A DNA stretch of 64,000 nucleotides from Thermanaerothrix daxensis (GTDB lineage Bacteria > Chloroflexota > Anaerolineae > Anaerolineales > Anaerolineaceae), in NCBI RefSeq assembly GCF_001306145.1, contig NZ_LGKO01000006.1:1-64000 (forward strand), in the 5' to 3' direction. Below are positions 1 to 64,000 of the stretch, piece by piece; positions within the stretch are counted from its first letter, which is position 1, and each line of letters begins with the position of its first letter. The position numbers and the translations under genes were made by a program. The notes under the pieces are model-generated. The model made no database searches, was not told the DNA's origin, and saw only the letters and a list, made by a program, of their open reading frames with translations.

Positions 1-2109
1 GCCCCCACCGCCACGGTCACCGCCCCCGCCTTCCCGCCCTCCCCCGGCCTGCTGCCGGGCCCGGCCGCCCCCGCAGGTCGGGGCGGCTTGCTGGCCGCCG
101 CCTTCCTCCCCGGCGGGCGCGGCCTGGTGCTGGGCTGGGCGCACGGCCTGGCCTGGCTGGAGATCCACCCCACCGACCGCGGGCTGGAACTGCGCGAGCG
201 CGGCTACCGCGCCCTGCCCGCCCCTTTGCTGGGGCTGGCCGTTTCCCCCACGGGGGAGCAGGCGGCCGCCGTGCTGGCCGATGGTCAGGTGGCCGTGCTC
301 ACCCTGGCGAGCGGTGAGGTGCGCCACTACGCCGTTACCGCGCCCGCGGCCTACGCCTGCGGGCTGGCCTGGTCGCCCCGCGGCGATACGCTGGCGGTGC
401 AGTGCATCGGCCCGGCGCGCGGCGACCCGCTCCACCTGCTGGAAGTGCCCGGCGGCCGGCTTTCCACCCTCCCCAACTCACGCCTGCCCGCCACCACCCT
501 CCCTCACCCGCTGTGGGCGCCCGATGGGCGGGCCGTGCTCCTGGCCGCCCTTGCGCCACCCTGCCCGCGCTTCCTCGACCTGACCACGGGGGAGCCCCGC
601 CTGACCCTGCAGACCGATTCCACCTGCCTGCCCCCCTACGCCCTCGCCTGGTCGCCCGGCGGGCGGGCGCTGGCCGTGGGCGATGCCCACGGCGTGACCC
701 TGCTGGATGGGCGCAGTGGGGCCGTTTTGGGGCATTTCGAGGGCGCGGTGGCCGGCTTTTCGGCCCCTCCCTTCCCCCTGCCCGCCCAGCGCCTGGTTTA
801 CAACGCCCGCGGCACCCGCCTGGCGGCGCTGGGATCGCTGGGGCTCGGCGCCGGTGCCCCTTCCCCGGAACCCCCCGCCACCCGCGTGTGGGAGGTGAGC
901 ACCCGCCGTCTGCTGGCCAGCCTGCCGGTGGGGCCCCATGAGCCGCTGGCGCTGGCCTTCGACCCCGCCGATGACGGCGTCCTCTGGCTGTTTTACGCCG
1001 ATGGGCGCTTCACGCGCTGGCCGTATGCCCGGCGCAATGCCGCCGAGGAGGTGCTCTACCGCTGGCCGGTGACGTGGCCGCAGGCCCCGCTGGTGATCGC
1101 GGCAGATGGGCGGCGGGCGGCGGCCGACCTGATCTACGGCGGAGCCGCCATCTGGACCCTTTCTGCCGGGGAAGAAGCCCCCGTCCTGCGCTTTGAGGCG
1201 CCCCTCAGCCACCCCGTGCTCAACCCCCCGGGCACTCAGGCCCTGCTGGCCCACCCGCCCAGCGGCACCAGCCTGCTCTACGCCCTCGAAGAGGGGCGGG
1301 CGCTCCTGAGCCTGCCCGGGGCCGCGCGCGGGCCTCTGGGGGCTGCCTTCTCCCCGGATGGTCAGCGCCTGGCCTACGGGGATGGAGCACGCCTGCGCGT
1401 GGTGCGCCTGCCCGAAGGCCGCGAAGAAGCCGTCCTGACGGGCTTCCCCGCCGATCAGGTCATCACTCGCGTGGTGTGGAGCCCCGATGGGCGCGCCCTG
1501 GCCGCCGCCAGCGGCCTGGAGGGGCAAGAGGCCCTGGGGATCCTGCGCGTCTGGCGCCGGAGCGCCGGGGAGACCTGGCAGGCGGTGGGCGAAAGCCACT
1601 CCGTGCGCACGGGCTACACCGACCCCATCCTGATCGCCTTCAGCCCGGATGGGCGCCGGGTCGCCCTGGAGTACCTGCCCGTCTTTGAGGCCAGCGCCAT
1701 GCGCGTCCGGGTGCTGGACCTTGCCGCCGCCACGCCGCCCCGGCTTCTGGAAGAACACGCCCTGGTGGGCTGGCTGGATGCCCGGCACCTGCTGACCTAC
1801 CCGGCGCAGGGTGACCTCCGCCTGACCCTGTGGGATGTGGTCAGCGGCCTGGCCGTGGTAGGCCGGGCAGCCGCCCTGGGCGGCGAGGCGTACCTGCCCG
1901 CTCGCGCCGCGCTGGCCCGCCCCAGCGCCGATCGCCCCAACCCGGGCCGCGCCGTGGACGTGATCGCACTGGGCAGCGGCGAGCGCCTGGCTCGCCTGGA
2001 AGTGGGCGCCGACGTGCTGTGGGTCGGCTGGACCCCCAACGGCGAGCGCCTGCTGGCCCTGACCGCCACGGGCGCGCTCATCACCTGGCCGTTGACCTGG
2101 GAAGAATGA
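1..2109 (+). CDS. beta-propeller (WD40-like) repeat protein, 5'-truncated by window edge
   Basis: The reading frame is open from the first base, so the TTG at 88 is probably not the true start and the N-terminus lies outside the window. The visible 700 or so residues consist of repeated blade-like units of the form (A/V/G)-(F/W)-(S/T)-P-(D/G/R/N)-G-x-x-(L/V)-A, for example near 370, 650, 1350, 1480, 1640 and 2030. Such repeats are characteristic of WD40 or TolB-like propellers, which usually serve as protein-binding scaffolds. No catalytic motif or membrane segment is visible in the part present. The last unit ends in a run rich in Trp just before the TGA stop. The missing N-terminus could hold a kinase, protease or signal peptide. 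The propeller assignment is good; the role is unknown. Confidence 0.75.
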   Translation, partial: APTATVTAPAFPPSPGLLPGPAAPAGRGGLLAAAFLPGGRGLVLGWAHGLAWLEIHPTDRGLELRERGYRALPAPLLGLAVSPTGEQAAAVLADGQVAVLTLASGEVRHYAVTAPAAYACGLAWSPRGDTLAVQCIGPARGDPLHLLEVPGGRLSTLPNSRLPATTLPHPLWAPDGRAVLLAALAPPCPRFLDLTTGEPRLTLQTDSTCLPPYALAWSPGGRALAVGDAHGVTLLDGRSGAVLGHFEGAVAGFSAPPFPLPAQRLVYNARGTRLAALGSLGLGAGAPSPEPPATRVWEVSTRRLLASLPVGPHEPLALAFDPADDGVLWLFYADGRFTRWPYARRNAAEEVLYRWPVTWPQAPLVIAADGRRAAADLIYGGAAIWTLSAGEEAPVLRFEAPLSHPVLNPPGTQALLAHPPSGTSLLYALEEGRALLSLPGAARGPLGAAFSPDGQRLAYGDGARLRVVRLPEGREEAVLTGFPADQVITRVVWSPDGRALAAASGLEGQEALGILRVWRRSAGETWQAVGESHSVRTGYTDPILIAFSPDGRRVALEYLPVFEASAMRVRVLDLAAATPPRLLEEHALVGWLDARHLLTYPAQGDLRLTLWDVVSGLAVVGRAAALGGEAYLPARAALARPSADRPNPGRAVDVIALGSGERLARLEVGADVLWVGWTPNGERLLALTATGALITWPLTWEE

Positions 2110-2228
2110 AAAGCAGGGGCGCCGCCGGGAGAGGCTCCCGCCCCGGCGAGGCTCTCCGCACCCCATTTTCAAGCCCACCCATCAAAATTGTTAAGCCCCC
2201 CTTTCAGCCCTCCGCGGCGGTTTTCGTT

Positions 2229-2234
2229 TATAAT
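2229..2234 (+). promoter_or_regulatory. -10 box of the CAP-domain gene
   Basis: A perfect TATAAT lies 11 bases before the ATG at 2246. No matching -35 element is visible at normal spacing. Transcription would begin around 2241, leaving a leader of about five bases with no room for a ribosome binding site. Confidence 0.5.
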
Positions 2235-2245
2235 CCGGCCCAGGT

Positions 2246-2899
2246 ATGTGGATTCACAGCCCAGTGCATCGCCTTCTGCGCGGGAAAAAGCACCTCCTGC
2301 TCACCGGGTATCTGCTGATCGGGCTGGGGCTGGGATGGCTGGGCCGACCGGCGCCGGCCCACGGCCAGACGTCAACCCACACCCTTTACCTGCCCCTGGT
2401 CATGCGCAGTGAGAGCACTGCCTGCCAGCCGCTCACCCCGCAAGAGCAGGCCGTTCTGGATAAAATGCGCAGTGACCCCAACCAGGGGCGACAGGCCTTC
2501 AACTGCGATCCCATCTTGCAGCGCGTTGCCCGTGAACGCGCCCAGGATATGGGCCTGCGCAATTACTGCAGTCACATCAACCCCGATGGCTACGGCCCCA
2601 ACTACCTGGTTCGGCAGGCCGGCTACCCCCTGCCGACCTGGTACGGGCAGGAAGCGGGTGCCAACAACATCGAGTCCATTGCCTGTTATGCCTCGTCCAC
2701 GCTCTCCGATTGGCAAAGCGTTTCGGTCACCATCTGGCAGAATTGGATGGCCTCCGAGGAACACAGGGTTCATCTCCTGGGGCTAAACAACTTCTACGCC
2801 GAGCAAACCGATTACGGCATCGGCTATGCCAACCTGCCCGGCGAGGGATGGGCTTACCGCTCCTACTGGGTTGTCATCACCGCCCGGCGTGGGCCGTGA
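2246..2899 (+). CDS. secreted CAP/SCP-domain protein
   Basis: This 217-residue protein has a basic N-terminus and a hydrophobic segment at about residues 19-34 that ends in a plausible cleavage site (PAHGQ), so it is probably exported. Directly after this it carries the short motif LYLPLVMR. From about residue 62 it matches the CAP (SCP/PR-1) fold: helix VLDKMRSDPNQGR, a Cys-rich central part (SHINPDG), and the family signature HRVHLLG followed by an aromatic C-terminal strand (YWVVITA). CAP proteins are extracellular and their biochemical role in bacteria is largely unknown; some bind lipids or act as toxins or proteases. The gene stands alone between a propeller gene and a convergent PTS operon. 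Confidence 0.8.
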   Translation: MWIHSPVHRLLRGKKHLLLTGYLLIGLGLGWLGRPAPAHGQTSTHTLYLPLVMRSESTACQPLTPQEQAVLDKMRSDPNQGRQAFNCDPILQRVARERAQDMGLRNYCSHINPDGYGPNYLVRQAGYPLPTWYGQEAGANNIESIACYASSTLSDWQSVSVTIWQNWMASEEHRVHLLGLNNFYAEQTDYGIGYANLPGEGWAYRSYWVVITARRGP

Positions 2900-2921
2900 G
2901 CAGGCCCCGGCGCGCCCCCCT

Positions 2922-2972
2922 CCAAGCCAGCATGCCGGCAGCCACCCGCGGTGGCACTGCCGGCACGCTTGG
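2922..2972. terminator. long inverted repeat between convergent genes
   Basis: An outer CCAAGC/GCTTGG pair and an inner stem GCCGGCA-GCCACC against GGTGGC-(AC)-TGCCGGC with a CGC loop form one long hairpin. It lies exactly between the stop of the CAP gene and the stop of fruA, so it can serve both strands. There is no U tract, so termination is inferred. Confidence 0.6.
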
Positions 2973-3004
2973 AGAGGTCACTCCACCCAAAGAACCCGTG
3001 CGTC

Positions 3005-4435
3005 TTACTCGCTCAACGGTTTCTTCACCAGGTACAGCATGGCCGTGGTGACCAGCGTCCCGACCAGGATGGCCACCACATAAAGCCCCAGGTTCTCCAC
3101 GGCATTGGGAATGGGCAGTACGAAGATGCCGCCATGCGGTACGCGTAACCCACACCCGAAGATCATCGAGAGCGCCGCTGCAACCGCCGAACCGACCATG
3201 ATCGAGGGGATGACCCGTAAAGGATCGCGCGCTGCAAAGGGAATGGCCCCCTCGGTGATGAACGAGATGCCCAGTACTGCCGCGGCTTTGCCCGCCTCGC
3301 GCTCATCGGAGGTGAAGCGATTCTTGAACAACCAGGTAGCCAGCGCCAACCCCAACGGAGGCGTCATCCCGGCCGCCATCACCGCCGCCATCGGCTGGTA
3401 GACCTGGGCAGAGATCAAACCTACTGAGAAGGTATAGGCGGCTTTGTTCACCGGCCCGCCCATGTCGAAAGCCATCATTGCTCCCAAAATCAGCCCCAGC
3501 ACAGCCTTACTACCGCTCTGCAGGCTGTTGAGCCAGGCCGTCAGCGCATCCAGTGCTGCTTTGACCGGCGTGCCAACGACGTAAAACATCAAGATACCGA
3601 CCACCAACGAACCCAGCAACGGTAGGATGAGCACCGGCTTAAGCCCCTGTAGATTGCGCGGCAGTTTGAGCGCCTGGTTCAACCACAGGGTGAAGTAACC
3701 CGCGATGAAACCCGCTACAATGCCGCCCAGAAAGCCCGAGCCGGTCAACCCGGCCACCACGCCCCCGATCATGCCCGGCGCCAGCCCCGGGCGGTCGGCA
3801 ATGGAAAAGGCGATGAAGCCTGCCAGGATCGGCACCATCAGGCCAAAACCCCCCTGGGCTCCGACGGCAAAGAGATTGGCCCAAAAGGTTGTCCATGGGG
3901 TGGGGGTGATAGGATTGCCCTGCAAGTCCTTGGCCGAATCGAACGCGTAAATACCACGGGCGGCAAAGGCAATTGCAATGAGCAAACCTCCCGCTACCAC
4001 AAAGGGGATCATGTACGAAACCCCGGTCATCAGATGTTTGTACACCCCGGTGCGCTCGGCGGCGCGCTTGGCCTTGGCCGCTTCCACCTCGGCCACATAG
4101 GCTTCGGTCTTATCCGGCGCTGCCACCACCACAGCCTCGCGCAGGGCGCGCTGGACCAGGGTTTTGCCATCATTGATTGCGGCATTGGTTGAGGTCTGGT
4201 AAACGCGTTTCCCAACGAAGCGCGCCAGATCCACCTTGGTATCCGCCGCAATGATGACTACGTCGGCCAGGCGAATGTCCTCCGGGCTGAGCGGGTTTTC
4301 TGCCCCGACCGAGCCCTGAGTCTCCACCTTGACCGTGTGACCGAGTTCGCGCGCCCCCTGCTCAATGGCTTCGGCAGCCATAAAGGTGTGCGCAATCCCG
4401 GTTGGACATGACGTGACTGCTACAATCCTTGCCAT
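3005..4435 (-). CDS. fruA: fructose-specific PTS transporter, EIIB-EIIC
   Basis: This 476-residue protein carries fructose across the membrane and phosphorylates it to fructose 1-phosphate. Residues 1-100 are an EIIB domain of the fructose family, with the phosphorylated cysteine at residue 10 in the motif SCPTGIAHT. From about residue 130 the protein is a polytopic EIIC domain with many glycine-rich transmembrane segments and the conserved segment [12 protein letters not shown]. There is no fused EIIA domain; that function lies in the EIIA-HPr protein encoded at the start of the same operon. The gene is 32 bases downstream of fruK. No enzyme I gene is in the window, so the general PTS phosphate donor must be encoded elsewhere. 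Confidence 0.95.
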
Positions 4436-4467
4436 CCTCCTGCTCCTTTCTAAAAAATCTGATGGGA

Positions 4468-5424
4468 TTAGGTAAGACCTGCGTCCGAATCGAGGGCCCT
4501 CACGGACACGCGGTTCACAAAAGAATCCAGGACGGCGCGCTCCGGCAGGTTAGCGCCCACGGTCGAAAGCGCCCCCAGAGCGAAGGCGGTCGCCAGGCGA
4601 GCGCACGCTTCCAGCGGCAGGCCCTGCAGGCAGGCCGCCAGCACCCCGGCCACCATGGCATCCCCTGCCCCCACCGTGCTGGTGATCGGGATGGCCGGGG
4701 GTTCGACCAGGTAGGTATGCGCCGCATCCACAAAGAGCGCGCCGTGCTTGCCCATGGAGACGATGACCATCTCCACGCCATGGTCGAGCAGTTCGCGCGC
4801 TTTGCTTTCAATCGCCTCCAGGGTGGGCAAAGACGCCCCGTTCAACTGCTGCAATTCCTCCAAGTTGGGCTTGAGAATGTGCGGCCCGGCCAACACCCCC
4901 TCGCGCAGCGCCTCCTGGCTGGTATCCAGGATCACCCGCTTGCCGCACGCCTTCAACTGGCGGATCAATTCCGCATATGTGGTGGGGGGCAGGCCGGGCG
5001 GTAAATTGCCCGAGAGCACGAACCAGTCGCAATCCAGCGCCAGATCTTCCAGGGTGCCGCGCAACTGCTGAAACGCCTGCGGGGTGGGCTGCAGGCCAGG
5101 CATGTTGATCTCCGTCGTCTGCTGGGCCGGCTCATCCACGATCTTGATATTGGTGCGCGTGCGCCCGGGGATGTAAATAAAGCGGTTGAGAATGCCCTTG
5201 CGGGCAAACCACTGCTCAAAAATGGCAGCATTATCACTGCCCAAAAACCCCGTCACGGCCACGCGCAGGCCGTAATCCGCCAGGTAAGAAGCCACATTGA
5301 CCCCCTTACCGCCCGGATCGAGGTGCATGCTGCGCATGCGGTTGACCGCATTGATCTGAAAGTGATCCACGTAAAGGGTCTGATCAATGGCCGGGTTGAG
5401 TGTAACGGTCACGACATCCATCAT
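4468..5424 (-). CDS. fruK: 1-phosphofructokinase
   Basis: This 318-residue PfkB-family sugar kinase converts fructose 1-phosphate to fructose 1,6-bisphosphate. The N-terminal substrate region shows TLNPAIDQT and the [10 protein letters not shown] signature, and the C-terminal ATP and catalytic motif is [12 protein letters not shown], whose Asp is the catalytic base in the family. The start codon overlaps the stop of the EIIA-HPr gene by four bases (ATGA type), which implies translational coupling. Its place between the EIIA-HPr and EIIBC genes and the absence of other kinase substrates in the operon make the fructose assignment firm over tagatose or ribokinase alternatives. Confidence 0.93.
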
Positions 5425-6161
5425 CCCTGCACCTCATCCTCCAGGCCGGCCTGGATGGCCTCTCGCAGGGTGTTCAAAGCCGCCGCAGCATCCGGCCCCT
5501 CTGCCGAGAGGTGCAGGGTGGTGCCGCAATCGGCTCCCAACTGCAAGAGCGAGAGCAGGCTTTTGCCATCCGCCACCCGTTCACCCAGGCGCACCCGAAT
5601 GGTGGCTTGAAACTGCTTGGCCAGGCGCACAAAAACGGTGGCCGGGCGGGCATGCAGCCCGTGCTTGTTGCGCAGAACAACCTCCACCCCCTCTTTCAGG
5701 TCCGGCGCAGGCGGAGCGGCCGGTTCGGCAGGCGGCTCACCCGTCAGTGCCAGGATAATCTCCCTCACGTCCTGGCTGTGAATCAGGCGCTGCACCTGTG
5801 TCCCATCCTGGAGCAGGCGGGTCAGCCGCCGCAGGACTCCCAAGTGCTCGTCCGAGCGCGCCGCAATCCCGATGATCAAATGCGCCGTGGCATCCGGGTG
5901 CCAGGCCACACCCGCGGGCACCTGCAAGACGGCAATCCCCGTCTTGAGGATCAGATCCCGATCTTCGGGCAGGCCGTGCGGGATGGCCACGCCCTGGCCG
6001 AGATAAGTATCGGCCACTTCTTCGCGCTTGAGCATGCTCTCGGCATAAGCGGGCTGAATGTGGCCGGAAGCAACCAGCAACTGGGCCACCGCGCGGATAG
6101 CGGCTTCTTTATCTGCCGGCTGGGCCCCGAGCGCCACCTGGGCGGGGGTGATTTGCAACAT
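5421..6161 (-). CDS. fruB: PTS EIIA(Fru)-HPr fusion phosphocarrier
   Basis: This 246-residue cytoplasmic protein relays phosphate from enzyme I to the EIIBC transporter. Residues 1-140 form a fructose/mannitol-type EIIA domain with the phospho-accepting histidine at residue 62 (AIPHG). A Pro/Ala-rich linker at about 142-153 leads to an HPr domain at about 157-243 with the active histidine at residue 170 (HGLHARPA). This is the layout of the diphosphoryl transfer protein FruB, without the central pseudo-receiver domain found in the enterobacterial version. It is the first gene of the operon, begins 12 bases after a GAGG-type ribosome binding site, and is preceded by a strong promoter whose start site lies inside a palindromic operator. 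Confidence 0.93.
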   Translation of the reverse strand: MLQITPAQVALGAQPADKEAAIRAVAQLLVASGHIQPAYAESMLKREEVADTYLGQGVAIPHGLPEDRDLILKTGIAVLQVPAGVAWHPDATAHLIIGIAARSDEHLGVLRRLTRLLQDGTQVQRLIHSQDVREIILALTGEPPAEPAAPPAPDLKEGVEVVLRNKHGLHARPATVFVRLAKQFQATIRVRLGERVADGKSLLSLLQLGADCGTTLHLSAEGPDAAAALNTLREAIQAGLEDEVQG

Positions 6162-6196
6162 GTTAACCTCCTGAGGGGGGACGAACAGAGCAACTT

Positions 6197-6212
6197 CTGT
6201 AATCGTTTACAG
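6197..6212. promoter_or_regulatory. LacI-type operator O1 of the fru operon
   Basis: The 16-base site CTGTAATCGTTTACAG is a near-perfect palindrome with a central CG, typical of LacI-family operators. It overlaps the predicted transcription start of fruBKA (about 6211 on the minus strand), so a bound repressor would block initiation. The divergent LacI-family gene is the natural candidate to bind it. Confidence 0.75.
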
Positions 6213-6217
6213 ACATT

Positions 6218-6245
6218 ATTATAGATAATTCCGCAAATTTGTCAA
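6218..6245 (-). promoter_or_regulatory. sigma70-type promoter of fruBKA
   Basis: On the minus strand there is TTGACA (6245 to 6240), a 16-base spacer and TATAAT (6223 to 6218). Both hexamers match consensus exactly. The local sequence is AT-rich within a GC-rich genome. Confidence 0.85.
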
Positions 6246-6315
6246 TACCCCACCCAAAAATTGCCTTAAAACGGCTCCAAAACCCCGTAGAAGGGGCAAA
6301 ATTCGGGTCACAAAT

Positions 6316-6367
6316 TAGTAAACGATTTCACAATTCCCCGCCTGCCTCTGTAAATCCATGCTATAAT
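6316..6367 (+). promoter_or_regulatory. second operator and -10 box for the LacI-family gene
   Basis: A second site, GTAAACGATTTC, centred on the CG at 6323-6324, resembles the site at 6197-6212. A half site CTGTAAA follows at about 6348, and a TATAAT -10 box is at 6362-6367. The -35 region is weak. Two operators about 120 bases apart on either side of the divergent promoters would suit autoregulation or looping; this is inference. Confidence 0.55.
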
Positions 6368-6405
6368 GATCACAGCCTTCATCTCCCTTGGAGGACGGAC
6401 CGCCC

Positions 6406-7401
6406 ATGACCAGCATCAAAGATGTTGCCCGGGCCGCAGGTGTTTCCACCGCCACCGTCTCGCGCGTGCTTGCCAACAAGCCCTATGTCAGCCCCGAGGT
6501 GCGCCAGCGCGTGCTGGAGGCCGTGGAGCGCCTGGGCTACCGCCCCAACCTGGTGGCACGCGGCTTGCGCGCCCAGCAAACCAACACCATCGGTTTGCTG
6601 GTCTCCGATATCCGCAATCCCTACTTCACCGACGTCAGCCGCGCAGTTGAGGACCTGGCTTATGAGCATGGCTTCACCCTCTTTCTGGGCAACACCGACG
6701 AAAACCCCCAAAAGGAGACTCTCTACCTCCAGTCCATGCGCGATCACAATGTCGCCGGCCTGATCTTCTCGCCCACCCGCCAGGCCTCGGAGCATTTCAC
6801 CGCCCTCAACCTCACCCTCCCCACTGTTGTCATTGACCGCGCGGTCAGAGAGGGCGACGTGGACATGGTGCTGATTGATAATGTCGAGGCGGCGTACCGC
6901 CTGACCCAGCACCTCCTGGAACAGGGCTACACGCGCCTGGCCGGCCTGTTTGGCGAGATGAGCGTCACCGGCCGCGAGCGCCAGCGCGGTTTTGAAAAGG
7001 CCCTGCGCGAACACGGGCTTGCCCCCCTGCAAATGCGCTTTCTCCCTCCCTACATCCAGACCGGTTACGAGGCCACCCGCGCCCTGCTCCAATCTCAGCC
7101 CCGCCCGGATGCCATTCTGGCCACCAACAGCCTGCTGCTGGCCGGCGCCCTCAAAGCCATTCGCGAAGCCGGCCTGCCCCTCCCCGAGGCAATCGGCCTG
7201 GCCGGTTTTGACGAGACCACCTGGACGCCCCTGGTGGAGCCGCCGCTGACCGTGATCGCTCAGCCCACTTACGAGATTGGCCGCATGGCCATGCGGATGC
7301 TGCTGGAACGCCTGGAAAACCCCGCTCTCCCCTACCGCCAGGTGATCCTCAAAGGCCAGCTTATCCTGCGCCGCTCCACCCTGCGCCGCACCGAGGGATA
7401 A
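6406..7401 (+). CDS. LacI-family repressor, probable regulator of fruBKA
   Basis: This is a 331-residue LacI/GalR regulator. Residues 1-50 hold the helix-turn-helix (KDVARAAGVSTATVSRVL) and the hinge helix region with the GYRPN sequence. From about residue 60 the protein is a periplasmic-binding-protein-like effector domain (NTIGLLVSDIRNPYF, and a later GFDE motif). I choose the ATG at 6406 because GGAGG at 6390-6394 is well placed for it; an in-frame TTG at 6388 would place that ribosome binding site inside the gene. Its divergent position and the shared palindromes indicate that it controls the fructose operon, with fructose 1-phosphate or a similar sugar phosphate as the likely inducer. 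The effector is inferred. Confidence 0.88.
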   Translation: MTSIKDVARAAGVSTATVSRVLANKPYVSPEVRQRVLEAVERLGYRPNLVARGLRAQQTNTIGLLVSDIRNPYFTDVSRAVEDLAYEHGFTLFLGNTDENPQKETLYLQSMRDHNVAGLIFSPTRQASEHFTALNLTLPTVVIDRAVREGDVDMVLIDNVEAAYRLTQHLLEQGYTRLAGLFGEMSVTGRERQRGFEKALREHGLAPLQMRFLPPYIQTGYEATRALLQSQPRPDAILATNSLLLAGALKAIREAGLPLPEAIGLAGFDETTWTPLVEPPLTVIAQPTYEIGRMAMRMLLERLENPALPYRQVILKGQLILRRSTLRRTEG

Positions 7402-7681
7402 AAAGGCGCCAACCTGTGCGAGGCTCCTCGCCCAGACGTCCCTTACTGAGAATACCTGCGCACCGGGCCGGGCTCCTAGGGGTGTAACCCCGGCGCGCCC
7501 CGCCTGCGCCGGGAACCCCCCATAAATCGCCCCCGCGCCGGGCTTGCTATTTTCCACACAAGGCATAAACTGGTAATAACGGGTTAGGTTTCGGTTCTCA
7601 CCCCCCACCCGGTAGAATCGCTCCGGGCGGCATCTCACCCCGCGAAACCCATCCCCCCATTCTTCCGCTGTGAGGTGCGCC

Positions 7682-10600
7682 GTGTCCGTTCACACCCCGC
7701 GGCTGAGGGGCATTGCCCTTTTGCTGCTTTTGCTTTGCCTTAGCGCTACTCTCTTTGCCCCCCGTGCCGCCTCCGGTCAGCGCGGGGCCTTCGAACCCCC
7801 TCCGCCTCACTACCTGATCCTCGCTCCCGTCGAATACACCCCCGCTCTACAGCCCCTGCTGGCGCTCAAACAGGCCCAGGGCTTCACCACCTCCCTGCTC
7901 ACCCTGGAAGCCTGCGGGAGCACACCTGCCGAGATCAAAGCCTGCTTGCGCAACGCCTACCAAAGCCCCACACCCCCGGCGTATGTCCTCCTGGTGGGCA
8001 GTGCCGAGCGTCTGCCTCCCTGGCCCTCGCAGATCAACCCCAACCGGCAAACCGATCTCTACTACGCCACCATGGACGGCAGCCAGGATATCACCCCCAA
8101 CTTTCACCTGGGACGGCTGCCGGTGCGCTCCGCCGACGAACTGAGCCGCATCATCGCCGCCTGGCAGGCCTACGCCGGGCTGGCCGGGAATGAAGCCTGG
8201 CTGCGCCGGGCCGCCTTCCTCGCCACCGATGCGCCGGATGCCCGCACAGCGGCAGAAGCCATCCTCAACGATGTGATCGGCACCTACACCGCCCCGCGCG
8301 GCTACCAGGGCGATTTTCCCTCCGCCGGGCAACTCGGCGGCGATCGCCTCTACGCCTACACCTATGCCGCCGATCGCGAGGCGGTCAGAACCGCGCTGAA
8401 CAATGGGCGCAGTCTGGTCGTTTACCTGGGCGAGATGGCCTTCACGGCCCTGCCCGGCGGTAGCATGCTCAGCGCCTGGAAAGCCCCCGCTTTCGACCAA
8501 AACGACGTGCGGGCCCTCGCCGCCAACCCCGTCCCCCTGGTGCTCTCGCTGGCCGGGCGCAGTGCCGATTTCACCCTGGGCGAGGCGTTCGGCGAGACCT
8601 GGGTGCGCCAGCCGGAGCACGGCGCGCTGACCTTCATCGGTGCCACCCAGGAAACCCAAACGGCGCTGGATCATTACACGGCGCGCGCCTTTCATGCCGC
8701 CCTTTTCGCCAGCCCCACCCCCACCCTCGGCCAGGCCCTGCACACCGCCCTGGCTTCCCTGGCCGCCGATTACCCCGACAGCGCCCGCCGCTACTGGGAG
8801 GCCTACACCCTCCTCGGCGACCCGTCCCTGCGCCTGCGCCTCTTTTCGCTGGCCGGGGATTTCAGCCTGAGCGTACAGCCCAACGCCTTGGGCCTCTGCC
8901 GGGGCAGCCTGACCACCGCCCAGGTCGCGCTGGGAGCACTCAACGGCTTCAGCGCCCCGGTCAGCCTGGAACTGGCCGACCTGCCCGCCGGAGCACAGTA
9001 CGCCTTCGTTCCCCCCTGGCGCACCCCGCCCGGGGAGAGCCTCCTCACCCTGAGCACTTCCCCAGCCACCCCCGCCGGGCCGTATCTTCTCACCCTCCAG
9101 GGCCGCGCCGAGGGCCTCTCGCACAGCCTGCCGCTCTCCCTACAAGTTGCGGCGGCGCCACCCGACCCAACCCAGATCATCCAACCCGCCCCCGGCGCAA
9201 GCGGCGTACCGCTCCAACCGACCTTCACCTGGCCGGCCAGCCCCACCGCCCAGACTTACACCCTGGAGGTCGCTCACGACAGCGCCTTCTCCGCGCCTGT
9301 GCTGAGCGTCACAGATTTGAGCACAACCACCTACACCCCCAGCACCCCCCTCCCGGCTCATACGTTGCTCTTCGCGCGCGTGCGCACCCACAACCCGTGT
9401 GGCGAGAGCCTCTCCCCGGTAATCTACTTCACCACTCGCCCGCTCCCGGGCACCTGCCCGCCCGACGCGACCCCGGTGGATCACTTTGCCACCAGCGTGG
9501 CCAACAGTGAACCGCAGTGGGCCCTGCAAGGCTGGTCCATCAGCACCCAACCGGCTCATTCCACCCCCTACGCCTTCTCCGCTGCCGCTCCCGCCAACCC
9601 CGCCACCGCCGGCCTGAACGCCCCCGTCATTGCCCTGCCCCCGGCCAGCCTCGATACCCTCCCGCTAACCCTGAGTTTCTGGCTGTACACCGATCTGGAA
9701 GGGAACGGCGCGACCTGCTTCGATGGGTTGGTGCTGGAAATCTCCACCGACAATGGCGCCACCTGGCAATCCCTTCCTCCCACGGCCTACCTGGAAGGCG
9801 GTCCGACGGGCATTGTCGCCACCTCCTCCGCCAATCCCCTGGGTGGGCAAACCGCCTGGTGTGGGCAACGCGTGTGGACGCAGGTGCGCGCCGACCTCAC
9901 CGACTACGCCGGGCAAGACCTGCGCCTACGCTGGCGGCTGGGCAGTGATGATCGAAATGCCAGCCCCGGCGCCTGGCTGGATGACATCCGGGTCAGCGCC
10001 TGCCAGGCCAGCCCCCGCTACGCCCTGGCACTGCTACCCGCCCTCAGCACGAACACTGGCAGCCCTGCCGGGACCCTCACCCACACCCTGACCCTGACCA
10101 ACACCGGCAGTGCCGTGGCCACCTTCGACCTGAGCCTGACCCCCGGCGCCTGGCCGACCACCCTGCGCACGGCCACCCCGCTCACCCTGGCCGCGGGGGA
10201 AAGCACCGCAATCCGGGTTGAAGTCTCCCTGCCCGAGGAGGGGAGCGTCGTGGAAGACACTGCCACCCTTACCGCCACCGCCCGTGAAGATGCCGGCATC
10301 ACCGCTCAGGCCACCTTGCACAGTCGCCGCCGCTACGCCGCCTTCACCCTCGAAACCCCCACCACCGCCCTGACCACCCTCCCCGGCGTGAACCTGCCCA
10401 TTCCCCTGACCCTGCGCAACACGGGCACACTACCGCTCAGGCTTGACCTGACCCCCACTCTCACCCCGGCTTGGGCTCACTCTCCGCTGAGCACCCAATC
10501 GCTGGAGCCCGGGGAAGCGCGCACGCTGGCGCTCTTTGTCAGCGTCCCTGCCAACGCCCCCGCCGACCAGGTGGCTTCCCTGCATCTCGAAGCCCATGCC

Positions 10601-11014
10601 GAGGAAACGCCCGCACAAATCCACACCCTGGATCTCACCCTCATCGTCTTACCTCTTGCCCACCCCCAGGTGCGCCTGCCAGCACCGCCCCCGTACCTCC
10701 CCCGCGGCAGCCCCGCCACCCTTTGGTTGGAAGTGACCAACCTCGGCAACCTGCGCGACCGCCTGGATCTGACCTTTCAGGTAGCGGCACCCCTGACCCT
10801 CGCCGTCCCCAACGACTGCGCCTCGCTGGATCTCGCTGCGGGGGCCAGTCAAAATTGCCTGCTCACGCTGAACGTGCCCCCCAACGCCCCGAAAGGCAGC
10901 GCCACCTTCAAGGCGTGCGCCACCTCCGGCCACGACCCCCAGGCGGTCGCCTGCCTCACAGCCGCGCTCAACATCACCGACCGGTTGCTCTTTTTGCCCC
11001 TGGTGGGGCGTTAG
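7682..11014 (+). CDS. secreted gingipain-like (C25 fold) protein lacking catalytic residues
   Basis: The product has about 1110 residues. I prefer GTG at 7682, which follows a GAGGTG ribosome binding site, over GTG at 7670. A signal peptide (hydrophobic run IALLLLLLCLSA) is followed from about residue 40 to 390 by a region matching gingipain (peptidase family C25): YLILAPVEYTPAL, VLLVGSAERLP, DLYYATMDG, HLGRLPVRSADEL. In the family the catalytic dyad sits in YTGHGS and in a Cys-containing strand. Here the corresponding strands read VVYLGEMA, with Glu251 in place of His, and LVLSLAGRSADF, with Gly292 in place of Cys. The rest holds fibronectin/Ig-like strands, a jelly-roll region near residues 600-780 ending in AWLDDIRVSA, and repeated NEW3-like domains. 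The C-terminus is LLFLPLVGR. It is probably a surface or extracellular binding protein, not a protease. Confidence 0.78.
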   Translation: MSVHTPRLRGIALLLLLLCLSATLFAPRAASGQRGAFEPPPPHYLILAPVEYTPALQPLLALKQAQGFTTSLLTLEACGSTPAEIKACLRNAYQSPTPPAYVLLVGSAERLPPWPSQINPNRQTDLYYATMDGSQDITPNFHLGRLPVRSADELSRIIAAWQAYAGLAGNEAWLRRAAFLATDAPDARTAAEAILNDVIGTYTAPRGYQGDFPSAGQLGGDRLYAYTYAADREAVRTALNNGRSLVVYLGEMAFTALPGGSMLSAWKAPAFDQNDVRALAANPVPLVLSLAGRSADFTLGEAFGETWVRQPEHGALTFIGATQETQTALDHYTARAFHAALFASPTPTLGQALHTALASLAADYPDSARRYWEAYTLLGDPSLRLRLFSLAGDFSLSVQPNALGLCRGSLTTAQVALGALNGFSAPVSLELADLPAGAQYAFVPPWRTPPGESLLTLSTSPATPAGPYLLTLQGRAEGLSHSLPLSLQVAAAPPDPTQIIQPAPGASGVPLQPTFTWPASPTAQTYTLEVAHDSAFSAPVLSVTDLSTTTYTPSTPLPAHTLLFARVRTHNPCGESLSPVIYFTTRPLPGTCPPDATPVDHFATSVANSEPQWALQGWSISTQPAHSTPYAFSAAAPANPATAGLNAPVIALPPASLDTLPLTLSFWLYTDLEGNGATCFDGLVLEISTDNGATWQSLPPTAYLEGGPTGIVATSSANPLGGQTAWCGQRVWTQVRADLTDYAGQDLRLRWRLGSDDRNASPGAWLDDIRVSACQASPRYALALLPALSTNTGSPAGTLTHTLTLTNTGSAVATFDLSLTPGAWPTTLRTATPLTLAAGESTAIRVEVSLPEEGSVVEDTATLTATAREDAGITAQATLHSRRRYAAFTLETPTTALTTLPGVNLPIPLTLRNTGTLPLRLDLTPTLTPAWAHSPLSTQSLEPGEARTLALFVSVPANAPADQVASLHLEAHAEETPAQIHTLDLTLIVLPLAHPQVRLPAPPPYLPRGSPATLWLEVTNLGNLRDRLDLTFQVAAPLTLAVPNDCASLDLAAGASQNCLLTLNVPPNAPKGSATFKACATSGHDPQAVACLTAALNITDRLLFLPLVGR

Positions 11015-11838
11015 GTGCCCCAATCGCGCAAGTAGAGGAAATCGTAGCCCACGGTGCGGTTGGAGAGTTTGGCAATGATGGGGGGCACCCGCTTGAACTG
11101 GTTGCGGCGGATGCGCTCCGTCACCACGTGGACAAATTCCGGAGTAAACCCCGCCTCAATGCATTCTTCCGGGCTGAAGCGCTCATCCACCAGCAGGTAG
11201 AGCAGGCGATCCACCTCGGCGTAGGTAAAGCCCAGTTCGCCCTCGTCGGTCTGTCCCTTCCAGAGATCCGCCGAAGGGGGTTTGGTGAGGATGGATTCGG
11301 GCACCCCCATGGCCCGCGCCAGCTGGCGCACCTGCGTCTTGTACAGATCGCCCAGCGGGTTGATGGCACATGCCGAGTCGCCGTAGAGTGTGGTGTAGCC
11401 GAGCAGGATTTCGGTCTTGTTGCCCGTCCCCACCACTAGTCCGCCAAACGCCGCGGATTGGTCGTAAAGCACGATCATGCGCGCGCGTGCCATGATGTTA
11501 CCGCGCCTGACCGCACTCATGTCGGGGAAGCGCTCAAACAGCGGTTCCACCATCTCGGTAATCGGGATGGTGATCGAGGGCACCCCCAGCGCGTCAATCA
11601 CCTTCTGCGCGTCTTCCAGCGAATCGGGCGAGGAGGTGCGGTAGGGCATGCGCACGGCCAAGACGTTCTGCGGCCCCAGCGCCTCGGCCGTCAGGTAGCA
11701 CGAAAGCGCCGAATCAATGCCCCCCGAAAGCCCCACCACCGCCCGCTCGAAGCCCATGCGGGTGATTTCCGTGCGGATGAAGCCGGTCAGGATCTTGCGC
11801 ACCAGGTCGGTGTTGATGGTCAAATCAATCGTCGTCAT
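11011..11838 (-). CDS. nadE: NAD synthetase catalytic subunit
   Basis: This 275-residue protein is the adenine nucleotide alpha hydrolase-type NAD synthetase that amidates deamido-NAD. The ATP pyrophosphatase loop SGGIDSA is at residues 38-44, and the later segments VVGTGNKTEILLGYTT and GDSACAINPLGDLYKTQV are strongly conserved in the family. It lacks the N-terminal glutaminase domain of the large glutamine-dependent form. However, a nitrilase-type amidase is encoded 11 bases upstream in the same orientation, so the pair may act together on glutamine. Its stop codon overlaps that of the convergent gingipain-like gene (TTAG). Confidence 0.93.
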   Translation of the reverse strand: MTTIDLTINTDLVRKILTGFIRTEITRMGFERAVVGLSGGIDSALSCYLTAEALGPQNVLAVRMPYRTSSPDSLEDAQKVIDALGVPSITIPITEMVEPLFERFPDMSAVRRGNIMARARMIVLYDQSAAFGGLVVGTGNKTEILLGYTTLYGDSACAINPLGDLYKTQVRQLARAMGVPESILTKPPSADLWKGQTDEGELGFTYAEVDRLLYLLVDERFSPEECIEAGFTPEFVHVVTERIRRNQFKRVPPIIAKLSNRTVGYDFLYLRDWGT

Positions 11839-11849
11839 CGCGTCCTCCC

Positions 11850-12719
11850 CTAGCGCCCGCTGTTGCTCTGGCGCTGCCCCAGAATGCGGTTCAACTCGCG
11901 CTGTACCAGCGCCGTGCGCTCATCCCGCAGCAGGGGCAGGCGGTAGCGCGTGCGGTGCAGTTGATTGAGGTCAATTTCGGTCAGCAACAGCGCCTCTTCG
12001 TGATAGGGGGCCTGCGCCAGCACCTTGCCGTTTGGATCGTACACCGCCGAGCCGCCCCAGAAGTTCAGCCCGTCCTCATACCCCACGCGGTTGGTGTGCG
12101 CCACAAAGGCGGTGAACAGGCTGGCGTAAGCCCGGTTGATGTGATCCACCCAGCGTGCCGATTCCAGGCGCTCGTCCTGGCTGAGGCCGCGCCCCGGGGA
12201 GGCCGAGGCGAACAGGAAAAGATCGGCCCCATCCAGCCAGAGCAAGTAGGGCGGGGAAGCATGCCAGAAATCCTCGCAGATGAGCATCCCCACCCGTCCA
12301 AAGCGCGTGTCAAACGCCTGGATCGCATCTCCCCAGGCAAAGTAGCGCCCTTCATCAAATAGCCCGTAGGTCGGCAGATAGACTTTACGATGGACGTGCC
12401 GCACCTCACCTTGCGAGAGGTACGCCGCCGCAATGTAAAAACGGCTGCGCCGATCCTCTTCCACAAAACCAACCATGATGTCGAGGTGGTGGCTGGCCTC
12501 CAACAAGGGGGCAAAGAGCGGGTCATCCGCCACCGGACGGTGCGCAACCCGGGGCACCAGGTCTTGCAGGACGTAGCCGGTCAGCGAGAGTTCCGGGAAG
12601 AGGATCAGGTCCGCGCCCTGCTGATGGGCATCGCGGATCAGAGCCAGGTGCTTTTCCAGGTTTGCTTGGGGCACGCCCAGGCGGGTGTTGATCTGAGCCA
12701 AGGCCAGGGTCAGTTTCAT
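11850..12719 (-). CDS. carbon-nitrogen hydrolase, probable glutaminase partner of NadE
   Basis: This is a 289-residue nitrilase-superfamily amidase. The catalytic triad is visible: Glu43 (FPELSLTGY), Lys112 (HRKVYLPTYGLFDEGRYF) and Cys148 (LICEDFWH). The CEDFWH and LPTYGLFDEGRYF versions are those of the glutaminase domain of glutamine-dependent NAD synthetases, not of aliphatic nitrilases. The ATG at 12719 follows a GGAGG site; the frame is open further upstream, but that extension overlaps the upstream gene and looks non-coding. The gene overlaps the stop of the Lgt-like gene by four bases and precedes nadE by 11 bases, which supports a two-subunit NAD synthetase in which this protein supplies ammonia. 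Confidence 0.85.
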   Translation of the reverse strand: MKLTLALAQINTRLGVPQANLEKHLALIRDAHQQGADLILFPELSLTGYVLQDLVPRVAHRPVADDPLFAPLLEASHHLDIMVGFVEEDRRSRFYIAAAYLSQGEVRHVHRKVYLPTYGLFDEGRYFAWGDAIQAFDTRFGRVGMLICEDFWHASPPYLLWLDGADLFLFASASPGRGLSQDERLESARWVDHINRAYASLFTAFVAHTNRVGYEDGLNFWGGSAVYDPNGKVLAQAPYHEEALLLTEIDLNQLHRTRYRLPLLRDERTALVQRELNRILGQRQSNSGR

Positions 12720-13438
12720 CGTACTGCTTTCCTCCCGCGAGAAAGATACGTACTCACCAGCAAGCCGGTGCACGACGCTCCCAGAATCAGGCACAAGGGC
12801 AGGTCCAGGCGCTGCCCGTGCCAGGCCGGCGGTACATCCGCGCGCCCCAGCGAGAAAAGCGCCGTGTGCGCGGCAAACCACAGGCCGCCCCAGCCCACGC
12901 GCCGCGCCGGGGGCGCCTCGCGCAGGAAGGCTTCCAGCAGTCCAAAGCCCCCCAGGAGGGTGAGCGCCGCCAGAGGCTGTAACGGCCAGCGCCAGTTCGA
13001 CTGCCCCAGTTCATCCACCACAGGCAGTGCCCACCAGGTCGCTGGCGAGGCCGGGGCACCGTAAGCACACCCCGCTCCCCAGCATCCCAGCCAGGCCGCC
13101 GCTCCCACCGCCGGCAACAACGGCAGCAGGCGCTCGGCCAGCCCCAGGAAAGGCCGACGCAACCCCCAGGCCAGCCCTCCCAGGCCCAACAGTGCCCCCG
13201 GCAGCGCCCCCACCCACGTCAACCCTCCCTGCCAGACCTGGGGGACCAGGCCGGGCTGAGCGCGAAACGGCCCCAGGTGGAGCAGCACATAGCCCAGCCG
13301 GGCCCCGGCCAGCGCCGCCAGCAGCACCACCACTCCCAGGCCCAGGTGCACAAAGCGTTCGCGCGGTGGGCCGGTATGCGCCACTTGCCACAACCCCAGG
13401 GTCACCCCTAACGCCAGCCACAGGGAAAAGGGATTCAT
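12716..13438 (-). CDS. Lgt-like polytopic membrane protein
   Basis: This 240-residue, very hydrophobic protein has about seven predicted membrane segments. It resembles prolipoprotein diacylglyceryl transferase: GARLGYVLLH matches the conserved N-terminal helix, and GGLTWVGALPGALLG lines up with the family segment that normally reads HGGLIG. In Lgt a histidine in that segment and an arginine in the GRxGNF-type motif are needed for catalysis. Here they read WVGALPG and GCWGAGC, so neither residue is evident. It may be a divergent enzyme, an acyl transferase with another substrate, or inactive. A -10 box (TATAAT, 13461 to 13456 on the minus strand) lies 17 bases before the ATG. It is first in an operon with the amidase and nadE. 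Confidence 0.6.
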   Translation of the reverse strand: MNPFSLWLALGVTLGLWQVAHTGPPRERFVHLGLGVVVLLAALAGARLGYVLLHLGPFRAQPGLVPQVWQGGLTWVGALPGALLGLGGLAWGLRRPFLGLAERLLPLLPAVGAAAWLGCWGAGCAYGAPASPATWWALPVVDELGQSNWRWPLQPLAALTLLGGFGLLEAFLREAPPARRVGWGGLWFAAHTALFSLGRADVPPAWHGQRLDLPLCLILGASCTGLLVSTYLSRGRKAVR

Positions 13439-13653
13439 CGCGCCACCTGATGTGAATTATAAAGGCAGAGCCCCCACCGCGGGCGTTCTAACCCCCCATT
13501 TCCCAATTTTGTGTATAAGGCTGGCCCGCCGCGCCGATTTTGAACGGCTGTGGGAACACTGCGACTACTTCATCAAACTGGCCAACCTTGACCTGCTAGA
13601 ACCCATCATTCTCAAGCACATGGTGCACCGCCGGTAGCCTTCCCCCGGCCTGC
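13439..13653. other. intergenic region with two -10-like boxes and a possible short ORF
   Basis: The stretch holds the minus-strand TATAAT for the Lgt-like gene and a plus-strand TATAAG near 13513. A plus-strand frame at 13452-13637 could encode 61 residues; its last 39 residues (from LARRADF to HMVHRR) have a protein-like composition, but the first part does not. I see no ribosome binding site and treat it as a possible gene fragment. Confidence 0.3.
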
Positions 13654-14963
13654 TCACCGTTCCAGCGCACTCAGCCCCTCCATCAGGCGCTGCAAGGCAC
13701 CCAGGGTAGTCTCTGGGGGCAGGGCATACGAAAAACGGATCCACTCCCGCCCATAGGGCGAGAAGTAATCCCCCGGCACCACCGCCAGCCCAAACGTTTC
13801 GGCCAGAAAGCCCCCCAGCGCTTCAGCGCTGGCCCAGCCCCGACGCTCCAGCCAGGGCCGCACGTGGATGAAGGCGTAGTACCCCTTGCCCAGGATGTAA
13901 TGCAGCCCCTGCTCATCCAGAAACTCCTTGAGCAGGCGGCGCGAGGCATTCACCGGCTCCACCAGCGGGCGGCTCGCTTCCGCAAAGCCCATCTCATAGG
14001 CCGCCACTGCCACCGCCATGGCGTAGTAAGTGGGCACGGTGCTGTGCGTCGCCCACACGGTCAGAAAGCGAATGACCTCCTGGCTGGCAATCAGGTGCGC
14101 ATTGCGGATGTTGGAGCCCCCCAGCGATTTGGTGATCCCATCCATGAAGATCAACCGCTGCCGCTCCTCCGGGGTAAAGAGGCGCAGAAAGGCATTGAGG
14201 TCCATGGGGGATTCGTCGGTAATGTAGTGGTACATCCAGTCGAAGATGACGTAAGCCACCCCCGCCGCCAGGGCTGTGCGCGCCAGGTGGGCCTGCTGTT
14301 CCGGCGAGTAGGTCAAGCCGGTGGGATTATCCGGTGAGGTGAGGATGAGCGCGGCCACTTTACGCCCGTGTCGGGCGGCATATGCCACGCTGGCCTCTAT
14401 GCTTTCCGGAGTATAGGCCCAGCCCTGCTCGGCTCGCCCCGGCGCCCACACCACATTCGCCCCCAGGCCGTATGGCCCCAGGTATAACACACCCAGGGCA
14501 CCCGGGAGGTGATCACCACATCCCCTTGCCGCCCGTAGCCCAGGTAGAGCGCCGCCATGTACGCTTTGAGCAGCGCATCCCGCCCGCCGGCGGTTGCCAT
14601 CACATTTTCGGTCGTGTACCCCAGGTCGGGATCCAGCCGCCAGTATTTTTCGATCACCGCGCGCCGAAACTCCAGCGTCCCATTCGGCAGGTCGTAGGCC
14701 GTGCCGTGGGCAATCTGCATCTGCGCTGCCCGTTCCAGCAGATGGCGGGGAGTGCCCGGCAGACTGGCCCCGCCATCCCCCTGCGAAGCATCAAAGGTGG
14801 GCGCGCCGGGGTAGCGGCGCTTGAAAACCTCCAGGGACTGGCGGATGTAGAACATGCGATTCGGTTCAAACGGCGCCATTCGGGCCAGATGATCGCTTAC
14901 CGGTACCCGGTTGGCTTCCGGCAGGGCAAACACGGGCTCATCAGGTGGAGCCAAAACGGTCAT
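13654..14963 (-). pseudogene. class I/II aminotransferase interrupted by a frameshift
   Basis: Two overlapping frames together encode one PLP-dependent aminotransferase of about 435 residues. The first (from ATG at 14963) gives the N-terminal part with AHGTAYDLPNGTLEFRRAV and the PLP-phosphate loop ATAGGRDAL. The second gives LTSPDNPTGLTYS, the aspartate-containing strand VIFDWMYHY, and the Lys-bearing GITKSLGGSN. The break lies in the ACACAC run at 14487-14492. Removing one dinucleotide there gives VPWVLYLGPYGLG with no other change, so a two-base insertion in a short repeat explains the defect. All key residues are kept, which suggests a recent mutation, a sequencing error or a phase-variable tract. 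The specific substrate is unknown. Confidence 0.85.
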
Positions 14964-15065
14964 GGTCGTTCTCCCACTCCCAGAGTGAAATCTGTTCCCC
15001 CTCCATTGTAGTCAATTCCAAAGGCGCCGGCGCCCGGAAAATCGCCCCAATAACGCTGCTCGTAC

Positions 15066-16949
15066 CTACCCGGCCTCGGCCAACTCGGCCCAGCGTTGCC
15101 AGTGCTCCTCGAGCAGGCGCTGTAAACGCTCGTACTCGCGCCCCAGTTCGGCCACTTTTGCCGGATCCTTGGGGGGATGCTCCAACCCTTGCGTCACCCG
15201 CGCCAGTTCGGCCTCCAGGGCCGCAATCTGGGCCTCCAGCGCCGCCAGGGCTTGCTGCGTGCGGTGGGGGGGTTTGGGCTCCCGCGCGGGACGGCGCGGG
15301 CGAGCCGAAGGGGGCGTTGCCCTGGCCGGAGCACGGGCCGCCTCCTGGGCTTCGCGGTAGGCGCTGTAAGTGCCTTCAAACACGCGTAGAGTCGCTTCTT
15401 CTGGCACGACCTCCCAAATCTGGGTTGCCAGCGCGTCAATCAGGTAGCGGTCATGCGAAACAAGCAGGATCGTGCCGCTGTACTCGGCCAGCACCGCCTG
15501 GAGCACCTCCTGAGCAAAGACATCCAGGTGGTTGGTGGGTTCATCCAACAGCAGAAAATTGGCACCCTGCAGCGCCAAGCAGGCCAGCGCCAGCCGTCCC
15601 CGTTCGCCGCCAGAAAAGGCCGCCACCGGCTTGAAGACCTCGTCCTCACTGAAGAGAAAGCGTGCCAGGTAATTCCGTGCCTGTGCCGGCAACCAGGTCG
15701 GGCGCGCCTCCAGGATGATCTCCAGCGGGGTTTTTTCCACCTCCAGGCCCTCATGAGCCTGGGCAAAGTAGCCAATCTTCAGGCTGGCGCCGAGGATCAC
15801 CTCCCCGGCGTAGGGCGGGACCTCACCCAGCAGGGTCTTCAAGAAGGTGGTTTTGCCCGCGCCATTGGGGCCCAAAATGGCGGCACACTCGCCGCGTTTG
15901 AGCAGCAAATCCGGGACGTGGAACAGTGGGCGCCCTTCCTCACGGTAGCCCACCGCCAGGCCCTGGGTGCGCAGCACCAAATCACCCGAACGTGTCACCT
16001 CGCCAAAGTTGAGGTGGATGCGCCGCGGCTGTGGGGGCGGGGGACGGCGCACCTGCTCCAACAAGCGTTCCAGGCGCTTACGTCGCCCAATGGCCTGGCG
16101 CGCGTTCTGCCCGGCCAGGTTGCGCCGGATGTACGCCTCTTCCTTCTCAATGCGCTCTAACTGCGCCTGATACTCCTCCAGCCGGCGCTGGTAGCGCTCC
16201 TGACGCTGCTGCCAGTACGCCGAGTAATTACCGCGGTAAATCTCCAATCCCTCCGGCGTCAGTTCCCAAATCGCTGTCACCACATGATCCAGGAAGTAGC
16301 GGTCGTGAGAGACCACCACCGCGCCCGACCACTCGCGCAGGGTCTTCTCCAACCATTCCAGCGCCTGAATGTCCAAGTGATTGGTGGGCTCATCCAGCAG
16401 CAACAAATCGGGGGATTCGAGCAGCAGGCGTGCCAGATACGCCCGCGTGCGCTGCCCGCCCGAAAGTTGCCCCAGCGGACGCTGCCACTCACGCTCGGAA
16501 AATCCCAACCCGCTCAGGGTCTGGCGCAGGCGCTGTTCGTAGGTGTAACCCCCCTGCTGCTCAAAGGTCTCCTGCAAGCGACTGTAGGCCGCCAGTGCCG
16601 CCTCCCCCTGGATCGGGTCGTCCATCTGGGCGGCCAGGCGCCCCAATTCCTCCTCCATTGCCAGCAGAGACGCAAAGGCCTGACGGCAGAACGCCCAAAC
16701 GCTCAAATGGGGGTCGGGCAGGGGCACTTCCTGCGGCAGGTACCCCAGGCGCAGCCCTCGAGCACGCTCCACCTCCCCCTGATTGGGCTCCTCCAGCCCG
16801 GCCAGGATGCGCAGCAGGGTCGTCTTGCCTACCCCGTTGGCTCCCACCAGTCCAATGCGCCCATCGCGCGGGATACTCAGCGTGACCCCGCTGAACACAT
16901 CTTGCGCTCCAAACGCCTTGGCCAGATCCTTCGCGATGAGGAGTGACAT
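15066..16949 (-). CDS. ABC-F family ATPase
   Basis: This 627-residue soluble protein has two ABC nucleotide-binding domains and no membrane segment. Domain 1 (about residues 5-250) shows the Walker A GANGVGKTT, signature LSGGQRTRAYLARLL and Walker B LLLLDEPTNHLD. Domain 2 (about 310-520) shows GPNGAGKTT, FSGGERGRLALA and FLLLDEPTNHLD. A charged linker rich in Arg and Gln joins them, and a C-terminal coiled coil (about 545-625) follows a basic Pro/Ala stretch. This is the Uup/YdiF-like layout of ABC-F proteins, which bind the ribosomal E site and tune translation. I use the ATG at 16949; a GTG two codons upstream is possible. A minus-strand TATACT at 16977-16972 is a likely -10 box. Confidence 0.92.
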   Translation of the reverse strand: MSLLIAKDLAKAFGAQDVFSGVTLSIPRDGRIGLVGANGVGKTTLLRILAGLEEPNQGEVERARGLRLGYLPQEVPLPDPHLSVWAFCRQAFASLLAMEEELGRLAAQMDDPIQGEAALAAYSRLQETFEQQGGYTYEQRLRQTLSGLGFSEREWQRPLGQLSGGQRTRAYLARLLLESPDLLLLDEPTNHLDIQALEWLEKTLREWSGAVVVSHDRYFLDHVVTAIWELTPEGLEIYRGNYSAYWQQRQERYQRRLEEYQAQLERIEKEEAYIRRNLAGQNARQAIGRRKRLERLLEQVRRPPPPQPRRIHLNFGEVTRSGDLVLRTQGLAVGYREEGRPLFHVPDLLLKRGECAAILGPNGAGKTTFLKTLLGEVPPYAGEVILGASLKIGYFAQAHEGLEVEKTPLEIILEARPTWLPAQARNYLARFLFSEDEVFKPVAAFSGGERGRLALACLALQGANFLLLDEPTNHLDVFAQEVLQAVLAEYSGTILLVSHDRYLIDALATQIWEVVPEEATLRVFEGTYSAYREAQEAARAPARATPPSARPRRPAREPKPPHRTQQALAALEAQIAALEAELARVTQGLEHPPKDPAKVAELGREYERLQRLLEEHWQRWAELAEAG

Positions 16950-17129
16950 AAACACCTATCCTTCTCCCCAAAGTATAACATGCCCACCCCGCCTCCACAC
17001 GCAGGCAATACCCGCTCGCCACGCTCCCGGGGTTGGCAATCACCAGCGCGCTCGCACCCGGCACGGCACCCTTTCGAACATCCATAAAGAGAAGGGGCAC
17101 GGACAATCGGCGGCCCACGCGTGTGCCTG

Positions 17130-17135
17130 TATAAT
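17130..17135 (+). promoter_or_regulatory. -10 box of the GT-C-like gene
   Basis: A TATAAT lies 38 bases before the ATG at 17174, and a GGAGAGGA ribosome binding site precedes that ATG. No good -35 hexamer is visible. The rest of the 224-base divergent region (16950-17173) shows nothing else I recognise. Confidence 0.5.
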
Positions 17136-17173
17136 GTAAGCGCCCGCAATTCACTTCCCGGAGAGGATCTTCC

Positions 17174-18818
17174 ATGACTCCCAACCTGAAGTTCCTCCGC
17201 TTCCCACGAACCGACTGGCCCATGCTCGTGCTGCTTGGGCTCAGCCTGCTCATCCTCCTGCCGCGCCTGCTCTCCCCCTCCTTCGGCTTGCTGGATGACG
17301 GGCGTACCCTGACCGTCGCTCACCAGATCACCCAGGGCCAGTGGCGGGTAGATTTCGATCTGGATGCCGGGCGCTTTCGTCCCGTCTACTGGACATATTA
17401 CGCGCTGCTGTACCGACTGGCAGATGCGCATCCCCTGGGGTGGTTCGTGGGTAAACCTGGTTCTCCTGAACCTGGCGGGGGTACTTCTAGCACGGTGGGC
17501 GGGTCGGCGCTCCGGCCAACCCGTTCTGGGGTGGCTGGCGGCGGGCCTCTTCGTGCTTTCCGGGCCCGTCATCGAGAATGTGTACACCCTCTCCAAGAGC
17601 GAACTTTTACAGGTGGTGCTGATCCTGGGCGGGCTGAACCTGCTTGAAGCGAGAGCGGACCCCTTGCTTCGCCAGCGGCTCTGGCGCTGGGCGGGTGCCA
17701 TGCTCCTCTTTCTCCTGGCCGCCGGGGTCAAGGAAACCACATTGGTAATCGGCCCCATCGGACTGGGCTGGGTGCTGTTGGGCTTCTGGCACGCGCGCCG
17801 TCATCCTGAAACCGGGTCGCCCGCGCCGGCCCTGGGGCTTGCGGTGACCGGTTGGCTCGCCGGGGGGCTCTTCTACGCCCTGCGCCGCCTGGTTATTCCC
17901 ACGGCGCTGACTGCCGGCACCTACACCAACGCCTATGCCCTGACCGCGTCGGCCATCCTGGCCTCACTCACGCGCTGGGCGGGGTGGCTGTTGCGCGATT
18001 TTCTCTACCTGCTCCCCCTGGCAGCGCTCCTGCTCTACCTCTGGCTCAGACGCAAGCCCTTACCCGGGGCAAGCCTGGCCTTGGAAGCGCTGGTGTGGAT
18101 GGCCGGCTGGATGGTCATCTTCCTGCCCTGGGTGTACATGGTTGAGTACTATATGCTGCCGTTCGGCGTCGGCGCCGCCGTTCTGGGGGCCGTTGGCCTG
18201 GTTGAAGCCGGACGGGCCCTGCGCACCCGCGAACAGCGCCCGCTGATGGCGCTGGGGCTGGGTTTGAGCCTGCTGCTCTTCCTTTCCACCCTGCCGACTC
18301 ACCTTACCAACGCCCGCCTCCAGGTTGCCGTAGATCGGGCCAACGACGAAGCATTGCGCTACGTCGCCGCGCACCTTCCTCCCCAAGCCACTCTGCTGAT
18401 CAATCTCCAGGATCCCAACGAGTACTATGAGCAAATCGGCCTGCGCTTGCGCACGCAGTACGCCCGCGCCGATCTTCACCTGCAGCCCTTCCAACCGGAT
18501 ACGGCGTATGCCACCCCCTATTACGTCCTTAGCCCGAGCATTCAGAATCAGCCTCGTCTGAGTGTGCGCCTGGGGGTGTATGAGCCCACCCAGGCGCATT
18601 GGAACGCCTCGCTGGCGCAATTCCTGGCCGCTCAGGCACCGACGGCCCATCCCATAGCCACCTTCACGCAAAGCCTGCGCCTCTTCAACGTTAATTGGCC
18701 GCGTGGGTTGTGCTTTGCCCTGCCCCACCTCAATTACTGCGCTCAGGCCGAGCCGTTTCTGGATCGCCGCCCCTTCACCTATGGATGGACGCTCTACGTC
18801 GTGACGGATGCAAGGTAA
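17174..18818 (+). pseudogene. GT-C-like polytopic membrane protein, frameshifted
   Basis: The gene begins at ATG 17174 behind a good ribosome binding site. Its first frame gives an N-terminal membrane helix, the acidic loop SFGLLDDGRTL and FRPVYWTYY, features common in GT-C glycosyltransferases of the dolichyl-phosphate-mannose transferase type. After LGWFV the frame is lost at the GGG of 17449-17451. Removing one G restores VNLVLLNLAGVLLARW and an open frame to 18818, giving about 547 residues with around ten membrane segments and an extracellular C-terminal part containing Cys and aromatic residues. Only one indel is needed, so a recent mutation or sequence error is likely. A role in transferring sugars from polyprenyl carriers is inferred from topology and the DD loop only. 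Confidence 0.7.
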
Positions 18819-18819
18819 C

Positions 18820-19821
18820 TCACCCGCCCCGCTGCACCCGCAGGACCGCGATTTTGGTGGGGTGATTGAACGGCGTTGGGTCCGCCGGCGGTGCGCTCAC
18901 CCATGTCTCCGCATACCCGGTGACATCCTCCGGCACGGGGATGAGCCTCTCCAGGCGCAGATACGTTTCATCCGCCAAGGAACGGAGCAGATCCAGGTAA
19001 GCCTGCCCGCTGAGGAAAAGGGCGTTGTTGACCGCCACCAGATAGCCCCCATGGGCCACCAGCGGCCGCACTTTGTTAATCAACCGGTGATAGGCATTTT
19101 GCAGGTCCACCCGCCCGCTGTGATCTTCGGCAAAGAAAGGTGGATCGAGAATAACACAGTCAAAGCGCAGACCCTGCCGCCGCCAAACAGCCGTCTGGCG
19201 GTAAAAATCGGCCACCACCAGGTCGGTGGGGGGCACCTGCCAGCCGTTGAGACGGTAGGTCTGACGCGCCAGCGCCAGGAAGCGTGCGCTGCGGTCGGTC
19301 TGCACCACGCGCCGTGCCCCACCCGCCAGCGCCGCCGCGCCCAGGCTCCCGGTGTAGGCAAAGGTGTTGAGCACTGTTTTATTCCGCATTGTCGCCTTCA
19401 GCCAGGCGCGCAGGTGACGGGTATCCAGATAGAAACTGGCATCCTGATTCAGACGCACATCCAGCGCGTACCAGACCCCGTCTTCGCAGATGCGGTCATC
19501 CGGAGCGTCTCCCCAGATCCGGGTCCCGCGGCGGCGCTCAAAATCGGCGGCAAAGCGCTCTTTGAGCACCACTGCCCGCACCCATGGAAACTGCGCCACC
19601 AGCCATGCCTGCACCTGCGGAATCAGCCCCGCCAGCGCCTCGGGTGGCTCCGCGTAGTTGAAAAGCACCAGCGTGCGCGCGTACAGGTCCACTACCAGGT
19701 CGGGAAAGCCCTCGTAAAACCCGGCAAAGAGACGGCACGCGCCCAAATGCCCGGCCTGCAGGCCGGGCGCCCGCCGCGCCACCGCGCGTTCAAAAGCGGA
19801 CCAGGGAAAAACGGGTAACAT
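18820..19821 (-). CDS. class I SAM-dependent methyltransferase, RlmI-like
   Basis: This 333-residue protein has the layout of the RlmI/RlmK-like rRNA methyltransferases, which modify 23S rRNA: an N-terminal RNA-binding part (about 1-130), then a Rossmann-fold methyltransferase. The SAM-binding strand is VLNTFAYTGSLGAAAL (about residue 147), an acidic residue follows in VVQTDRS, and the target-binding motif is LDPPFF. A PUA domain is not obvious at the N-terminus. A minus-strand TATAAT at 19834-19829 lies only seven bases before the ATG, so the mRNA is probably leaderless. The gene converges on the GT-C-like gene with a one-base gap. The exact target nucleotide cannot be told from sequence. 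Confidence 0.82.
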   Translation of the reverse strand: MLPVFPWSAFERAVARRAPGLQAGHLGACRLFAGFYEGFPDLVVDLYARTLVLFNYAEPPEALAGLIPQVQAWLVAQFPWVRAVVLKERFAADFERRRGTRIWGDAPDDRICEDGVWYALDVRLNQDASFYLDTRHLRAWLKATMRNKTVLNTFAYTGSLGAAALAGGARRVVQTDRSARFLALARQTYRLNGWQVPPTDLVVADFYRQTAVWRRQGLRFDCVILDPPFFAEDHSGRVDLQNAYHRLINKVRPLVAHGGYLVAVNNALFLSGQAYLDLLRSLADETYLRLERLIPVPEDVTGYAETWVSAPPADPTPFNHPTKIAVLRVQRGG

Positions 19822-19828
19822 CGCCAGG

Positions 19829-19834
19829 ATTATA
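19829..19834 (-). promoter_or_regulatory. -10 box giving a probable leaderless transcript
   Basis: The minus-strand TATAAT ends seven bases before the ATG at 19821. Normal spacing from -10 box to start site places the first transcribed base at or next to the A of the start codon. Confidence 0.55.
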
Positions 19835-19888
19835 GCAGGAACTCTCTCCCGGCAGGGGGCTTCTCTTCCCGCCGACCTCCCCTCATCT

Positions 19889-20008
19889 CCTGCCCCTGCG
19901 GCGCAAAGGGGCAGGTCCAGAGCACTGCTCCATGGTGGTTCTCTCCCTCTTCACCGGTAGACCCGCGCCGGGCGAGGAACCGCCGAATGACCGCTTCCAG
20001 TTTATAAT
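19889..20008 (+). promoter_or_regulatory. hairpin and -10 box upstream of the YYY protein gene
   Basis: CCTGCCCCT (19889-19897) and AGGGGCAGG (19907-19915) form a 9-bp stem with a 9-base loop. A TATAAT at 20003-20008 is the likely -10 box of the gene at 20060. The hairpin lies upstream of that start site, so it would not be part of the mRNA. Confidence 0.4.
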
Positions 20009-20059
20009 AACCGGGGACCCTGCCTCCCCATGGCCATTCCGTTGTGTTGAGGTTTCCCC

Positions 20060-22594
20060 ATGCCCCTGAGCGATTGGCTGGCTTTCTTCAAGTGGGTGCT
20101 GGCGCTGGCGCTGCTACAGGCCCTGGGCCTGCCGCTGGCGTTTCGTCTTTTCGCTCGCCTGCCCGAGCGCGGTTATGCCCTGGCGCGGCTGTTGGGCTGG
20201 CTCACCCTGGGGTACGCCGCTTGGCTGTTGGGCTCGCTGGGCCTGGCCGGCAACGAGAGCGGCGGCATCCTGCTGGGGGCTTTCGCCGTTGCCGGGCTGG
20301 GCGCGCTCTGGCTTGGCCCCCAGGGTTGGGCCGACCTACGTGCCTGGCTGCGGCGTGAGCGTGCCTACGTTTTTGCCGTTGAGGGGATCTTCCTGGCGGC
20401 TTTCCTTATCTGGACATGGGTGCGCGCCTACAACCCGCAGATCCTGGGCACAGAAAAGCCCATGGAGTACATGTTCCTCAATGCCATCCTGCGCAGCCCC
20501 AGCCTGCCGCCGCAGGATGCCTGGCTCTCCGACCATGCTATCAGTTACTACTACTTCGGTTACTACCTGGTTGCCCTGCTTACCCGCCTCACCGCCGTGC
20601 CCTCCGCCGTTGCCTTCAATCTGGCGCTGGCGGCACTCTTCGCCCTCAGCGTCCAGGCGTCGCTGGGGGTGGTGCTCAACCTGATCCTGTGGGTGCAGCG
20701 GGCACACACCGCCACCCCACCCCGCCTGCTCAGCGCCCTGGCCCCGGCGTTGCTGGCCCCCCTACTGCTACTGCTGATCGGCAACTTCTACGGCATCCTC
20801 GACCTGGCGCGCCAGAACCGCCTGCTGGCCGAGGCGCAGATACCGGCGCTGTACTACGATTTCGGGGATCTGGCGCAGGGGGGCAGCCAGATGCCCGGAG
20901 TGCGCTTTGGGCGCGTCAATCTGTGGGCCTGGCTCGATCTCAAACCGGATCCCCTACCACCTGCTACAACCCCCGGGTGGCGTTGGGAGCTGGGCAACTG
21001 GTTCTTCGCCGCCCGCACCCTGCATGACCGCGATCTGCTGGGCCGGGAGACCGAGGCCATTGACGAGTTCCCGGCTTTCTCCTTCCTGCTGGGCGACTTG
21101 CACCCGCACGTCCTGGCACTCCCCTTCGGCGTGCTGGGGGCGGGGCTGGCCCTGGCCTGGCTGTTGCGCGCCCAGGCCGCTACATCGCCGGTCTGGCGCA
21201 AAGACTGGCCGTTCGCCCTGCTCTCGGCGCTCATCCTGGGCGGGCTGGCTTTCCTCAACACCTGGGACTTCCCCATCTACCTTTTTCTGGTGGCGCTGGC
21301 AGATCTGGGCGGGTACGGCCTGCGCGCCGGCTGGGAGGCCCTGCGCGCCGCCTTTCCGCGCCGGGTGGGCGTCTGGGCGGTGCTGGGTATCCTCAGCCTG
21401 GCCCTCTACTGGCCCTATTTCCTGGTCACCTTCCAATCCCAAGCAGGTGGCATCTTGCCCAACCTGATTTACCCCACTCGCTTCCAGCAAGCCGTGGTCA
21501 TGTTCGGCCCCCTCCTCCTGCCGGTCATGGGCCTCTTGCTCTGGTTGCGCGTTCGCGGGCGCGCCGCTTTCGACCGCCGGGCCGCCTGGCTCCTCGGGGG
21601 CGGAATGCTCGTGGGGCTGGCTCTCCTGGCGCTGCTGCTCACCCTGGTGCTGAGCCTCAACGCCAACCTGCGCGGCCTGATTTTCCAGGCACTCGGCCCC
21701 CTGAGCGTTTCGCAAGCGCTGGGATTATGGCTGCAACGCCGTCTGGTGGATGGGCTGACCTCGCTGGTCGCGGCCCTCGGCCTGGCCTGGGCCGGCGGAC
21801 TGGCGGTGGGCTGGTTGCGCCGGGGGAATGCGACCACTGCCTGGCCGCCCGCCGAAGAGCGCCCGGCGCTGTGGATGATGCTGGCCTTCTTCTTCACCGG
21901 CGCGTTGCTTTGGCTGGCCCCGGAATTCATCTACCTGCGCGATAACTTCGGCACGCGCATGAACACTCTCTTCAAGTTCTACTTCCAGACCTGGGTGCTG
22001 TGGAGCCTGGGGGGCGCGTTCGGGCTGTGGTACCTGGCGCAAAAAGCCGGGCGGGTGGCGCGCACCTTGGGGTTGGGGGTGAGTGCATTGGGCATCTGCC
22101 TGGGGGCTTACTACCTGCCGGGCAGTCTGCCGGCCAAGACGGGCAACTTCGCCGGTTTGCCCACCCTTGACGGCATGGCTTACTTCGCCGCCGCCTACCC
22201 CAATGACTGGGCGGCCATCCAGTGGCTGCAGCAAAATGCCTCGCCCGGCGCAGTGCTCCTGGAGGGTTCGCGCGGCGCCTACTGGATTGAAGGGCGTTCC
22301 TCGCGCTTTGCCATGGCGACCGGCATCCCCACGCTGATGGGATGGGCCAACCACGAAGCCCAGTGGCGCGGCGAGTACTTTGGGCAGGTCAGCGGGCGTC
22401 AGGAGGACATTCGCGCCCTCTACCAGACGCGAGATGAGATCGAAGCCCGCCTGCTGCTCGAGCACTACCGGATCACCTACGTGATCATCAGCGACCTCGA
22501 ACGGCAGTGGTACCGCCCGCTGGAAGAGACCAAGTTCGAGCGCCTGATGCGCCGCGTTTTCCAGCGTGGGGATGTGGTCATCTACCAACGCTGA
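20060..22594 (+). CDS. DUF2298 chlor_Arch_YYY polytopic membrane protein
   Basis: This 844-residue protein has about 14-16 hydrophobic segments. It carries the hallmark of the DUF2298 family, the triple tyrosine in HAISYYYFGYYLVALLTRL at about residue 168, preceded by the conserved GTEKPMEYMFLNAI. Further conserved parts are DEFPAFSFLLGDLHPHVLALPF, FLNTWDFPIYLFL and LAPEFIYLRDNFGTRMNTLFKFYFQ. The C-terminal soluble part (about 700-840) contains NASPGAVLLEGSRGAYW and GWANHEAQWRG. Known members are found in Chloroflexota and archaea and are thought to be GT-C-type glycosyltransferases, but no activity has been shown to my knowledge. A GT-C-like gene and a decayed membrane gene lie close by, so this may be an envelope glycan region. 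Confidence 0.9.
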   Translation: MPLSDWLAFFKWVLALALLQALGLPLAFRLFARLPERGYALARLLGWLTLGYAAWLLGSLGLAGNESGGILLGAFAVAGLGALWLGPQGWADLRAWLRRERAYVFAVEGIFLAAFLIWTWVRAYNPQILGTEKPMEYMFLNAILRSPSLPPQDAWLSDHAISYYYFGYYLVALLTRLTAVPSAVAFNLALAALFALSVQASLGVVLNLILWVQRAHTATPPRLLSALAPALLAPLLLLLIGNFYGILDLARQNRLLAEAQIPALYYDFGDLAQGGSQMPGVRFGRVNLWAWLDLKPDPLPPATTPGWRWELGNWFFAARTLHDRDLLGRETEAIDEFPAFSFLLGDLHPHVLALPFGVLGAGLALAWLLRAQAATSPVWRKDWPFALLSALILGGLAFLNTWDFPIYLFLVALADLGGYGLRAGWEALRAAFPRRVGVWAVLGILSLALYWPYFLVTFQSQAGGILPNLIYPTRFQQAVVMFGPLLLPVMGLLLWLRVRGRAAFDRRAAWLLGGGMLVGLALLALLLTLVLSLNANLRGLIFQALGPLSVSQALGLWLQRRLVDGLTSLVAALGLAWAGGLAVGWLRRGNATTAWPPAEERPALWMMLAFFFTGALLWLAPEFIYLRDNFGTRMNTLFKFYFQTWVLWSLGGAFGLWYLAQKAGRVARTLGLGVSALGICLGAYYLPGSLPAKTGNFAGLPTLDGMAYFAAAYPNDWAAIQWLQQNASPGAVLLEGSRGAYWIEGRSSRFAMATGIPTLMGWANHEAQWRGEYFGQVSGRQEDIRALYQTRDEIEARLLLEHYRITYVIISDLERQWYRPLEETKFERLMRRVFQRGDVVIYQR

Positions 22595-22603
22595 GGGCGC
22601 AGC

Positions 22604-23252
22604 TCACTGGCAGGCACGCAGGTCCACCAGCCAGCGGAAATCACCCTTGCGGTTCTCCACCCTATCCACCTCACGCACGCATGCATCCTGCCAGGCAGCC
22701 CGGATCGCCGGTGAAAGTTGTTGCCAGGTGTGCGCATCCAGATACGCATAGGTGAATCCGGCAGCGCGCAGGGCATGAGGTTCTGGCGCTTCCACCAGAT
22801 TCAGCCACTCGGGTTTGAAGTGATACCAGGTATCTCCCGCGCGGGTAAAGCGCCCAAACAACGTGGGTGCCCGCGAAGGCCGCGGATCAAAGATCAGCGC
22901 CCCCACCTCCAACCGATTCCAGTGCGCATTGAACATGCGCACATCCAGGCTGGTCAGGTCGTAAGAAGCCACGGGCTGCCCCACGGCCGTCATCTGCACT
23001 GCCAGAAAAACCCCTCCGCTGAGCATGGCTAGGCCGCCCAGGGTCATCGCCAGCACCGCCAGCCCGACCCACCAGCCCGAGAACGGCAGCAGGCGCCAGC
23101 ACCCCCTGCAGGAGCAACCCCCCAGTCACGCCCACGACCAGGTCTTCGGCTGGCTGCAGTCGAAACGCGCGTCGCACCAGTGCGTAGCCCCCCAGCGCCC
23201 AGCCCAATGCCCATATCCCCAGTAAGCCGACGTGCACCCACTTATCCGGCAT
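22604..23252 (-). pseudogene. decayed membrane protein gene (frameshift and probable internal deletion)
   Basis: The N-terminal frame starts at ATG 23252 (MPDKWVHVGLLGIWALGW) and gives two hydrophobic segments. At about 23098-23106 the coding signal moves to another frame, which continues as WRLLPFSGWWVGLAVLAMT. It then runs into a soluble C-terminal part with GRFTRAGDTWYHFKPEW, GFTYAYLDAHTW and a final LVDLRAC. The C-terminal part resembles the extracytoplasmic tails of large polytopic GT-C-like proteins, yet only three membrane helices remain in about 215 codons. A large internal deletion plus a frameshift is the simplest reading. It is convergent with the YYY gene, with nine bases between their stops. 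Confidence 0.55.
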
Positions 23253-23348
23253 CGCCCTGATTTTACCCCCTTTTTTGCCACCCCCGGGCCTTAAAAACAC
23301 CGCTCTCTAACCATCGAGGAATTGCCAATCAGGGGGTATCCGATTCCT

Positions 23349-24311
23349 CTAATGGAGGGGCAGGGACGGCGTTGAACCGGAGATCGTTGTTCTGGTCTTT
23401 TCCCCGCAGGTGTGCCACGGCAGTAGATTTGCAAACTCCGCCAGAGTGGTGCGGGCTTCAATAGGCCGACGGCTGAGATAGAAACGTGAACCAGGAGAAT
23501 GCCGGTACGATAGGCCCAGCCCCATCCCTGCCTGGTAACCCGCCGCTCGCACTTTTTTCAGGATTTGCGGGTAGGCGCTTCCATAGGGATACGCAAAAGT
23601 CGTTATCGGCACCCCCAACAGCGCTTCCAGGCGGGCCCGCGAACCTGCCACCTCCTCCCATACTCTCCCCACATCCACATGGGTTAAATCAGGATGGCTG
23701 AGGCTGTGGCTTCCTACTTCCCAACCGGCTTCCAGCAGGCTCTGAACCTGATCCAGGCGCAAAAAGCCCGGCTTATCCAGGTAATCTACCACCAGGTAAA
23801 CCGTGGCGGTAAAGCCATACCGCTGCAAAATGGGCAGGGCTTGAGTATAAACATCTTCATCCCCATCATCAAATGTAATTAGAACCGGACAGATGGGCAG
23901 GTCAGTCCCGCTTTCGAGGGCAGTCAAGAACTGCGCCACCGAGATTGTGCGGTAGCCCCGTTCCCACAGGAGCCTCATCTGGGCTTCAAACTGGGCCGGG
24001 GCGAGCGTATAAGGGTTGACCAGTGAAGACTCAAGCACATGATGATAAAGCAGAATAGGAAGAATGACCTCTCCCGGCCCCTGATGCACCAGCAGGGGCA
24101 AAGGGGAAGGCGTCATACTCGGCATTTGCGTGGGAAGTGGAGAAGGGGTGATGGAAACAATCGGGGATGGCGTGATGGACCTTGTGGGAAGGGGAAAGGA
24201 GGAGGGCGTAGAAATGGTCTCCGGCGTGGGGTAAGCGGGAACATCCACCGGCACGGTCAGGGCAGACGAAGGTGCGCACGCGGTGAGCCAGCCCCACCCC
24301 ACCCACAACAC
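23349..24311 (-). CDS. polysaccharide deacetylase (NodB) lipoprotein
   Basis: This 320-residue protein begins with a short hydrophobic stretch ending in the lipobox LTAC, so it is probably a lipoprotein. A Ser/Thr/Pro-rich linker (about residues 15-72) joins it to a NodB deacetylase domain. The metal and catalytic motifs are visible: LITFDDGDED (TFDDG motif), GSHSLSHPDL (H-S-x-x-H) and FAYPYGSAYP. An upstream signature, LPILLYHHV, is typical of family 4 esterases acting on chitin, peptidoglycan or other acetylated glycans. The start is a GTG without a clear ribosome binding site, and the n-region is short, so the exact N-terminus is uncertain. It sits next to the membrane glycan-type genes. 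Confidence 0.85.
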   Translation of the reverse strand: MLWVGWGWLTACAPSSALTVPVDVPAYPTPETISTPSSFPLPTRSITPSPIVSITPSPLPTQMPSMTPSPLPLLVHQGPGEVILPILLYHHVLESSLVNPYTLAPAQFEAQMRLLWERGYRTISVAQFLTALESGTDLPICPVLITFDDGDEDVYTQALPILQRYGFTATVYLVVDYLDKPGFLRLDQVQSLLEAGWEVGSHSLSHPDLTHVDVGRVWEEVAGSRARLEALLGVPITTFAYPYGSAYPQILKKVRAAGYQAGMGLGLSYRHSPGSRFYLSRRPIEARTTLAEFANLLPWHTCGEKTRTTISGSTPSLPLH

Positions 24312-24518
24312 CAGATCCAGAACTACCCCTGTGGACCGCTTCTCTTATTCACATCCCAGGGGTTTCCAGCCACAGAATATAAATAGTAGATGAAGGTGTT
24401 TTCAGATACCCTAAGCCATCCGTGCATTGTCGTTATTCTACAGCACCCCCGCAGGGATCACAAGTCCACGCGGGGCGCAAGTTTAGCGGCCGTTTTCCCC
24501 ATCCCCGGCCCAACGGGG

Positions 24519-24524
24519 TATAAT
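24519..24524 (+). promoter_or_regulatory. -10 box of the mutase/meaB operon
   Basis: A TATAAT lies 30 bases before the chosen ATG at 24555. The -35 region is not recognisable. The rest of the divergent region from 24312 has AT-rich patches but nothing else I can name. Confidence 0.5.
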
Positions 24525-24554
24525 TATTTTGAACTCGGTTAAATGGAGCAACGT

Positions 24555-24971
24555 ATGGATCAACGCAAGATTCGCGTCCTGATCGCCAAGCCCGGCCTGG
24601 ACGGTCACGACCGCGGGGCCAAAATTGTGGCGCGTGCTCTGCGCGATGCCGGCATGGAGGTGATCTACACTGGCCTGCGCCAGACCCCGGAGATGATCGC
24701 CGAGGCAGCCCTCCAGGAAGATGTAGATGTCGTCGGTCTTTCCATCCTTTCCGGCGCGCACATGACCCTGGTGCCGCGCGTCCTGGAATTGCTGCGGGCC
24801 AACGGTCAGGAGCACGTGCTGGTCTTCGTCGGCGGCATCATCCCCGAAGAAGACGTGCCCGCCCTGCTCGCCATGGGGGTCAAAGCGGTTTACGGCCCCG
24901 GCACCCCCACCCAGACCATTGTCGAGGACATCCGCCGCGCCGTGCTCGAAGCCCAGGGCAGCGTGGCTTGA
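24555..24971 (+). CDS. methylmalonyl-CoA mutase, B12-binding small subunit
   Basis: This 138-residue protein is a free-standing cobalamin-binding domain of the MCM C-terminal type. It shows [14 protein letters not shown], the D-x-H-x-x-G motif whose His ligates cobalt, then [14 protein letters not shown] and [15 protein letters not shown], which form the rest of the base-off binding fold. Its partner would be the separate large catalytic subunit, which is not in this window. I take ATG 24555, preceded by GGAG at 24545-24548; an ATG four codons upstream is also in frame. The following gene encodes the MeaB chaperone, so the two serve the methylmalonyl-CoA mutase step of propionate or branched-chain metabolism. 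Confidence 0.9.
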
Positions 24972-24988
24972 GGTCAAGGGAACGTCCT

Positions 24989-26017
24989 ATGCCGTTGGTG
25001 GATGAGGTGTTGGCGGGCAAGCGGCTGGCATTGGCCCGCCTGTTGTCCCTTATTGAAAATGATGCCCCCGAAGGCTGGGCGGCGCTGGATGCGCTTTACC
25101 CGCGCACCGGCCAGGCCCACCTGATCGGGGTCACCGGCGCCCCCGGCGTCGGCAAATCCTCGCTGGTCAATCAAATCGCCCGCGCCCTGCGCCGGCCTCA
25201 AGACGGCGAGCCCCCCCGAACCGTGGCCATCGTTGCCGTGGACCCCACCAGCCCCTTTAGTGGCGGCGCCCTGCTGGGAGATCGCGTGCGCATGCGCGAT
25301 CTCAGCGGCGACCCCGGTGTTTTCATCCGTTCAATGGCCTCGCGGGGCGCGCTGGGCGGGCTGGCCCCCACCACTGCCGCTGTGGTACAGGCGCTGGATG
25401 CGGCCGGTTTCGAGGTCATTTTGATCGAAACCGTTGGTGCCGGCCAAGCCGAGGTGGAAATCGCGCGCCTGGCCCATACGACCATCGTGGTGGAATCTCC
25501 CGGCGGCGGCGATGACATCCAGGCCATCAAGGCCGGATTGCTTGAAATCGCCGATCTCCTGGTGATCAACAAAGCCGACCGTCCCGGCGCCGATCTGACC
25601 GAGCGTGCCCTGCGCAGCATGCTCGAATTGGGCTACCCCCACGGGCACCATCGCCCGGAAGCCTGGGCAGTGGCTGAGCCCCCGCCCGGCGAAACCTGGG
25701 TGCCCCCCATTCTGCGCACGGTCGCCACCGAGGGCAAAGGCATTGCCGAGGTGGTGCAGGCACTGCACGCCCACGCGGCTTACCTGCGGGCCACCAGCCG
25801 GTGGCACGCCCGCGAACAAGCCCGCCTCAAAGACATCCTGGACCACATGCTCCAGGCTGCCCTGCTGGCGCGCTGGCAGGCCAGCCTGCCCCAGGGCCAC
25901 TACCAGGAAGTTGTCCAACGCCTGCTGCGTCGCGAACTCTCCCCGCACCAGGCCCTGGAAGCCCTGCTCAACCTGTCGCCCTTCCCGAGCGCGGAGACCC
26001 CGCGCCTTATTCCATGA
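24989..26017 (+). CDS. meaB: MeaB/ArgK-type G3E GTPase chaperone of methylmalonyl-CoA mutase
   Basis: This 342-residue GTPase loads and protects the cobalamin cofactor of methylmalonyl-CoA mutase. The P-loop is TGAPGVGKSS (about residue 50), followed by VAVDPTSPFSGGALLGDRVRM, the switch region LIETVGAGQAEVEIA and the guanine-specificity motif NKAD. The C-terminal helical dimerisation arm is present, so the protein is full length. I choose ATG 24989, which follows AAGGGA; an in-frame TTG seven codons upstream would overlap the previous gene. It lies 17 bases after the mutase small subunit gene, a common order in bacteria with split mutases. Confidence 0.93.
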   Translation: MPLVDEVLAGKRLALARLLSLIENDAPEGWAALDALYPRTGQAHLIGVTGAPGVGKSSLVNQIARALRRPQDGEPPRTVAIVAVDPTSPFSGGALLGDRVRMRDLSGDPGVFIRSMASRGALGGLAPTTAAVVQALDAAGFEVILIETVGAGQAEVEIARLAHTTIVVESPGGGDDIQAIKAGLLEIADLLVINKADRPGADLTERALRSMLELGYPHGHHRPEAWAVAEPPPGETWVPPILRTVATEGKGIAEVVQALHAHAAYLRATSRWHAREQARLKDILDHMLQAALLARWQASLPQGHYQEVVQRLLRRELSPHQALEALLNLSPFPSAETPRLIP

Positions 26018-26046
26018 AACGCCACCTTTTCTGAGGAGTGATCTGC

Positions 26047-27366
26047 ATGGAACGAACACTTATCGCCCACCTTCCCCAGGCCATCGGTCAAAAGGTCAAA
26101 ATCCAGGGCTTTTTGCACACCCTGCGCGACCAGAAGACGATGCAATTCCTCATCCTGCGCGACCGCAGCGGCATGGTACAGGTGGCTTTCTACAAGAAAG
26201 CCAACCCCGAACTGGCCGAGCAAATCTCCCGCCTGACCAATGAATCCGTGCTGACCATCACCGGTACGGTCGTGGAAAACCCCATTGTCAAACTGGGCGG
26301 CCTGGAAGTGCAGTTGGAAACCCTCACCGTCGAAAGCCTGGCCGAAGCCCCCTTGCCGCTCGACCCTACAGCCGAAGTGCTGCCCTCCCTGGATTACCGC
26401 CTGGACTGGCGCTTCCTGGATATGCGCCGCGCCCCGGTTACGGCCTTCTTCGAGATCCAGACCACGTTAGAGATGGCATTCCGCGAGTACTGGCTGCAAC
26501 ACGGGTTTGTGGAAATTCACTCACCCAAACTGATGGGCTCTGCCAGCGAGAGCGGCGCCGAACTCTTTGAAGTGCAGTACTTTGATACCAAGGCCTACCT
26601 CGCCCAGTCGCCCCAGTTCTACAAGCAGATGGCCATGGCCGCCGGCTTTGAGCGCGTCTTTGAGATCGGGCCGGTTTTCCGCGCCGACCCCTCGTTCACC
26701 TCGCGCCACATGACCGAATTCACCGGCCTGGACATGGAGATGTCTTACATCGAGTCACATGAAGATGTGATGCGCTTTTTGGAGAACATGCTCCATTACG
26801 TCTATCAGCGCGTCGCCGAAAAGCACGCCGCCGCCATCGAAGCCCACTTCGGCGTGCAACTCGAAGTGCCCAGCGTGCCCTTCCCGCGCATCCCCATGGC
26901 AGAGGCCGTTGAAATCCTCAAGCGCGAGGGCTACACCCTGCCCCCGGAAAAGAAGGGTGATATTGACCCCGGTGGCGAGCGTACCCTGGCCCAGTTTGTG
27001 CGGCGGGAGTACAACCACGATTTCTTCTTCCTCACCGATTGGCCCTGGACGGTGCGTCCCTTCTATCACATGCGCCACCCCGACCGCCCCGACCTCACCC
27101 GCTCCTTCGACCTGATCGCCAAAGGCACCGAGATCGTCACCGGCGCCCAGCGCGAACACCGCTACCCCATCTTGCGCGAGCAGGCCATCGAAAAAGGCCT
27201 TTCCCTCGAACCCATCCAGTTCTACCTGGATTTCTTCCGCTATGGCTGTCCGCCCCACGGCGGGTTTGGGCTGGGCCTCTCGCGCCTGATGATGGTCATG
27301 CTCAACCTGCCCAACATCCGCGAAGCGGTCTTCCTCTTCCGCGGGCCTAACCGCCTGCATCCATGA
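26047..27366 (+). CDS. aspS: aspartyl-tRNA synthetase, archaeal type
   Basis: This 439-residue class II synthetase attaches aspartate to tRNA. An N-terminal OB-fold anticodon-binding domain (about 1-105) is followed by the catalytic core with motif 2 FEIGPVFRADPSFTSRHMTEF and motif 3 GFGLGLSRLMMVML. It lacks the large GAD insertion found in bacterial-type AspRS (about 590 residues), and its length and motifs are those of the archaeal/eukaryotic type. Such enzymes are often non-discriminating and can also charge tRNA-Asn for later amidation. ATG 26047 is placed nine bases after GAGGAG. The gene follows meaB in the same direction with a 29-base gap. Confidence 0.9.
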   Translation: MERTLIAHLPQAIGQKVKIQGFLHTLRDQKTMQFLILRDRSGMVQVAFYKKANPELAEQISRLTNESVLTITGTVVENPIVKLGGLEVQLETLTVESLAEAPLPLDPTAEVLPSLDYRLDWRFLDMRRAPVTAFFEIQTTLEMAFREYWLQHGFVEIHSPKLMGSASESGAELFEVQYFDTKAYLAQSPQFYKQMAMAAGFERVFEIGPVFRADPSFTSRHMTEFTGLDMEMSYIESHEDVMRFLENMLHYVYQRVAEKHAAAIEAHFGVQLEVPSVPFPRIPMAEAVEILKREGYTLPPEKKGDIDPGGERTLAQFVRREYNHDFFFLTDWPWTVRPFYHMRHPDRPDLTRSFDLIAKGTEIVTGAQREHRYPILREQAIEKGLSLEPIQFYLDFFRYGCPPHGGFGLGLSRLMMVMLNLPNIREAVFLFRGPNRLHP

Positions 27367-27410
27367 GCGCGGGCCTGTGCACTCGTTAGAATCCGACTCG
27401 GAGGGAATGC

Positions 27411-27953
27411 GTGATTATCGGCAACGGAATTCGTTTACGGGCCATCGAACGCGAGGACTTGCCTCGCTTTGTCACCTGGCTAAACGACCCCGATGTACGC
27501 CAGGGCCTGAGCCTGGTGTACCCCCTCTCGCTGGCCCAGGAGGAGCGCTGGTACGAGCAGATGCTTCAGCGTCCACCCGCCGAGCAGGTGCTGGGTATCG
27601 AGGTGGAAGTGGGGGGCGTCTGGACGCTGATCGGCACCTGCGGCCTGCACAACGTTGATTGGGTCAACCGCCAGGCCGAACTGGGCATCTCCATCGGCGA
27701 AAAGGCGTTCTGGAACCGCGGCTACGGACGTAAAGCCGTCATCCTGCTGCTGCGCTTTGCCTTTCACACCTTGAACCTGAACCGCGTGTACTTGCGCGTT
27801 TACGAGACCAATCCCCGTGCCATTCGCGCCTACGAGCACGCCGGCTTTGTCCACGAAGGGCGCCTGCGCCAGGCCCGCTACCAAAACGGGCGTTACGTGG
27901 ATGAACTGATCATGAGCGTGCTGCGCAGTGAATGGCACGAACCCGAGGAGTAG
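27411..27953 (+). CDS. GNAT-family N-acetyltransferase (RimJ/RimL-like)
   Basis: This 180-residue protein starts with GTG behind a GGAGGG site. The opening LRAIEREDLPRFVTWLNDPDV is the usual N-terminus of the RimJ/RimL and SpeG-like branch. The acetyl-CoA pyrophosphate loop is NRGYGRKAVILLLRFAF, and the C-terminal NPRAIRAYEHAGFVHEGRLRQ is the conserved strand-helix end of the fold. Substrates in this branch include ribosomal protein N-termini, polyamines and antibiotics, and none can be chosen here. It overlaps no neighbour in its own frame and ends 20 bases before prs. Confidence 0.9.
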   Translation: MIIGNGIRLRAIEREDLPRFVTWLNDPDVRQGLSLVYPLSLAQEERWYEQMLQRPPAEQVLGIEVEVGGVWTLIGTCGLHNVDWVNRQAELGISIGEKAFWNRGYGRKAVILLLRFAFHTLNLNRVYLRVYETNPRAIRAYEHAGFVHEGRLRQARYQNGRYVDELIMSVLRSEWHEPEE

Positions 27954-27973
27954 GAGAGGAGGTCGGTAGTCTC

Positions 27974-28963
27974 ATGCCCAACCACACCCGTCATGAACGC
28001 ATGATGTACGGCGGCATCCGTTTGTTCGCCGGAACGGCATGCCCCGAACTCGCCCAGGCCATTGCCCAGTACCTGGGCCTGCCACTGTGCGGGCGCGATG
28101 TGATCACCTTTCCCAATGATAATCTCTTCGTCCGCCTGCATTCCAGCGTGCGTGGGCAAGACTGCTACGTCATCCAGACCACGTCGGCCCCGGTTCACCG
28201 CAACCTGATGGAACTGCTTATCATGATCCAGACCCTGCGCCTGGATTCGGCGGCGCGCATCACCGCGGTCGTGCCCTACCTGTGTTACGCCCGTTCCGAC
28301 AAGAAGGATCAGCCCCGCGTGCCCATCACTGCCCGCCTGGTCGCCGATATGATCGAGGTGGCCGGTGCCGATCGCTACATCACCATGGACCTGCACGCCG
28401 GGCAAATCCAGGGCTTTTTCTCCATCCCCGGCGACGTGCTGACCGCCTTCTACCTGCTCACCGATTACTTCAAGACCCTGCTGCCGCAGATGTACAACCC
28501 GGTGGTGGTCACCGTGGATTTGGGTTTCGCCAAGAAAGCCCGCAACTACGCGCAGGCCCTGCACCTGCCACTTGCCTTCATTGAGAAGCGGCGGGTGGCC
28601 AACGATGCCCGCGCCGAAGCCCTCACCCTCATCGGCGATGTGTACGACCGCGATGTCATCCTGGTGGATGACGAGGTGGATACGGGCGTCTCGGTGGTGC
28701 AGGCGGTGAACCTCGTCAAAGACAACGGCGCACGCAATGTGTATGTCTCCTTCGTGCACCCGGTGCTCTCGCTGGATGCCGCCGACCGCCTGGCCACCCT
28801 GCCGGTGCGTCAGTTCGTCACCACAGATACCATCCCCATCCCGCCCGAAAAGCGCGCCAAATTCGGCGAGCGCCTCAAAATCCTGACCATCGCCCCCTTG
28901 CTGGGCGAGGTCATCCGCCGCACCAACGAGGGGCGCAGCGTCGGCGAACTCTTCAACGAGTAA
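27974..28963 (+). CDS. prs: ribose-phosphate pyrophosphokinase
   Basis: This 329-residue enzyme makes PRPP from ribose 5-phosphate and ATP for nucleotide, His and Trp synthesis. It shows the N-terminal FAGTACPELAQAIA, the loop VVPYLCYARSDKKDQPR (canonical PYFGYARQDRK), the flexible-loop and catalytic region FIEKRRVANDARAEA, and the PRPP-binding motif VILVDDEVDTGVSV. That last motif differs slightly from the consensus DD-(M/L)-(I/V)-DT-(A/G)-G-T, which suggests a divergent branch. I choose ATG 27974, which follows GAGGAGG; the open frame extends upstream into the previous gene. It lies directly before mutM in a run of housekeeping genes. Confidence 0.9.
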   Translation: MPNHTRHERMMYGGIRLFAGTACPELAQAIAQYLGLPLCGRDVITFPNDNLFVRLHSSVRGQDCYVIQTTSAPVHRNLMELLIMIQTLRLDSAARITAVVPYLCYARSDKKDQPRVPITARLVADMIEVAGADRYITMDLHAGQIQGFFSIPGDVLTAFYLLTDYFKTLLPQMYNPVVVTVDLGFAKKARNYAQALHLPLAFIEKRRVANDARAEALTLIGDVYDRDVILVDDEVDTGVSVVQAVNLVKDNGARNVYVSFVHPVLSLDAADRLATLPVRQFVTTDTIPIPPEKRAKFGERLKILTIAPLLGEVIRRTNEGRSVGELFNE

Positions 28964-28974
28964 GGGGAGCCCCC

Positions 28975-29808
28975 ATGCCGGAACTGCCCGAGGTTGAAAC
29001 CATTGCCCGCTGGCTGCGCGAAGGCAGTCCGGAGGGCCCGGCGCTCCTCGGGCGCACCTTCCAGGCTGTGGAGGTGCTCTGGCCGCGCACCCTCGCCGCC
29101 CCCGATCCCGCCACCTTCATCGCCCGCCTGCCGGGTCGGCGCGTCACCGCCATTGGGCGGCGCGGCAAATTCCTGCGCATCTGGCTCGACGATGGGGCCG
29201 TGCTCCTGCTGCACCTGCGCATGAGCGGGGATCTGCGCTGGCAGCCCCCGCCGGCCGCCGCCCCCCATCCCCACGACCGCCTGGTCTTCCACTTTGCGGA
29301 TGGGTGGCGCCTGGGCTTCAACGACCCTCGCAAGTTCGGGCGGGTGTGGCTGGTCAACGATGAACAAACCGTCCTCGGCGATCTGGGCCCGGAACCTCTG
29401 GACCCCGCATTCAGCGCCGAGGATTTTTATGCCCGCTTGCGGCGCTCCCGCACCCGCCTCAAAGCCCTCCTGCTGGATCAACGCTTCCTGGCCGGGCTGG
29501 GCAACATCTACGCCGATGAAGCCCTCTTCCAGGCCGGACTGCATCCCCTGCGCCCGGCGCACACCCTCACCCCGCCGGAGGCGGAGCGCCTTTTTCACGC
29601 CATCCGCCAGGTCCTCCAGGCGGGCATTGCCCACCACGGCGCCAGCATTGACTGGGTGTACCGCGGGGGCGATTTTCAGAATCATTTCGCCGTGTACCGG
29701 CGCGCCGGTCAGCCCTGCCGGCGCTGCGGTACCCCCATTCAGCGTCTGGTCATCGGGCAACGCGGCAGCCACTTTTGCCCCCATTGTCAGCCCCCTCCCG
29801 AGGGGTAA
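28975..29808 (+). CDS. mutM: formamidopyrimidine-DNA glycosylase
   Basis: This 277-residue base-excision repair enzyme removes oxidised purines such as 8-oxoguanine. It starts with MPELPEVETIA, whose second-position Pro becomes the catalytic amine after Met removal and whose Glu3 is also catalytic. The helix-two-turn-helix segment is QRFLAGLGNIYADEALFQAGLHP. The C-terminal zinc finger is present with four cysteines (CRRCGTP and CPHCQ), which separates Fpg from zincless relatives. It follows prs by 11 bases and probably shares its transcript. Confidence 0.95.
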   Translation: MPELPEVETIARWLREGSPEGPALLGRTFQAVEVLWPRTLAAPDPATFIARLPGRRVTAIGRRGKFLRIWLDDGAVLLLHLRMSGDLRWQPPPAAAPHPHDRLVFHFADGWRLGFNDPRKFGRVWLVNDEQTVLGDLGPEPLDPAFSAEDFYARLRRSRTRLKALLLDQRFLAGLGNIYADEALFQAGLHPLRPAHTLTPPEAERLFHAIRQVLQAGIAHHGASIDWVYRGGDFQNHFAVYRRAGQPCRRCGTPIQRLVIGQRGSHFCPHCQPPPEG

Positions 29809-29838
29809 TCGGCAACCCCATTTTTCGAGGTAGGTCAG

Positions 29839-30507
29839 ATGCAACAGGTCTTACTCCATATTCTGGTCGGTGTGTTCGGTTTTTTGTTGGGCGCACTGGT
29901 GGTCTGGTTTTGGAGCGAACGCGAACGCCGCGCTTCCCCCACCGCAGATGCCACTGAAGAGGCCGTGCCCGAGTCGGGATCTGAGTCCTCCTCGGCCACC
30001 TCACCCTTGCGCCAGTCGCCCTTCAGCGAGGCCTCCCACGTCTTTGTCGCCCGGCTGTGGCGCGATCGCAGCAGTGGTCAGTTGCTGGTGGAGGTAGATG
30101 GCATGCTTCATGCAACGCCAGATACGTTGACCGATGAGCAGCGCCAGCGCCTTAGCACCGCCGCCGAAGGGTGGACGTTGTGGCTGGGTCTGCACCCTCC
30201 CGCGCCCGCCAGCCCCACTCCTGCACCGCCCCCGCCCAGCGTCTTCACCGCCCCCATCGAGAGCCTGCTTACCCCACCCGAGTCACCCGCCCGCATGGGT
30301 AGTAGCATTGTGGAGCAGATCGATGCCATCCTGCAAGACTTACTGGTGGACTCCCCCTACGCCAACCACCGCATTCGCCTGGTTGAAGAACCCCACCACG
30401 GCGTGGTGGTGTGGGTGGGCCTGGAACGCTACGGGAGCATCGAAGAGGTGCCCGACGAGGGCATTCGCTCCATCATCCAGGAAGCCGTGCGCCGCTGGGA
30501 GGGTTGA
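29839..30507 (+). CDS. membrane-anchored protein of unknown function
   Basis: I do not recognise a family. The 222-residue product has one N-terminal membrane helix (about residues 6-26) followed by a charged segment (WSERERR), so the bulk is probably cytoplasmic. A Glu/Ser/Pro-rich stretch (30-60) and a Pro-rich stretch (about 117-135) separate two small folded parts: one near 62-115 (SHVFVARLWRDRSSGQLLVEVDG) and a C-terminal one from about 150 (SIVEQIDAILQDLL) ending in EAVRRWEG. The gene follows mutM by 30 bases with a GAGGT ribosome binding site. Confidence 0.65.
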   Translation: MQQVLLHILVGVFGFLLGALVVWFWSERERRASPTADATEEAVPESGSESSSATSPLRQSPFSEASHVFVARLWRDRSSGQLLVEVDGMLHATPDTLTDEQRQRLSTAAEGWTLWLGLHPPAPASPTPAPPPPSVFTAPIESLLTPPESPARMGSSIVEQIDAILQDLLVDSPYANHRIRLVEEPHHGVVVWVGLERYGSIEEVPDEGIRSIIQEAVRRWEG

Positions 30508-30588
30508 TCGCCTGCTTTCTTCACCCGCCCGGCGCCAGGACCACCCCCGCGCGGGGCTGCTCAAACTCGCTCCTGGAGGTGTGTTACC

Positions 30589-33500
30589 ATGGCCAAATAC
30601 TACCTTCTGGCGCTGGGGCTGAGCCTCACCGCTCTGCTCGTGGGGCTGCACACATCGGCTTTGGCCAGCCCGCCCCCGCCTCAACCCCAAACCACCCCCG
30701 TCGAATCCACCCTGGAAGCCGCCCTGCAGGAAAAGATCACCCAGCACGAATTGGAAGTGCTGGCCTTCACACTTTACCGGGTCAAGATCGAGCGCGTAGT
30801 AGAAGCGCCGGATGGCAGCCTGGCCGTGCTTTGGCTGGCGCTGGTGGACCCGACCACCGGAGAGGAGGTGCCGGCAGAGCCGGGGCTGGCAGTGGCCCGC
30901 CGCGCCGCTTTCCAGGGCCTGAGCAGCGACTGGCAGGTCACCCTGCAGGCCGATGCCGACTGGGCCCAAACGCTGGCCGAGGTTCCCGATGACCTGCTCG
31001 ACCCGGAGGTGCGCGCCCGCTATGCCGCCCCCAGCGCCGATCAACTGCAAGCCCTGGCAACCGTCTACCGGGGCTACAAACTGCCCTGGGCCGGCGGGCT
31101 GAAAAAGCGCCTCAGCGGCTCCATCGGCCATTTCCTCTGGTACAACTCATGTTCCATTGATTACTGCCGCTACGCGTATGATTTTGCCGACGGCACCATG
31201 TTCCCCATCCTGGCCGCGCGCGGCGGGACGGTGTACATGGCCAAATGGGACTGCCCCAACGGCTCGGAAACCTGCAGCAACTACATCGTCCTGAAAGACG
31301 TTACCACCGCCCCCACCACCTACCAGCTCTACCTGCATCTGGCCTACGACAGCATCCCCGCCAACCTGCGTCAGGTCGGCGCGGTGGTGCGCCAGGGGCA
31401 GTACATCGGCAATGCCGATGACACCGGCTACAGCACCGGCCACCACCTCCATTTTCACGTCCACACCAACCCGACCTGGTACTGGGGGTCCTCGGTGGAT
31501 ATCCGCTTTGACGATGTCAGCATCAATGACGGCACCCCGCGCAATTGCTACGAAGCCAGCCGCTGGCCAGCCTACGGCACCCAATGCCAGGATGAGTACG
31601 TCTCGGGCAACTACGGCGCCTTTCCCCCCACCGGCAACCTGGTTCTACCCGCCGCGGGGGAGGTGATCACCAACGGGCGCGTGCTCATCCAGGGCACCGC
31701 CAGCGATGATATTGCCGTCACCCGCATCCAGCCCATCGTGCGCGGGCTGGATGGGCAGTGGCGCGAAATCGGCACGGCCTTCACCACCAGCCCCTTCGTG
31801 GGCGAGATTGATCTGTGCACGCTGGGTCTGCCCAACGGCCCGGTGGATGTGGCCTTCTACGCCTGGGATTACGAGGGCAATCGCTCCCCCGATCCCCTCG
31901 GCGTGCGTACCGTGCTCAACCGCTCCAACTGCGCCCCGCCCCCACCGGCCTGCTCCATCACCAGCAGCCAGGTGGCGCTTTTCAGCCAGCCCAACTACCA
32001 GGGCACCTGCGTTGTGCTGGGAGTGGGCAATTACAGCAATGCCGGCAGTTTCGGCAGTGTGGGCGATAACGCCGCCGCCTCCATCCTGGTGGGCAGTAAT
32101 GTGCGCGCCCTGCTCTACGACCTGCCCAACTACGAGGGACGCACCGAAGCCCTGGAGGCTAACGACCCCGACCTGGGCGATAATCCCCTCGGCAGTGGGC
32201 GCCTTTCTTCCCTAAAAGTGCAGGCGCGCAGCACCGTTCCCACTTCGCCCAGCCTGATCACCCCCGCTTACGCCGCCGATCTCGACCAGCCCGACACGCT
32301 CTTCTTCACCTTCCGCACTGAGGGCGCCACCCGCTACCGCGTGGACGTGCGTCGCCACAGCGATGACCAGGCCGTATGGACGGCCGATAACCTGGCCGCC
32401 CCCGCCGCCGTCCTGGGTACCCTGCCTGCCGCCAGCCCAGCCACCAAGTACGTTTGGCGCGTCACCGCCTCCAACTCCGCCAGCACTCAGGCAGCGGAGC
32501 AATCCTTTGAGGTCTTTCCGCCCTACCTGAGCGGCGGTGACCTCCTCACCCTGCCCTATCAAACCACCTTCAACGCAGATAACGGGAGTTGGCTGGCCAG
32601 CGGGGTCTGGCAGTGGCGCACCCCGCCCCTGAGCGGTGCCAGCCCGGCCTGGGTAGCCGGCGGTAATGGAAAGGGCGACCTGACCTCCCCACCCATCACC
32701 CTCCCCGCCGACAGAACCTACTACCTGCGCTTCCGCTACTACGCCGATGCTGAAACCTCCACCCCCTATTGGGATCAACGCTGGCTGCAAATAGCCGGGA
32801 ACGATGGCCTATTCCGCAATGTTTACGCGTTTTACGAGGACCCTCCTCGCACCTGGCTGGAGAGCCCTGCCATCTCCCTGGCCTCGTACGCCGGCCAGAC
32901 CATCCGCATTCGCTTCCACCACAACTCCCTGGATGCGTACTACAACAGCAGCCTCGGCTGGGTGATTGACGATCTGCGCATCACCGCCGACGCGCCCCCG
33001 GCCTGCGCCGAAAGCACCCCCAACGACACACTGAGCACTGCTACGCCGATAAACCCGGGGCAAAGCGTGGCCGGCGTGATCTGCCCGGCCGGGGATGTGG
33101 ACATCTACCGCTTCGGCGGGCAGGCCGGTCAGCGCCTTGCCATCCGTCTGGATGCCCAACGCGATGGTTCGCCCCTGGATGCCGTGCTCACCCTTTACGA
33201 TGCCCAGGGCAACCGCCTGGCCGAGAGCGATGACCTGGTGGAGGGCCAAATGAACGACCCGGTCATCGGGATCACCCTGCCGGCCACGGGCACTTACTAC
33301 CTGAAGGTGCGCGCCTGGGGTCACCCCGGCACGGGCGACCCCGGCCTGACTTACACCCTGCAAACACAGGTGGATGCTGCACCCCCCGGCCTGACCCTCA
33401 CCCGCCCGACCGGCATCTGGCTGACCAATGGCGCCCCAACCGTGCAGGCCGAGGCCAGCGACACGGGCAGCGGCGTGGCCCTGGTCAACATCTACTGGCG

Positions 33501-34380
33501 GCCCAATGCCCGCAGTCCCTGGCAACGCCTGGCGCAGGACTGGAACGACAGCGACGGTTGGACCTGGACCACCAACCCCACCACCCTGGTAGAGGGCGAC
33601 CTGTACGTAGAGGCGGTGGATTTTGCCGGCAACCGCAGCGGCGACCTGCGCCTGGGCCTGCGGGTGGATACAACACCCCCCAGCGTCACCCTGGAAGCGC
33701 TGCCGGCTCTCAACCGCAGCACGGCGGTCCGTCTGACCTGGACGGCCCAGGATGGGGAAAGCGGTGTGGCCGGCCTGAGCCTGCAGGCCAGGGGCGCCGA
33801 CGGCAACTGGCAAACCCTCAGCGGTTCACCGAGCGTGCCCCAGGGCAGCGCCTGGTACCTGGGCGCGTTTGGGCAAACGCTGGCCTTCCGCGCCCAGGCA
33901 CAAGACTGGGCCGGCAACCTCAGCCCATGGTCCGCCGAGCGCACCACCCAGATCGAAGCCGCCTGCCAGCCCGATCCGTATGAAGGCGGCGATGACACCC
34001 CGGCGGGTGCCATCCGCCTGGCCATGGACGAGCGCCAGGAGCACACCCTGTGCCGCGCCGGCAGCGGGCTGGGGGATGAGGACTGGCTGATCCTCGAAGC
34101 CGCCGACACGCACCCTCTGCTTGTGACACTGACCAGCCTGGGCGGGGGCGCGGCCTTGCGTGCCGAGATCTACGCCACCGCCGCGGGCGGCACCCCCCTG
34201 GCCACCTTTGCCGCCCCGGATTTAGGGAAATCCCTCTTCTTCGTCTGGACGCCCCCCCAGCCCGGCGCTTACTACCTGCGCCTGACCCCGCTGGTGGCGG
34301 GCTTGGCCGGCAGTGAGGCGCGTTACAGTGTGCAATACAGCTGCGCCCATCAGTTATACTTACCCTGGATCAGTCGCTAA
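30589..34380 (+). CDS. secreted M23-like mosaic protein with beta/gamma-crystallin and PPC domains
   Basis: This 1263-residue protein has a signal peptide (hydrophobic run at about 5-24, ending ALA). At about 177-323 is a LytM/M23-type domain: IGHFLW, YAYDFADG, the strand YLHLAYDS, GQYIGNADDTGYSTG and the zinc-binding HHLHFHVH. The His expected four residues before the Asp is absent; the His of IGHFLW may take its place, as in some distant M23 members. At about 455-547 lies a beta/gamma-crystallin-like domain (ALFSQPNYQG, GDNAAAS, LLYDLPNYEGR). Then come a jelly-roll region (664-803, ending WVIDDLRIT), a pre-peptidase C-terminal domain (805-927), two Ig-like units and a second PPC domain (1124-1255). 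The C-terminus is QLYLPWISR. It probably acts on or binds cell-wall or matrix material outside the cell. Confidence 0.82.
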   Translation: MAKYYLLALGLSLTALLVGLHTSALASPPPPQPQTTPVESTLEAALQEKITQHELEVLAFTLYRVKIERVVEAPDGSLAVLWLALVDPTTGEEVPAEPGLAVARRAAFQGLSSDWQVTLQADADWAQTLAEVPDDLLDPEVRARYAAPSADQLQALATVYRGYKLPWAGGLKKRLSGSIGHFLWYNSCSIDYCRYAYDFADGTMFPILAARGGTVYMAKWDCPNGSETCSNYIVLKDVTTAPTTYQLYLHLAYDSIPANLRQVGAVVRQGQYIGNADDTGYSTGHHLHFHVHTNPTWYWGSSVDIRFDDVSINDGTPRNCYEASRWPAYGTQCQDEYVSGNYGAFPPTGNLVLPAAGEVITNGRVLIQGTASDDIAVTRIQPIVRGLDGQWREIGTAFTTSPFVGEIDLCTLGLPNGPVDVAFYAWDYEGNRSPDPLGVRTVLNRSNCAPPPPACSITSSQVALFSQPNYQGTCVVLGVGNYSNAGSFGSVGDNAAASILVGSNVRALLYDLPNYEGRTEALEANDPDLGDNPLGSGRLSSLKVQARSTVPTSPSLITPAYAADLDQPDTLFFTFRTEGATRYRVDVRRHSDDQAVWTADNLAAPAAVLGTLPAASPATKYVWRVTASNSASTQAAEQSFEVFPPYLSGGDLLTLPYQTTFNADNGSWLASGVWQWRTPPLSGASPAWVAGGNGKGDLTSPPITLPADRTYYLRFRYYADAETSTPYWDQRWLQIAGNDGLFRNVYAFYEDPPRTWLESPAISLASYAGQTIRIRFHHNSLDAYYNSSLGWVIDDLRITADAPPACAESTPNDTLSTATPINPGQSVAGVICPAGDVDIYRFGGQAGQRLAIRLDAQRDGSPLDAVLTLYDAQGNRLAESDDLVEGQMNDPVIGITLPATGTYYLKVRAWGHPGTGDPGLTYTLQTQVDAAPPGLTLTRPTGIWLTNGAPTVQAEASDTGSGVALVNIYWRPNARSPWQRLAQDWNDSDGWTWTTNPTTLVEGDLYVEAVDFAGNRSGDLRLGLRVDTTPPSVTLEALPALNRSTAVRLTWTAQDGESGVAGLSLQARGADGNWQTLSGSPSVPQGSAWYLGAFGQTLAFRAQAQDWAGNLSPWSAERTTQIEAACQPDPYEGGDDTPAGAIRLAMDERQEHTLCRAGSGLGDEDWLILEAADTHPLLVTLTSLGGGAALRAEIYATAAGGTPLATFAAPDLGKSLFFVWTPPQPGAYYLRLTPLVAGLAGSEARYSVQYSCAHQLYLPWISR

Positions 34381-34407
34381 CCCAATCTCGCCCTTGGAGA
34401 TTTTCCC

Positions 34408-35592
34408 ATGATGCCCTCCTCCCTCTCCTCCGTTGATGACGAAGCCATCGCCTTCCTCCAAGACCTGGTGCGCACCCCCGGCCTTTCCGGGCAGGAAGGG
34501 GCCGTAGCCGACCGGGTAGAAGCCAAAATGCGGCAACTGCCCTTCGACCACGTCGAACGGGATGAGTGGGGCAATGTGATCGCCACCCGTCGGGGGCACG
34601 CCCCTGGCCCGCACCTGCTCTTCGATGCCCATATGGACGTGGTAGCCCCCGGCGACCCCAGCGCCTGGGAGGGTGGCGACCCCTACAGCGGTCACCTGAG
34701 CGGGGGACGCCTGTGGGGGCGCGGCGCCACCGATACCAAGGGCAGCCTGGCCGCAATGGTGATCGGCCTGGGGCGCCTGCCGACCACGGCCTTTCGGGGG
34801 ACGCTGACGGTGGTGGCCAGCGTAGGCGAGGAGGCCCTGGAAGGTGCCGCGCTGGGGCAGGTCTGCGCCCGCCTGCGGCCCGACCGGGTCATCGTTGGCG
34901 AGCCCACCGACGGCCGCCTGGGCATCGGGCAAAAGGGGCGCGCCCGCCTGTGGTTCACCACCCACGGCCGGCCCGCCCATTCCTCCACCCCCGCAGAAGG
35001 CGTGAACGCCATCTACCTCGCCACCGAGGTAATCCAGCGCATTCGCGCCCTGCCCCTGCCCGCACACCCCCACCTGGGCCAAGGGGTGATGGAAGCCCTG
35101 GATATTCACTCCGAACCCTACCCCAGCGCCTCGACCGTGCCCTACGCGTGCCACATCCGCTACGACCGCCGTCTGGTGCTCGGCGAGACGCCGGAAAGCG
35201 TCCTGGCGGCTTACCGCCGGGCATTTGCCGGGCGCAGTGACCTCACCTTCGGCTTTGAAACGATTCACCTGAACACCTACACCGGGGCCACCCTGACGGC
35301 ACCCGATTTTCATCCTGCCTGGCTGTGGGACGAAAGCACCCCCTGGGTGCAGCAGGCCCTGGCCAGCCTGCGTGCCGCCGGTCTGCGGGCCGAAACCTTC
35401 ATTGCCCCCTACTGCACCAACGCCAGCACCACCGCCGGTGAGCAGGGCCTGCCCACCTTGCTCTACGGCCCCTCCAGCATTACCCTGGCCCACAAGGTGA
35501 ACGAGTTCATTGCCCTGGAGGATTTTCTGGCCGCCTTGCGCGGCTACCAGGCGCTGGCCCAGGGGCTGAGCGCCGGCCCCGACCGCGATTGA
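34408..35592 (+). CDS. M20-family metallohydrolase, YgeY-like
   Basis: This 394-residue protein belongs to the ArgE/DapE/M20 peptidases, which use two metal ions. Visible motifs are LLFDAHMDVV (first metal His and catalytic Asp), GRGATDTKGS (bridging Asp), VGEEALEGAAL (catalytic Glu pair), GEPTDGRLGIGQKGRA, and the lid-domain histidine in HGRPAHSS. The C-terminal ITLAHKVNEFIALEDF supplies the last metal His. The best match in layout is the YgeY branch, annotated in other genomes as putative selenium metabolism hydrolase; true substrates there are unproven. Nothing in the window supports selenium use directly. A strong promoter for the next gene overlaps its stop codon. Confidence 0.85.
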   Translation: MMPSSLSSVDDEAIAFLQDLVRTPGLSGQEGAVADRVEAKMRQLPFDHVERDEWGNVIATRRGHAPGPHLLFDAHMDVVAPGDPSAWEGGDPYSGHLSGGRLWGRGATDTKGSLAAMVIGLGRLPTTAFRGTLTVVASVGEEALEGAALGQVCARLRPDRVIVGEPTDGRLGIGQKGRARLWFTTHGRPAHSSTPAEGVNAIYLATEVIQRIRALPLPAHPHLGQGVMEALDIHSEPYPSASTVPYACHIRYDRRLVLGETPESVLAAYRRAFAGRSDLTFGFETIHLNTYTGATLTAPDFHPAWLWDESTPWVQQALASLRAAGLRAETFIAPYCTNASTTAGEQGLPTLLYGPSSITLAHKVNEFIALEDFLAALRGYQALAQGLSAGPDRD

Positions 35593-35617
35593 CTTTCCCC
35601 GTCGCTTTTCGTATAAT
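35589..35617 (+). promoter_or_regulatory. strong sigma70-type promoter
   Basis: TTGACT (35589-35594), a 17-base spacer and TATAAT (35612-35617) form one of the best promoters in the window. The -35 box overlaps the stop codon of the M20 gene. The expected start site is near 35624, which leaves a leader of about 134 bases before the ATG at 35758. Confidence 0.85.
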
Positions 35618-35623
35618 GGAAAT

Positions 35624-35757
35624 GTAAGTGCATGGCACAGCGCATGGCTGAGGTCCGCGGAGCCGGGCCTCCCCCGGAATCACGAAAGCGCGCACAGCCG
35701 TCCGTGGTGATGAAAACGGACGGCTGTGCCTGTTTAACGCCATGAAGGAGGTGCGCC
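35624..35757 (+). promoter_or_regulatory. structured 5' leader with a 14-bp hairpin and an alternative pairing
   Basis: The arms 35692-35705 and 35716-35729 (GCACAGCCGTCCGT and its exact complement) form a perfect 14-bp stem with a 10-base loop. It stops 28 bases before the start codon of the 65-residue gene. Upstream, CCGGG/CCCGG makes a small hairpin near 35663-35677. GGCACAGC at 35634-35641 is complementary to GCTGTGCC at 35723-35730, so the 3' arm of the main stem could pair with it instead. After the stem comes CTGTTT, a weak U run. The layout could be an attenuator or a cis-regulatory RNA. I cannot match it to a known riboswitch class. Confidence 0.55.
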
Positions 35758-35955
35758 ATGTTGACCCTGGAACTGACCCTGGAAGAAGCCCGCATCCTGA
35801 TGCAGATGCTGGAAGCGTGCATCTCGGACATGCGCATGCAAATCTCCAACACCGATAACATCCGCTACAAGGCCATGCTCAAGGAACGCAAGGCAACCCT
35901 GGAACGCATCTTGCAGACACTGCACGAACAAATGCCCCTGCCGCTGGCCGAGTAA
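35758..35955 (+). CDS. small conserved helical protein
   Basis: This 65-residue protein starts behind a textbook GGAGG at seven bases. It is predicted to be two helices: LTLEEARILMQMLEACISDMRMQI, then a short turn with NTDN, then YKAMLKERKATLERILQTL. The pattern of an E/A-rich first helix, an aspartate-asparagine turn and a K/E-rich second helix recurs in a widespread family of small uncharacterised bacterial proteins. There is no signal peptide or membrane segment. It is expressed as a single gene with its own strong promoter, structured leader and terminator, which suggests regulated and possibly high expression. Confidence 0.8.
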   Translation: MLTLELTLEEARILMQMLEACISDMRMQISNTDNIRYKAMLKERKATLERILQTLHEQMPLPLAE

Positions 35956-35998
35956 AGCCGCATGTCGGGAGCCCCCTGTCCGGTCCATAAAACACACC

Positions 35999-36022
35999 AC
36001 CGGCGCCGCTTTTGGCGCCGGT
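35999..36022 (+). terminator. hairpin terminator after the small helical protein
   Basis: ACCGGCGCC and GGCGCCGGT form a perfect 9-bp stem around a GCTTTT loop, 43 bases after the stop codon. No U run follows on the plus strand. It could also serve the minus-strand tRNA-Leu that ends at 36044. Confidence 0.65.
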
Positions 36023-36043
36023 CAGGGGGAATGTTTTCCATAG

Positions 36044-36129
36044 TAGGGCGGGAGGGACTCGAACCCTCAAGGTGCTCCCGCACCGGTGGATTTTAAGTCC
36101 ACTGCGTCTGCCTGTTCCGCCACCGCCCC
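36044..36129 (-). tRNA. tRNA-Leu (anticodon TAA)
   Basis: On the minus strand the 86-base sequence begins GGGGCGG and ends CCGCCCT plus discriminator A, forming the acceptor stem with one G-U pair. The anticodon stem GTGGA/TCCAC encloses the loop CTTAAAA, giving anticodon TAA. A long variable arm (GGTGCGGGAGCACC) marks it as class II, and the T arm contains GGGTTCGAGTCCC. CCA is not encoded. Confidence 0.95.
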
Positions 36130-36141
36130 AATTCTGGTTAA

Positions 36142-36169
36142 ATTCTACCCCAAGCCGTCGGGACGTCAA
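36142..36169 (-). promoter_or_regulatory. promoter of tRNA-Leu
   Basis: On the minus strand TTGACG (36169 to 36164), a 16-base spacer and TAGAAT (36147 to 36142) predict a start near 36135, just before the tRNA 5' end. The -35 box overlaps the last codons of hutI. Confidence 0.7.
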
Positions 36170-37434
36170 GCACCTGACGGCGCATTTTCTACCACCCAGA
36201 CGCCGCGCTTCATCACCCGCTTGACCGGGTTAGTGCCGAAGCGATACCCCAGGTGGCGGTAGTCCGCCACCTCCAGCACCAGCAGGTCCGCCTGCTTGCC
36301 CGGCTCCAGCGAGCCCAGGCGATCCGCCACTCCGATCGCCGCCGCGGCATTGATGGTCGCCGCGGCAATGGCCTCGGCGGGGGTGAGTTTCAGGTAGCGG
36401 CACGCCAGCGCGATCACAAAGGGCATGCTCTCGCACCACGCCGTCCCCGGGTTGAGGTCGCTCGCCAGTGCCAGCAGTCCCCCCGCCTCCAGGATCGCCC
36501 GCGCCGGGGTGTACTCAGGCTGGGCCAGGCCGAAGGGGGTACAGGGCAGAGCGACTGCCACCGTCGCACTTGCCGCCAGCGCACGAATGTCTTCCGGGGG
36601 TGTCTTGACCAGGTGGTCCGCAGAGACTGCCCCCAGTTCAGCCGCCAGGCGTGCTCCGCCCAGGGCCTCAAACTCATCCGCATGGATCTTCAGCCCAAAG
36701 CCCAGCGCCCGCGCCCGCTCTAAAATCTGGCGCGACTGCGCCAGGTCAAACGCAATGCGCTCGCAGAAGACATCCACAAACGGCAAAGGGCGCCCCGGCA
36801 CATGGGCCTGCCACCACGCCCGCACCTCGGGCAGCATTTCGATGCAAATCTGATCCACATAGCCCTGAGGATCGTGCCGGAATTCGGGGGGCACATCGTG
36901 CGCCGCCAGGTAGGTGGGGATGAGTTCCAGCGGGCCTTCGGCATTCAGCGCTAGGATGGCTTCCAGCAGGCGCAACTCGGTGGCGGGCTCCAGGCCGTAG
37001 CCGGTCTTGGCTTCGGCGGTGGTCGTCCCGTGGCGCAGCATCGTCCAGGCGCGCTGACGCGCCTGCGCCAGCAGTTCCTCCAGGGAAGCCGCCCGCGTGG
37101 CGCGCACGGTAGCCAGAATGCCGCCCCCTGCCGCGGCGATTTCCTGGTAGGTCTTGCCCTGGGTGCGCCATTCGAATTCCTGCGCCCGATCCCCGGCCCA
37201 TACCAGGTGGGTGTGGGGGTCCACAAAACCGGGCATGACCACGTGTCCGCTGGCATCCCAGGTCTCCTCATGGGGATAGGCCGCGCGCAGCACCGCGCTG
37301 GGGCCTACCGCCTCAATACGGCCGCCGCGCACCAGCACGGCGCCGTCTTCAATCAGTCCCAGGCGGCCCAGGTCGCGTCCGCGCTGGGGACCACCGGCCA
37401 GGGTCAAGAGCTGACTTGCCGAGTGAATGAGCAT
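36166..37434 (-). CDS. hutI: imidazolonepropionase
   Basis: This 422-residue amidohydrolase opens imidazolonepropionate to formiminoglutamate in histidine degradation. It has the metal-binding PGFVDPHTHLVWAGDR, the family-specific GGGILATVRATR, the loop RHGTTTAEAKTGYGL, metal His in LKIHADEF, the segment SADHLVKT, and the catalytic Asp in ALASDLNPGTA. The length is normal. No hutH, hutU or hutG is in the window, so the rest of the pathway lies elsewhere. The next gene in the same direction upstream is the LCP protein, 17 bases away, but with no functional link. Confidence 0.95.
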   Translation of the reverse strand: MLIHSASQLLTLAGGPQRGRDLGRLGLIEDGAVLVRGGRIEAVGPSAVLRAAYPHEETWDASGHVVMPGFVDPHTHLVWAGDRAQEFEWRTQGKTYQEIAAAGGGILATVRATRAASLEELLAQARQRAWTMLRHGTTTAEAKTGYGLEPATELRLLEAILALNAEGPLELIPTYLAAHDVPPEFRHDPQGYVDQICIEMLPEVRAWWQAHVPGRPLPFVDVFCERIAFDLAQSRQILERARALGFGLKIHADEFEALGGARLAAELGAVSADHLVKTPPEDIRALAASATVAVALPCTPFGLAQPEYTPARAILEAGGLLALASDLNPGTAWCESMPFVIALACRYLKLTPAEAIAAATINAAAAIGVADRLGSLEPGKQADLLVLEVADYRHLGYRFGTNPVKRVMKRGVWVVENAPSGA

Positions 37435-37451
37435 GGGCGGAATCTCCGTTT

Positions 37452-38663
37452 CTAGGGGGATGTCGTGAGGGTGGGGGTCGGGGTAAGCGAGGGTGTGGGG
37501 GTCAGGCTGGGAGTCGGCGTGTCCGTGGGGGTCACCTCCGGCGTGGGGGTGAGTGTGGGAGTCGGGGTCACGCTGGGGGTCGGGGTGGGGGTGCGGGTGA
37601 GGGTGGGGGTGGGCGAGATGGTCAGTTCGTACTCCAGCGTCAGCACCACCTGCGAGAACGGCACCGGGGTGAGCACGTAGTCAATGGCATCCTGGATCTC
37701 GGCTTGAAATGCCGCGCGGTTGGGCAGAAACACGCTGGTGCGCGGTCGCTCCGCAAGCAAGAAGGGGGTCAGTGCCTGCGCGGAGAAGCGAAAGAAGCCC
37801 AGGTGCCCCGGATCGCCCAGGCGCAGAGCCAACGGGATGCGGGCCAGCAGGTCCTCCAGGCCCAACGAGGTCTCCACGCTGGCCCGGTAAGTGCGGTACA
37901 GCATGGGCAGGCGTACCAGGTTGCCCCCCTGCACCAGCCGCAGGAAGAGCGCCTCCAGCACCTGCTGCTGGCGGGCGTTGCGCTCTGCCTCGGCCTCACC
38001 CTCGCGCACGCGCAGGTAGCACATCACCTGATCGCCGCTGAGGACGTGCGTCCCCACGGGAATGTCCCCGCACATGGGGGGCAGAGGGCCTGTGACCGTC
38101 AATTCCAGCCCGCCCAGGTCATCCACCAGATAAACGAAATCTTCCAGGTGCACCAGCACATAATCCTGCGGGCGCACCCCCAGGTTGTACGCCAGCGTCT
38201 CGCTCAGCAGGCGCCACCCGCCCAGGGCATACGCCACATTGAGGCGCTGCATAGACAGCCCGGGCAGATACACATATAGATCCGGCGGGATGGAGAGCAG
38301 GCTGGCGCGCCCCAGGCGGGGGTGGTAAAACGCCAGCAAGATCGCGTCCGTGCGTCCGATGTGGGGGGCAGGGGCATCACTGCCCAGCAGGACCAGCGTG
38401 CGCACCTCAGCGGGCAGGTTCACCCTCAGCGGCGGGGGAATGGGCACCTCCGCCGTAACCCGCGGCGTGGCAAAGGCGCGCGGGGTGTGGGTCGGCGAGG
38501 GGGTAGCCGTAAAAGTGGGCGCAGGCAGGCTGGGGGTTGGCGGCAACGGCGGAGGCGCAGGCTGGGCGGCACAGGCGGCCAGTCCCCCCAGCATCAGCCC
38601 TGCCAAGCCCAGGGATAACCACCTCAACCGGCGCAGTCCGAGAAAAGACCCACGGTATGCCAT
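37452..38663 (-). CDS. LytR-CpsA-Psr (LCP) family lipoprotein
   Basis: The product has 403 residues from ATG 38663. The N-terminus has Arg residues, a hydrophobic helix and the lipobox LAAC, so it is probably anchored by lipid rather than by a helix. After a Pro/Thr-rich linker comes an LCP domain (about residues 80-270): GRTDAILLAFYHP, the Arg/Asp-type motif SIPPDLYVYLP, RLNVAYALGG and YLRVREGEAEAERNARQQQVL. LCP proteins transfer polyprenyl-linked polymers to peptidoglycan or other acceptors. The last 50 residues are a tandem Thr-Pro repeat that may be glycosylated or span the wall. A minus-strand TATAAT (38678 to 38673) lies nine bases before the ATG, which suggests a nearly leaderless mRNA. 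Confidence 0.87.
   Translation of the reverse strand: MAYRGSFLGLRRLRWLSLGLAGLMLGGLAACAAQPAPPPLPPTPSLPAPTFTATPSPTHTPRAFATPRVTAEVPIPPPLRVNLPAEVRTLVLLGSDAPAPHIGRTDAILLAFYHPRLGRASLLSIPPDLYVYLPGLSMQRLNVAYALGGWRLLSETLAYNLGVRPQDYVLVHLEDFVYLVDDLGGLELTVTGPLPPMCGDIPVGTHVLSGDQVMCYLRVREGEAEAERNARQQQVLEALFLRLVQGGNLVRLPMLYRTYRASVETSLGLEDLLARIPLALRLGDPGHLGFFRFSAQALTPFLLAERPRTSVFLPNRAAFQAEIQDAIDYVLTPVPFSQVVLTLEYELTISPTPTLTRTPTPTPSVTPTPTLTPTPEVTPTDTPTPSLTPTPSLTPTPTLTTSP
37465..37620 (-). repeat. tandem Thr-Pro coding repeat
   Basis: On the plus strand the DNA reads as irregular 6-base GGGGGT-like and GAGGGTG units. In the coding direction these give TPTP, TPTPS and TPTLT repeats at the C-terminus of the LCP protein. 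Such tracts can change length by slippage. Confidence 0.7.
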
Positions 38664-38704
38664 CCTGCCGGCATTATAGCACAGCCGCCGCTGCGCCAAA
38701 GCAA

Positions 38705-38733
38705 CAGCGGGCCGTCACGACGACGACCCGCTG
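38705..38733 (-). terminator. hairpin terminator of the microprotein gene
   Basis: CAGCGGG (38705-38711) pairs with CCCGCTG (38727-38733), with further partial pairing inside. On the minus strand the stem is followed by TTGCTTT. It lies downstream of the 28-residue gene and upstream of the LCP promoter. Confidence 0.5.
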
Positions 38734-38845
38734 CCCAACCCCAGGAGGAGCAAAAAACAACCCTTACCCACCCCCCGACCCAACGACGGGGGGCATCACA
38801 GACCATGCACCGGCGAGATGCCCGCTGCCCACCACGCGACGCGAC

Positions 38846-38932
38846 TCACTCCGAAGAACGTAACCCGAGCAACGTGCATCCCAGGAACAAGATGCCCACC
38901 AACGCAACCACCGCATATACGATGAACGCCAT
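38846..38932 (-). CDS. 28-residue single-helix membrane microprotein
   Basis: The ATG at 38932 follows GGAAGGAGGAAG, the strongest type of ribosome binding site in the window. The frame encodes MAFIVYAVVALVGILFLG, then CTLLGLRSSE. Almost the whole peptide is one membrane helix; the C-terminus is short and charged. It resembles in size and form the small membrane subunits and regulators found in respiratory or transport complexes, but I recognise no family. A minus-strand TACAAT at 39037-39032 is a possible -10 box, which would give a leader of about 95 bases, and a hairpin lies downstream. The ribosome binding site, isolated position and terminator argue for a real gene. Confidence 0.55.
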   Translation of the reverse strand: MAFIVYAVVALVGILFLGCTLLGLRSSE

Positions 38933-39428
38933 GTTGACTTCCTCCTTCCCCTCCCTCACGGGAGTCTGACCACCCAACCGCTTGTGCCTTTGCAGGGTTA
39001 AACCCTGATGCACCTCTGCGGTTACTCTCATTGTAGTTAACGGCCATACCGCCTTTCCCAACACTTTTGTCAGGCCGAACCTTCCCGGCCCAACAAATTT
39101 GTAAGGGCCACCTGCATTCGGCCCCTTCTTTATGGGGCAGATCAGCCCGGCATCTTCCCCGCCACTGCCCGGCGGGCCGGGGCGGGTGCGACGGCTGCTG
39201 AAAATTAATACGCTGAAAAGGGGCAAAAAGTTCCACGCCGGGCAGTCCGCCTCCGGGCAACGCGGCAGAGCGCGCCGTGCAAAGAACGTGCCCGAAATCA
39301 TTTGTCGTTTTGCAATTCTGTTAATCTCACCCCTAGCCATGGGGGGTTGAAGTTTGTTATAATCAAGCAAACCCTAATCCTCACCGTGCATCGCGGCTTC
39401 ATCGTCGTCCATCCTGGGGTAGTGCAAT
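38933..39428. other. 496-base gap with leader, possible promoters and no recognised gene
   Basis: On the minus strand this region holds the probable leader of the microprotein gene, including an inverted GGGTTTAACCC at about 38996-39006. On the plus strand a TATAAT at 39358-39363 is the likely -10 box of the binding-protein gene that starts at 39429. Between about 39130 and 39300 there are GC-rich inverted segments but no open frame with a ribosome binding site. I see no RNA family I can name. Confidence 0.4.
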
Positions 39429-40583
39429 GTGAGCGACGAACCTGTTTGTACCCCGACCCCGGTTCGACCCTTCCGCCTACCCACCTGGCTGCCCATCCTG
39501 TTCGTGCTGGCCGCGTGGGGCTTCAGCCGCTGCGCACCCCTGCCTACGCCCACCACCCTCTCTCCCGCACCGGCCGCCTCGCTGATCCTGCTGGATTGGG
39601 AGGACGATGTCCCCCCCGAGATCCTCCAGGGCTTCACCGCCGAAACCGGCATCCCGGTCGAACTGCGCCACTACTACACCGTTGAAGAGGCCCGCCAGCG
39701 CCTGCTCGAGGGCGAGCCCTGCGATCTGGCCATCATCTCCAACGAGCAGGTACCCGCCCTGATCCGGGCCGAGCGTCTGCTCCCGCTTGACCTGACCCGG
39801 GTGCCCAATTTCCGCTACATTGCGCCGGCTTTCCGCGACCTGGTGATTGACCCCGGCAACCGCTACAGCGTGCCCTACTCCTGGGGCACCACCGGCCTGG
39901 TGTACCGCCCCGAGCGCGTTCCCCAGCCTCCGCAACGCTGGGCCGACCTGTGGGAGCCGGCCTACGGCGGGCGCATTTTCCTCTGGGATGACCCACGAAC
40001 GGTCATCGGCCTCACCCTCAAAGCCCTGGGCTACTCGGCCAACACCGCCGACCTGCAGGCCCTTCAGATTGCCGCGCTCAAGTTGCGCCAGTTAGCGGCC
40101 CTCCCGCCCGTCCCTTACCAGCCAGAGGCGCTCGGTGAAGCCCTGCGCCAGGAGCAGGCCTGGGTAGCCGTGGCCTGGGTGGGGGATTACATCCTTGCCC
40201 GCCAGGCCCTGCCCGACCTGGTCTATGCCCTGCCGGCCGAGGGCACCCTGCTGTGGATGGAGCACTACGTCATTCCCCGCGGCGCCCGCTACCCCGAAGC
40301 CGCCTTGCGCCTGCTGAATTACCTCCTGCGCCCCGAGATCAGCGCGCAGATCACCACCCGCAGTCTGTGGGCCACGGCCAACGAGGCCTCGTGGTCACAG
40401 GTGCACCTGGAACCCGAGCTCCAGGCGCTGATCTTCCCGCCTGCCGAGGCGCTCAGCAACGCCGAACTGACCCTGCCGCTTAGTCCCGAAGCCGAAATGA
40501 CGTATAATCAAATCTGGGAGCAGTTCCTCCGCGATCGCTCCACCTCTGCCCCCACCCCCTCTGCCTCGCCGGCGCCCCGATGA
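39429..40583 (+). CDS. PotD-like extracytoplasmic solute-binding protein
   Basis: This 384-residue protein has an N-terminal hydrophobic helix (about 19-34) ending in SRC, so it is either a lipoprotein with an atypical lipobox or membrane-anchored. The rest matches family 1 or polyamine-type binding proteins: LILLDWEDDVPPEILQGFTAETG, CDLAIISNEQVPALI, SVPYSWGTTGLVYR (the conserved PYxWGTxG segment of PotD-like proteins) and PEAALRLLNYLL. No permease or ATPase genes follow. Instead its stop codon overlaps the start of a membrane diguanylate cyclase (ATGA), so it may act as a sensory rather than a transport receptor. It starts with GTG and has a weak ribosome binding site. The ligand is unknown. 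Confidence 0.82.
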   Translation: MSDEPVCTPTPVRPFRLPTWLPILFVLAAWGFSRCAPLPTPTTLSPAPAASLILLDWEDDVPPEILQGFTAETGIPVELRHYYTVEEARQRLLEGEPCDLAIISNEQVPALIRAERLLPLDLTRVPNFRYIAPAFRDLVIDPGNRYSVPYSWGTTGLVYRPERVPQPPQRWADLWEPAYGGRIFLWDDPRTVIGLTLKALGYSANTADLQALQIAALKLRQLAALPPVPYQPEALGEALRQEQAWVAVAWVGDYILARQALPDLVYALPAEGTLLWMEHYVIPRGARYPEAALRLLNYLLRPEISAQITTRSLWATANEASWSQVHLEPELQALIFPPAEALSNAELTLPLSPEAEMTYNQIWEQFLRDRSTSAPTPSASPAPR

Positions 40584-43500
40584 AATCCACCCCGCCTCCC
40601 CCGCCGATCCCGGCCCGCTCCCCCTCCCTGCGCCGCACCTTTCAAAGCCTGCTGCGCGGTTTAATCCTGCTCACCCTGGGCTTCGTCCTGGCCATGACGG
40701 CCGGCCTCATCTACCGGGCCGAATCCCGCGACTGGCAGCAGCGCCAGGCCGAGGTGACCCACAATCTGGGCCTGCGCATCCGGGCGTTTCTGGAGCAGAC
40801 CACCAATCACCTACAGGCTTTTGCCCTGATCGGCATAGATGAGGCCACCCGGCATCCGCAGCAGGCCCAGCGCCTGTTCGATCTTTACCCGGTCTTCGAC
40901 CGAGTACAGGTCTTCACCCCCGACGGCACGTTGGAAGCCACCTTGAGCCGGGAAGAAGTGCCCGCCCTGGGCCTGATCACCCTGCCCCAGGCGCGCTGGC
41001 TGGCCGAGGCGCGGGCAGGGCGCACCTACATTGGCCCGTTTCAGATCTCCCCCCAGGGCCGGCCTTACCTGCTCCTGGCCACCCCCACCCGCACCGGGCA
41101 GGTCGTGATTGCGCAGGTCTCGCTCGAGCCCCTGTGGGAGATGACGCGCACCACCGCCCTGGGCCGCAGCGGGGTGGTTTACCTGGTCGAGCGCAGCGGG
41201 CACATCCTGGCCCATCCCGATCCTCAGGTGGTGCTCGGCAATACGACCCTGCCGGCAGAGGTTCTCCCCTACCTTACGGATCTTACAGCCCCAATGCACT
41301 TTGATTTCGCCACCGGGCTCAGCGGCGGCTGGGTGGAGCGCACCCTTGCCCCCGTCCCCGCCACCGACTGGGTGCTCGTGGCCGAAACAAACGAGGCAGA
41401 AGCACACGCCACCAGCCTGCTCAGCCTGGGCATTCTGGGTGGCGGGGTACTGCTCCTGGCCGTGCTCCTCTCCCTGGGGGCCGATGCGCACCTGCGCCGC
41501 CAGGTGCTGGCCCCCCTGGAGCAGTTGCGTCAGGGAGCGCTGGCGCTCAGCGCCGGGCACCTGGCGCACCGCCTGAACCTCCAACGCCCGGAGGAACTGC
41601 GCCAGGTGGCACAGGCTTTTAACACCATGGCCCAGACCCTGCAGAGCCAGCAAGCCGCCCTCACCCGCCAGACCGAAGCCCTGACCCGGTTGTACCAGCT
41701 GAGCCTGCTCCTCAACGCCAGCCGCGACCTGGAAACCCTCTGCAACCACACCCTGGATAGTCTCTACGCCCTTTTCCCCTTCATCCGCGCGGCCTACATC
41801 TTCATGCGCGATGCCGCCGGGGGGCTGGTGCTGGTGGCCTCACGCCAGGCCCCCAACACTGCCTCTACCCCCTCCTCCCCGGACGCTCTCCCCCCCACCG
41901 CCCCCAACCCCCAGCGCTGGCTGAGCGGCACCATCCCCCAGGTGTATGTGGAAGGCCCGCGCGCGCTGATCGGATTGCGCGGGCGGGATGACCTGCTGGG
42001 CCTGCTGCGCGTGGAAGCCGCCGCGCCCGAGCAATGGGGCGAGGACGAACAGCGCTGGCTGGCCATGCTGGCCGACCAACTGGCCGCAGCCGTGCAGACG
42101 CTGCGCCTGCAGGAAGCCCTGCAGAAAGAACTGCACGAGCGCCGGCGGGCCGAAGAAGCCCTGCATCAGGCCCACGCCGACCTGGAAGAACGCATCCACC
42201 AGCGCACCCAGGAACTGCGCCGTCTCAACCGCCAACTGATGCTGGCCCTCAACGAGCAAAAATTCGCCGAAGAGCGGCTGCAGCGCCAGAAACAGCAACT
42301 GGAAGCCCTGCGCCAGGCCACCCTTGAACTTACCGCACACCTCGACCTTTCCACCCTGCTGAACTCCCTGGTGCGCCGCGCGGTTGAGATCGTAGATGCC
42401 GACGCCGGGGGCTTCTACCTCTACGAGCCCGAGCACGATCACCTCGTGCGCGTGGTCAGCCTGGGAGAGCATGCGCTCCCGCTGGGGCTGATCATCCGCC
42501 GCGGCGAGAGCCTCTCCGGGCGCGTGCTACAGAGCCGCGAGCCCCTGCTCGTCTCCGACTACCGCCACTGGGAAGGCCGCCTGACCAACCTGCCTCAGGA
42601 ATCCGAAGTCTACGCCGTGATCGGCCTGCCGGTGCAGTGGGGGGAGGAGTTCCTGGGCGTGCTCAACGTGGCCACCTACCGCGAGCGTTCCTTCAGCCAG
42701 GAGGAGGTCAACCTGCTCAACCTGTTCGCCTTGCAGGCCGCCATTGCCATCCGCAACACGCGGATTTTGGAAAACGAGCGCCGCCAGCGCCGTCGTGCCG
42801 AGGCCCTGGCCAAAGTCAACGCCGCCCTAACCTCTTCACTGGAACTCAAGCCCCTGCTCCAGCGCGTGCTGGAAGCCGCCACCGAGGCCATCCCCGCCGC
42901 CGACCGTGGCAGTGTGCTGCTGCTGCTGGATGCCGAACGTGGGGAATTGGTCATCGAAGCCCTCTACGGCTACACCGACCCGCGCATCTACGAAATGCGC
43001 TTTCCGCGTGAGGCGGGCTACGCCGCCAAAGCCCTGCGTGAGGAACGGCCCATCCTGATCCCCGATGCCCGCGCGGATGACGAGGTGCGCTACGACGGTG
43101 AGATTGCCGAAGTGCGCGCCGTGCGTTCGGCCATCGCCGCCCCCATGTTCCTGCGTGACCATCCGGTCGGGGTCATCACTCTGGATTGCACTCGCGAGAC
43201 CCATGCCTTCACCGCTGAGGACCTGGCCCTACTCAAGGCCTTTGCCGATCAGGCCGCCCTGGCCATCCACAACGCGCGCCTTTACGAGCGCGAGAAGCAC
43301 CTGGCCATCACCGACGACCTGACCGGCATTTACAACCGCCGCTACGCCTTGCAACTGGCCGAACGTGAGATCGAGCGCGCCCGGCGCTACCGCCGCTCCC
43401 TGGCCATGATCCTGGCCGACATTGACCACTTTAAACGCGTCAACGATACCTACGGCCACCTGGTGGGCGATGAGGTCCTGCACGAACTGGCCCAGCGCTG

Positions 43501-43807
43501 TCAGCAGCAACTGCGCGATTTCGACATCCTGGGGCGCTACGGCGGCGAGGAGTTTTTAATCGTGCTCCCCGAAGCCAATGCCGAGGCCGCGTTGGGGGTG
43601 GCCGAGCGCTTGCGCCGGGCCATTGCCGAGACGCCCTTCAACGGCGGAGATCGTTCCATCCAGATCACTCTCTCGCTCGGTGTGGTGGCCTTCACCCAGG
43701 ACCACCCCGACCTGAACGAATGGCTGAAGCAGGTGGATGCCGCGCTCTACCAGGCCAAAGAGCGCGGGCGCAACCAGGCCGTCTTGTGGAAGGGCCCTCT
43801 CGAATGA
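40580..43807 (+). CDS. membrane sensor diguanylate cyclase (Cache-HAMP-GAF-GGDEF)
   Basis: This 1075-residue protein makes c-di-GMP. A first membrane helix (about 25-46) is followed by an extracytoplasmic Cache-like domain (about 50-275) with the strand [24 protein letters not shown], then a second helix (about 280-300) and a HAMP segment. Three GAF-type regions follow at about 370-510, 590-735 and 755-895, separated by a coiled coil at about 510-590. The GGDEF domain (about 905-1070) shows [35 protein letters not shown] and the active site GGEEF. RDFD stands five residues before GGEEF, which is the RxxD inhibitory site, so product feedback is expected. Start and stop overlap the neighbouring genes by four bases each. 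Confidence 0.92.
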   Translation: [1075 protein letters not shown]

Positions 43808-45189
43808 TCCCCATCCTGCGCAATCAGCCCCACACCCTGCAGGTGCTGGGCGAGGCACGCGCCCAGGCCGTTGGCCGCATCCTGGGCGCGGCACTGCAGG
43901 CGGTCGAGCCGGCCCACGCTGTGCGGCAACACCTGGCGCGCCGCGGGGAGGTGCTCCTCGCCGCAGGCCGGACCTACGACCTGCGCCGTCTGCGCCATCT
44001 CTGGCTCATCGGCGCGGGCAAAGCCGCCGTGCCCATGGCTTGGGCCGTCGCCGAGGTGCTGGGCGAGGATCTCAGCGGCGGGCTGATCATCACCAAGTAC
44101 GGCCACGGCGGCCCGCTGGCCGCCTCCCTGCGCGCGCGGGGGGTGGTCACCCATGAGGCCGGTCATCCCCTGCCCGATGCTCACGGCGTGGCGGCCACGC
44201 ACACCCTGCTCGAGCACCTGGCCACCTGCAACGACCAGGACCTGGTCCTCCTCGTCCTCTCCGGCGGAGGGTCGGCCCTACTCACCGCCCCCGCCGAGGG
44301 CATCTCCCTGGAAGACCTGCAGCACCTGACCTCCCTGCTCCTGGCCTGCGGCGCCAGCATCCATGAGATCAACACCCTGCGCAAGCACCTGGATCGGGTC
44401 AAAGGCGGTGGGTTGGCCCGCCTGGCCGCCCCCGCTCACCTGCTGGTGCTCGTTCTCTCCGATGTGGTGGGCGATCCCCTCGATGTGATCGCCTCCGGCC
44501 CGGCCGTTCCCGATCCCACCACCTACGCCGATGCCCTGGCCATCCTGGAGCGCTACGGGCTCACCCCTCAGGTGCCTCCGGCCATTCTGGCGCACCTGCA
44601 ACGCGGTGCCGCCGGCGCCATCCCCGAAACCCCCAAACCCGGCGATCCGCTCTTTGAGCGCGTGCACACCCTCATCGTGGGCAACAACTACCAGGCCGCC
44701 CAGGCGGCGCTGACCCAGGCACGTTCCGAGGGCTTTCACGCCCTGCTCCTGACCACCCACCTGCAGGGCGAAGCCAGCCAGGCCGGGCGCTTCCTGGCCG
44801 CGCTGGCCCGTCAGGTGGCTACCACCGGCGAACCCCTGCCCCGCCCCGCTTGCCTGATCCTGGGCGGCGAAACCACGGTCACCCTGCGCGGCGATGGGCG
44901 CGGCGGGCGCAATCAGGAAGTGGCACTGGGTGCCGTTGCCGACCTGGCCGGCCTGGAGGAGGTTCTCCTGCTCACCCTGGCCACCGATGGCGGCGATGGA
45001 CCCACCGAAGCCGCAGGGGCCGTGGTCAGCGGAGCCAGCCTGGCCCGCGCCCAGGCGCTGGGGCTCAATCCCCACGCCTACCTGGCGCGCAACGACTCGC
45101 ACACCTTCTTTCATGCCCTGGACGACCTGCTCATCACCGGCCCTACCCAGACCAACGTCAACGACCTGGCTTTCCTGTTCGCCTTCTGA
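43804..45189 (+). CDS. glycerate 2-kinase (GckA/TtuD type)
   Basis: This 461-residue kinase of the DUF4147/MOFRL family phosphorylates D-glycerate at position 2. The N-terminal part has LWLIGAGKAAVPMAWAVAEVLG, the glycine-rich LVLLVLSGGGSALLTAPAEGISL and the segment IHEINTLRKHLDRVKGGGLARLA. The C-terminal MOFRL domain shows CLILGGETTVTLRGDGRGGRNQE and LATDGGDGPTEAAGAVV, with NDSHTFFHALDDLLITGPTQTNVND at the end. The ATG at 43804 overlaps the cyclase stop (ATGA); a longer frame upstream runs inside the cyclase gene and is not real. Why a glycerate kinase is coupled to a cyclase is unclear. Confidence 0.93.
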   Translation: MIPILRNQPHTLQVLGEARAQAVGRILGAALQAVEPAHAVRQHLARRGEVLLAAGRTYDLRRLRHLWLIGAGKAAVPMAWAVAEVLGEDLSGGLIITKYGHGGPLAASLRARGVVTHEAGHPLPDAHGVAATHTLLEHLATCNDQDLVLLVLSGGGSALLTAPAEGISLEDLQHLTSLLLACGASIHEINTLRKHLDRVKGGGLARLAAPAHLLVLVLSDVVGDPLDVIASGPAVPDPTTYADALAILERYGLTPQVPPAILAHLQRGAAGAIPETPKPGDPLFERVHTLIVGNNYQAAQAALTQARSEGFHALLLTTHLQGEASQAGRFLAALARQVATTGEPLPRPACLILGGETTVTLRGDGRGGRNQEVALGAVADLAGLEEVLLLTLATDGGDGPTEAAGAVVSGASLARAQALGLNPHAYLARNDSHTFFHALDDLLITGPTQTNVNDLAFLFAF

Positions 45190-45272
45190 ACCCCTTTCGA
45201 CCAACGGACAGCCCACCTGGCACGGGACTTGCATGCATGATACCCGGAGACACCACTTACCCCGGGGCGTGC

Positions 45273-45881
45273 ATGAACAGCCAAACCATTGATCGCTGGG
45301 TCAACTACTGGGTGCGCCTGATGGAGCAGGAAATTCAGGAAACTTCCTGGCACAGTCAACTGGCCAGCCGTCTGGCGCTGCGCCTGGGGCGCAAGTTTGG
45401 GCTGCAGGGAGAAGCCCTGCGCCACCTGCGCCGCGGCGCCCTGCTCCACGACATTGGCAAACTGGCCATCCCGCGCGCAATTCTCTACAAACCCGGCCCG
45501 CTCAATGCGGAGGAGTGGCGCCTGATGCGCCGCCATCCGCTTTACGCCTACGACTTTTTCGCCCCCCTGCCCGAACTCCATCCGGCGCTGGAAGTGGCTC
45601 TCTACCACCACGAAAAGTGGGACGGCAGTGGCTACCCCTTCGGCCTGGCCGGCGAGGCCATCCCCCTGGTCGCCCGCATCTTCGCCATTGTGGATGTATG
45701 GAATGCCCTGCGCTCCGACCGGCCCTACCGCCGCGCCTGGGGCGAAGCGGAGACACGCGCCTACCTCCTGGCCAACCGCGGCCGCCAGTTTGACCCCCAG
45801 GTGGTGGATGCCTTTTGGGAGATCCTCCAGCGCAACGGACGGGATCTAACCCCTACCCTGGCCCCCCAGCCCGCCGATTAA
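45273..45881 (+). CDS. stand-alone HD-GYP domain protein
   Basis: This 202-residue protein is little more than an HD-GYP phosphodiesterase domain, the class that hydrolyses c-di-GMP to GMP. The metal and signature motifs are intact: a His in SWHSQLASRL, ALLHDIGKLAIP, RRHPLYAYDFF, YHHEKWDGSGYP and VARIFAIVDVWNALRSDRPYR. There is no sensor or membrane domain. The first 15 residues could include an extra 12 if ATG 45237 is used; neither start has a good ribosome binding site. It follows the glycerate kinase by about 80 bases, in the same direction as the cyclase. Its domain is very like the C-terminus of the 1158-residue sensor at 51271-54747. Confidence 0.88.
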   Translation: MNSQTIDRWVNYWVRLMEQEIQETSWHSQLASRLALRLGRKFGLQGEALRHLRRGALLHDIGKLAIPRAILYKPGPLNAEEWRLMRRHPLYAYDFFAPLPELHPALEVALYHHEKWDGSGYPFGLAGEAIPLVARIFAIVDVWNALRSDRPYRRAWGEAETRAYLLANRGRQFDPQVVDAFWEILQRNGRDLTPTLAPQPAD

Positions 45882-45990
45882 TCCTTCCCCCGCCTCTCCC
45901 TTCAACCCCTCACGCCAAAAACACCCTTAACCTGCCCCGCGAAGAAAACCGCCTACACAGAGAGGGGGTTCCCGCTGCGATAAGGGGTGC

Positions 45991-45996
45991 TATACT
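45991..45996 (+). promoter_or_regulatory. -10 box of the LuxR/MalT-like gene
   Basis: TATACT lies 52 bases before the ATG at 46049. The start site would be near 46003, and GGGAGAAAAGG just before the ATG serves as the ribosome binding site. The -35 region is unclear. Confidence 0.45.
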
Positions 45997-46048
45997 AAAA
46001 GTGCACTCCGGCCCAACCATGGGGCCGTGCGGGCGGGAGAAAAGGCCC

Positions 46049-48859
46049 ATGTACCGCTTTTCCAACACCGGCCGTCCGTTAAGCCCATCCGAGCCGGGGG
46101 CGGCCCTTGCCACGTCCCCTCTGTCCTCCTTGCCCCTGCGCCGCGCCAAACTGCGCCCGCCCTGCCTGCGCCACGCCCGCATCCCCCGCCCACACCTGGT
46201 AGCCCAGATCCACACCGGCTTGCAGAAGGGGGTGGTGCTGCTCTCGGCCCCGCCGGGCTTCGGCAAGACCACTCTGCTGGCCGAGTGGGCAGAGACCTGG
46301 GCTCATCCCCTGGCCTGGCTGACCCTAGATGCCGAGGACAACGAGCCGATCCTCTTCCTGCGTTACCTGGGGGAGGCACTGCGCCAGGCCGGCCTGACGG
46401 ACCTGCCCACCGAAGCCGCCACCTGGACCCTCCACGGTCACCCGGCGGCCTTTGAAAGCGCCTTCATCACCCTGACCAACGCCCTCGAGGCTCTGAGCAC
46501 GCCGCTGGCCGTCGTGCTGGATGATTTTCACCTGCTCACCACCCCCCTTCTCCTCCGCGCGTTGGCCGACTGGATCGAGGAACTCCCCCCGCATCTCCAC
46601 CTGCTGCTTGCCACCCGCCACGACCCACCTCTGCCCCTGGCACGCTGGCGGGCGCGCGGTCTGCTAACCGAACTGCGCGCCACGGAGTTGCGCTTCAGCC
46701 CGCAGGAGGCACATGCCTTCCTCACCCAGGTCATGGGGCTGACCCTCACCGAGGTCGAGGTGGAGAGCCTGCTCCAGCGCACCGAGGGCTGGATTGCCGG
46801 CCTGCAACTGCTCGCCCTGAGCCGCGGCGCCCGGCCTCCCACCCCATCCCCCACCGGCGGGCATGACTACGTGCTGGATTTCATGCTCGAGGAGGTGCTC
46901 AATCATCAGCCAGCCGGGGTGCAGGATTTTCTTCTGCGCACCTCCATCCTGGAAACGCTCAGCCCCGCCCTGTGCGCCGCGCTGGCCCCCACCCCCATGG
47001 ACGCCGCCGAAGCCCAGGCCCTACTACACCGCCTGGAACATGCCAACCTCTTCCTGCAACCGCTGGATGCCGAGGGCACCTGCTACCGCTACCACCCCCT
47101 CTTTGCCGAAGCCCTGCGCCGCCGTCTGCAAGATACCCACCCGGCTCCCCTGCTGGCGGACCTGCACCGCCGTGCCAGCACCTGGCTGGAAACCCACGGC
47201 GATCTTCAACAGGCGCTGACCCACGCCCTGGCCAGCGGAGATGTGGCCTTTGTCGCCGCTTTCATGGCCCGCCAGGGCGAGGCTCTGCTCAAACACGGTC
47301 ACCTGCACCTTTTACTGCGCCACCTGCGCACTTTTCCCCCTGCCCTGCTCGAAGCCGAGCCGCGCCTGGCTCTGCTCTACGCCACCTGCCTGACCCTGGC
47401 GCTGGATCTGGAAAGTGCCGCCGCCTGGGCACGCGTCGCCGAACAGCACTTGCAGCAAGCGCCCACCCCCGAAATGCAGGGGCGGGTGTGGGCCGTGCAG
47501 TCCATGATTACCGCCCTGCGCGGCGAGGGCGAGCAAGCCCTCGCGCTGGCCCGCCGCGCGCTGGAAGTGCTCCCCCCCGAAGACGTTTTCTCACGCAGTT
47601 ACGTGGCTTTCAATCAGGCCCTGCACCACGCCCTGGCCGCCGAATTCCCCCGCGCCGAAGCGGCGCTCCGGGAGGCCATTGCCTTGGCAGAAACCGCCGG
47701 CAACTGGATGCTGATGATGATGGCGCGCTGTCACCTGGGGGAGGTGCAAGCCGCGCGTGGGCGGCTGGCACAAGCCCTGGAGACCTTCGAGCACGCCCTG
47801 GCCCTGACCACCGACCTGGCCCACGATCCGCTGGGCTTTCGCGGCGACCTGCACATCGAAATCGGCGAAATTCTCCTCAAACGCAACGAGTTAGCGGCGG
47901 CGCAAACCTACCTGGCACGCGGGCTGGAACTGTGCCAGCCCTGGCTGCCCACTTCCATTGCCCTGGAAGGCTACCTGCATCTGGCCCACCTGCGCCACTG
48001 CCTGGGCGACGTGGAGGGGGCGCAGGCAGCGCTCGAACGGGCGCACGCCATGGTCAGCCTGACCCAGAGCGAACTGGACGACCGCATCGTCCACCTCTAC
48101 CGCCTGCGCCTGGGCCTGCTACGGGGTGAGTGGGCGCCAGCGCTGGAATGGGCGCACCGCGAGGGCTGGCTGAGCGCCACAGGCCCCAACCTCACAGCCT
48201 GCGCCGAACCGCCCATCCTGGATTTGTACATCCGCCTGAACCTGGCCCGCCTGTGCCTCACCCTGGCCCGCGTCCAGGGCGAGCCCCTCCCGGCGGCACA
48301 GGCCCTGCAGATTCTAGAAATCTTGCTGCCACGCCTGGAACAGGCCGATTTTGTCGAAGCCCAAATTGAAGCCCACCTCCTGCGCGCACTGGCGCTGGAA
48401 CGCCTGGGGGAGCGCACCGACGCGCTGGCGGCGCTGAGCCACGCCCTGGCCCTGGCCGAGCCGGAAGGCTTCCGCCGCCCCTTCCTGGATGAGGGGCCGG
48501 CCCTGCTGCCTCTGCTGGGGCACTTGCAGAGCACACGGCGCCACCGCACCGCACCTTTCGCCCCACCCAGCCCGGCGTTCGTTCACCATCTAATGGAAGC
48601 CTTCACCACCCCCCCACACCCGGCGGAAGCCCCCGCACCCACCCCCGCCGCATCTGCCAAGGCGGCATTGCTCACCCCCCGCGAACGCGAAATCCTGCAT
48701 TTGGTGGCCCAGGGCTACTCCAACGGCGAGATTGCCCTGAGCCTGTGCCTGGCGCTCAACACGGTCAAGCGCCATCTGAACAACATCTACCTGAAACTGG
48801 GGGTACGCACGCGTACCCAGGCCGTAGCGCGCGCCCGCCGTCTGGGATTGCTGAACTAG
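46049..48859 (+). CDS. MalT/LAL-type LuxR-family ATPase regulator
   Basis: This 936-residue protein is a signal-transduction ATPase of the large LuxR (LAL/MalT) type. The N-terminal NTPase domain has the Walker A APPGFGKTTLLAEW (about residue 72) and Walker B VVLDDFHLL. A long helical middle region (about 430-840) has TPR-like pairs, for example WMLMMMARCHLGEVQAARGRLAQALETFEHALAL. The C-terminal LuxR helix-turn-helix begins LTPREREILHLVAQGYSN and includes LALNTVKRHLNNIYLKL. Such proteins oligomerise with ATP and an inducer to activate transcription. The target is unknown; neighbours are the HD-GYP gene and a convergent DUF1848 gene with which it shares an overlapping stop (CTAG). Confidence 0.92.
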   Translation: MYRFSNTGRPLSPSEPGAALATSPLSSLPLRRAKLRPPCLRHARIPRPHLVAQIHTGLQKGVVLLSAPPGFGKTTLLAEWAETWAHPLAWLTLDAEDNEPILFLRYLGEALRQAGLTDLPTEAATWTLHGHPAAFESAFITLTNALEALSTPLAVVLDDFHLLTTPLLLRALADWIEELPPHLHLLLATRHDPPLPLARWRARGLLTELRATELRFSPQEAHAFLTQVMGLTLTEVEVESLLQRTEGWIAGLQLLALSRGARPPTPSPTGGHDYVLDFMLEEVLNHQPAGVQDFLLRTSILETLSPALCAALAPTPMDAAEAQALLHRLEHANLFLQPLDAEGTCYRYHPLFAEALRRRLQDTHPAPLLADLHRRASTWLETHGDLQQALTHALASGDVAFVAAFMARQGEALLKHGHLHLLLRHLRTFPPALLEAEPRLALLYATCLTLALDLESAAAWARVAEQHLQQAPTPEMQGRVWAVQSMITALRGEGEQALALARRALEVLPPEDVFSRSYVAFNQALHHALAAEFPRAEAALREAIALAETAGNWMLMMMARCHLGEVQAARGRLAQALETFEHALALTTDLAHDPLGFRGDLHIEIGEILLKRNELAAAQTYLARGLELCQPWLPTSIALEGYLHLAHLRHCLGDVEGAQAALERAHAMVSLTQSELDDRIVHLYRLRLGLLRGEWAPALEWAHREGWLSATGPNLTACAEPPILDLYIRLNLARLCLTLARVQGEPLPAAQALQILEILLPRLEQADFVEAQIEAHLLRALALERLGERTDALAALSHALALAEPEGFRRPFLDEGPALLPLLGHLQSTRRHRTAPFAPPSPAFVHHLMEAFTTPPHPAEAPAPTPAASAKAALLTPREREILHLVAQGYSNGEIALSLCLALNTVKRHLNNIYLKLGVRTRTQAVARARRLGLLN

Positions 48860-49779
48860 CCCGCCCCAGACGGCTCTTCTGGGGATGACGGGATGTCGCA
48901 CCAGCCCACCAACGAGGGCGCATCGGGGTCGTGGGCCGCGTAGCGCCGCCCGGCTTGCTCAAAATTGCGCGTGGCGTAGCAGTACACACACCCAAAGCAG
49001 CAGGTGTCGTAAGCGCCGATGTCCTTGCTGATTACGCACCCGCACGCCTTACGCTGGTGGGGGTCCTTGCGGTGCGTCACCTCAATTCCGAAGACCTGAC
49101 GGATGTACGCATCATCCACGCACTTGCCCGGGCGGACGCCGTAAGGACTTAGATCGCGCTCCTCGGCGCAACTGACGATCTCCATGTCGTTACGGGTGGC
49201 CGTCTCCGCCAGCGTGCAGATCAGGCGCTCCCATTCGCCCGGGGGAAGGCGCTCGTCCATCAGCGGGTAGCCCACGCGCGCCAGGCGCCGTTCGGCGGGC
49301 GGGTAGCGGTCCACCAGGCTGATCACCACCCGCCGGGTCGCCCCACGTAGTGCCTGCGCAATGCGGGCAAAGGTGGCCAGGTGAAACGCCACATCGGTGT
49401 GGGGGGTGAGCACGATGGGATCGTAGCGCCAGATGACCTTCTGCGGCCCCACCCGCTCGGCCAGACGCCGGAAGGTGGTCAGCGCCTGGGGCAGGGGCGG
49501 GCAGCGCGGGTCCAGGGCACGCGGGTTCCCCAGCACGGTGTATTGGAAGTAGTAGCGCAATCCGCGCGCATCCAGTTCATCCAGGTAGGGCAGGAGCGGA
49601 ACCGGGTTGCGCGTCCAGAAGACGATGACCTCCACCGCCTCGGGTTGCAGCGAAACCCGACTGACCTGGCGGGGATTGAAGGGGTTGGGCACGGTGCAGA
49701 AGCCTGCCCGCACCCGGTTGATGAACCAGCGGGCGTAAAACGCCGGGATATCCGTGCGGCGGCTGGCGCTGATGATCAT
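48856..49779 (-). CDS. DUF1848 family protein with a Cys-rich Fe-S-like motif
   Basis: This 307-residue protein starts at ATG 49779 behind AGGAGGAGG. It opens with MIISASRRTDIPAFYARWF and continues with the family segments VIVFWTRNPVPLL, YYFQYTVLGNP and VIWRYDPIV. Near the C-terminus it has CGCVISKDIGAYDTC, then CFGCVYCYATRN, an arrangement of clustered cysteines likely to bind an Fe-S cluster. This is the DUF1848 family, whose fold and cysteines have suggested a relation to radical SAM proteins such as spore photoproduct lyase, but whose reaction is not known. The frame is open upstream of the chosen start, but without coding character. Confidence 0.82.
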   Translation of the reverse strand: MIISASRRTDIPAFYARWFINRVRAGFCTVPNPFNPRQVSRVSLQPEAVEVIVFWTRNPVPLLPYLDELDARGLRYYFQYTVLGNPRALDPRCPPLPQALTTFRRLAERVGPQKVIWRYDPIVLTPHTDVAFHLATFARIAQALRGATRRVVISLVDRYPPAERRLARVGYPLMDERLPPGEWERLICTLAETATRNDMEIVSCAEERDLSPYGVRPGKCVDDAYIRQVFGIEVTHRKDPHQRKACGCVISKDIGAYDTCCFGCVYCYATRNFEQAGRRYAAHDPDAPSLVGWCDIPSSPEEPSGAG

Positions 49780-50145
49780 CCCTCCTCCTGAGGGGCGCGG
49801 ACCGGCCCGCTCAGCCGGGCACACCCCGGGGCGGGAATGGGCGGCCACGGCCCCGCCCTCCATTGTAGCGCATCCTCTGCCTCCGTAATAAGGGTTTCCA
49901 AATCCGGCAGGATAAGAGCACTGGCGGCAGATTCCCATGCCGAAAAATGCCGCAACGCCGAAAATGGGTCCTAAAATCGCTAACCCTCACCTGAAAGGAG
50001 AGTCTAAAATAGAGCCGATAAGAACTCATCACATTCTGAAAAAGCGCTTTCCACAAAAAACTCGGTTGGATGAGGCGGGTCCGTAGTTAACAAGGTTTCC
50101 CTCATAAAACCAATGAACACTCATAACGAACCTGAGGAGGCATCG
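49780..50145. other. 366-base AT-richer gap upstream of the Rieske pseudogene
   Basis: The stretch from about 49870 is clearly richer in A and T than its surroundings. It holds TAAAAT-like boxes near 49974 and 50005 on the plus strand that may be promoter remnants for the Rieske gene. I find no convincing open frame with a ribosome binding site. The change in composition begins just upstream of the Rieske gene, which would suit a transferred segment. Confidence 0.35.
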
Positions 50146-51132
50146 GTGATTCGCAATCAGTGGTATGTCGTCCTGGAATCCAGTGAAGTGAAAGACCGCC
50201 CCATCGGCGTAACCCGCATGGGAGAAAAAATGGTCTTTTGGCGGGAGAAGAGCGGCCGGGTCCGGGCCGCCGTGGATCGCTGCCCGTACCGGGGGGTAGC
50301 CCTCAGCGCCGGAAAAGTCGTACAAGATCATCTGCAATGCCCGTTTCACGGGTTTGAATATGACGCCTCCGGCGCCTGCACACGGGTGCCGGCATACGGG
50401 CGCCACGGCGTCATTCCCCGCGCGCTGCGCTTAAGCACCTACCCGACTTACGAAGCGCACGGCTTCATCTGGATCTGGTGGGGAAACCCCGTCCCCCAGG
50501 ACCTGCAACCCCCCGAGTTCTTTGATAACCTGGATAGCAGTTATGAGTGGGCTTCGGCACAGGACCTGTGGAACGTGCATTACTCCCGGGTGGTCGAGAA
50601 CCAGTTAGATGTGATGCACCTGCCCTTCGTTCACCGCAACACAATCGGTCGCGGTAACCGCACCGTGGTGGACGGCCCGGTGGTCGTCTGGAAAGGCGAG
50701 CAGAGGTTCCGCATCTACGTATACAACCGCGTTGACGACGGCCGTCCTGCCAGGCGCGCCGCGGAACTGGCGCCGAAACCGGAAGGCAGCCAATATCTTG
50801 AATTCCTCTTCCCCAATTTATGGCAGAACTACATCACGGATAAAGTGAGCATTGTGGCGGCTTTCGTACCGGTGGATGAAGAACACACCCTCCTTTACCT
50901 GCGTTTCTACCAGCGCTTCAACCGCCTACCGGTCCTTGGCTGACTTACGGCCAAACTCGCCATGCTAATGAACCTCTACATCGCTCATGAGGATCGGCGG
51001 GTAGTGATCACCCATCAGCCTCAGGTCAGCGGTTTGAAGAGCGGTGAGATTCTCATCCACGGCGACCTGCCGATCATCGAATACCGGCGCAGGCGGGCCG
51101 AATTGCAAAGACAAGCCAAGGGTGGGCAGTGA
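50146..51132 (+). pseudogene. Rieske non-heme iron oxygenase, inactivated
   Basis: The frame codes for a 328-codon oxygenase of the pheophorbide a oxygenase/vanillate demethylase type. It begins at GTG 50146, five bases after AGGAGG, with MIRNQWYVVLESSEVKD. The Rieske centre should read C-x-H then C-x-x-H. Here it reads CPYRG at residues 46-50, with Tyr48 in place of the first His, then CPFHG. The mononuclear iron motif DVMHLPFVH is intact. At 50941-50943 an in-frame TGA (codon 266) ends the open frame. Beyond it the same frame continues with family-like sequence (NLYIAHEDRRVVITHQP, GDLPIIEYRRRR) to a TGA at 51130-51132. Both defects can arise by single C-to-T changes, so the gene is probably dead or dying. 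Confidence 0.85.
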
Positions 51133-51270
51133 ACCGACCTGCTCAGAAATGCCGGGCCGGGGCAGCCATTTCTCGCGCAAGAGTGCCATCCACGCAGTGA
51201 CGTGCCAGCGCATGGGACCGGACATCTCTTGAGCCGTTCCTTCTCCCCCGCCTTCAAGCATGCCCCACCC

Positions 51271-54200
51271 TCACTCCTCCACCTTCAGCACCTCGCGCAG
51301 AAACACCTCTACGATGTGCGGATCGAAATGCTTGCCTGCCTGTTCCCGCAGGTAGGCAATTGCCTGCTCCCGCGTCCACGCCGGGCGGTACGGCCGATCG
51401 CTCGTCAGCGCATCCCACACATCCACCACCGCGAAAATGCGCGCCGCCAGCGGGATCTCCTCCCCCTTCAGCCCCCGTGGGTAACCGCTCCCATCCCACT
51501 TTTCATGGTGGCAGTAGGGGATCTCCAACGCCGGCCGCAGGTACTCGATCCGCGAGAGCATTTCGTAGGCAAACACCGGGTGCTGCCGCATGAGCACCCA
51601 CTCCTCCTCGCTCAGCGGGCCGGCCTTGTGCAGGATGCTGTCGGGCACCCCCATCTTGCCGATATCGTGCAGCAGAGCCCCGCGCCGCAGGTGCACCAAC
51701 ACCTCGCCTTTCAGCCCCAGCGCACGCGCCAGGCGCAGGGTCAGTTCGGTCATCCGCTGGGTGTGCCCCTCGGTTTCCCGATCCCGCAGGTCCAGTGCAT
51801 AGGACCAGCCCTCAATCGTGGCATCGTAAGCGCGTAAAAGGGCCTGGGTTGTATGCTGGAGATCCGAGAGCAGAGCCGCATTGTGGATGGCAATGCCCAG
51901 TTGACCGGCCAGCACCTCCAGAAAATCGCGCCACTCGGCATCCTGCTCCACGGCCCGGCGGTGGAAGAGTTCGAGCACCCCTTTCACCTGGCCCTCGGCC
52001 AGCAGCGGCACCGCGTAGTACGTCACAAACTCCTCGGCCGCAAATTCGGGCGAGTTGAAAAAAACCTCCGGTTGGGCGCGCAAGTCGGGGACGTGCACCA
52101 CGCGCCGCTCCTGCGCCGCTCGCCCGGCCAGGCTCTTCCCCCAGGGCAGGTGGGTGTGCTGCAACGCCGCGGTGCGAAAGCCCCGCCCCAGGAAGTAATC
52201 CAGGGTGTTGGTGCGGGCGTCGTACAGCAGCACACAGGTCGCATCCACCCCCAGTTGGTCCATGATCTCATCCAGCGCGATCTCCAGCGTCAGGCGCAGA
52301 TCCAGGCTGGCGGTGATCGCCATATCAATCCGCCGCAGGGACTGCACCCGCTCCAGGCGTCGCTGGGCCGCCTCATACAGACGGGCATTTTCCAGGGCCG
52401 CTGCGGCCTGGTGTGCAAATGTCTGCAGTGTGCTCAGATGCTCGGCGTTGAAAAAGTCGGGGCGGTCGCTGTAAAGCGCCAGCGCACCGATGATTTGACC
52501 GCGGTGGATCAACGGCAGGGCCGCATTACTGCGCAACCCCAGCCCCAGCGCCGTCTCGCGCCAGGGCGCAAAGCGCGGGTCGGTGGCGTGATCGGGGGTG
52601 ATCTGCGGCAGCCCACTGCGGATGGCCCGCCCCACCGGACCCCGGCCTTCCGGAGTGTCGTCCCAGCGCACCCGAATACTGCGCGGGTACGGATGATCCG
52701 GTGGAAACTGGCTGAGCAACCGCACACGCCCATCCGGCTCCGCCACCCCCACCCAGGCCACTGCCAACCCGAAGAGTTCCACGCCGGCACGCGCAATCGT
52801 CTCGCCGATGGCCTGCGGTTCCAGGCTGGTCGCCAGGCGCTGGGCCGCCATGTACAGCGCGCGCAGGGTGTCCAGTTGCTGCTGGATTTGCACCTCGGCG
52901 GCTTTGCGGGCGGTGATGTCCTGGGTGTAACCCACCAGGCGCACGGGATAGCCGTGCTCATCGCGCTCGATCTCGACCTGCTCTTCCAGCCAGCGCGTTT
53001 CGCCATCCACCACCACGCGGAATTCCAGGTGGTAGGGCTGCCCCTCCAACGCCGCCTGCCAGGCGACCATCACCCGCTCACGATCCTCCGGGTGCACCCG
53101 GCTCATGAACTGTGCATCGGAGGGGTCAACCTCCGCCGGGTTCAGCCCCAACAGGCGGTACATCTCCCCCGACCAGATCAGGCGGTTGGCGGCCAGGTCA
53201 AACGACCAGGACCCCAAATGCGCAATTGCCTGTGCACGTTCCAGCGCCTGGTGCGCCTGGCGCAGGGCCGCCTCGGCTTCCTTGCGCGCGGTGATGTCGC
53301 GGCCAATCCCCTCAATGGCAATCAGGTTGCCGGCGGCATCGTAAACCGGTACATTGCGCTGCTCGAGCCAGACAATGTGACCGTCTTTATGCACCCAGCG
53401 CAGTTCCACGGGTTCGCCCGGCACAATTTCGCCGCGGGCAATCTTCTCCAAAAGGGGGCGGTCCTCGGGATGGATCAACTTGACGCCCAGGTTGGGATCG
53501 CGGTAGTGCTCTTCGGGGGTGTAGCCGACAATGGACCTCGCTGCCGGGTTGACGTATTCAAAGCCCGGCGTTGGGCGCAGGCGGTAGCGGTAGATGATAT
53601 CCGGGGCGTTCTCGGCCAGGCGGCGGAAGCGCGCCTCGCTCTCGCGCAGGGCCGCCTCAGCCTGCTGACGCAGGGCCTCACGCTGCTCCAGCGCCTCGGC
53701 CAGCGCATCCGAGGCCACCCCGATCTGCCCGATCTCATCCCCACCGGCCGCAAAGCCGGTGCGGGCGCTCAGATCCCCCGCGGTCATCCGCTGCATGGCC
53801 TCCAGGATGCGCCGCACCCGCCGTGTCACCATCTGCTCGCCCCACCCCCAGGCCAGGAACAGGCTGAACAGAATCGCCCCCGCCATGAGCCCCAGGAACG
53901 TGCCTAGCGTGCGGTTCACCGCGGCATAAGCCACCTCCACCGGGATGCCCACAAACAGATAGCCCCAGCGCAGGCCGGCATGTTCCATCGGGACGTAGCC
54001 GTACAGCCGCGGCACCTCATCCAGGCCCACCTCTTCGATCACCCCGGGCCCCGCGTGCGCCAGGGCGGCCTGCATCAAGCCGCGCTCTCGCATCGAACGC
54101 CCAAACCACAGGCTCTCCTGCGGGTAGCGCGCCAGAACGGTCCCCTGGTAATCTACCAGCGTGAAAGTCGTGCCGGGCGGCATTTCCAGGTTAGCAAAGG

Positions 54201-54747
54201 TGCGGCTGAGCCAGCGCAGGTCCAGACCCAGAAACACTACCCCCTGCAAGCCGGCCGGGCCGGTTTTGAGCGGGAACGCCAGCGGCAAAACCGGTAGCCC
54301 GCTCACGCGCCCCACCACGTAAGGGCCCACCGTAAAGACACCCGTCTCTACCGCCGTTTGAAACCATTCGCGATCCGCGTAGTTCACTGCCTGGCCGACA
54401 GGCTGCGAGGCACACACCAGGTTGCCCTGCTCATCCACCACCCCCACCAGGGTATAGAGGGGGTGCGCGTAGTAGAGATCGCGCAGCAGTGCATTGCAGC
54501 GCGGCCGATCCAGGGTGCTCACGGCTTCCATGCGTGCCAGCAGGAGCAGGGTCTCATGCCCCTGGGTGATCAGAGCGTTCTGCGAGGTGGCGGCCAGCTG
54601 CGCCAGGCTGAGCGCAGTGGTGCTGGTTCGGGCAAGCGCCTCCCCCCGTAACTGCGCCGCCGCAACCAGCGCCAGGCCGATGAGCGGCAACGCCCCCAAT
54701 AAGACCAGGGCCATCAGACGCACCCGCAGACTCTTAAACCGCCACAT
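51271..54747 (-). CDS. membrane sensor HD-GYP phosphodiesterase (dCache-HAMP-PAS-GAF)
   Basis: This 1158-residue protein is a probable c-di-GMP phosphodiesterase with a large sensory part. Two membrane helices (about 11-32 and 280-302) flank an extracytoplasmic dCache domain (CNALLRDLYYAHPLYTLVGVVDEQGNLV, YADREWFQTAVETG). A HAMP domain (about 303-360) leads to two PAS domains (about 375-500 and 510-625), shown by their PAC ends IEGIGRDITARKEAE and VGYTQDITARKAAE. Two GAF domains follow (about 635-800 and 810-960). The C-terminal HD-GYP domain has EGHTQRM, ALLHDIGKMGVP, RQHPVFAYEML, CHHEKWDGSGYPRGL and VVDVWDALTSDRPYR, all intact. The gene stands alone between the dead Rieske gene and tRNA-Ser genes. 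Confidence 0.93.
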   Translation of the reverse strand: MWRFKSLRVRLMALVLLGALPLIGLALVAAAQLRGEALARTSTTALSLAQLAATSQNALITQGHETLLLLARMEAVSTLDRPRCNALLRDLYYAHPLYTLVGVVDEQGNLVCASQPVGQAVNYADREWFQTAVETGVFTVGPYVVGRVSGLPVLPLAFPLKTGPAGLQGVVFLGLDLRWLSRTFANLEMPPGTTFTLVDYQGTVLARYPQESLWFGRSMRERGLMQAALAHAGPGVIEEVGLDEVPRLYGYVPMEHAGLRWGYLFVGIPVEVAYAAVNRTLGTFLGLMAGAILFSLFLAWGWGEQMVTRRVRRILEAMQRMTAGDLSARTGFAAGGDEIGQIGVASDALAEALEQREALRQQAEAALRESEARFRRLAENAPDIIYRYRLRPTPGFEYVNPAARSIVGYTPEEHYRDPNLGVKLIHPEDRPLLEKIARGEIVPGEPVELRWVHKDGHIVWLEQRNVPVYDAAGNLIAIEGIGRDITARKEAEAALRQAHQALERAQAIAHLGSWSFDLAANRLIWSGEMYRLLGLNPAEVDPSDAQFMSRVHPEDRERVMVAWQAALEGQPYHLEFRVVVDGETRWLEEQVEIERDEHGYPVRLVGYTQDITARKAAEVQIQQQLDTLRALYMAAQRLATSLEPQAIGETIARAGVELFGLAVAWVGVAEPDGRVRLLSQFPPDHPYPRSIRVRWDDTPEGRGPVGRAIRSGLPQITPDHATDPRFAPWRETALGLGLRSNAALPLIHRGQIIGALALYSDRPDFFNAEHLSTLQTFAHQAAAALENARLYEAAQRRLERVQSLRRIDMAITASLDLRLTLEIALDEIMDQLGVDATCVLLYDARTNTLDYFLGRGFRTAALQHTHLPWGKSLAGRAAQERRVVHVPDLRAQPEVFFNSPEFAAEEFVTYYAVPLLAEGQVKGVLELFHRRAVEQDAEWRDFLEVLAGQLGIAIHNAALLSDLQHTTQALLRAYDATIEGWSYALDLRDRETEGHTQRMTELTLRLARALGLKGEVLVHLRRGALLHDIGKMGVPDSILHKAGPLSEEEWVLMRQHPVFAYEMLSRIEYLRPALEIPYCHHEKWDGSGYPRGLKGEEIPLAARIFAVVDVWDALTSDRPYRPAWTREQAIAYLREQAGKHFDPHIVEVFLREVLKVEE

Positions 54748-55020
54748 CTGCGCTCTTCCCCCGGTTTAGGCCCACCCCGCCTCCGCCGGGCCCGTTCGCT
54801 TGGGCCGTTCCATGCACTTCGCTCACCCCATCTCCATGCATCCACCGTTAATGAGAGTCGTGGTCGCGCTGACCAGACAAATAAGTAGATCGGCTTGATT
54901 ATTGTGCCACACGAAAGCCCGCCCGGCAAGTCCCCTCGGCTTACAATCGCCTGACTCTTCATCCCCCGGCACGCTTGGATTAAAAGCACCCGCCCGCCTG
55001 CACAGCGGGCGTGCGCGAGG

Positions 55021-55111
55021 CGGGGAGGGCGGGATTCGAACCCGCGGTCGAGGTTTTAACCCCGACAACCACTTAGCAGGCGGCCCCATTCGACCTCTCT
55101 GGCACCTCCCC
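55021..55111 (-). tRNA. tRNA-Ser (anticodon GCT)
   Basis: On the minus strand the 91-base gene starts GGGGAGG and ends CCTCCCC plus discriminator G. The anticodon loop CTGCTAA gives GCT. A long variable arm (GTCGGGGTTAAAACCTCGAC) marks class II, and the T arm contains GGGTTCGAATCCC. CCA is not encoded. It lies 14 bases downstream of the next tRNA-Ser in the same transcript. Confidence 0.93.
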
Positions 55112-55125
55112 GGGTTCAGGGCCAG

Positions 55126-55214
55126 CGGAGGGAGTAGGATTCGAACCCACGGTGAGGCGTCAGCCCCACACCTGTTTTCAAGACAGGCGCCTTAAACCAC
55201 TCGGCCATCCCTCC
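55126..55214 (-). tRNA. tRNA-Ser (anticodon TGA)
   Basis: The minus-strand 89-base gene starts GGAGGGA and ends TCCCTCC plus discriminator G. The anticodon stem CTGTC/GACAG-like arm encloses CTTGAAA, giving anticodon TGA. It has the long variable arm expected of tRNA-Ser and the T-loop TTCGAAT. It is first in a two-tRNA transcript. Confidence 0.94.
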
Positions 55215-55231
55215 GGCTGTTGGCGTTCTAA

Positions 55232-55260
55232 ATTTTAGCACAAATTGACCCGCTAAGCAA
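55232..55260 (-). promoter_or_regulatory. promoter of the tRNA-Ser pair
   Basis: On the minus strand TTGCTT (55260 to 55255), a 17-base spacer and TAAAAT (55237 to 55232) lie just upstream of the first tRNA. The rest of the gap to 55501 holds a GC-rich stretch with no gene. Confidence 0.65.
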
Positions 55261-55435
55261 GCATGGACCACCCCATTTCCGCCGGCACCCACCCCGGCGC
55301 ACTCCTTCCCGAGGGCATGGCACCCCGGGCCCTCCTCCGCAGCGCCGCGGGCCGAGCTGCGCCACCGCTCGGACCATCCGGGGGGTTAACAAAAATCACC
55401 CACCCATTAACAGGGGATTAATTTGGCGCTCTATG

Positions 55436-55441
55436 TATAAT
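55436..55441 (+). promoter_or_regulatory. -10 box of the alternative complex III operon
   Basis: A TATAAT lies 60 bases before the chosen start at 55502. No good -35 hexamer is seen. All seven downstream genes have tight spacing and no internal promoter that I can see, so this is the likely single promoter. Confidence 0.5.
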
Positions 55442-55501
55442 TCTCTCAGAGGGGGCAAAACGTCTCTATATTCTACTAAATGCGGGTGAATGGAGCGGGT
55501 T

Positions 55502-56473
55502 ATGAAGCGACCTGGCGTTGGTTTGGTTATCCTCCTTTTCATGATCATGGGCACCTGGTTCGGGCTGGCCGGGTCTCGGGCCGCGCAGGCCCAGGGCAGC
55601 GCGCCCGCCGATGACCTGGTGCTCGGCGCCCGCCTCTACGATGACTGGACCGAGGTCAAGGGCGTCACACCCCCGGCCGGCAGTCACCCCATCTGGGCAC
55701 GCCAGTATACCAACACCCTCAGCGGGCCGGAAACCTGGCGCTGTGTCACCTGCCACGGCTGGGACTACCAGGGCAAAGACGGCGCCTGGGGCAGCGGTGC
55801 CAATTACACCGGCTTTCCCGGCATCTACACAGCCCGCACCCTGCCCATCGAGACCCTTACCCGCCTGCTCAGCGGCAATCCCGACCCCGAGCACGATTTT
55901 TCGGCTTACCTGACCCCGGCCGAGATGCGGGCCCTGGCCGTTTTCATCCGCGAGGGGGTGATTGACGACCGCCAGTACATTGATCTGGTCAGCCGCAAGG
56001 TGGTGGGGGGCGATCCGGCACACGGGCAGGCCCTCTACACCCAGACCTGCGCCGCCTGCCACGGCGCGGATGGGCAGCAAATCACCTTCCGCTACCAGGG
56101 CATGCAGGTATCGCTGGCCTCGCTGGCCGTGCAGGACCCCTGGCGCTTCCTGCACCGCACCCGCTTCGGCGTGGCCCGCGCCCCTGAAATGCCCATCGGC
56201 TTCACCCTGGGTTGGAGCCCCCAGGACGGGCGCGACGTCCTGGCTTATGCGCAGAGCCTGCCCAGTGGCTTGGAGCCCCAGGTCACCCCGCCCCTGGCCG
56301 GGCAGGCCCCCACGCCGGCACCTCTGCCCGGCGGCCCCGCTCAGAACTTCTTGACCGGCATCCTGACCGCCCTGGGAGCCATGGCCACCAGCCTGGGCTT
56401 CGCCCTCCTGCTGGGCGGCTTGCTGGTGGGCATCTTGCTGGTGGTGGTGTGGATTCTGCGCTCGCGTAAATAA
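55502..56473 (+). CDS. membrane-bound diheme cytochrome c
   Basis: This 323-residue protein has an N-terminal helix that may act as a signal anchor (about 5-22, ending in RAAQAQG) and a C-terminal helix followed by RSRK, so it is held at the outer face of the membrane. Two c-type heme sites are visible: Cys81-Cys84-His85 (CVTCHGWDY) and Cys183-Cys186-His187 (CAACHGADG). Met residues in APEMPIGF may be axial ligands. A Pro-rich spacer (about 259-280) precedes the C-terminal helix. It heads the alternative complex III gene set and may be an extra electron-transfer subunit or the link to a partner. I choose ATG 55502, with GGAG six bases before it; ATG 55490 is four codons upstream. Confidence 0.85.
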   Translation: MKRPGVGLVILLFMIMGTWFGLAGSRAAQAQGSAPADDLVLGARLYDDWTEVKGVTPPAGSHPIWARQYTNTLSGPETWRCVTCHGWDYQGKDGAWGSGANYTGFPGIYTARTLPIETLTRLLSGNPDPEHDFSAYLTPAEMRALAVFIREGVIDDRQYIDLVSRKVVGGDPAHGQALYTQTCAACHGADGQQITFRYQGMQVSLASLAVQDPWRFLHRTRFGVARAPEMPIGFTLGWSPQDGRDVLAYAQSLPSGLEPQVTPPLAGQAPTPAPLPGGPAQNFLTGILTALGAMATSLGFALLLGGLLVGILLVVVWILRSRK

Positions 56474-56499
56474 CCTGAAACGCAAAGGAGTGAGACACG

Positions 56500-57036
56500 A
56501 TGCAGGTTAAAAAACCCTGGTGGCAATCCGGTGGCGTGCGCATCGCCCTGGCGCTGGTCCTGCTGATCCTGTTCGGCGGCGCCGTCAGCGGTATTTACCT
56601 TTCCCAAATTCCCCCCGAGCAACCCATTGCCTTCCCCCACAAAACGCATGTGGCGCTCGGCGCCCAGTGCACCTACTGCCACCCGGCGGCGGCCTGGGGG
56701 CCCAATGCCGGCCTGCCCGGCATCTCCAAATGCTGGGGCTGTCACCAGCAGGTGCAGAAGAAATCTCCCGAGTTAGAAAAACTGGCCGGCTACGTCCAGC
56801 GCAACGAGCCCATCCCCTGGGTGCCGGTCGCCATCCAACCCGATTTCGTCAAATTCAACCACCAGCCCCACGTCCAGGCCGGCATTGCCTGCGAGACCTG
56901 CCACGGCCCCGTCTCTCAGATGACGGTAGCCCTGCCCCAGCCGCGCCAGAACATGGGCTGGTGCCTGGACTGCCATCAGCGCATGCGCCCGAACGACTTC
57001 GTGCGCCTCTCTGATTGCGCAACCTGCCACTACTAA
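56500..57036 (+). CDS. actA: alternative complex III subunit ActA, pentaheme cytochrome c
   Basis: This 178-residue protein has one N-terminal membrane helix (about 13-33) and five CxxCH heme-binding motifs: CTYCH, CWGCH, CETCH, CLDCH and CATCH. It also has extra His residues (FPHKTH, FNHQPH) that act as distal ligands in the family. Five hemes and one anchor are the features of ActA, which receives electrons from the quinol-oxidising part of the complex on the periplasmic side. It starts behind AAAGGAG and precedes the molybdopterin-like subunit by 27 bases. Confidence 0.92.
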   Translation: MQVKKPWWQSGGVRIALALVLLILFGGAVSGIYLSQIPPEQPIAFPHKTHVALGAQCTYCHPAAAWGPNAGLPGISKCWGCHQQVQKKSPELEKLAGYVQRNEPIPWVPVAIQPDFVKFNHQPHVQAGIACETCHGPVSQMTVALPQPRQNMGWCLDCHQRMRPNDFVRLSDCATCHY

Positions 57037-57063
57037 CCCCCACGCCATGAATCGAGGAGCAGC

Positions 57064-59205
57064 ATGAGCGAGAAGATTACCCGGCGCGATTTCCTCAAAC
57101 TCACCGCCATGGGCGCGGCGGCCACGGCGGTCATGACCGGCTGCGGCCCCATGTCGCGCTACGTGGTGCGCCGCCCCTACACCCAAATGCCCGAGTACAA
57201 CCAGACCGGCGAAAGCACCTACTACGCCTCTACTTGCCGCGAGTGCCCCGCCGGCTGCGGTATCCTGGTGCGCACGCGCGAGGGGCGTGCACTGACCATT
57301 GAAGGCAACCCCAATCACCCGGTCAACCGCGGCCGCCTGTGTGCACGCGGCCTGACCGCCCAGCAGGGCCTCTACAACCCCGACCGCGTACGCGGGCCGC
57401 GCTTCCAGGGACGCGGCAAGCCCACTTCCCCGCCCCGCGACCTGACCTGGGAAGAAGCCGTGCAGGTGGTGGGCAGTGCCCTGCAAAAGCCCCCCGAGCG
57501 CATTGCCTTTCTGCTGGGGCTGGTGCCCGATCACCTGTTTGATCTGGTCAGTGAACTGACGCAGGCGCTGGGCGCCCCGCCCCCCCTGCGCTACGGTGCG
57601 CTGGCCGCGCTAGATGGGCGCACCACCCTGCTCGAAGCCACCCGGCGCCTTTTCGACACCCCGGCCCTGCCCTACTTCGATCTGGCCCAGGCCGAGGTAA
57701 CCCTGGCCTTCGGCGCCGATTTCCTGCAAGCCTGGCTATCGCCGGTGACCTACACCCGCGCCTACGGGAACATGCGCCAGGGCAACCCACGCCGGCGCGG
57801 CGAACTGATCGTCTTTGAACCGCGCCAGTCCCTCACCGCCGGCAACGCCGACCGCTGGGTGCCCATTGCCCCGGGCAGTGAGGCCCATGTGGCGCTGGCG
57901 CTGGGAGGGCGCGTGGCCGAGTTGCGCGGCCTGCCCGTGCCAGAAGCGTTCCGCGCCGTCAGCCTGGAAGAAGCCGCCCGGGTCAGCGGCATCCCCGCCG
58001 CCCAACTCGAAGACCTGGCCGTGACCTTTGCCACCGCCGAGCGGCCCCTGGCGCTGGTGGGCGGCAGCGCCCTCACCCAGCCCAACGGTCTGGTCACCGC
58101 CCAGGCCGTCCTGGCGCTCAATGCGCTGGTCAATAACCTCGGACAGCCCGGCGGCGTGTTCCTCACGCCGGCTGAAGCCACCCCGGCCCCCCTCACCGCC
58201 GTGAGCGACCTGGTCCGGCGCATGCAGGCCGGCGAGATTGAGGTGCTCTTCATCCACGGCGTCAACCCGCTGTTTGAACTGCCGGCCGCGCTCGGCTTTG
58301 CCGCCGCCCTGGAAAACGTCCCCCTGGTGATCAGTTTCGCCCCCTTCCCCGACGAAACCGCCCTGCAAAGCGATTACATCTTCCCCGACCATTCGGCGCT
58401 GGAATCGTTCGGCTACCAGCGCAGCCTGGCCGGCGCCGACCGCCCTGCCTGGTCGGCCTCACAGCCGGTGGTGGTGCCGCTCTACAACACCCGCGCCACC
58501 GTGGATGTGCTGCTGGCCGCCGCCCAGGCCATCGGGCGCGCGCTGCCCTACCGCGATGAAGTGGATTTCATCCAGCAGAAGATTCTCCCCCTCCTCAACG
58601 CCGGCGGCTTCTACACCGCGCCCGAGATCCTCACCTTCTGGAGCCGCTGGCTGCAATACGGCGGCTGGTGGACGCCCGCCGCCGGTCTGCCGGCCCCCCG
58701 ATCGCCCCGCCTGCCGGCCTCGTTTGGGACGCTTACCCCGCCACCTGCCCCCGCGGAAGGTCAGTTCTACCTGCTAACCTACACCAACCACCTCGGCGAC
58801 GGCAGCGGCGCCAACCGCCCGTGGTTGCAAGAACTGCCCGATGCCATGACCACCGTCACCTGGAACACTTGGGTGGAGATCCACCCGACCACCGCCGAGC
58901 ATCTGGGGCTGAAGGACGATGACGTGGTGCGCATCACCACCCCCTACGGCGCGGTGGAAGCCAGCGTGTACCGCTACCCCGCCATCCGCCCGGATACCAT
59001 TGCCATTCCTTTCGGGCAGGGACACACCGCGCTGGGGCGCTGGGCCGAGGGCCGCGGCTGCAACCCCGCTCAGATCCTGCCTGCCGCCACCAACCCGGCT
59101 GGCGACCCCGCTTTTATCGGTACCACAGCCACCCTGATGCCCACCGGGCGCCGCCGCCCCCTGGCGCGCGTGGAAAGCAAAGACGGAGTTTACGGCGAAC
59201 ATTAG
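57064..59205 (+). CDS. actB: alternative complex III subunit ActB, molybdopterin-oxidoreductase-like part
   Basis: This 713-residue protein has a twin-arginine signal (TRRDFLKL) followed by a hydrophobic run and a Cys (VMTGCGP) that may be lipidated. The body resembles the large subunit of the DMSO reductase family, but in alternative complex III this subunit carries no molybdenum cofactor. The N-terminal cysteines CRECPAGC and a fourth in RGRLCARG are retained, so a 4Fe-4S cluster near the N-terminus is possible. Later segments include GGSALTQPNGLVTAQAVLALN and VTWNTWVEIHPTTAEHLGL. In the best-known systems ActB is one protein that also contains the ferredoxin part; here that part is a separate gene 23 bases downstream. 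Confidence 0.88.
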   Translation: MSEKITRRDFLKLTAMGAAATAVMTGCGPMSRYVVRRPYTQMPEYNQTGESTYYASTCRECPAGCGILVRTREGRALTIEGNPNHPVNRGRLCARGLTAQQGLYNPDRVRGPRFQGRGKPTSPPRDLTWEEAVQVVGSALQKPPERIAFLLGLVPDHLFDLVSELTQALGAPPPLRYGALAALDGRTTLLEATRRLFDTPALPYFDLAQAEVTLAFGADFLQAWLSPVTYTRAYGNMRQGNPRRRGELIVFEPRQSLTAGNADRWVPIAPGSEAHVALALGGRVAELRGLPVPEAFRAVSLEEAARVSGIPAAQLEDLAVTFATAERPLALVGGSALTQPNGLVTAQAVLALNALVNNLGQPGGVFLTPAEATPAPLTAVSDLVRRMQAGEIEVLFIHGVNPLFELPAALGFAAALENVPLVISFAPFPDETALQSDYIFPDHSALESFGYQRSLAGADRPAWSASQPVVVPLYNTRATVDVLLAAAQAIGRALPYRDEVDFIQQKILPLLNAGGFYTAPEILTFWSRWLQYGGWWTPAAGLPAPRSPRLPASFGTLTPPPAPAEGQFYLLTYTNHLGDGSGANRPWLQELPDAMTTVTWNTWVEIHPTTAEHLGLKDDDVVRITTPYGAVEASVYRYPAIRPDTIAIPFGQGHTALGRWAEGRGCNPAQILPAATNPAGDPAFIGTTATLMPTGRRRPLARVESKDGVYGEH

Positions 59206-59228
59206 CCCTTTCGAGAGGAGACAACACC

Positions 59229-59942
59229 ATGGCTGAAGAACGACCTGCAAAATGGGGATTAGTGGTAGACCTGGATCGCTGCACCGGTTGCAACGCCTGC
59301 ATCGCGGCCTGCTCCATGGAAAACAACGTGCCCTTCGTCGGCGAGGATGAAGTGGCCTACGGGCGCGCCCTCTACTGGATCCGCACCCAGCGCTACTGGG
59401 AGGGGGAGTACCCCGCCGTGACTCCCACCTTCCAGCCGGTCATGTGCCAGCAGTGCGGCAACGCCCCCTGCGAACCGGTCTGCCCGGTTTATGCCTCGGT
59501 GCACAGCGAGGAAGAGCAGATCAACCTGGCCGTGTACAACCGCTGCGTGGGCACGCGCTACTGCGCCAACAACTGCCCCTACTTCGCCCGCGTGTTCAAC
59601 TGGTTCGATTATGAACTGCCGGAGCCGATGCGTTCATACCTCAACCCCGATGTGACCGTGCGCCGCCGCGGGGTGATGGAAAAATGCACTTTCTGCGTCC
59701 AGCGCATTGTACGCGGGCGGCAGAAAGCCCGCGCCGAAGGGCGCGAACTGCGCGATGGCGAGATCCAGCCTGCCTGCGTCCAGGCCTGCCCCGCCGAAGC
59801 CCTGGTTTTCGGCGACCTGAGCGACCCCGAAAGCCGAGTCAGTCAACTGGCGCGCAGCCAGCGCCGCTACCACCTGCTGGAAGAACTCGGCACCCTGCCC
59901 CGCGTGACTTACCTGAAAGGAGTGGGAAACCATGGCGGTTGA
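59229..59942 (+). CDS. alternative complex III Fe-S subunit (ferredoxin part of ActB)
   Basis: This 237-residue protein is a four-cluster ferredoxin of the NrfC/DmsB type. Cysteine groups are CTGCNACIAAC, CQQCGNAPCEPVCP, CVGTRYCANNC and CTFC with CVQACPAEAL. One of the four clusters in this subunit is usually 3Fe-4S. It passes electrons between the quinol site of the NrfD-like subunit and the cytochromes. Here it stands as its own gene between the molybdopterin-like part and actC. It overlaps the start of actC by 11 bases. It has no signal peptide, so it is probably exported together with the Tat-dependent ActB part. Confidence 0.9.
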   Translation: MAEERPAKWGLVVDLDRCTGCNACIAACSMENNVPFVGEDEVAYGRALYWIRTQRYWEGEYPAVTPTFQPVMCQQCGNAPCEPVCPVYASVHSEEEQINLAVYNRCVGTRYCANNCPYFARVFNWFDYELPEPMRSYLNPDVTVRRRGVMEKCTFCVQRIVRGRQKARAEGRELRDGEIQPACVQACPAEALVFGDLSDPESRVSQLARSQRRYHLLEELGTLPRVTYLKGVGNHGG

Positions 59943-61371
59943 GTCCAAGCCTCTGGAAACGGTCTTACCGGCGGCCCACGTCGAAGAAGATCCGCGCGAG
60001 CACCTGATGTTCGACCCGCGCCCGCGCGAGGAGATGAACCGCATGATCATGGAAGCCATGACCACCACCTCGCGCCGCTACTGGGCCTGGGTCATCGGCC
60101 TGGCGCTGGTGGTGCTGATCTGCCTCTTCGGCGCCTGGGGCAACATGATCCTCACCGGCATGGGCCTGGCCGGCATTCGCCGCCCCGTCTTCTGGGGCCT
60201 TTTCATCGTCACTTTTGTCTTCTGGATCGGCATCAGCCACGCCGGGACGTTCGTCTCGGCCATCCTGCGCGTCTTCAAGGCGGAGTTTCGCCGTCCCTTT
60301 ACCCGCGCCTCCGAACTGATGACCACGTTCGGGCTGGCCGCCGGCGCGCTCTTCCCCCTCATCCACCTGGGGCGCGTGTGGGTCTTCTACTGGATGATCC
60401 CCTACCCCAACGCCCGTTGGCTGTGGCCCAATTTCCGCTCCCCCCTGGTGTGGGACTTCCTGGCCATCACCACCTACCTGCTCAGTAGCACCATCTACCT
60501 CTACCTGCCCCTGGTGCCCGACCTGGCCATGGCGCGCGACCGCACCACGGGCTGGCGGCACACCCTCTACCGCCTGCTGGCGCTGGGCTGGCGCGGCACC
60601 GAGGCCGAGTGGCACCGCCTGCGCCGGGCCATCACCATCTTCGCCTTCGCCATCATCCCGGTCATGTTCTCGGTCCACACCATCGTCTCGTGGGATTTCG
60701 CCGTGGGGGTGGTAGCCGGCTGGCACTCCACCATCTTCGGTCCTTATTTCATCATCGGCGCCATCCTCTCCGGCGTAGCCGCAGTGGTCAGCATCCTCTT
60801 CGTCCTGCGCAGTACCATGCAGCACATGGACTACTTCATCCGCAAAGAGCACTTCGACGCCCTGGGCAAACTCCTGCTGGTTTTCTCCATGGCCTGGGCC
60901 TACTTCTTCTTCAACGACTACCTGCTCACCTGGTACGGCGGAGAAGAGGCCGCGCGGCGCATCCTCACCCTGCACGCCACCGGCCCCGCCGCCTGGGTGT
61001 GGTACCTGATGCTCATCTGCAACGTGCTCATCCCCTGGCTCACCCTGTGGAACCGCACCATCCGCCGCACCCCCTGGGCCATGTTCATCATCACCCTGCT
61101 GATCAACGTCGGCATGTACGCCGAGCGTTACACCATCATCCCGCTGACCCTGGGGCACCAGCGCATGCCCTTTGACTGGGGCGTTTACACCCCACGCCCC
61201 ACCGAAATCAGCATCGTCATCGGCACGTTCGCGCTCTTCCTCCTACTCTACCTGCTGGCCTCACGGCTGATCCCGCTGGTGCCGGTGTGGGAGGTGCAAG
61301 AAGGCCAGATGGCCCATACCCTGCGCAGGGTGGGCAAAGCCGAAGTGCCCAGCGTCACCGAATTGGAATAA
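59932..61371 (+). CDS. actC: alternative complex III subunit ActC, NrfD/PsrC-like quinol-binding membrane protein
   Basis: This 479-residue integral membrane protein has about ten helices and belongs to the NrfD/PsrC family. It is expected to bind and oxidise menaquinol on the periplasmic side. Characteristic segments are FWIGISHAGTFVSAILRVF, LIHLGRVWVFYWMIPYPN, LYLPLVPDLAMARDR and SVHTIVSWDFAVGVVAGWHSTIFGPYFI-like helices near the middle, with MERY-like MYAERYTIIP near the end. It starts inside the last codons of the Fe-S gene behind AAAGGAG. The second homologous subunit, ActF, found in many species, is not in this operon. Confidence 0.93.
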   Translation: MAVESKPLETVLPAAHVEEDPREHLMFDPRPREEMNRMIMEAMTTTSRRYWAWVIGLALVVLICLFGAWGNMILTGMGLAGIRRPVFWGLFIVTFVFWIGISHAGTFVSAILRVFKAEFRRPFTRASELMTTFGLAAGALFPLIHLGRVWVFYWMIPYPNARWLWPNFRSPLVWDFLAITTYLLSSTIYLYLPLVPDLAMARDRTTGWRHTLYRLLALGWRGTEAEWHRLRRAITIFAFAIIPVMFSVHTIVSWDFAVGVVAGWHSTIFGPYFIIGAILSGVAAVVSILFVLRSTMQHMDYFIRKEHFDALGKLLLVFSMAWAYFFFNDYLLTWYGGEEAARRILTLHATGPAAWVWYLMLICNVLIPWLTLWNRTIRRTPWAMFIITLLINVGMYAERYTIIPLTLGHQRMPFDWGVYTPRPTEISIVIGTFALFLLLYLLASRLIPLVPVWEVQEGQMAHTLRRVGKAEVPSVTELE

Positions 61372-61384
61372 AAGGAGGGCCTCT

Positions 61385-61921
61385 ATGGGTGCAAATGTGG
61401 TTCACCTGGCTCTGTTCAAAGAAACCGAGATTGATCACGCCGCCGAGGCCATCTCGCGCCTGCACGCGCTGGGCGTGAGCGACCACGACATCTCGGTCAT
61501 CTCCGGCATTCCCTACTCCGAGCGCATCCTGGGGCGTCCCATGGCCTGGACCACCGTCGGGCGCATCGGCCTGGCCGGCGCGGTAGTCGGCTTCCTGGTG
61601 GCGGTATTCCTGTCCTTCGGAACGCCCTTGCTCTACCCCATTCGCGTCGCCGCCATGCCCTTCCAGCCCATCCCCACTTCCATCGTGGTCATCTTCGAAC
61701 TGACCATGCTGGGCCTGCTCATCAGCACCTTCATCGGGGTCTTCGTGGAAACCATCTCCCCCTCCTTTGGGCCGCGCGGCTACCATCCCAAGGTCAGCGA
61801 TGGTCACATCGGCATCCTCTTCAGCAGTCCGGCCCAGATAGAGGAAGACATCCACGCCGCTCTGCGGGCGCTGGGCGCCGAGATTGTGCACAACGTTGAG
61901 GAGGAACGTCTATGGCCGTAA
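61385..61921 (+). CDS. actD: alternative complex III subunit ActD (DUF3341)
   Basis: This 178-residue protein has two membrane helices (about 62-82 and 98-120) between an N-terminal and a C-terminal cytoplasmic part. The N-terminus HLALFKETEIDHAAEAISRL and the segment ISVISGIPYSERILGRP are those of the DUF3341 family, which is the ActD subunit. Its job is structural; it holds no cofactor. It follows actC by 13 bases and overlaps the start of actE by ten. Confidence 0.9.
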   Translation: MGANVVHLALFKETEIDHAAEAISRLHALGVSDHDISVISGIPYSERILGRPMAWTTVGRIGLAGAVVGFLVAVFLSFGTPLLYPIRVAAMPFQPIPTSIVVIFELTMLGLLISTFIGVFVETISPSFGPRGYHPKVSDGHIGILFSSPAQIEEDIHAALRALGAEIVHNVEEERLWP

Positions 61922-62439
61922 TGAAGCGCCTGCTCATCGTCCTGGTGATCCTGGCCAGCCCGCTGGCAATTGGCCTGCTCTTCACCTACGACATTATCAA
62001 GATCGAGTGGATCAGCCTGATGGAGATTCAACCCTCCTACCGCGTCATGGAAGACCCCCTGCCCCTGCCGCCGCGCTCGGTGCCCGTGCAGGGTGCCGCC
62101 TACATCCCCGAACTGGGGGCGCCCACCAACCCCGTGCCCGCCGATGAAGCCTCGCTGGCGCGGGGCAAAGCCTACTACGACGTGGCCTGCGCCCTGTGCC
62201 ACGGGCCGACGGGCAAGGGCGATGGGCCCTTCTCCGGCTTCCTGGTCAAGTACCCGCCGGCCAACCTGGTCGCGCCGGAGGCCAACGCGCGCCAATTAAG
62301 CGACGGCGCCATCTTCCTCACCATCACCAACGGCATCGAGGGGCGCATGCCCGCCCTGATCGAAAACCTCCCCGAGCCTCAAATGCGTTGGGATGTTGTC
62401 AACTACGTGCGCCATTTGCAGCAGCAAGCCGCGCCCTGA
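61912..62439 (+). CDS. actE: alternative complex III subunit ActE, monoheme cytochrome c
   Basis: This 175-residue cytochrome has an N-terminal anchor helix (about 4-24) and one heme site CALCHGPTGKGDGP at about residue 94-98, with a likely Met ligand in GIEGRMPALIENL. Monoheme ActE is the usual electron exit of the complex toward a soluble carrier or an oxidase. It is the last gene of the operon and is followed by a clear hairpin terminator. No oxidase or carrier gene follows. Confidence 0.9.
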   Translation: MAVMKRLLIVLVILASPLAIGLLFTYDIIKIEWISLMEIQPSYRVMEDPLPLPPRSVPVQGAAYIPELGAPTNPVPADEASLARGKAYYDVACALCHGPTGKGDGPFSGFLVKYPPANLVAPEANARQLSDGAIFLTITNGIEGRMPALIENLPEPQMRWDVVNYVRHLQQQAAP

Positions 62440-62469
62440 TCTCCCCCCCGCTTCCTCCCCACTTTTGGG

Positions 62470-62506
62470 ACCGACCCGCCGGTTCAGAGCGGGTCGGTTC
62501 TCTTTA
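62470..62506 (+). terminator. terminator of the alternative complex III operon
   Basis: ACCGACCCGC (62470-62479) and GCGGGTCGGT (62489-62498) form a 10-bp stem with a 9-base loop, followed by TCTCTTT. It stands 30 bases after the actE stop. Confidence 0.8.
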
Positions 62507-62535
62507 GGCGTGAGAGATCCATTCACGAACGGGGC

Positions 62536-62565
62536 AATAAAAAAACCGCCCGGCACCCCGGGCGG
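62536..62565 (-). terminator. Rho-independent terminator of tRNA-Ser(GGA)
   Basis: On the minus strand CCGCCCGG-GGTG-CCGGGCGG is followed by seven T residues. It lies seven bases after the 3' end of the tRNA and is the most typical terminator in the window. Confidence 0.9.
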
Positions 62566-62568
62566 AAG

Positions 62569-62659
<91 letters not shown>

Positions 62660-62699
62660 GTGGGCGCCCGCGGGCCCATCCCTGCGCGGGCGCACTTTA

Positions 62700-62705
62700 A
62701 TTATA
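62700..62705 (-). promoter_or_regulatory. -10 box of tRNA-Ser(GGA)
   Basis: A minus-strand TATAAT lies 40 bases before the mature 5' end of the tRNA, so a leader of about 35 bases would be removed by processing. The -35 box is not clear. Confidence 0.5.
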
Positions 62706-62859
62706 ACCGAATTTGCCGGCCGTGAAGCCCCGCGCACCGGGCAAGACGCAGAGAAGGTGCGCCCCATGCCCCTCAACCCGGACGCCCGGGAGCAGCACAC
62801 GGGGAGTCACCGCCCCCCCAAACAATGCACAGATGGGAGTAGGGCACGACCTTTCATGC

Positions 62860-62886
62860 TATAATCTTAATCAGAGCATTTTGCTC
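62860..62886 (+). promoter_or_regulatory. -10 box and small inverted repeat before ferritin
   Basis: TATAAT at 62860-62865 is the probable -10 box. The inverted repeat GAGCA-TTT-TGCTC at 62874-62886 lies at or just after the start site, where a repressor site or small hairpin would affect expression. It does not match a standard Fur box. AAGGAG precedes the ATG at 62915. Confidence 0.5.
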
Positions 62887-62914
62887 AAATACATCTTACC
62901 AAGGAGTTGAACCC

Positions 62915-63409
62915 ATGGCACTCAGCAAAACCCTAAACGAGGCCATTAATGCCCAGATCGGGCGCGAGTTCGCCGCTTCACTTCAGTACACCAACCTGGC
63001 CGCCCACTTCGACAGCCACGCCTACCCCAAATTGGCCGCCTTCTTCTACAAGCAAGCCGAAGAAGAGCGCGATCACGCCCTGCGCTTCGTCAAGTACGTG
63101 GTCGAAGCCGGCGGCTCGGTCGCCATCCCGGCGGTGCCCGCGCCCCAGCCCAGCGTCGCCAGCATTGAGGAGGCTTTCCGCCTCTCGCTGGATTGGGAGG
63201 AGGAAGTGACCCGCCAGATCCATCACCTGGTGGACCTGGCCGTGGCAGAAAAAGACTACCAGACCCGTCACTTCCTGGATTGGTTCGTTGAGGAGCAACT
63301 GGAAGAAGTCAACACCATGGACACATTGCTGCGCATTGCCAGCCGGTTGGGCGAGCAGAACAGCACCCTGCTCGAACTCTACCTGCCCGAACTGGCCGAG
63401 GAGGATTGA
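62915..63409 (+). CDS. ftn: non-heme bacterial ferritin
   Basis: This 164-residue four-helix-bundle protein stores iron by oxidising Fe(II) at a di-iron site. The first helix has Glu17 in IGREFAASLQYTNLAA, and the second has EEERDHALRFVKYV with the Glu and His ligands. A third-helix Glu occurs in DWEEEVTRQIHHLVDLA and the next pair in DWFVEEQLEEVNTM. The length is that of FtnA-type ferritins rather than Dps or heme-binding bacterioferritin, and no heme-binding Met is apparent. Its own promoter and a possible operator suggest iron- or stress-controlled expression. It is followed by a strong hairpin shared with the convergent DUF456 gene. Confidence 0.92.
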   Translation: MALSKTLNEAINAQIGREFAASLQYTNLAAHFDSHAYPKLAAFFYKQAEEERDHALRFVKYVVEAGGSVAIPAVPAPQPSVASIEEAFRLSLDWEEEVTRQIHHLVDLAVAEKDYQTRHFLDWFVEEQLEEVNTMDTLLRIASRLGEQNSTLLELYLPELAEED

Positions 63410-63428
63410 GGATTAATGCGCCAACCGC

Positions 63429-63461
63429 GGCGGGCACCCCCGGGGTGCCCGCCCGCCTTTT
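63429..63461. terminator. bidirectional terminator between ferritin and DUF456 gene
   Basis: GCGGGCACCCC and GGGGTGCCCGC form a perfect 11-bp inverted repeat around a single C, in practice a stem with a small loop. On the plus strand it is followed by CCGCCTTTT. It sits between the two convergent stops. Confidence 0.8.
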
Positions 63462-63957
63462 AAAGCGCCAGCCACCAGAGCAGCCACAGCCCGATCATCA
63501 GCAGGGCGATCAGCGCGCGCACCACCACCGCCCAGCCACACCCCACCGCCAGCCCGCGCGTCGAATCCAGGGCCTTACGCCAATCGCGCAGACGCAGGTA
63601 CTCCACGGCAAAAATGCCCACCAGCGCCAGCCCCAGCCCGCCCAGCGGCGGCCAGAGCAGGCTGCCCACCAGCGCACCGAGCAGGGCCACCCCCACCGCC
63701 ACCCAGGAGGCCCCACTGCGCCGTGCGCTCCCGCCCATCAGGAGGTTATCGGCCACACTGCCCACCAGCATCAGCAGGGTGATCAGCGCAAAGAGGACCA
63801 CCCCCGCGCCCTGAAAGCCCATCACCAGGCCGTACACCAGCGCCGCCGCCCAGATCATCACCAGCCCGGGCAAGATGGGGATGATCACCCCCAGCAGCCC
63901 AACCAGCATGAACGCCAGCAGGACGAGGGGGAAAGCCACATCGCGCAGGGCCTCCAT
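63460..63957 (-). CDS. DUF456 family membrane protein
   Basis: This 165-residue protein has about four to five hydrophobic segments. It shows the family pattern MLVGLLGVIIPILPGLVMIWAA near the N-terminus and a glycine-rich central repeat (SVADNLLMGGSARRSGASW, then GALVGSLLWPPLGGLGLALVG) like the glycine-zipper part of DUF456. The function of this family is unknown. It is followed in the upstream direction by the end of another minus-strand gene only four bases away, so it is probably a downstream member of an operon that extends beyond the window. Confidence 0.85.
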   Translation of the reverse strand: MEALRDVAFPLVLLAFMLVGLLGVIIPILPGLVMIWAAALVYGLVMGFQGAGVVLFALITLLMLVGSVADNLLMGGSARRSGASWVAVGVALLGALVGSLLWPPLGGLGLALVGIFAVEYLRLRDWRKALDSTRGLAVGCGWAVVVRALIALLMIGLWLLWWLAL

Positions 63958-63961
63958 GCGG

Positions 63962-64000
63962 CTAGCCCTCGGGGCGGATGACCTCGATGCCGCCCATCCA
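63962..64000 (-). CDS. C-terminal end of an unidentified gene
   Basis: The minus strand is open from the window edge to a TAG at 63964-63962 and encodes the last 12 residues WMGGIEVIRPEG. The tight spacing to the DUF456 gene (four bases) suggests a real coding end in the same operon. Too little is present to name a family. Confidence 0.4.
   Translation of the reverse strand, partial: WMGGIEVIRPEG

What the first reader, a model, noticed from the sequence alone, without database searches (positions are those of the whole stretch)
39429..45881. Binding protein, diguanylate cyclase, glycerate kinase and HD-GYP protein in one coupled gene set
The PotD-like binding protein, the Cache/GAF/GGDEF cyclase and glycerate 2-kinase overlap by four bases each (ATGA), and an HD-GYP protein follows within about 80 bases. 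No transporter genes are present. A binding protein that presents a ligand to the cyclase's outer domain would make a c-di-GMP sensor of a little-described type, with synthesis and breakdown encoded together. The link to glycerate kinase could reveal the ligand or the metabolic branch.
Basis: partly seen in the sequence, partly recalled or inferred. Interest (0 to 1): 0.65.

Follow-up and report, generated by a model that had tools for sequence, protein, structure and literature searches.

The report
Binding-protein-fed c-di-GMP sensor pair
A bacterium carries a small-molecule binding protein encoded gene to gene with a membrane sensor that makes the signal c-di-GMP; the same binding-protein-plus-sensor pair recurs in other bacteria with different signalling outputs, so it looks like a reusable sensing module rather than a nutrient transporter, while the two other genes beside it look like chance neighbours.

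Summary
The four genes are real and arranged as described: PotD-like binding protein (SBP), dCache-HAMP-GAF-GGDEF cyclase, glycerate kinase, bare HD-GYP protein. Only the first two form a conserved unit. Of 79 loci fetched by SBP sequence, the 34 closest have a dCache sensor within 300 nt in 25 and PotB/PotC in 0 (in the 15 of them not already seen in earlier searches: 12 and 0); the other 45 have a sensor in 0 and PotB/PotC in 34. In a tree of 61 SBPs the sensor-linked ones fall in one clade of 28 (support 100/100; 19 sensor-linked, 9 neither, 0 ABC-linked). The dCache receptor swaps outputs: of 33 scanned, 25 histidine kinases, 3 GGDEF, 2 GGDEF-EAL, 1 SpoIIE, 2 unrecognised. The genome shows no PotB/PotC orthologue. 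Glycerate kinase is beside the pair in no other locus examined; HD-GYP-domain proteins lie near it in two, in other arrangements. Best reading: an SBP-fed receptor working like Vibrio NspS-MbaA, probably for a cationic amine, in a distinct subfamily. Ligand and docking are inferred, not shown.

The parts
39429..40583 (+). PotD-like solute-binding protein, 384 aa, N-terminal hydrophobic segment, no canonical lipobox; sensor-linked subfamily
   Evidence: tree; AlphaFold model pLDDT 90.8, nearest solved folds are polyamine-binding proteins
40580..43807 (+). Transmembrane diguanylate cyclase, 1075 aa: dCache_1, HAMP, GAF domains, GGDEF
   Evidence: GGEEF motif and upstream RxxD read by eye in the translation
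40727..41383 (+). dCache_1 ectodomain (residues 50-268), the presumed docking site for the binding protein
   Evidence: Pfam 53.8 bits, cut-off 45; model pLDDT 86.8, most of the nearest solved folds are dCache domains
41492..41644 (+). HAMP (residues 305-355)
43304..43777 (+). GGDEF output domain (residues 909-1066)
   Evidence: 167 bits
43804..45189 (+). Glycerate 2-kinase (DUF4147 + MOFRL); overlaps the cyclase by 4 bp but the linkage is not conserved; probable bystander
45276..45881 (+). Bare HD-GYP protein (alternative start 45240), HDxGK and HHExxDGxGYP motifs read by eye; this linkage not found elsewhere

Best explanation
The SBP and the cyclase are a two-gene receptor. The SBP, held outside the cell by its N-terminal segment, binds a small cationic amine (polyamine-like), closes, and docks on the dCache ectodomain of the cyclase; the shape change passes through the transmembrane helices and HAMP and sets the activity of the GGDEF domain, so c-di-GMP reports the ligand. 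It is a signalling device and not part of an uptake system. The same SBP + dCache + HAMP input is joined to histidine kinase, GGDEF, GGDEF-EAL or SpoIIE outputs in relatives. Glycerate kinase and HD-GYP are neighbours that probably share the transcript but are not a conserved part. Shown: gene order and its conservation, the separate SBP clade, absence of permeases in the loci read, domain make-up, predicted folds. Inferred: docking, ligand class, anchoring, direction of the response.
For: Loci picked by SBP sequence, not by context: 25 of 34 close-relative loci have a same-strand dCache sensor within 300 nt and 0 of 34 hold PotB/PotC; the other 45 loci of the scan: 0 of 45 and 34 of 45; scores of the two sets do not overlap (at least 452 against at most 342 bits). 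SBP tree: clade of 28, 100/100, no ABC-linked member. Reverse test: of the 23 best dCache matches in 396 class genomes, 17 have the SBP directly upstream (one, G349, as a piece cut by the contig start), 3 are cut by a contig end, 3 have the SBP elsewhere in the genome. Outputs swap on one input (33 sensors): GGDEF in three separate places of the ectodomain tree, once as sister of a kinase at 100/99. Own genome: the SBP finds only itself and E. coli PotB/PotC find only remote permeases (51.2 and 46.7 bits). Pocket: PotD W34, W255 and an acid at 257 kept in 28 of 28; more acids over 15 positions than in ABC-linked SBPs. Mechanism by analogy with NspS-MbaA (PMC8967002, passages).
Against: No complex was modelled and no binding measured. 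PMC11113362 (passages) shows that SBPs of this Pfam family encoded near sensor kinases preferred GABA or 5-aminovalerate (one bound spermidine weakly, KD 160 uM; another bound neither spermidine nor putrescine) and did not bind the one sensor domain that could be tested; so neighbourhood does not prove docking and PotD likeness does not fix the ligand. 9 of 34 loci lack an adjacent sensor; only L183 and L199 stop close after the SBP, while L176, L184, L185, L186, L195, L197 and L202 do not. One genome with a family ectodomain, G368 (contig cut), shows no clade SBP (best E 1.1e-41). HD-GYP-domain proteins near the pair in L181/L113 and L200 leave some room for a c-di-GMP breakdown partner. The window's SBP and ectodomain are long-branched, and its pocket departs from PotD (Y37 to D, E171 to T, Y293 to W). 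The pocket list was recalled and one position (232) added; 14 of 15 letters were as expected in E. coli PotD. Whether the ectodomain binds a ligand itself was not tested.
Confidence: 0.78

Rival explanations
1. The SBP is an orphan transport protein that feeds a permease encoded elsewhere; its place before a cyclase is incidental.
For: The fold and many pocket residues are those of transport PotD; 5 of 28 clade members stand beside neither a sensor nor a contig end.
Against: No PotB/PotC orthologue found in the genome, 97% complete; 0 of 34 close relatives near PotB/PotC while 25 of 34 adjoin a dCache sensor.
Confidence: 0.08
2. All four genes are one functional operon: signal input, c-di-GMP synthesis, c-di-GMP breakdown and a glycerate branch tied to the ligand.
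For: Two ATGA overlaps and a short gap; G035 has an ORF with a weak GGDEF match directly before glycerate kinase; a GGDEF + HD-GYP protein lies upstream of the SBP in L113/L181 and an HD-GYP gene about 2 kb after the sensor in L200.
Against: 0 of 29 other glycerate kinase loci carry the SBP or dCache sensor in their flanks; no glycerate kinase match in the other SBP-sensor loci; the Anaerolinea pair stands without both genes.
Confidence: 0.07
3. The dCache domain senses its own ligand directly and the SBP only scavenges or modulates, as a second input.
For: Many of the best solved matches of the ectodomain are dCache domains that bind amino acids directly, including a cyclase with proline (7k5n).
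Against: Tight co-occurrence of this ectodomain subfamily with this SBP subfamily.
Confidence: 0.15

Closest known systems
NspS-MbaA (Vibrio cholerae, Sinorhizobium meliloti)
   Same: PotD-like SBP gene directly before, and overlapping, a gene for a HAMP-bearing transmembrane c-di-GMP enzyme (PMC9993111 section 17; PMC8967002 and PMC8079147 passages).
   Different: MbaA has SGDEF plus an EAL-type domain and switches between synthesis and breakdown; the window's receptor has GGEEF and no EAL. The family here is mostly joined to histidine kinases and lies mainly in Chloroflexota. Orthology with NspS was not tested: no NspS sequence was at hand.
SBP_bac_8 proteins near the AgtS and AruS kinases of Pseudomonas aeruginosa
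   Same: SBP of the same Pfam family encoded near a sensor kinase (PMC11113362, passages).
   Different: The AgtS and AruS sensor domains are SBP_bac_3 and CHASE5, not dCache; preferred ligands found were GABA and 5-aminovalerate.
PotD of PotABCD polyamine transporters
   Same: Fold and part of the pocket.
   Different: Different clade, no permeases beside it.
ScrB-ScrC (Vibrio parahaemolyticus), XylFII-LytS, TorT-TorS, LuxP-LuxQ
   Same: A separate binding protein acts on a membrane receptor (recalled; some appear in reference-list passages of PMC9602780).
   Different: Other SBP and sensor families (recalled).

Membership tests
NspS-MbaA type | PotD-like SBP gene directly before or overlapping the receptor gene | tested here: met
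   4-bp overlap; 25 of 34 loci
NspS-MbaA type | Receptor with periplasmic domain, HAMP and GGDEF | tested here: met
NspS-MbaA type | EAL domain in the receptor | tested here: not met
   no EAL in the window's cyclase; present in relatives L109 and L113
NspS-MbaA type | SGDEF variant motif | tested here: not met
   GGEEF in the translation; SGDEF reported in PMC9993111
NspS-MbaA type | Ligand contacts W41, Y233, D236, W261, D263 of NspS | tested here: inconclusive
   positions taken as equivalent hold W, W, D, W, E in the window, but the mapping to NspS is by position through PotD, without an NspS sequence
NspS-MbaA type | Loaded SBP binds the receptor | not testable with these tools
   no complex prediction, no bench
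NspS-MbaA type | Common descent with NspS | not tested
   no NspS sequence; of 303 genomes in the class of a Competibacteraceae MAG 5 match at E 1e-85 and only that MAG itself scores over 400 bits (best few candidates per genome scored)
PotABCD transporter component | PotB/PotC permease partners | tested here: not met
   none adjacent, none orthologous found in the genome
dCache_1 sensor | Pfam cut-off and fold | tested here: met
   53.8 bits against 45; fold matches
Diguanylate cyclase | GGDEF domain with GG(D/E)EF motif | tested here: met
   166.9 bits, GGEEF; activity not testable
Four-gene c-di-GMP / glycerate operon | Conserved linkage of glycerate kinase and HD-GYP with the pair | tested here: not met
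   HD-GYP-domain proteins near the pair only in L113/L181 and L200, arranged otherwise

The most novel reading that the evidence does not exclude
A single dedicated family of polyamine-reading receptors (acid-rich PotD-like SBP, sometimes two or three in tandem, plus one dCache-HAMP input) is used across Chloroflexota, Competibacteraceae and Desulfobulbaceae as an exchangeable front end for kinases, cyclases, cyclase-phosphodiesterases and a SpoIIE phosphatase, and its raised pocket acidity (about 1.6 to 2 times that of transport relatives) means that it reads highly charged, long-chain or branched polyamines.
Probability: 0.3. Interest if true: 0.68.

Novelty: new variant of a known kind. Interest (0 to 1): 0.52.

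Why it matters
SBP-fed receptors are thought to be widespread but few are characterised: PMC9602780 (passage) counts only about 10 characterised examples of SBPs activating sensor kinases, and PMC9993111 (section 17) found NspS-MbaA in under 1.4% of proteobacterial genomes. Here a whole SBP subfamily can be recognised from sequence as signalling rather than transport, with one input domain and interchangeable outputs. That makes ligand discovery, and the question of how a closed SBP drives a Cache domain, directly testable, and suggests that a 'spermidine/putrescine ABC transporter' label would mislead for this clade.

Tried and rejected
Glycerate kinase as a clue to the ligand: rejected; none of 29 other loci has the SBP or the dCache sensor in its flanks, and five read at 12-13 kb (G035, G022, G004, G030, G021) have differing neighbours. 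HD-GYP as conserved partner: not supported; homologues abound (36 of 41 genomes, 7 matches in this genome). Near misses told: in G022 an HD-GYP gene lies near glycerate kinase on the opposite strand with a gene between; HD-GYP-domain proteins lie near the pair in L113/L181 and L200.

Histidine degradation as a link (imidazolonepropionase-type gene two genes upstream in the window; a HutH-type lyase beside the SBP in L041/L184): followed, no other of the loci searched has either. RNA elements upstream: none at Rfam gathering thresholds; four tRNAs elsewhere in the window.

A lipoprotein anchor: a loose lipobox pattern occurs in 30 of 49 SBP ORFs of the family (some mechanical starts are too early and some misses carry a near-lipobox Cys); the window's own 'FSRC' does not fit, so its anchor stays open.

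Comparison with NspS itself: not reached; two searches sought relatives through the class of a Competibacteraceae genome. Literature: no listed title or abstract start described this SBP-dCache family; I read passages or sections of six of the listed papers (PMC8079147, PMC9993111, PMC11113362, PMC9602780, PMC8846402, PMC8967002), and absence is claimed for those searches only.

Rows dropped or limits before counts: SBP pieces under 250 aa and duplicates before the tree (61 rows kept); clade members L133 and L134 left out of alignment A3 (26 of 28 used); SBP matches of 180 bits or less, PotB/PotC matches of 120 or less and sensor matches of 30 or less were ignored; only the best 4-5 candidates per genome were scored; one search used one peptide pattern and kept the best 80 of 143 relatives; one search kept non-overlapping longest ORFs only.
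Full report
What is there. SBP 39429-40583, cyclase 40580-43807 and glycerate kinase 43804-45189 overlap by four bases each (ATGA), and a bare HD-GYP gene follows after 50 or 86 bases, depending on which in-frame ATG is used, ending at 45881. Pfam gives SBP_bac_8 for the first; dCache_1 (50-268), HAMP (305-355), GAF domains and GGDEF (909-1066) for the second; DUF4147 and MOFRL for the third; HD_5 for the fourth. The cyclase carries GGEEF with an RxxD motif before it, and the HD-GYP protein carries HDxGK and HHExxDGxGYP, as read by eye from the translations; activity is plausible but not tested.

Is the SBP a transporter part? Among 41 related genomes many of the PotD-like proteins sit beside PotB/PotC, but the one in G021 sits directly before a 752-aa dCache-HAMP-GGDEF protein. 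There is no glycerate kinase or HD-GYP gene beside that pair. In the window's own genome the SBP finds only itself at E 0.001 although SBP_bac_8 has 13 matches, and E. coli PotC and PotB find only remote permeases (46.7 and 51.2 bits), whereas permeases beside ABC-linked PotD-like SBPs in other loci score about 130 to 290 bits.

Class-wide test. The dCache ectodomain (A1) and the SBP (A2) were searched in 396 genomes of the class, with the best 4-5 candidates per genome scored. The SBP scores break: 27 places score 278 bits or more, the next scores 232. Of the 27, 19 have a same-strand dCache sensor within 1500 nt; four lie at contig ends (one of these, G205:C342, is followed by a truncated sensor, seen as L201); four have none adjacent, of which G239 and G352 carry a sensor about 6.6 kb away on the same contig, G320 one on another contig, and G200 none found. 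None of the 27 has a PotB or PotC match in the stretches read. Conversely, of the 23 best ectodomain places (129 bits or more), 17 have the SBP directly upstream (G349 as a piece), 3 are cut by a contig end and 3 have the SBP elsewhere in the genome; of the three cut ones, G368 shows no clade SBP at all.

Tree. 61 SBPs were put in a maximum-likelihood tree. The sensor-linked ones lie in one clade of 28 rows, support 100/100, with 19 sensor-linked, 9 linked to neither and none linked to ABC genes; all 21 ABC-linked rows, E. coli PotD included, lie outside.

Scan by SBP sequence. A scan of one genome each for 84,980 species, with one peptide pattern drawn from the SBP alignment, gave 143 relatives, of which the best 80 (79 loci) were kept. 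They fall in two sets without overlap in score. High set, 34 loci: sensor within 300 nt on the same strand in 25, PotB/PotC in 0, tandem SBPs in 10. Low set, 45 loci: sensor in 0, PotB/PotC within 300 nt in 34. The gap between SBP and sensor in the 25 runs from -167 to 254 nt, in 15 of 25 within ten bases (mechanical start codons). Exceptions: L183 and L199 end close after the SBP; L176 has a sensor piece 960 nt away, L195 and L197 one 6.6 kb away; L184, L185, L186 and L202 have none in the stretch. The high set includes Competibacteraceae, Desulfobulbaceae and other proteobacterial MAGs besides Chloroflexota. In a phylum-wide search of 400 genomes, six genomes of one genus (g290 of family f82, some single-contig) carry it too, four with tandem SBPs; in the three read further (G532, G546, G474) a sensor follows. 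Many records are MAGs, so single taxon labels may be wrong; several assemblies agree for Competibacteraceae and Desulfobulbaceae.

Outputs. 33 sensors were scanned with Pfam; all 33 have dCache_1 and HAMP. Outputs: 25 histidine kinases (simple or hybrid; L200 by its ATPase domain alone), 3 GGDEF (window, Anaerolinea, L179), 2 GGDEF-EAL (L109, L113), 1 SpoIIE phosphatase (L119), 2 with no recognised output (L116, L132). Five of the 33 (L111, L117, L119, L125, L126) do not have the SBP gene directly beside them in the stretch read. In the ectodomain tree of 34 rows the GGDEF label needs three changes, forced by well-supported branches, and L179 (GGDEF) is sister to L178 (kinase) at 100/99 (some labels were carried over from the same contig under another locus id; the tool warned that the window's row and L132 are long branches, so the window's own place is unsure).

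Fold and pocket. The SBP model (41 sequences, pLDDT 90.8) is nearest to solved polyamine-binding proteins (4gl0, 4eqb, 1pot, 7xjm). The ectodomain model (26 sequences, pLDDT 86.8) is a dCache domain with flanking helices. At 15 pocket positions of E. coli PotD (list recalled, position 232 added; 14 of 15 letters as expected), W34, W255 and an acid at 257 are kept in 28 of 28 clade members; W34 is equally kept in the 20 ABC-linked SBPs, W255 in 14 of 20, an Asp at 257 in 16 of 20. Position 232 is Asp in 28 of 28, against Asp in 6 and Glu in 8 of 20. Acids at the 15 positions average 6.4 against 3.2 in the ABC-linked ones (Mann-Whitney p 4e-7, kinship not corrected for); four divergent ABC rows have none, and without them the ABC mean is 4.0 (my sum). 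A cationic, probably multiply charged, ligand is thus likely; which one is open. PMC11113362 (passages) is a warning: SBP_bac_8 proteins predicted to bind spermidine or putrescine preferred GABA or 5-aminovalerate, and no contact with the one testable kinase sensor domain was seen.

Glycerate kinase and HD-GYP. 33 of 41 relatives have a glycerate kinase match at E 1e-30. Of 29 other loci read with flanks of up to 1.5 kb none has the SBP or the dCache sensor beside it; one (G035) has an ORF with a weak GGDEF match before it and one (G022) has an HD-GYP gene nearby. No glycerate kinase match appears in the 36 class loci or the 85 further loci. The HD-GYP protein is one of 7 matches in the genome. 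HD-GYP-domain proteins do lie near the pair in two other places: a 953-aa GGDEF + HD-GYP protein upstream of the SBP in L113/L181 and a 372-aa one about 2 kb after the sensor in L200. Both window genes are best taken as local neighbours; co-transcription is likely from the spacing but would not make them part of the sensor.

How it most likely works. By analogy with NspS-MbaA, where the loaded, closed SBP binds the receptor and favours cyclase activity (PMC8967002, passages), a loaded SBP would dock on the dCache domain and turn the cyclase up or down. The direction cannot be told from sequence. The receptor lacks an EAL domain, so any fall in c-di-GMP must come from other enzymes. It works like NspS-MbaA; it is not filed as a member, because the EAL domain and SGDEF motif are absent and descent from NspS was not tested.

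Verdict. The pair is real, conserved and well separated from transport proteins; the four-gene story is not supported. It is a new variant of a known kind: SBP-fed receptors, here as a recognisable subfamily with swappable outputs.

Noticed in passing
window 51271-54765 (-): A second c-di-GMP protein in the window: 1164 aa, dCache_1-HAMP-PAS-GAF-HD-GYP.
   Followed up: partly
L138:5116-6129, L139:4549-6614, L135:7833-8678: Other dCache sensors of the class have a different binding protein beside them (PF04392 ABC_sub_bind, twice in tandem in L139; PBP_like_2 in L135), so the SBP-dCache arrangement may be general.
   Followed up: partly
L171, L172, L173, L174, L183, L188, L189, L193, L200, L202, L269: Two or three SBPs of the family stand in tandem, in nine of these eleven loci with a sensor beside them; this could widen the ligand range of one receptor.
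   Followed up: partly
L041:6456-9161 (also L184): An SBP of the clade stands 105 bp after a HutH-type lyase, without a sensor; the window has an imidazolonepropionase-type gene two genes upstream. No other locus searched shows this.
   Followed up: yes
L117:6481-9804 and L131:1956-5300: Near the SBP in two genomes of one family stands a large protein with similar start (by eye); in L131 it is TLC ATP/ADP transporter + HEAT + cNMP-binding.
   Followed up: no
L272:4843-9102: A lower-scoring SBP (272 bits) directly before a 1055-aa protein with a weak dCache match (44 bits): possible separate recruitment.
   Followed up: no
L096 and L102 (SBP flanks): PotD-like SBPs of one family (f25) lie beside an ORF whose start looks like an aldehyde dehydrogenase (by eye), with no PotB/PotC in the 1.5-kb flanks.
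   Followed up: no
window 38846-38932 (-): A 28-aa hydrophobic ORF preceded by a Shine-Dalgarno-like stretch (read by eye).
   Followed up: no
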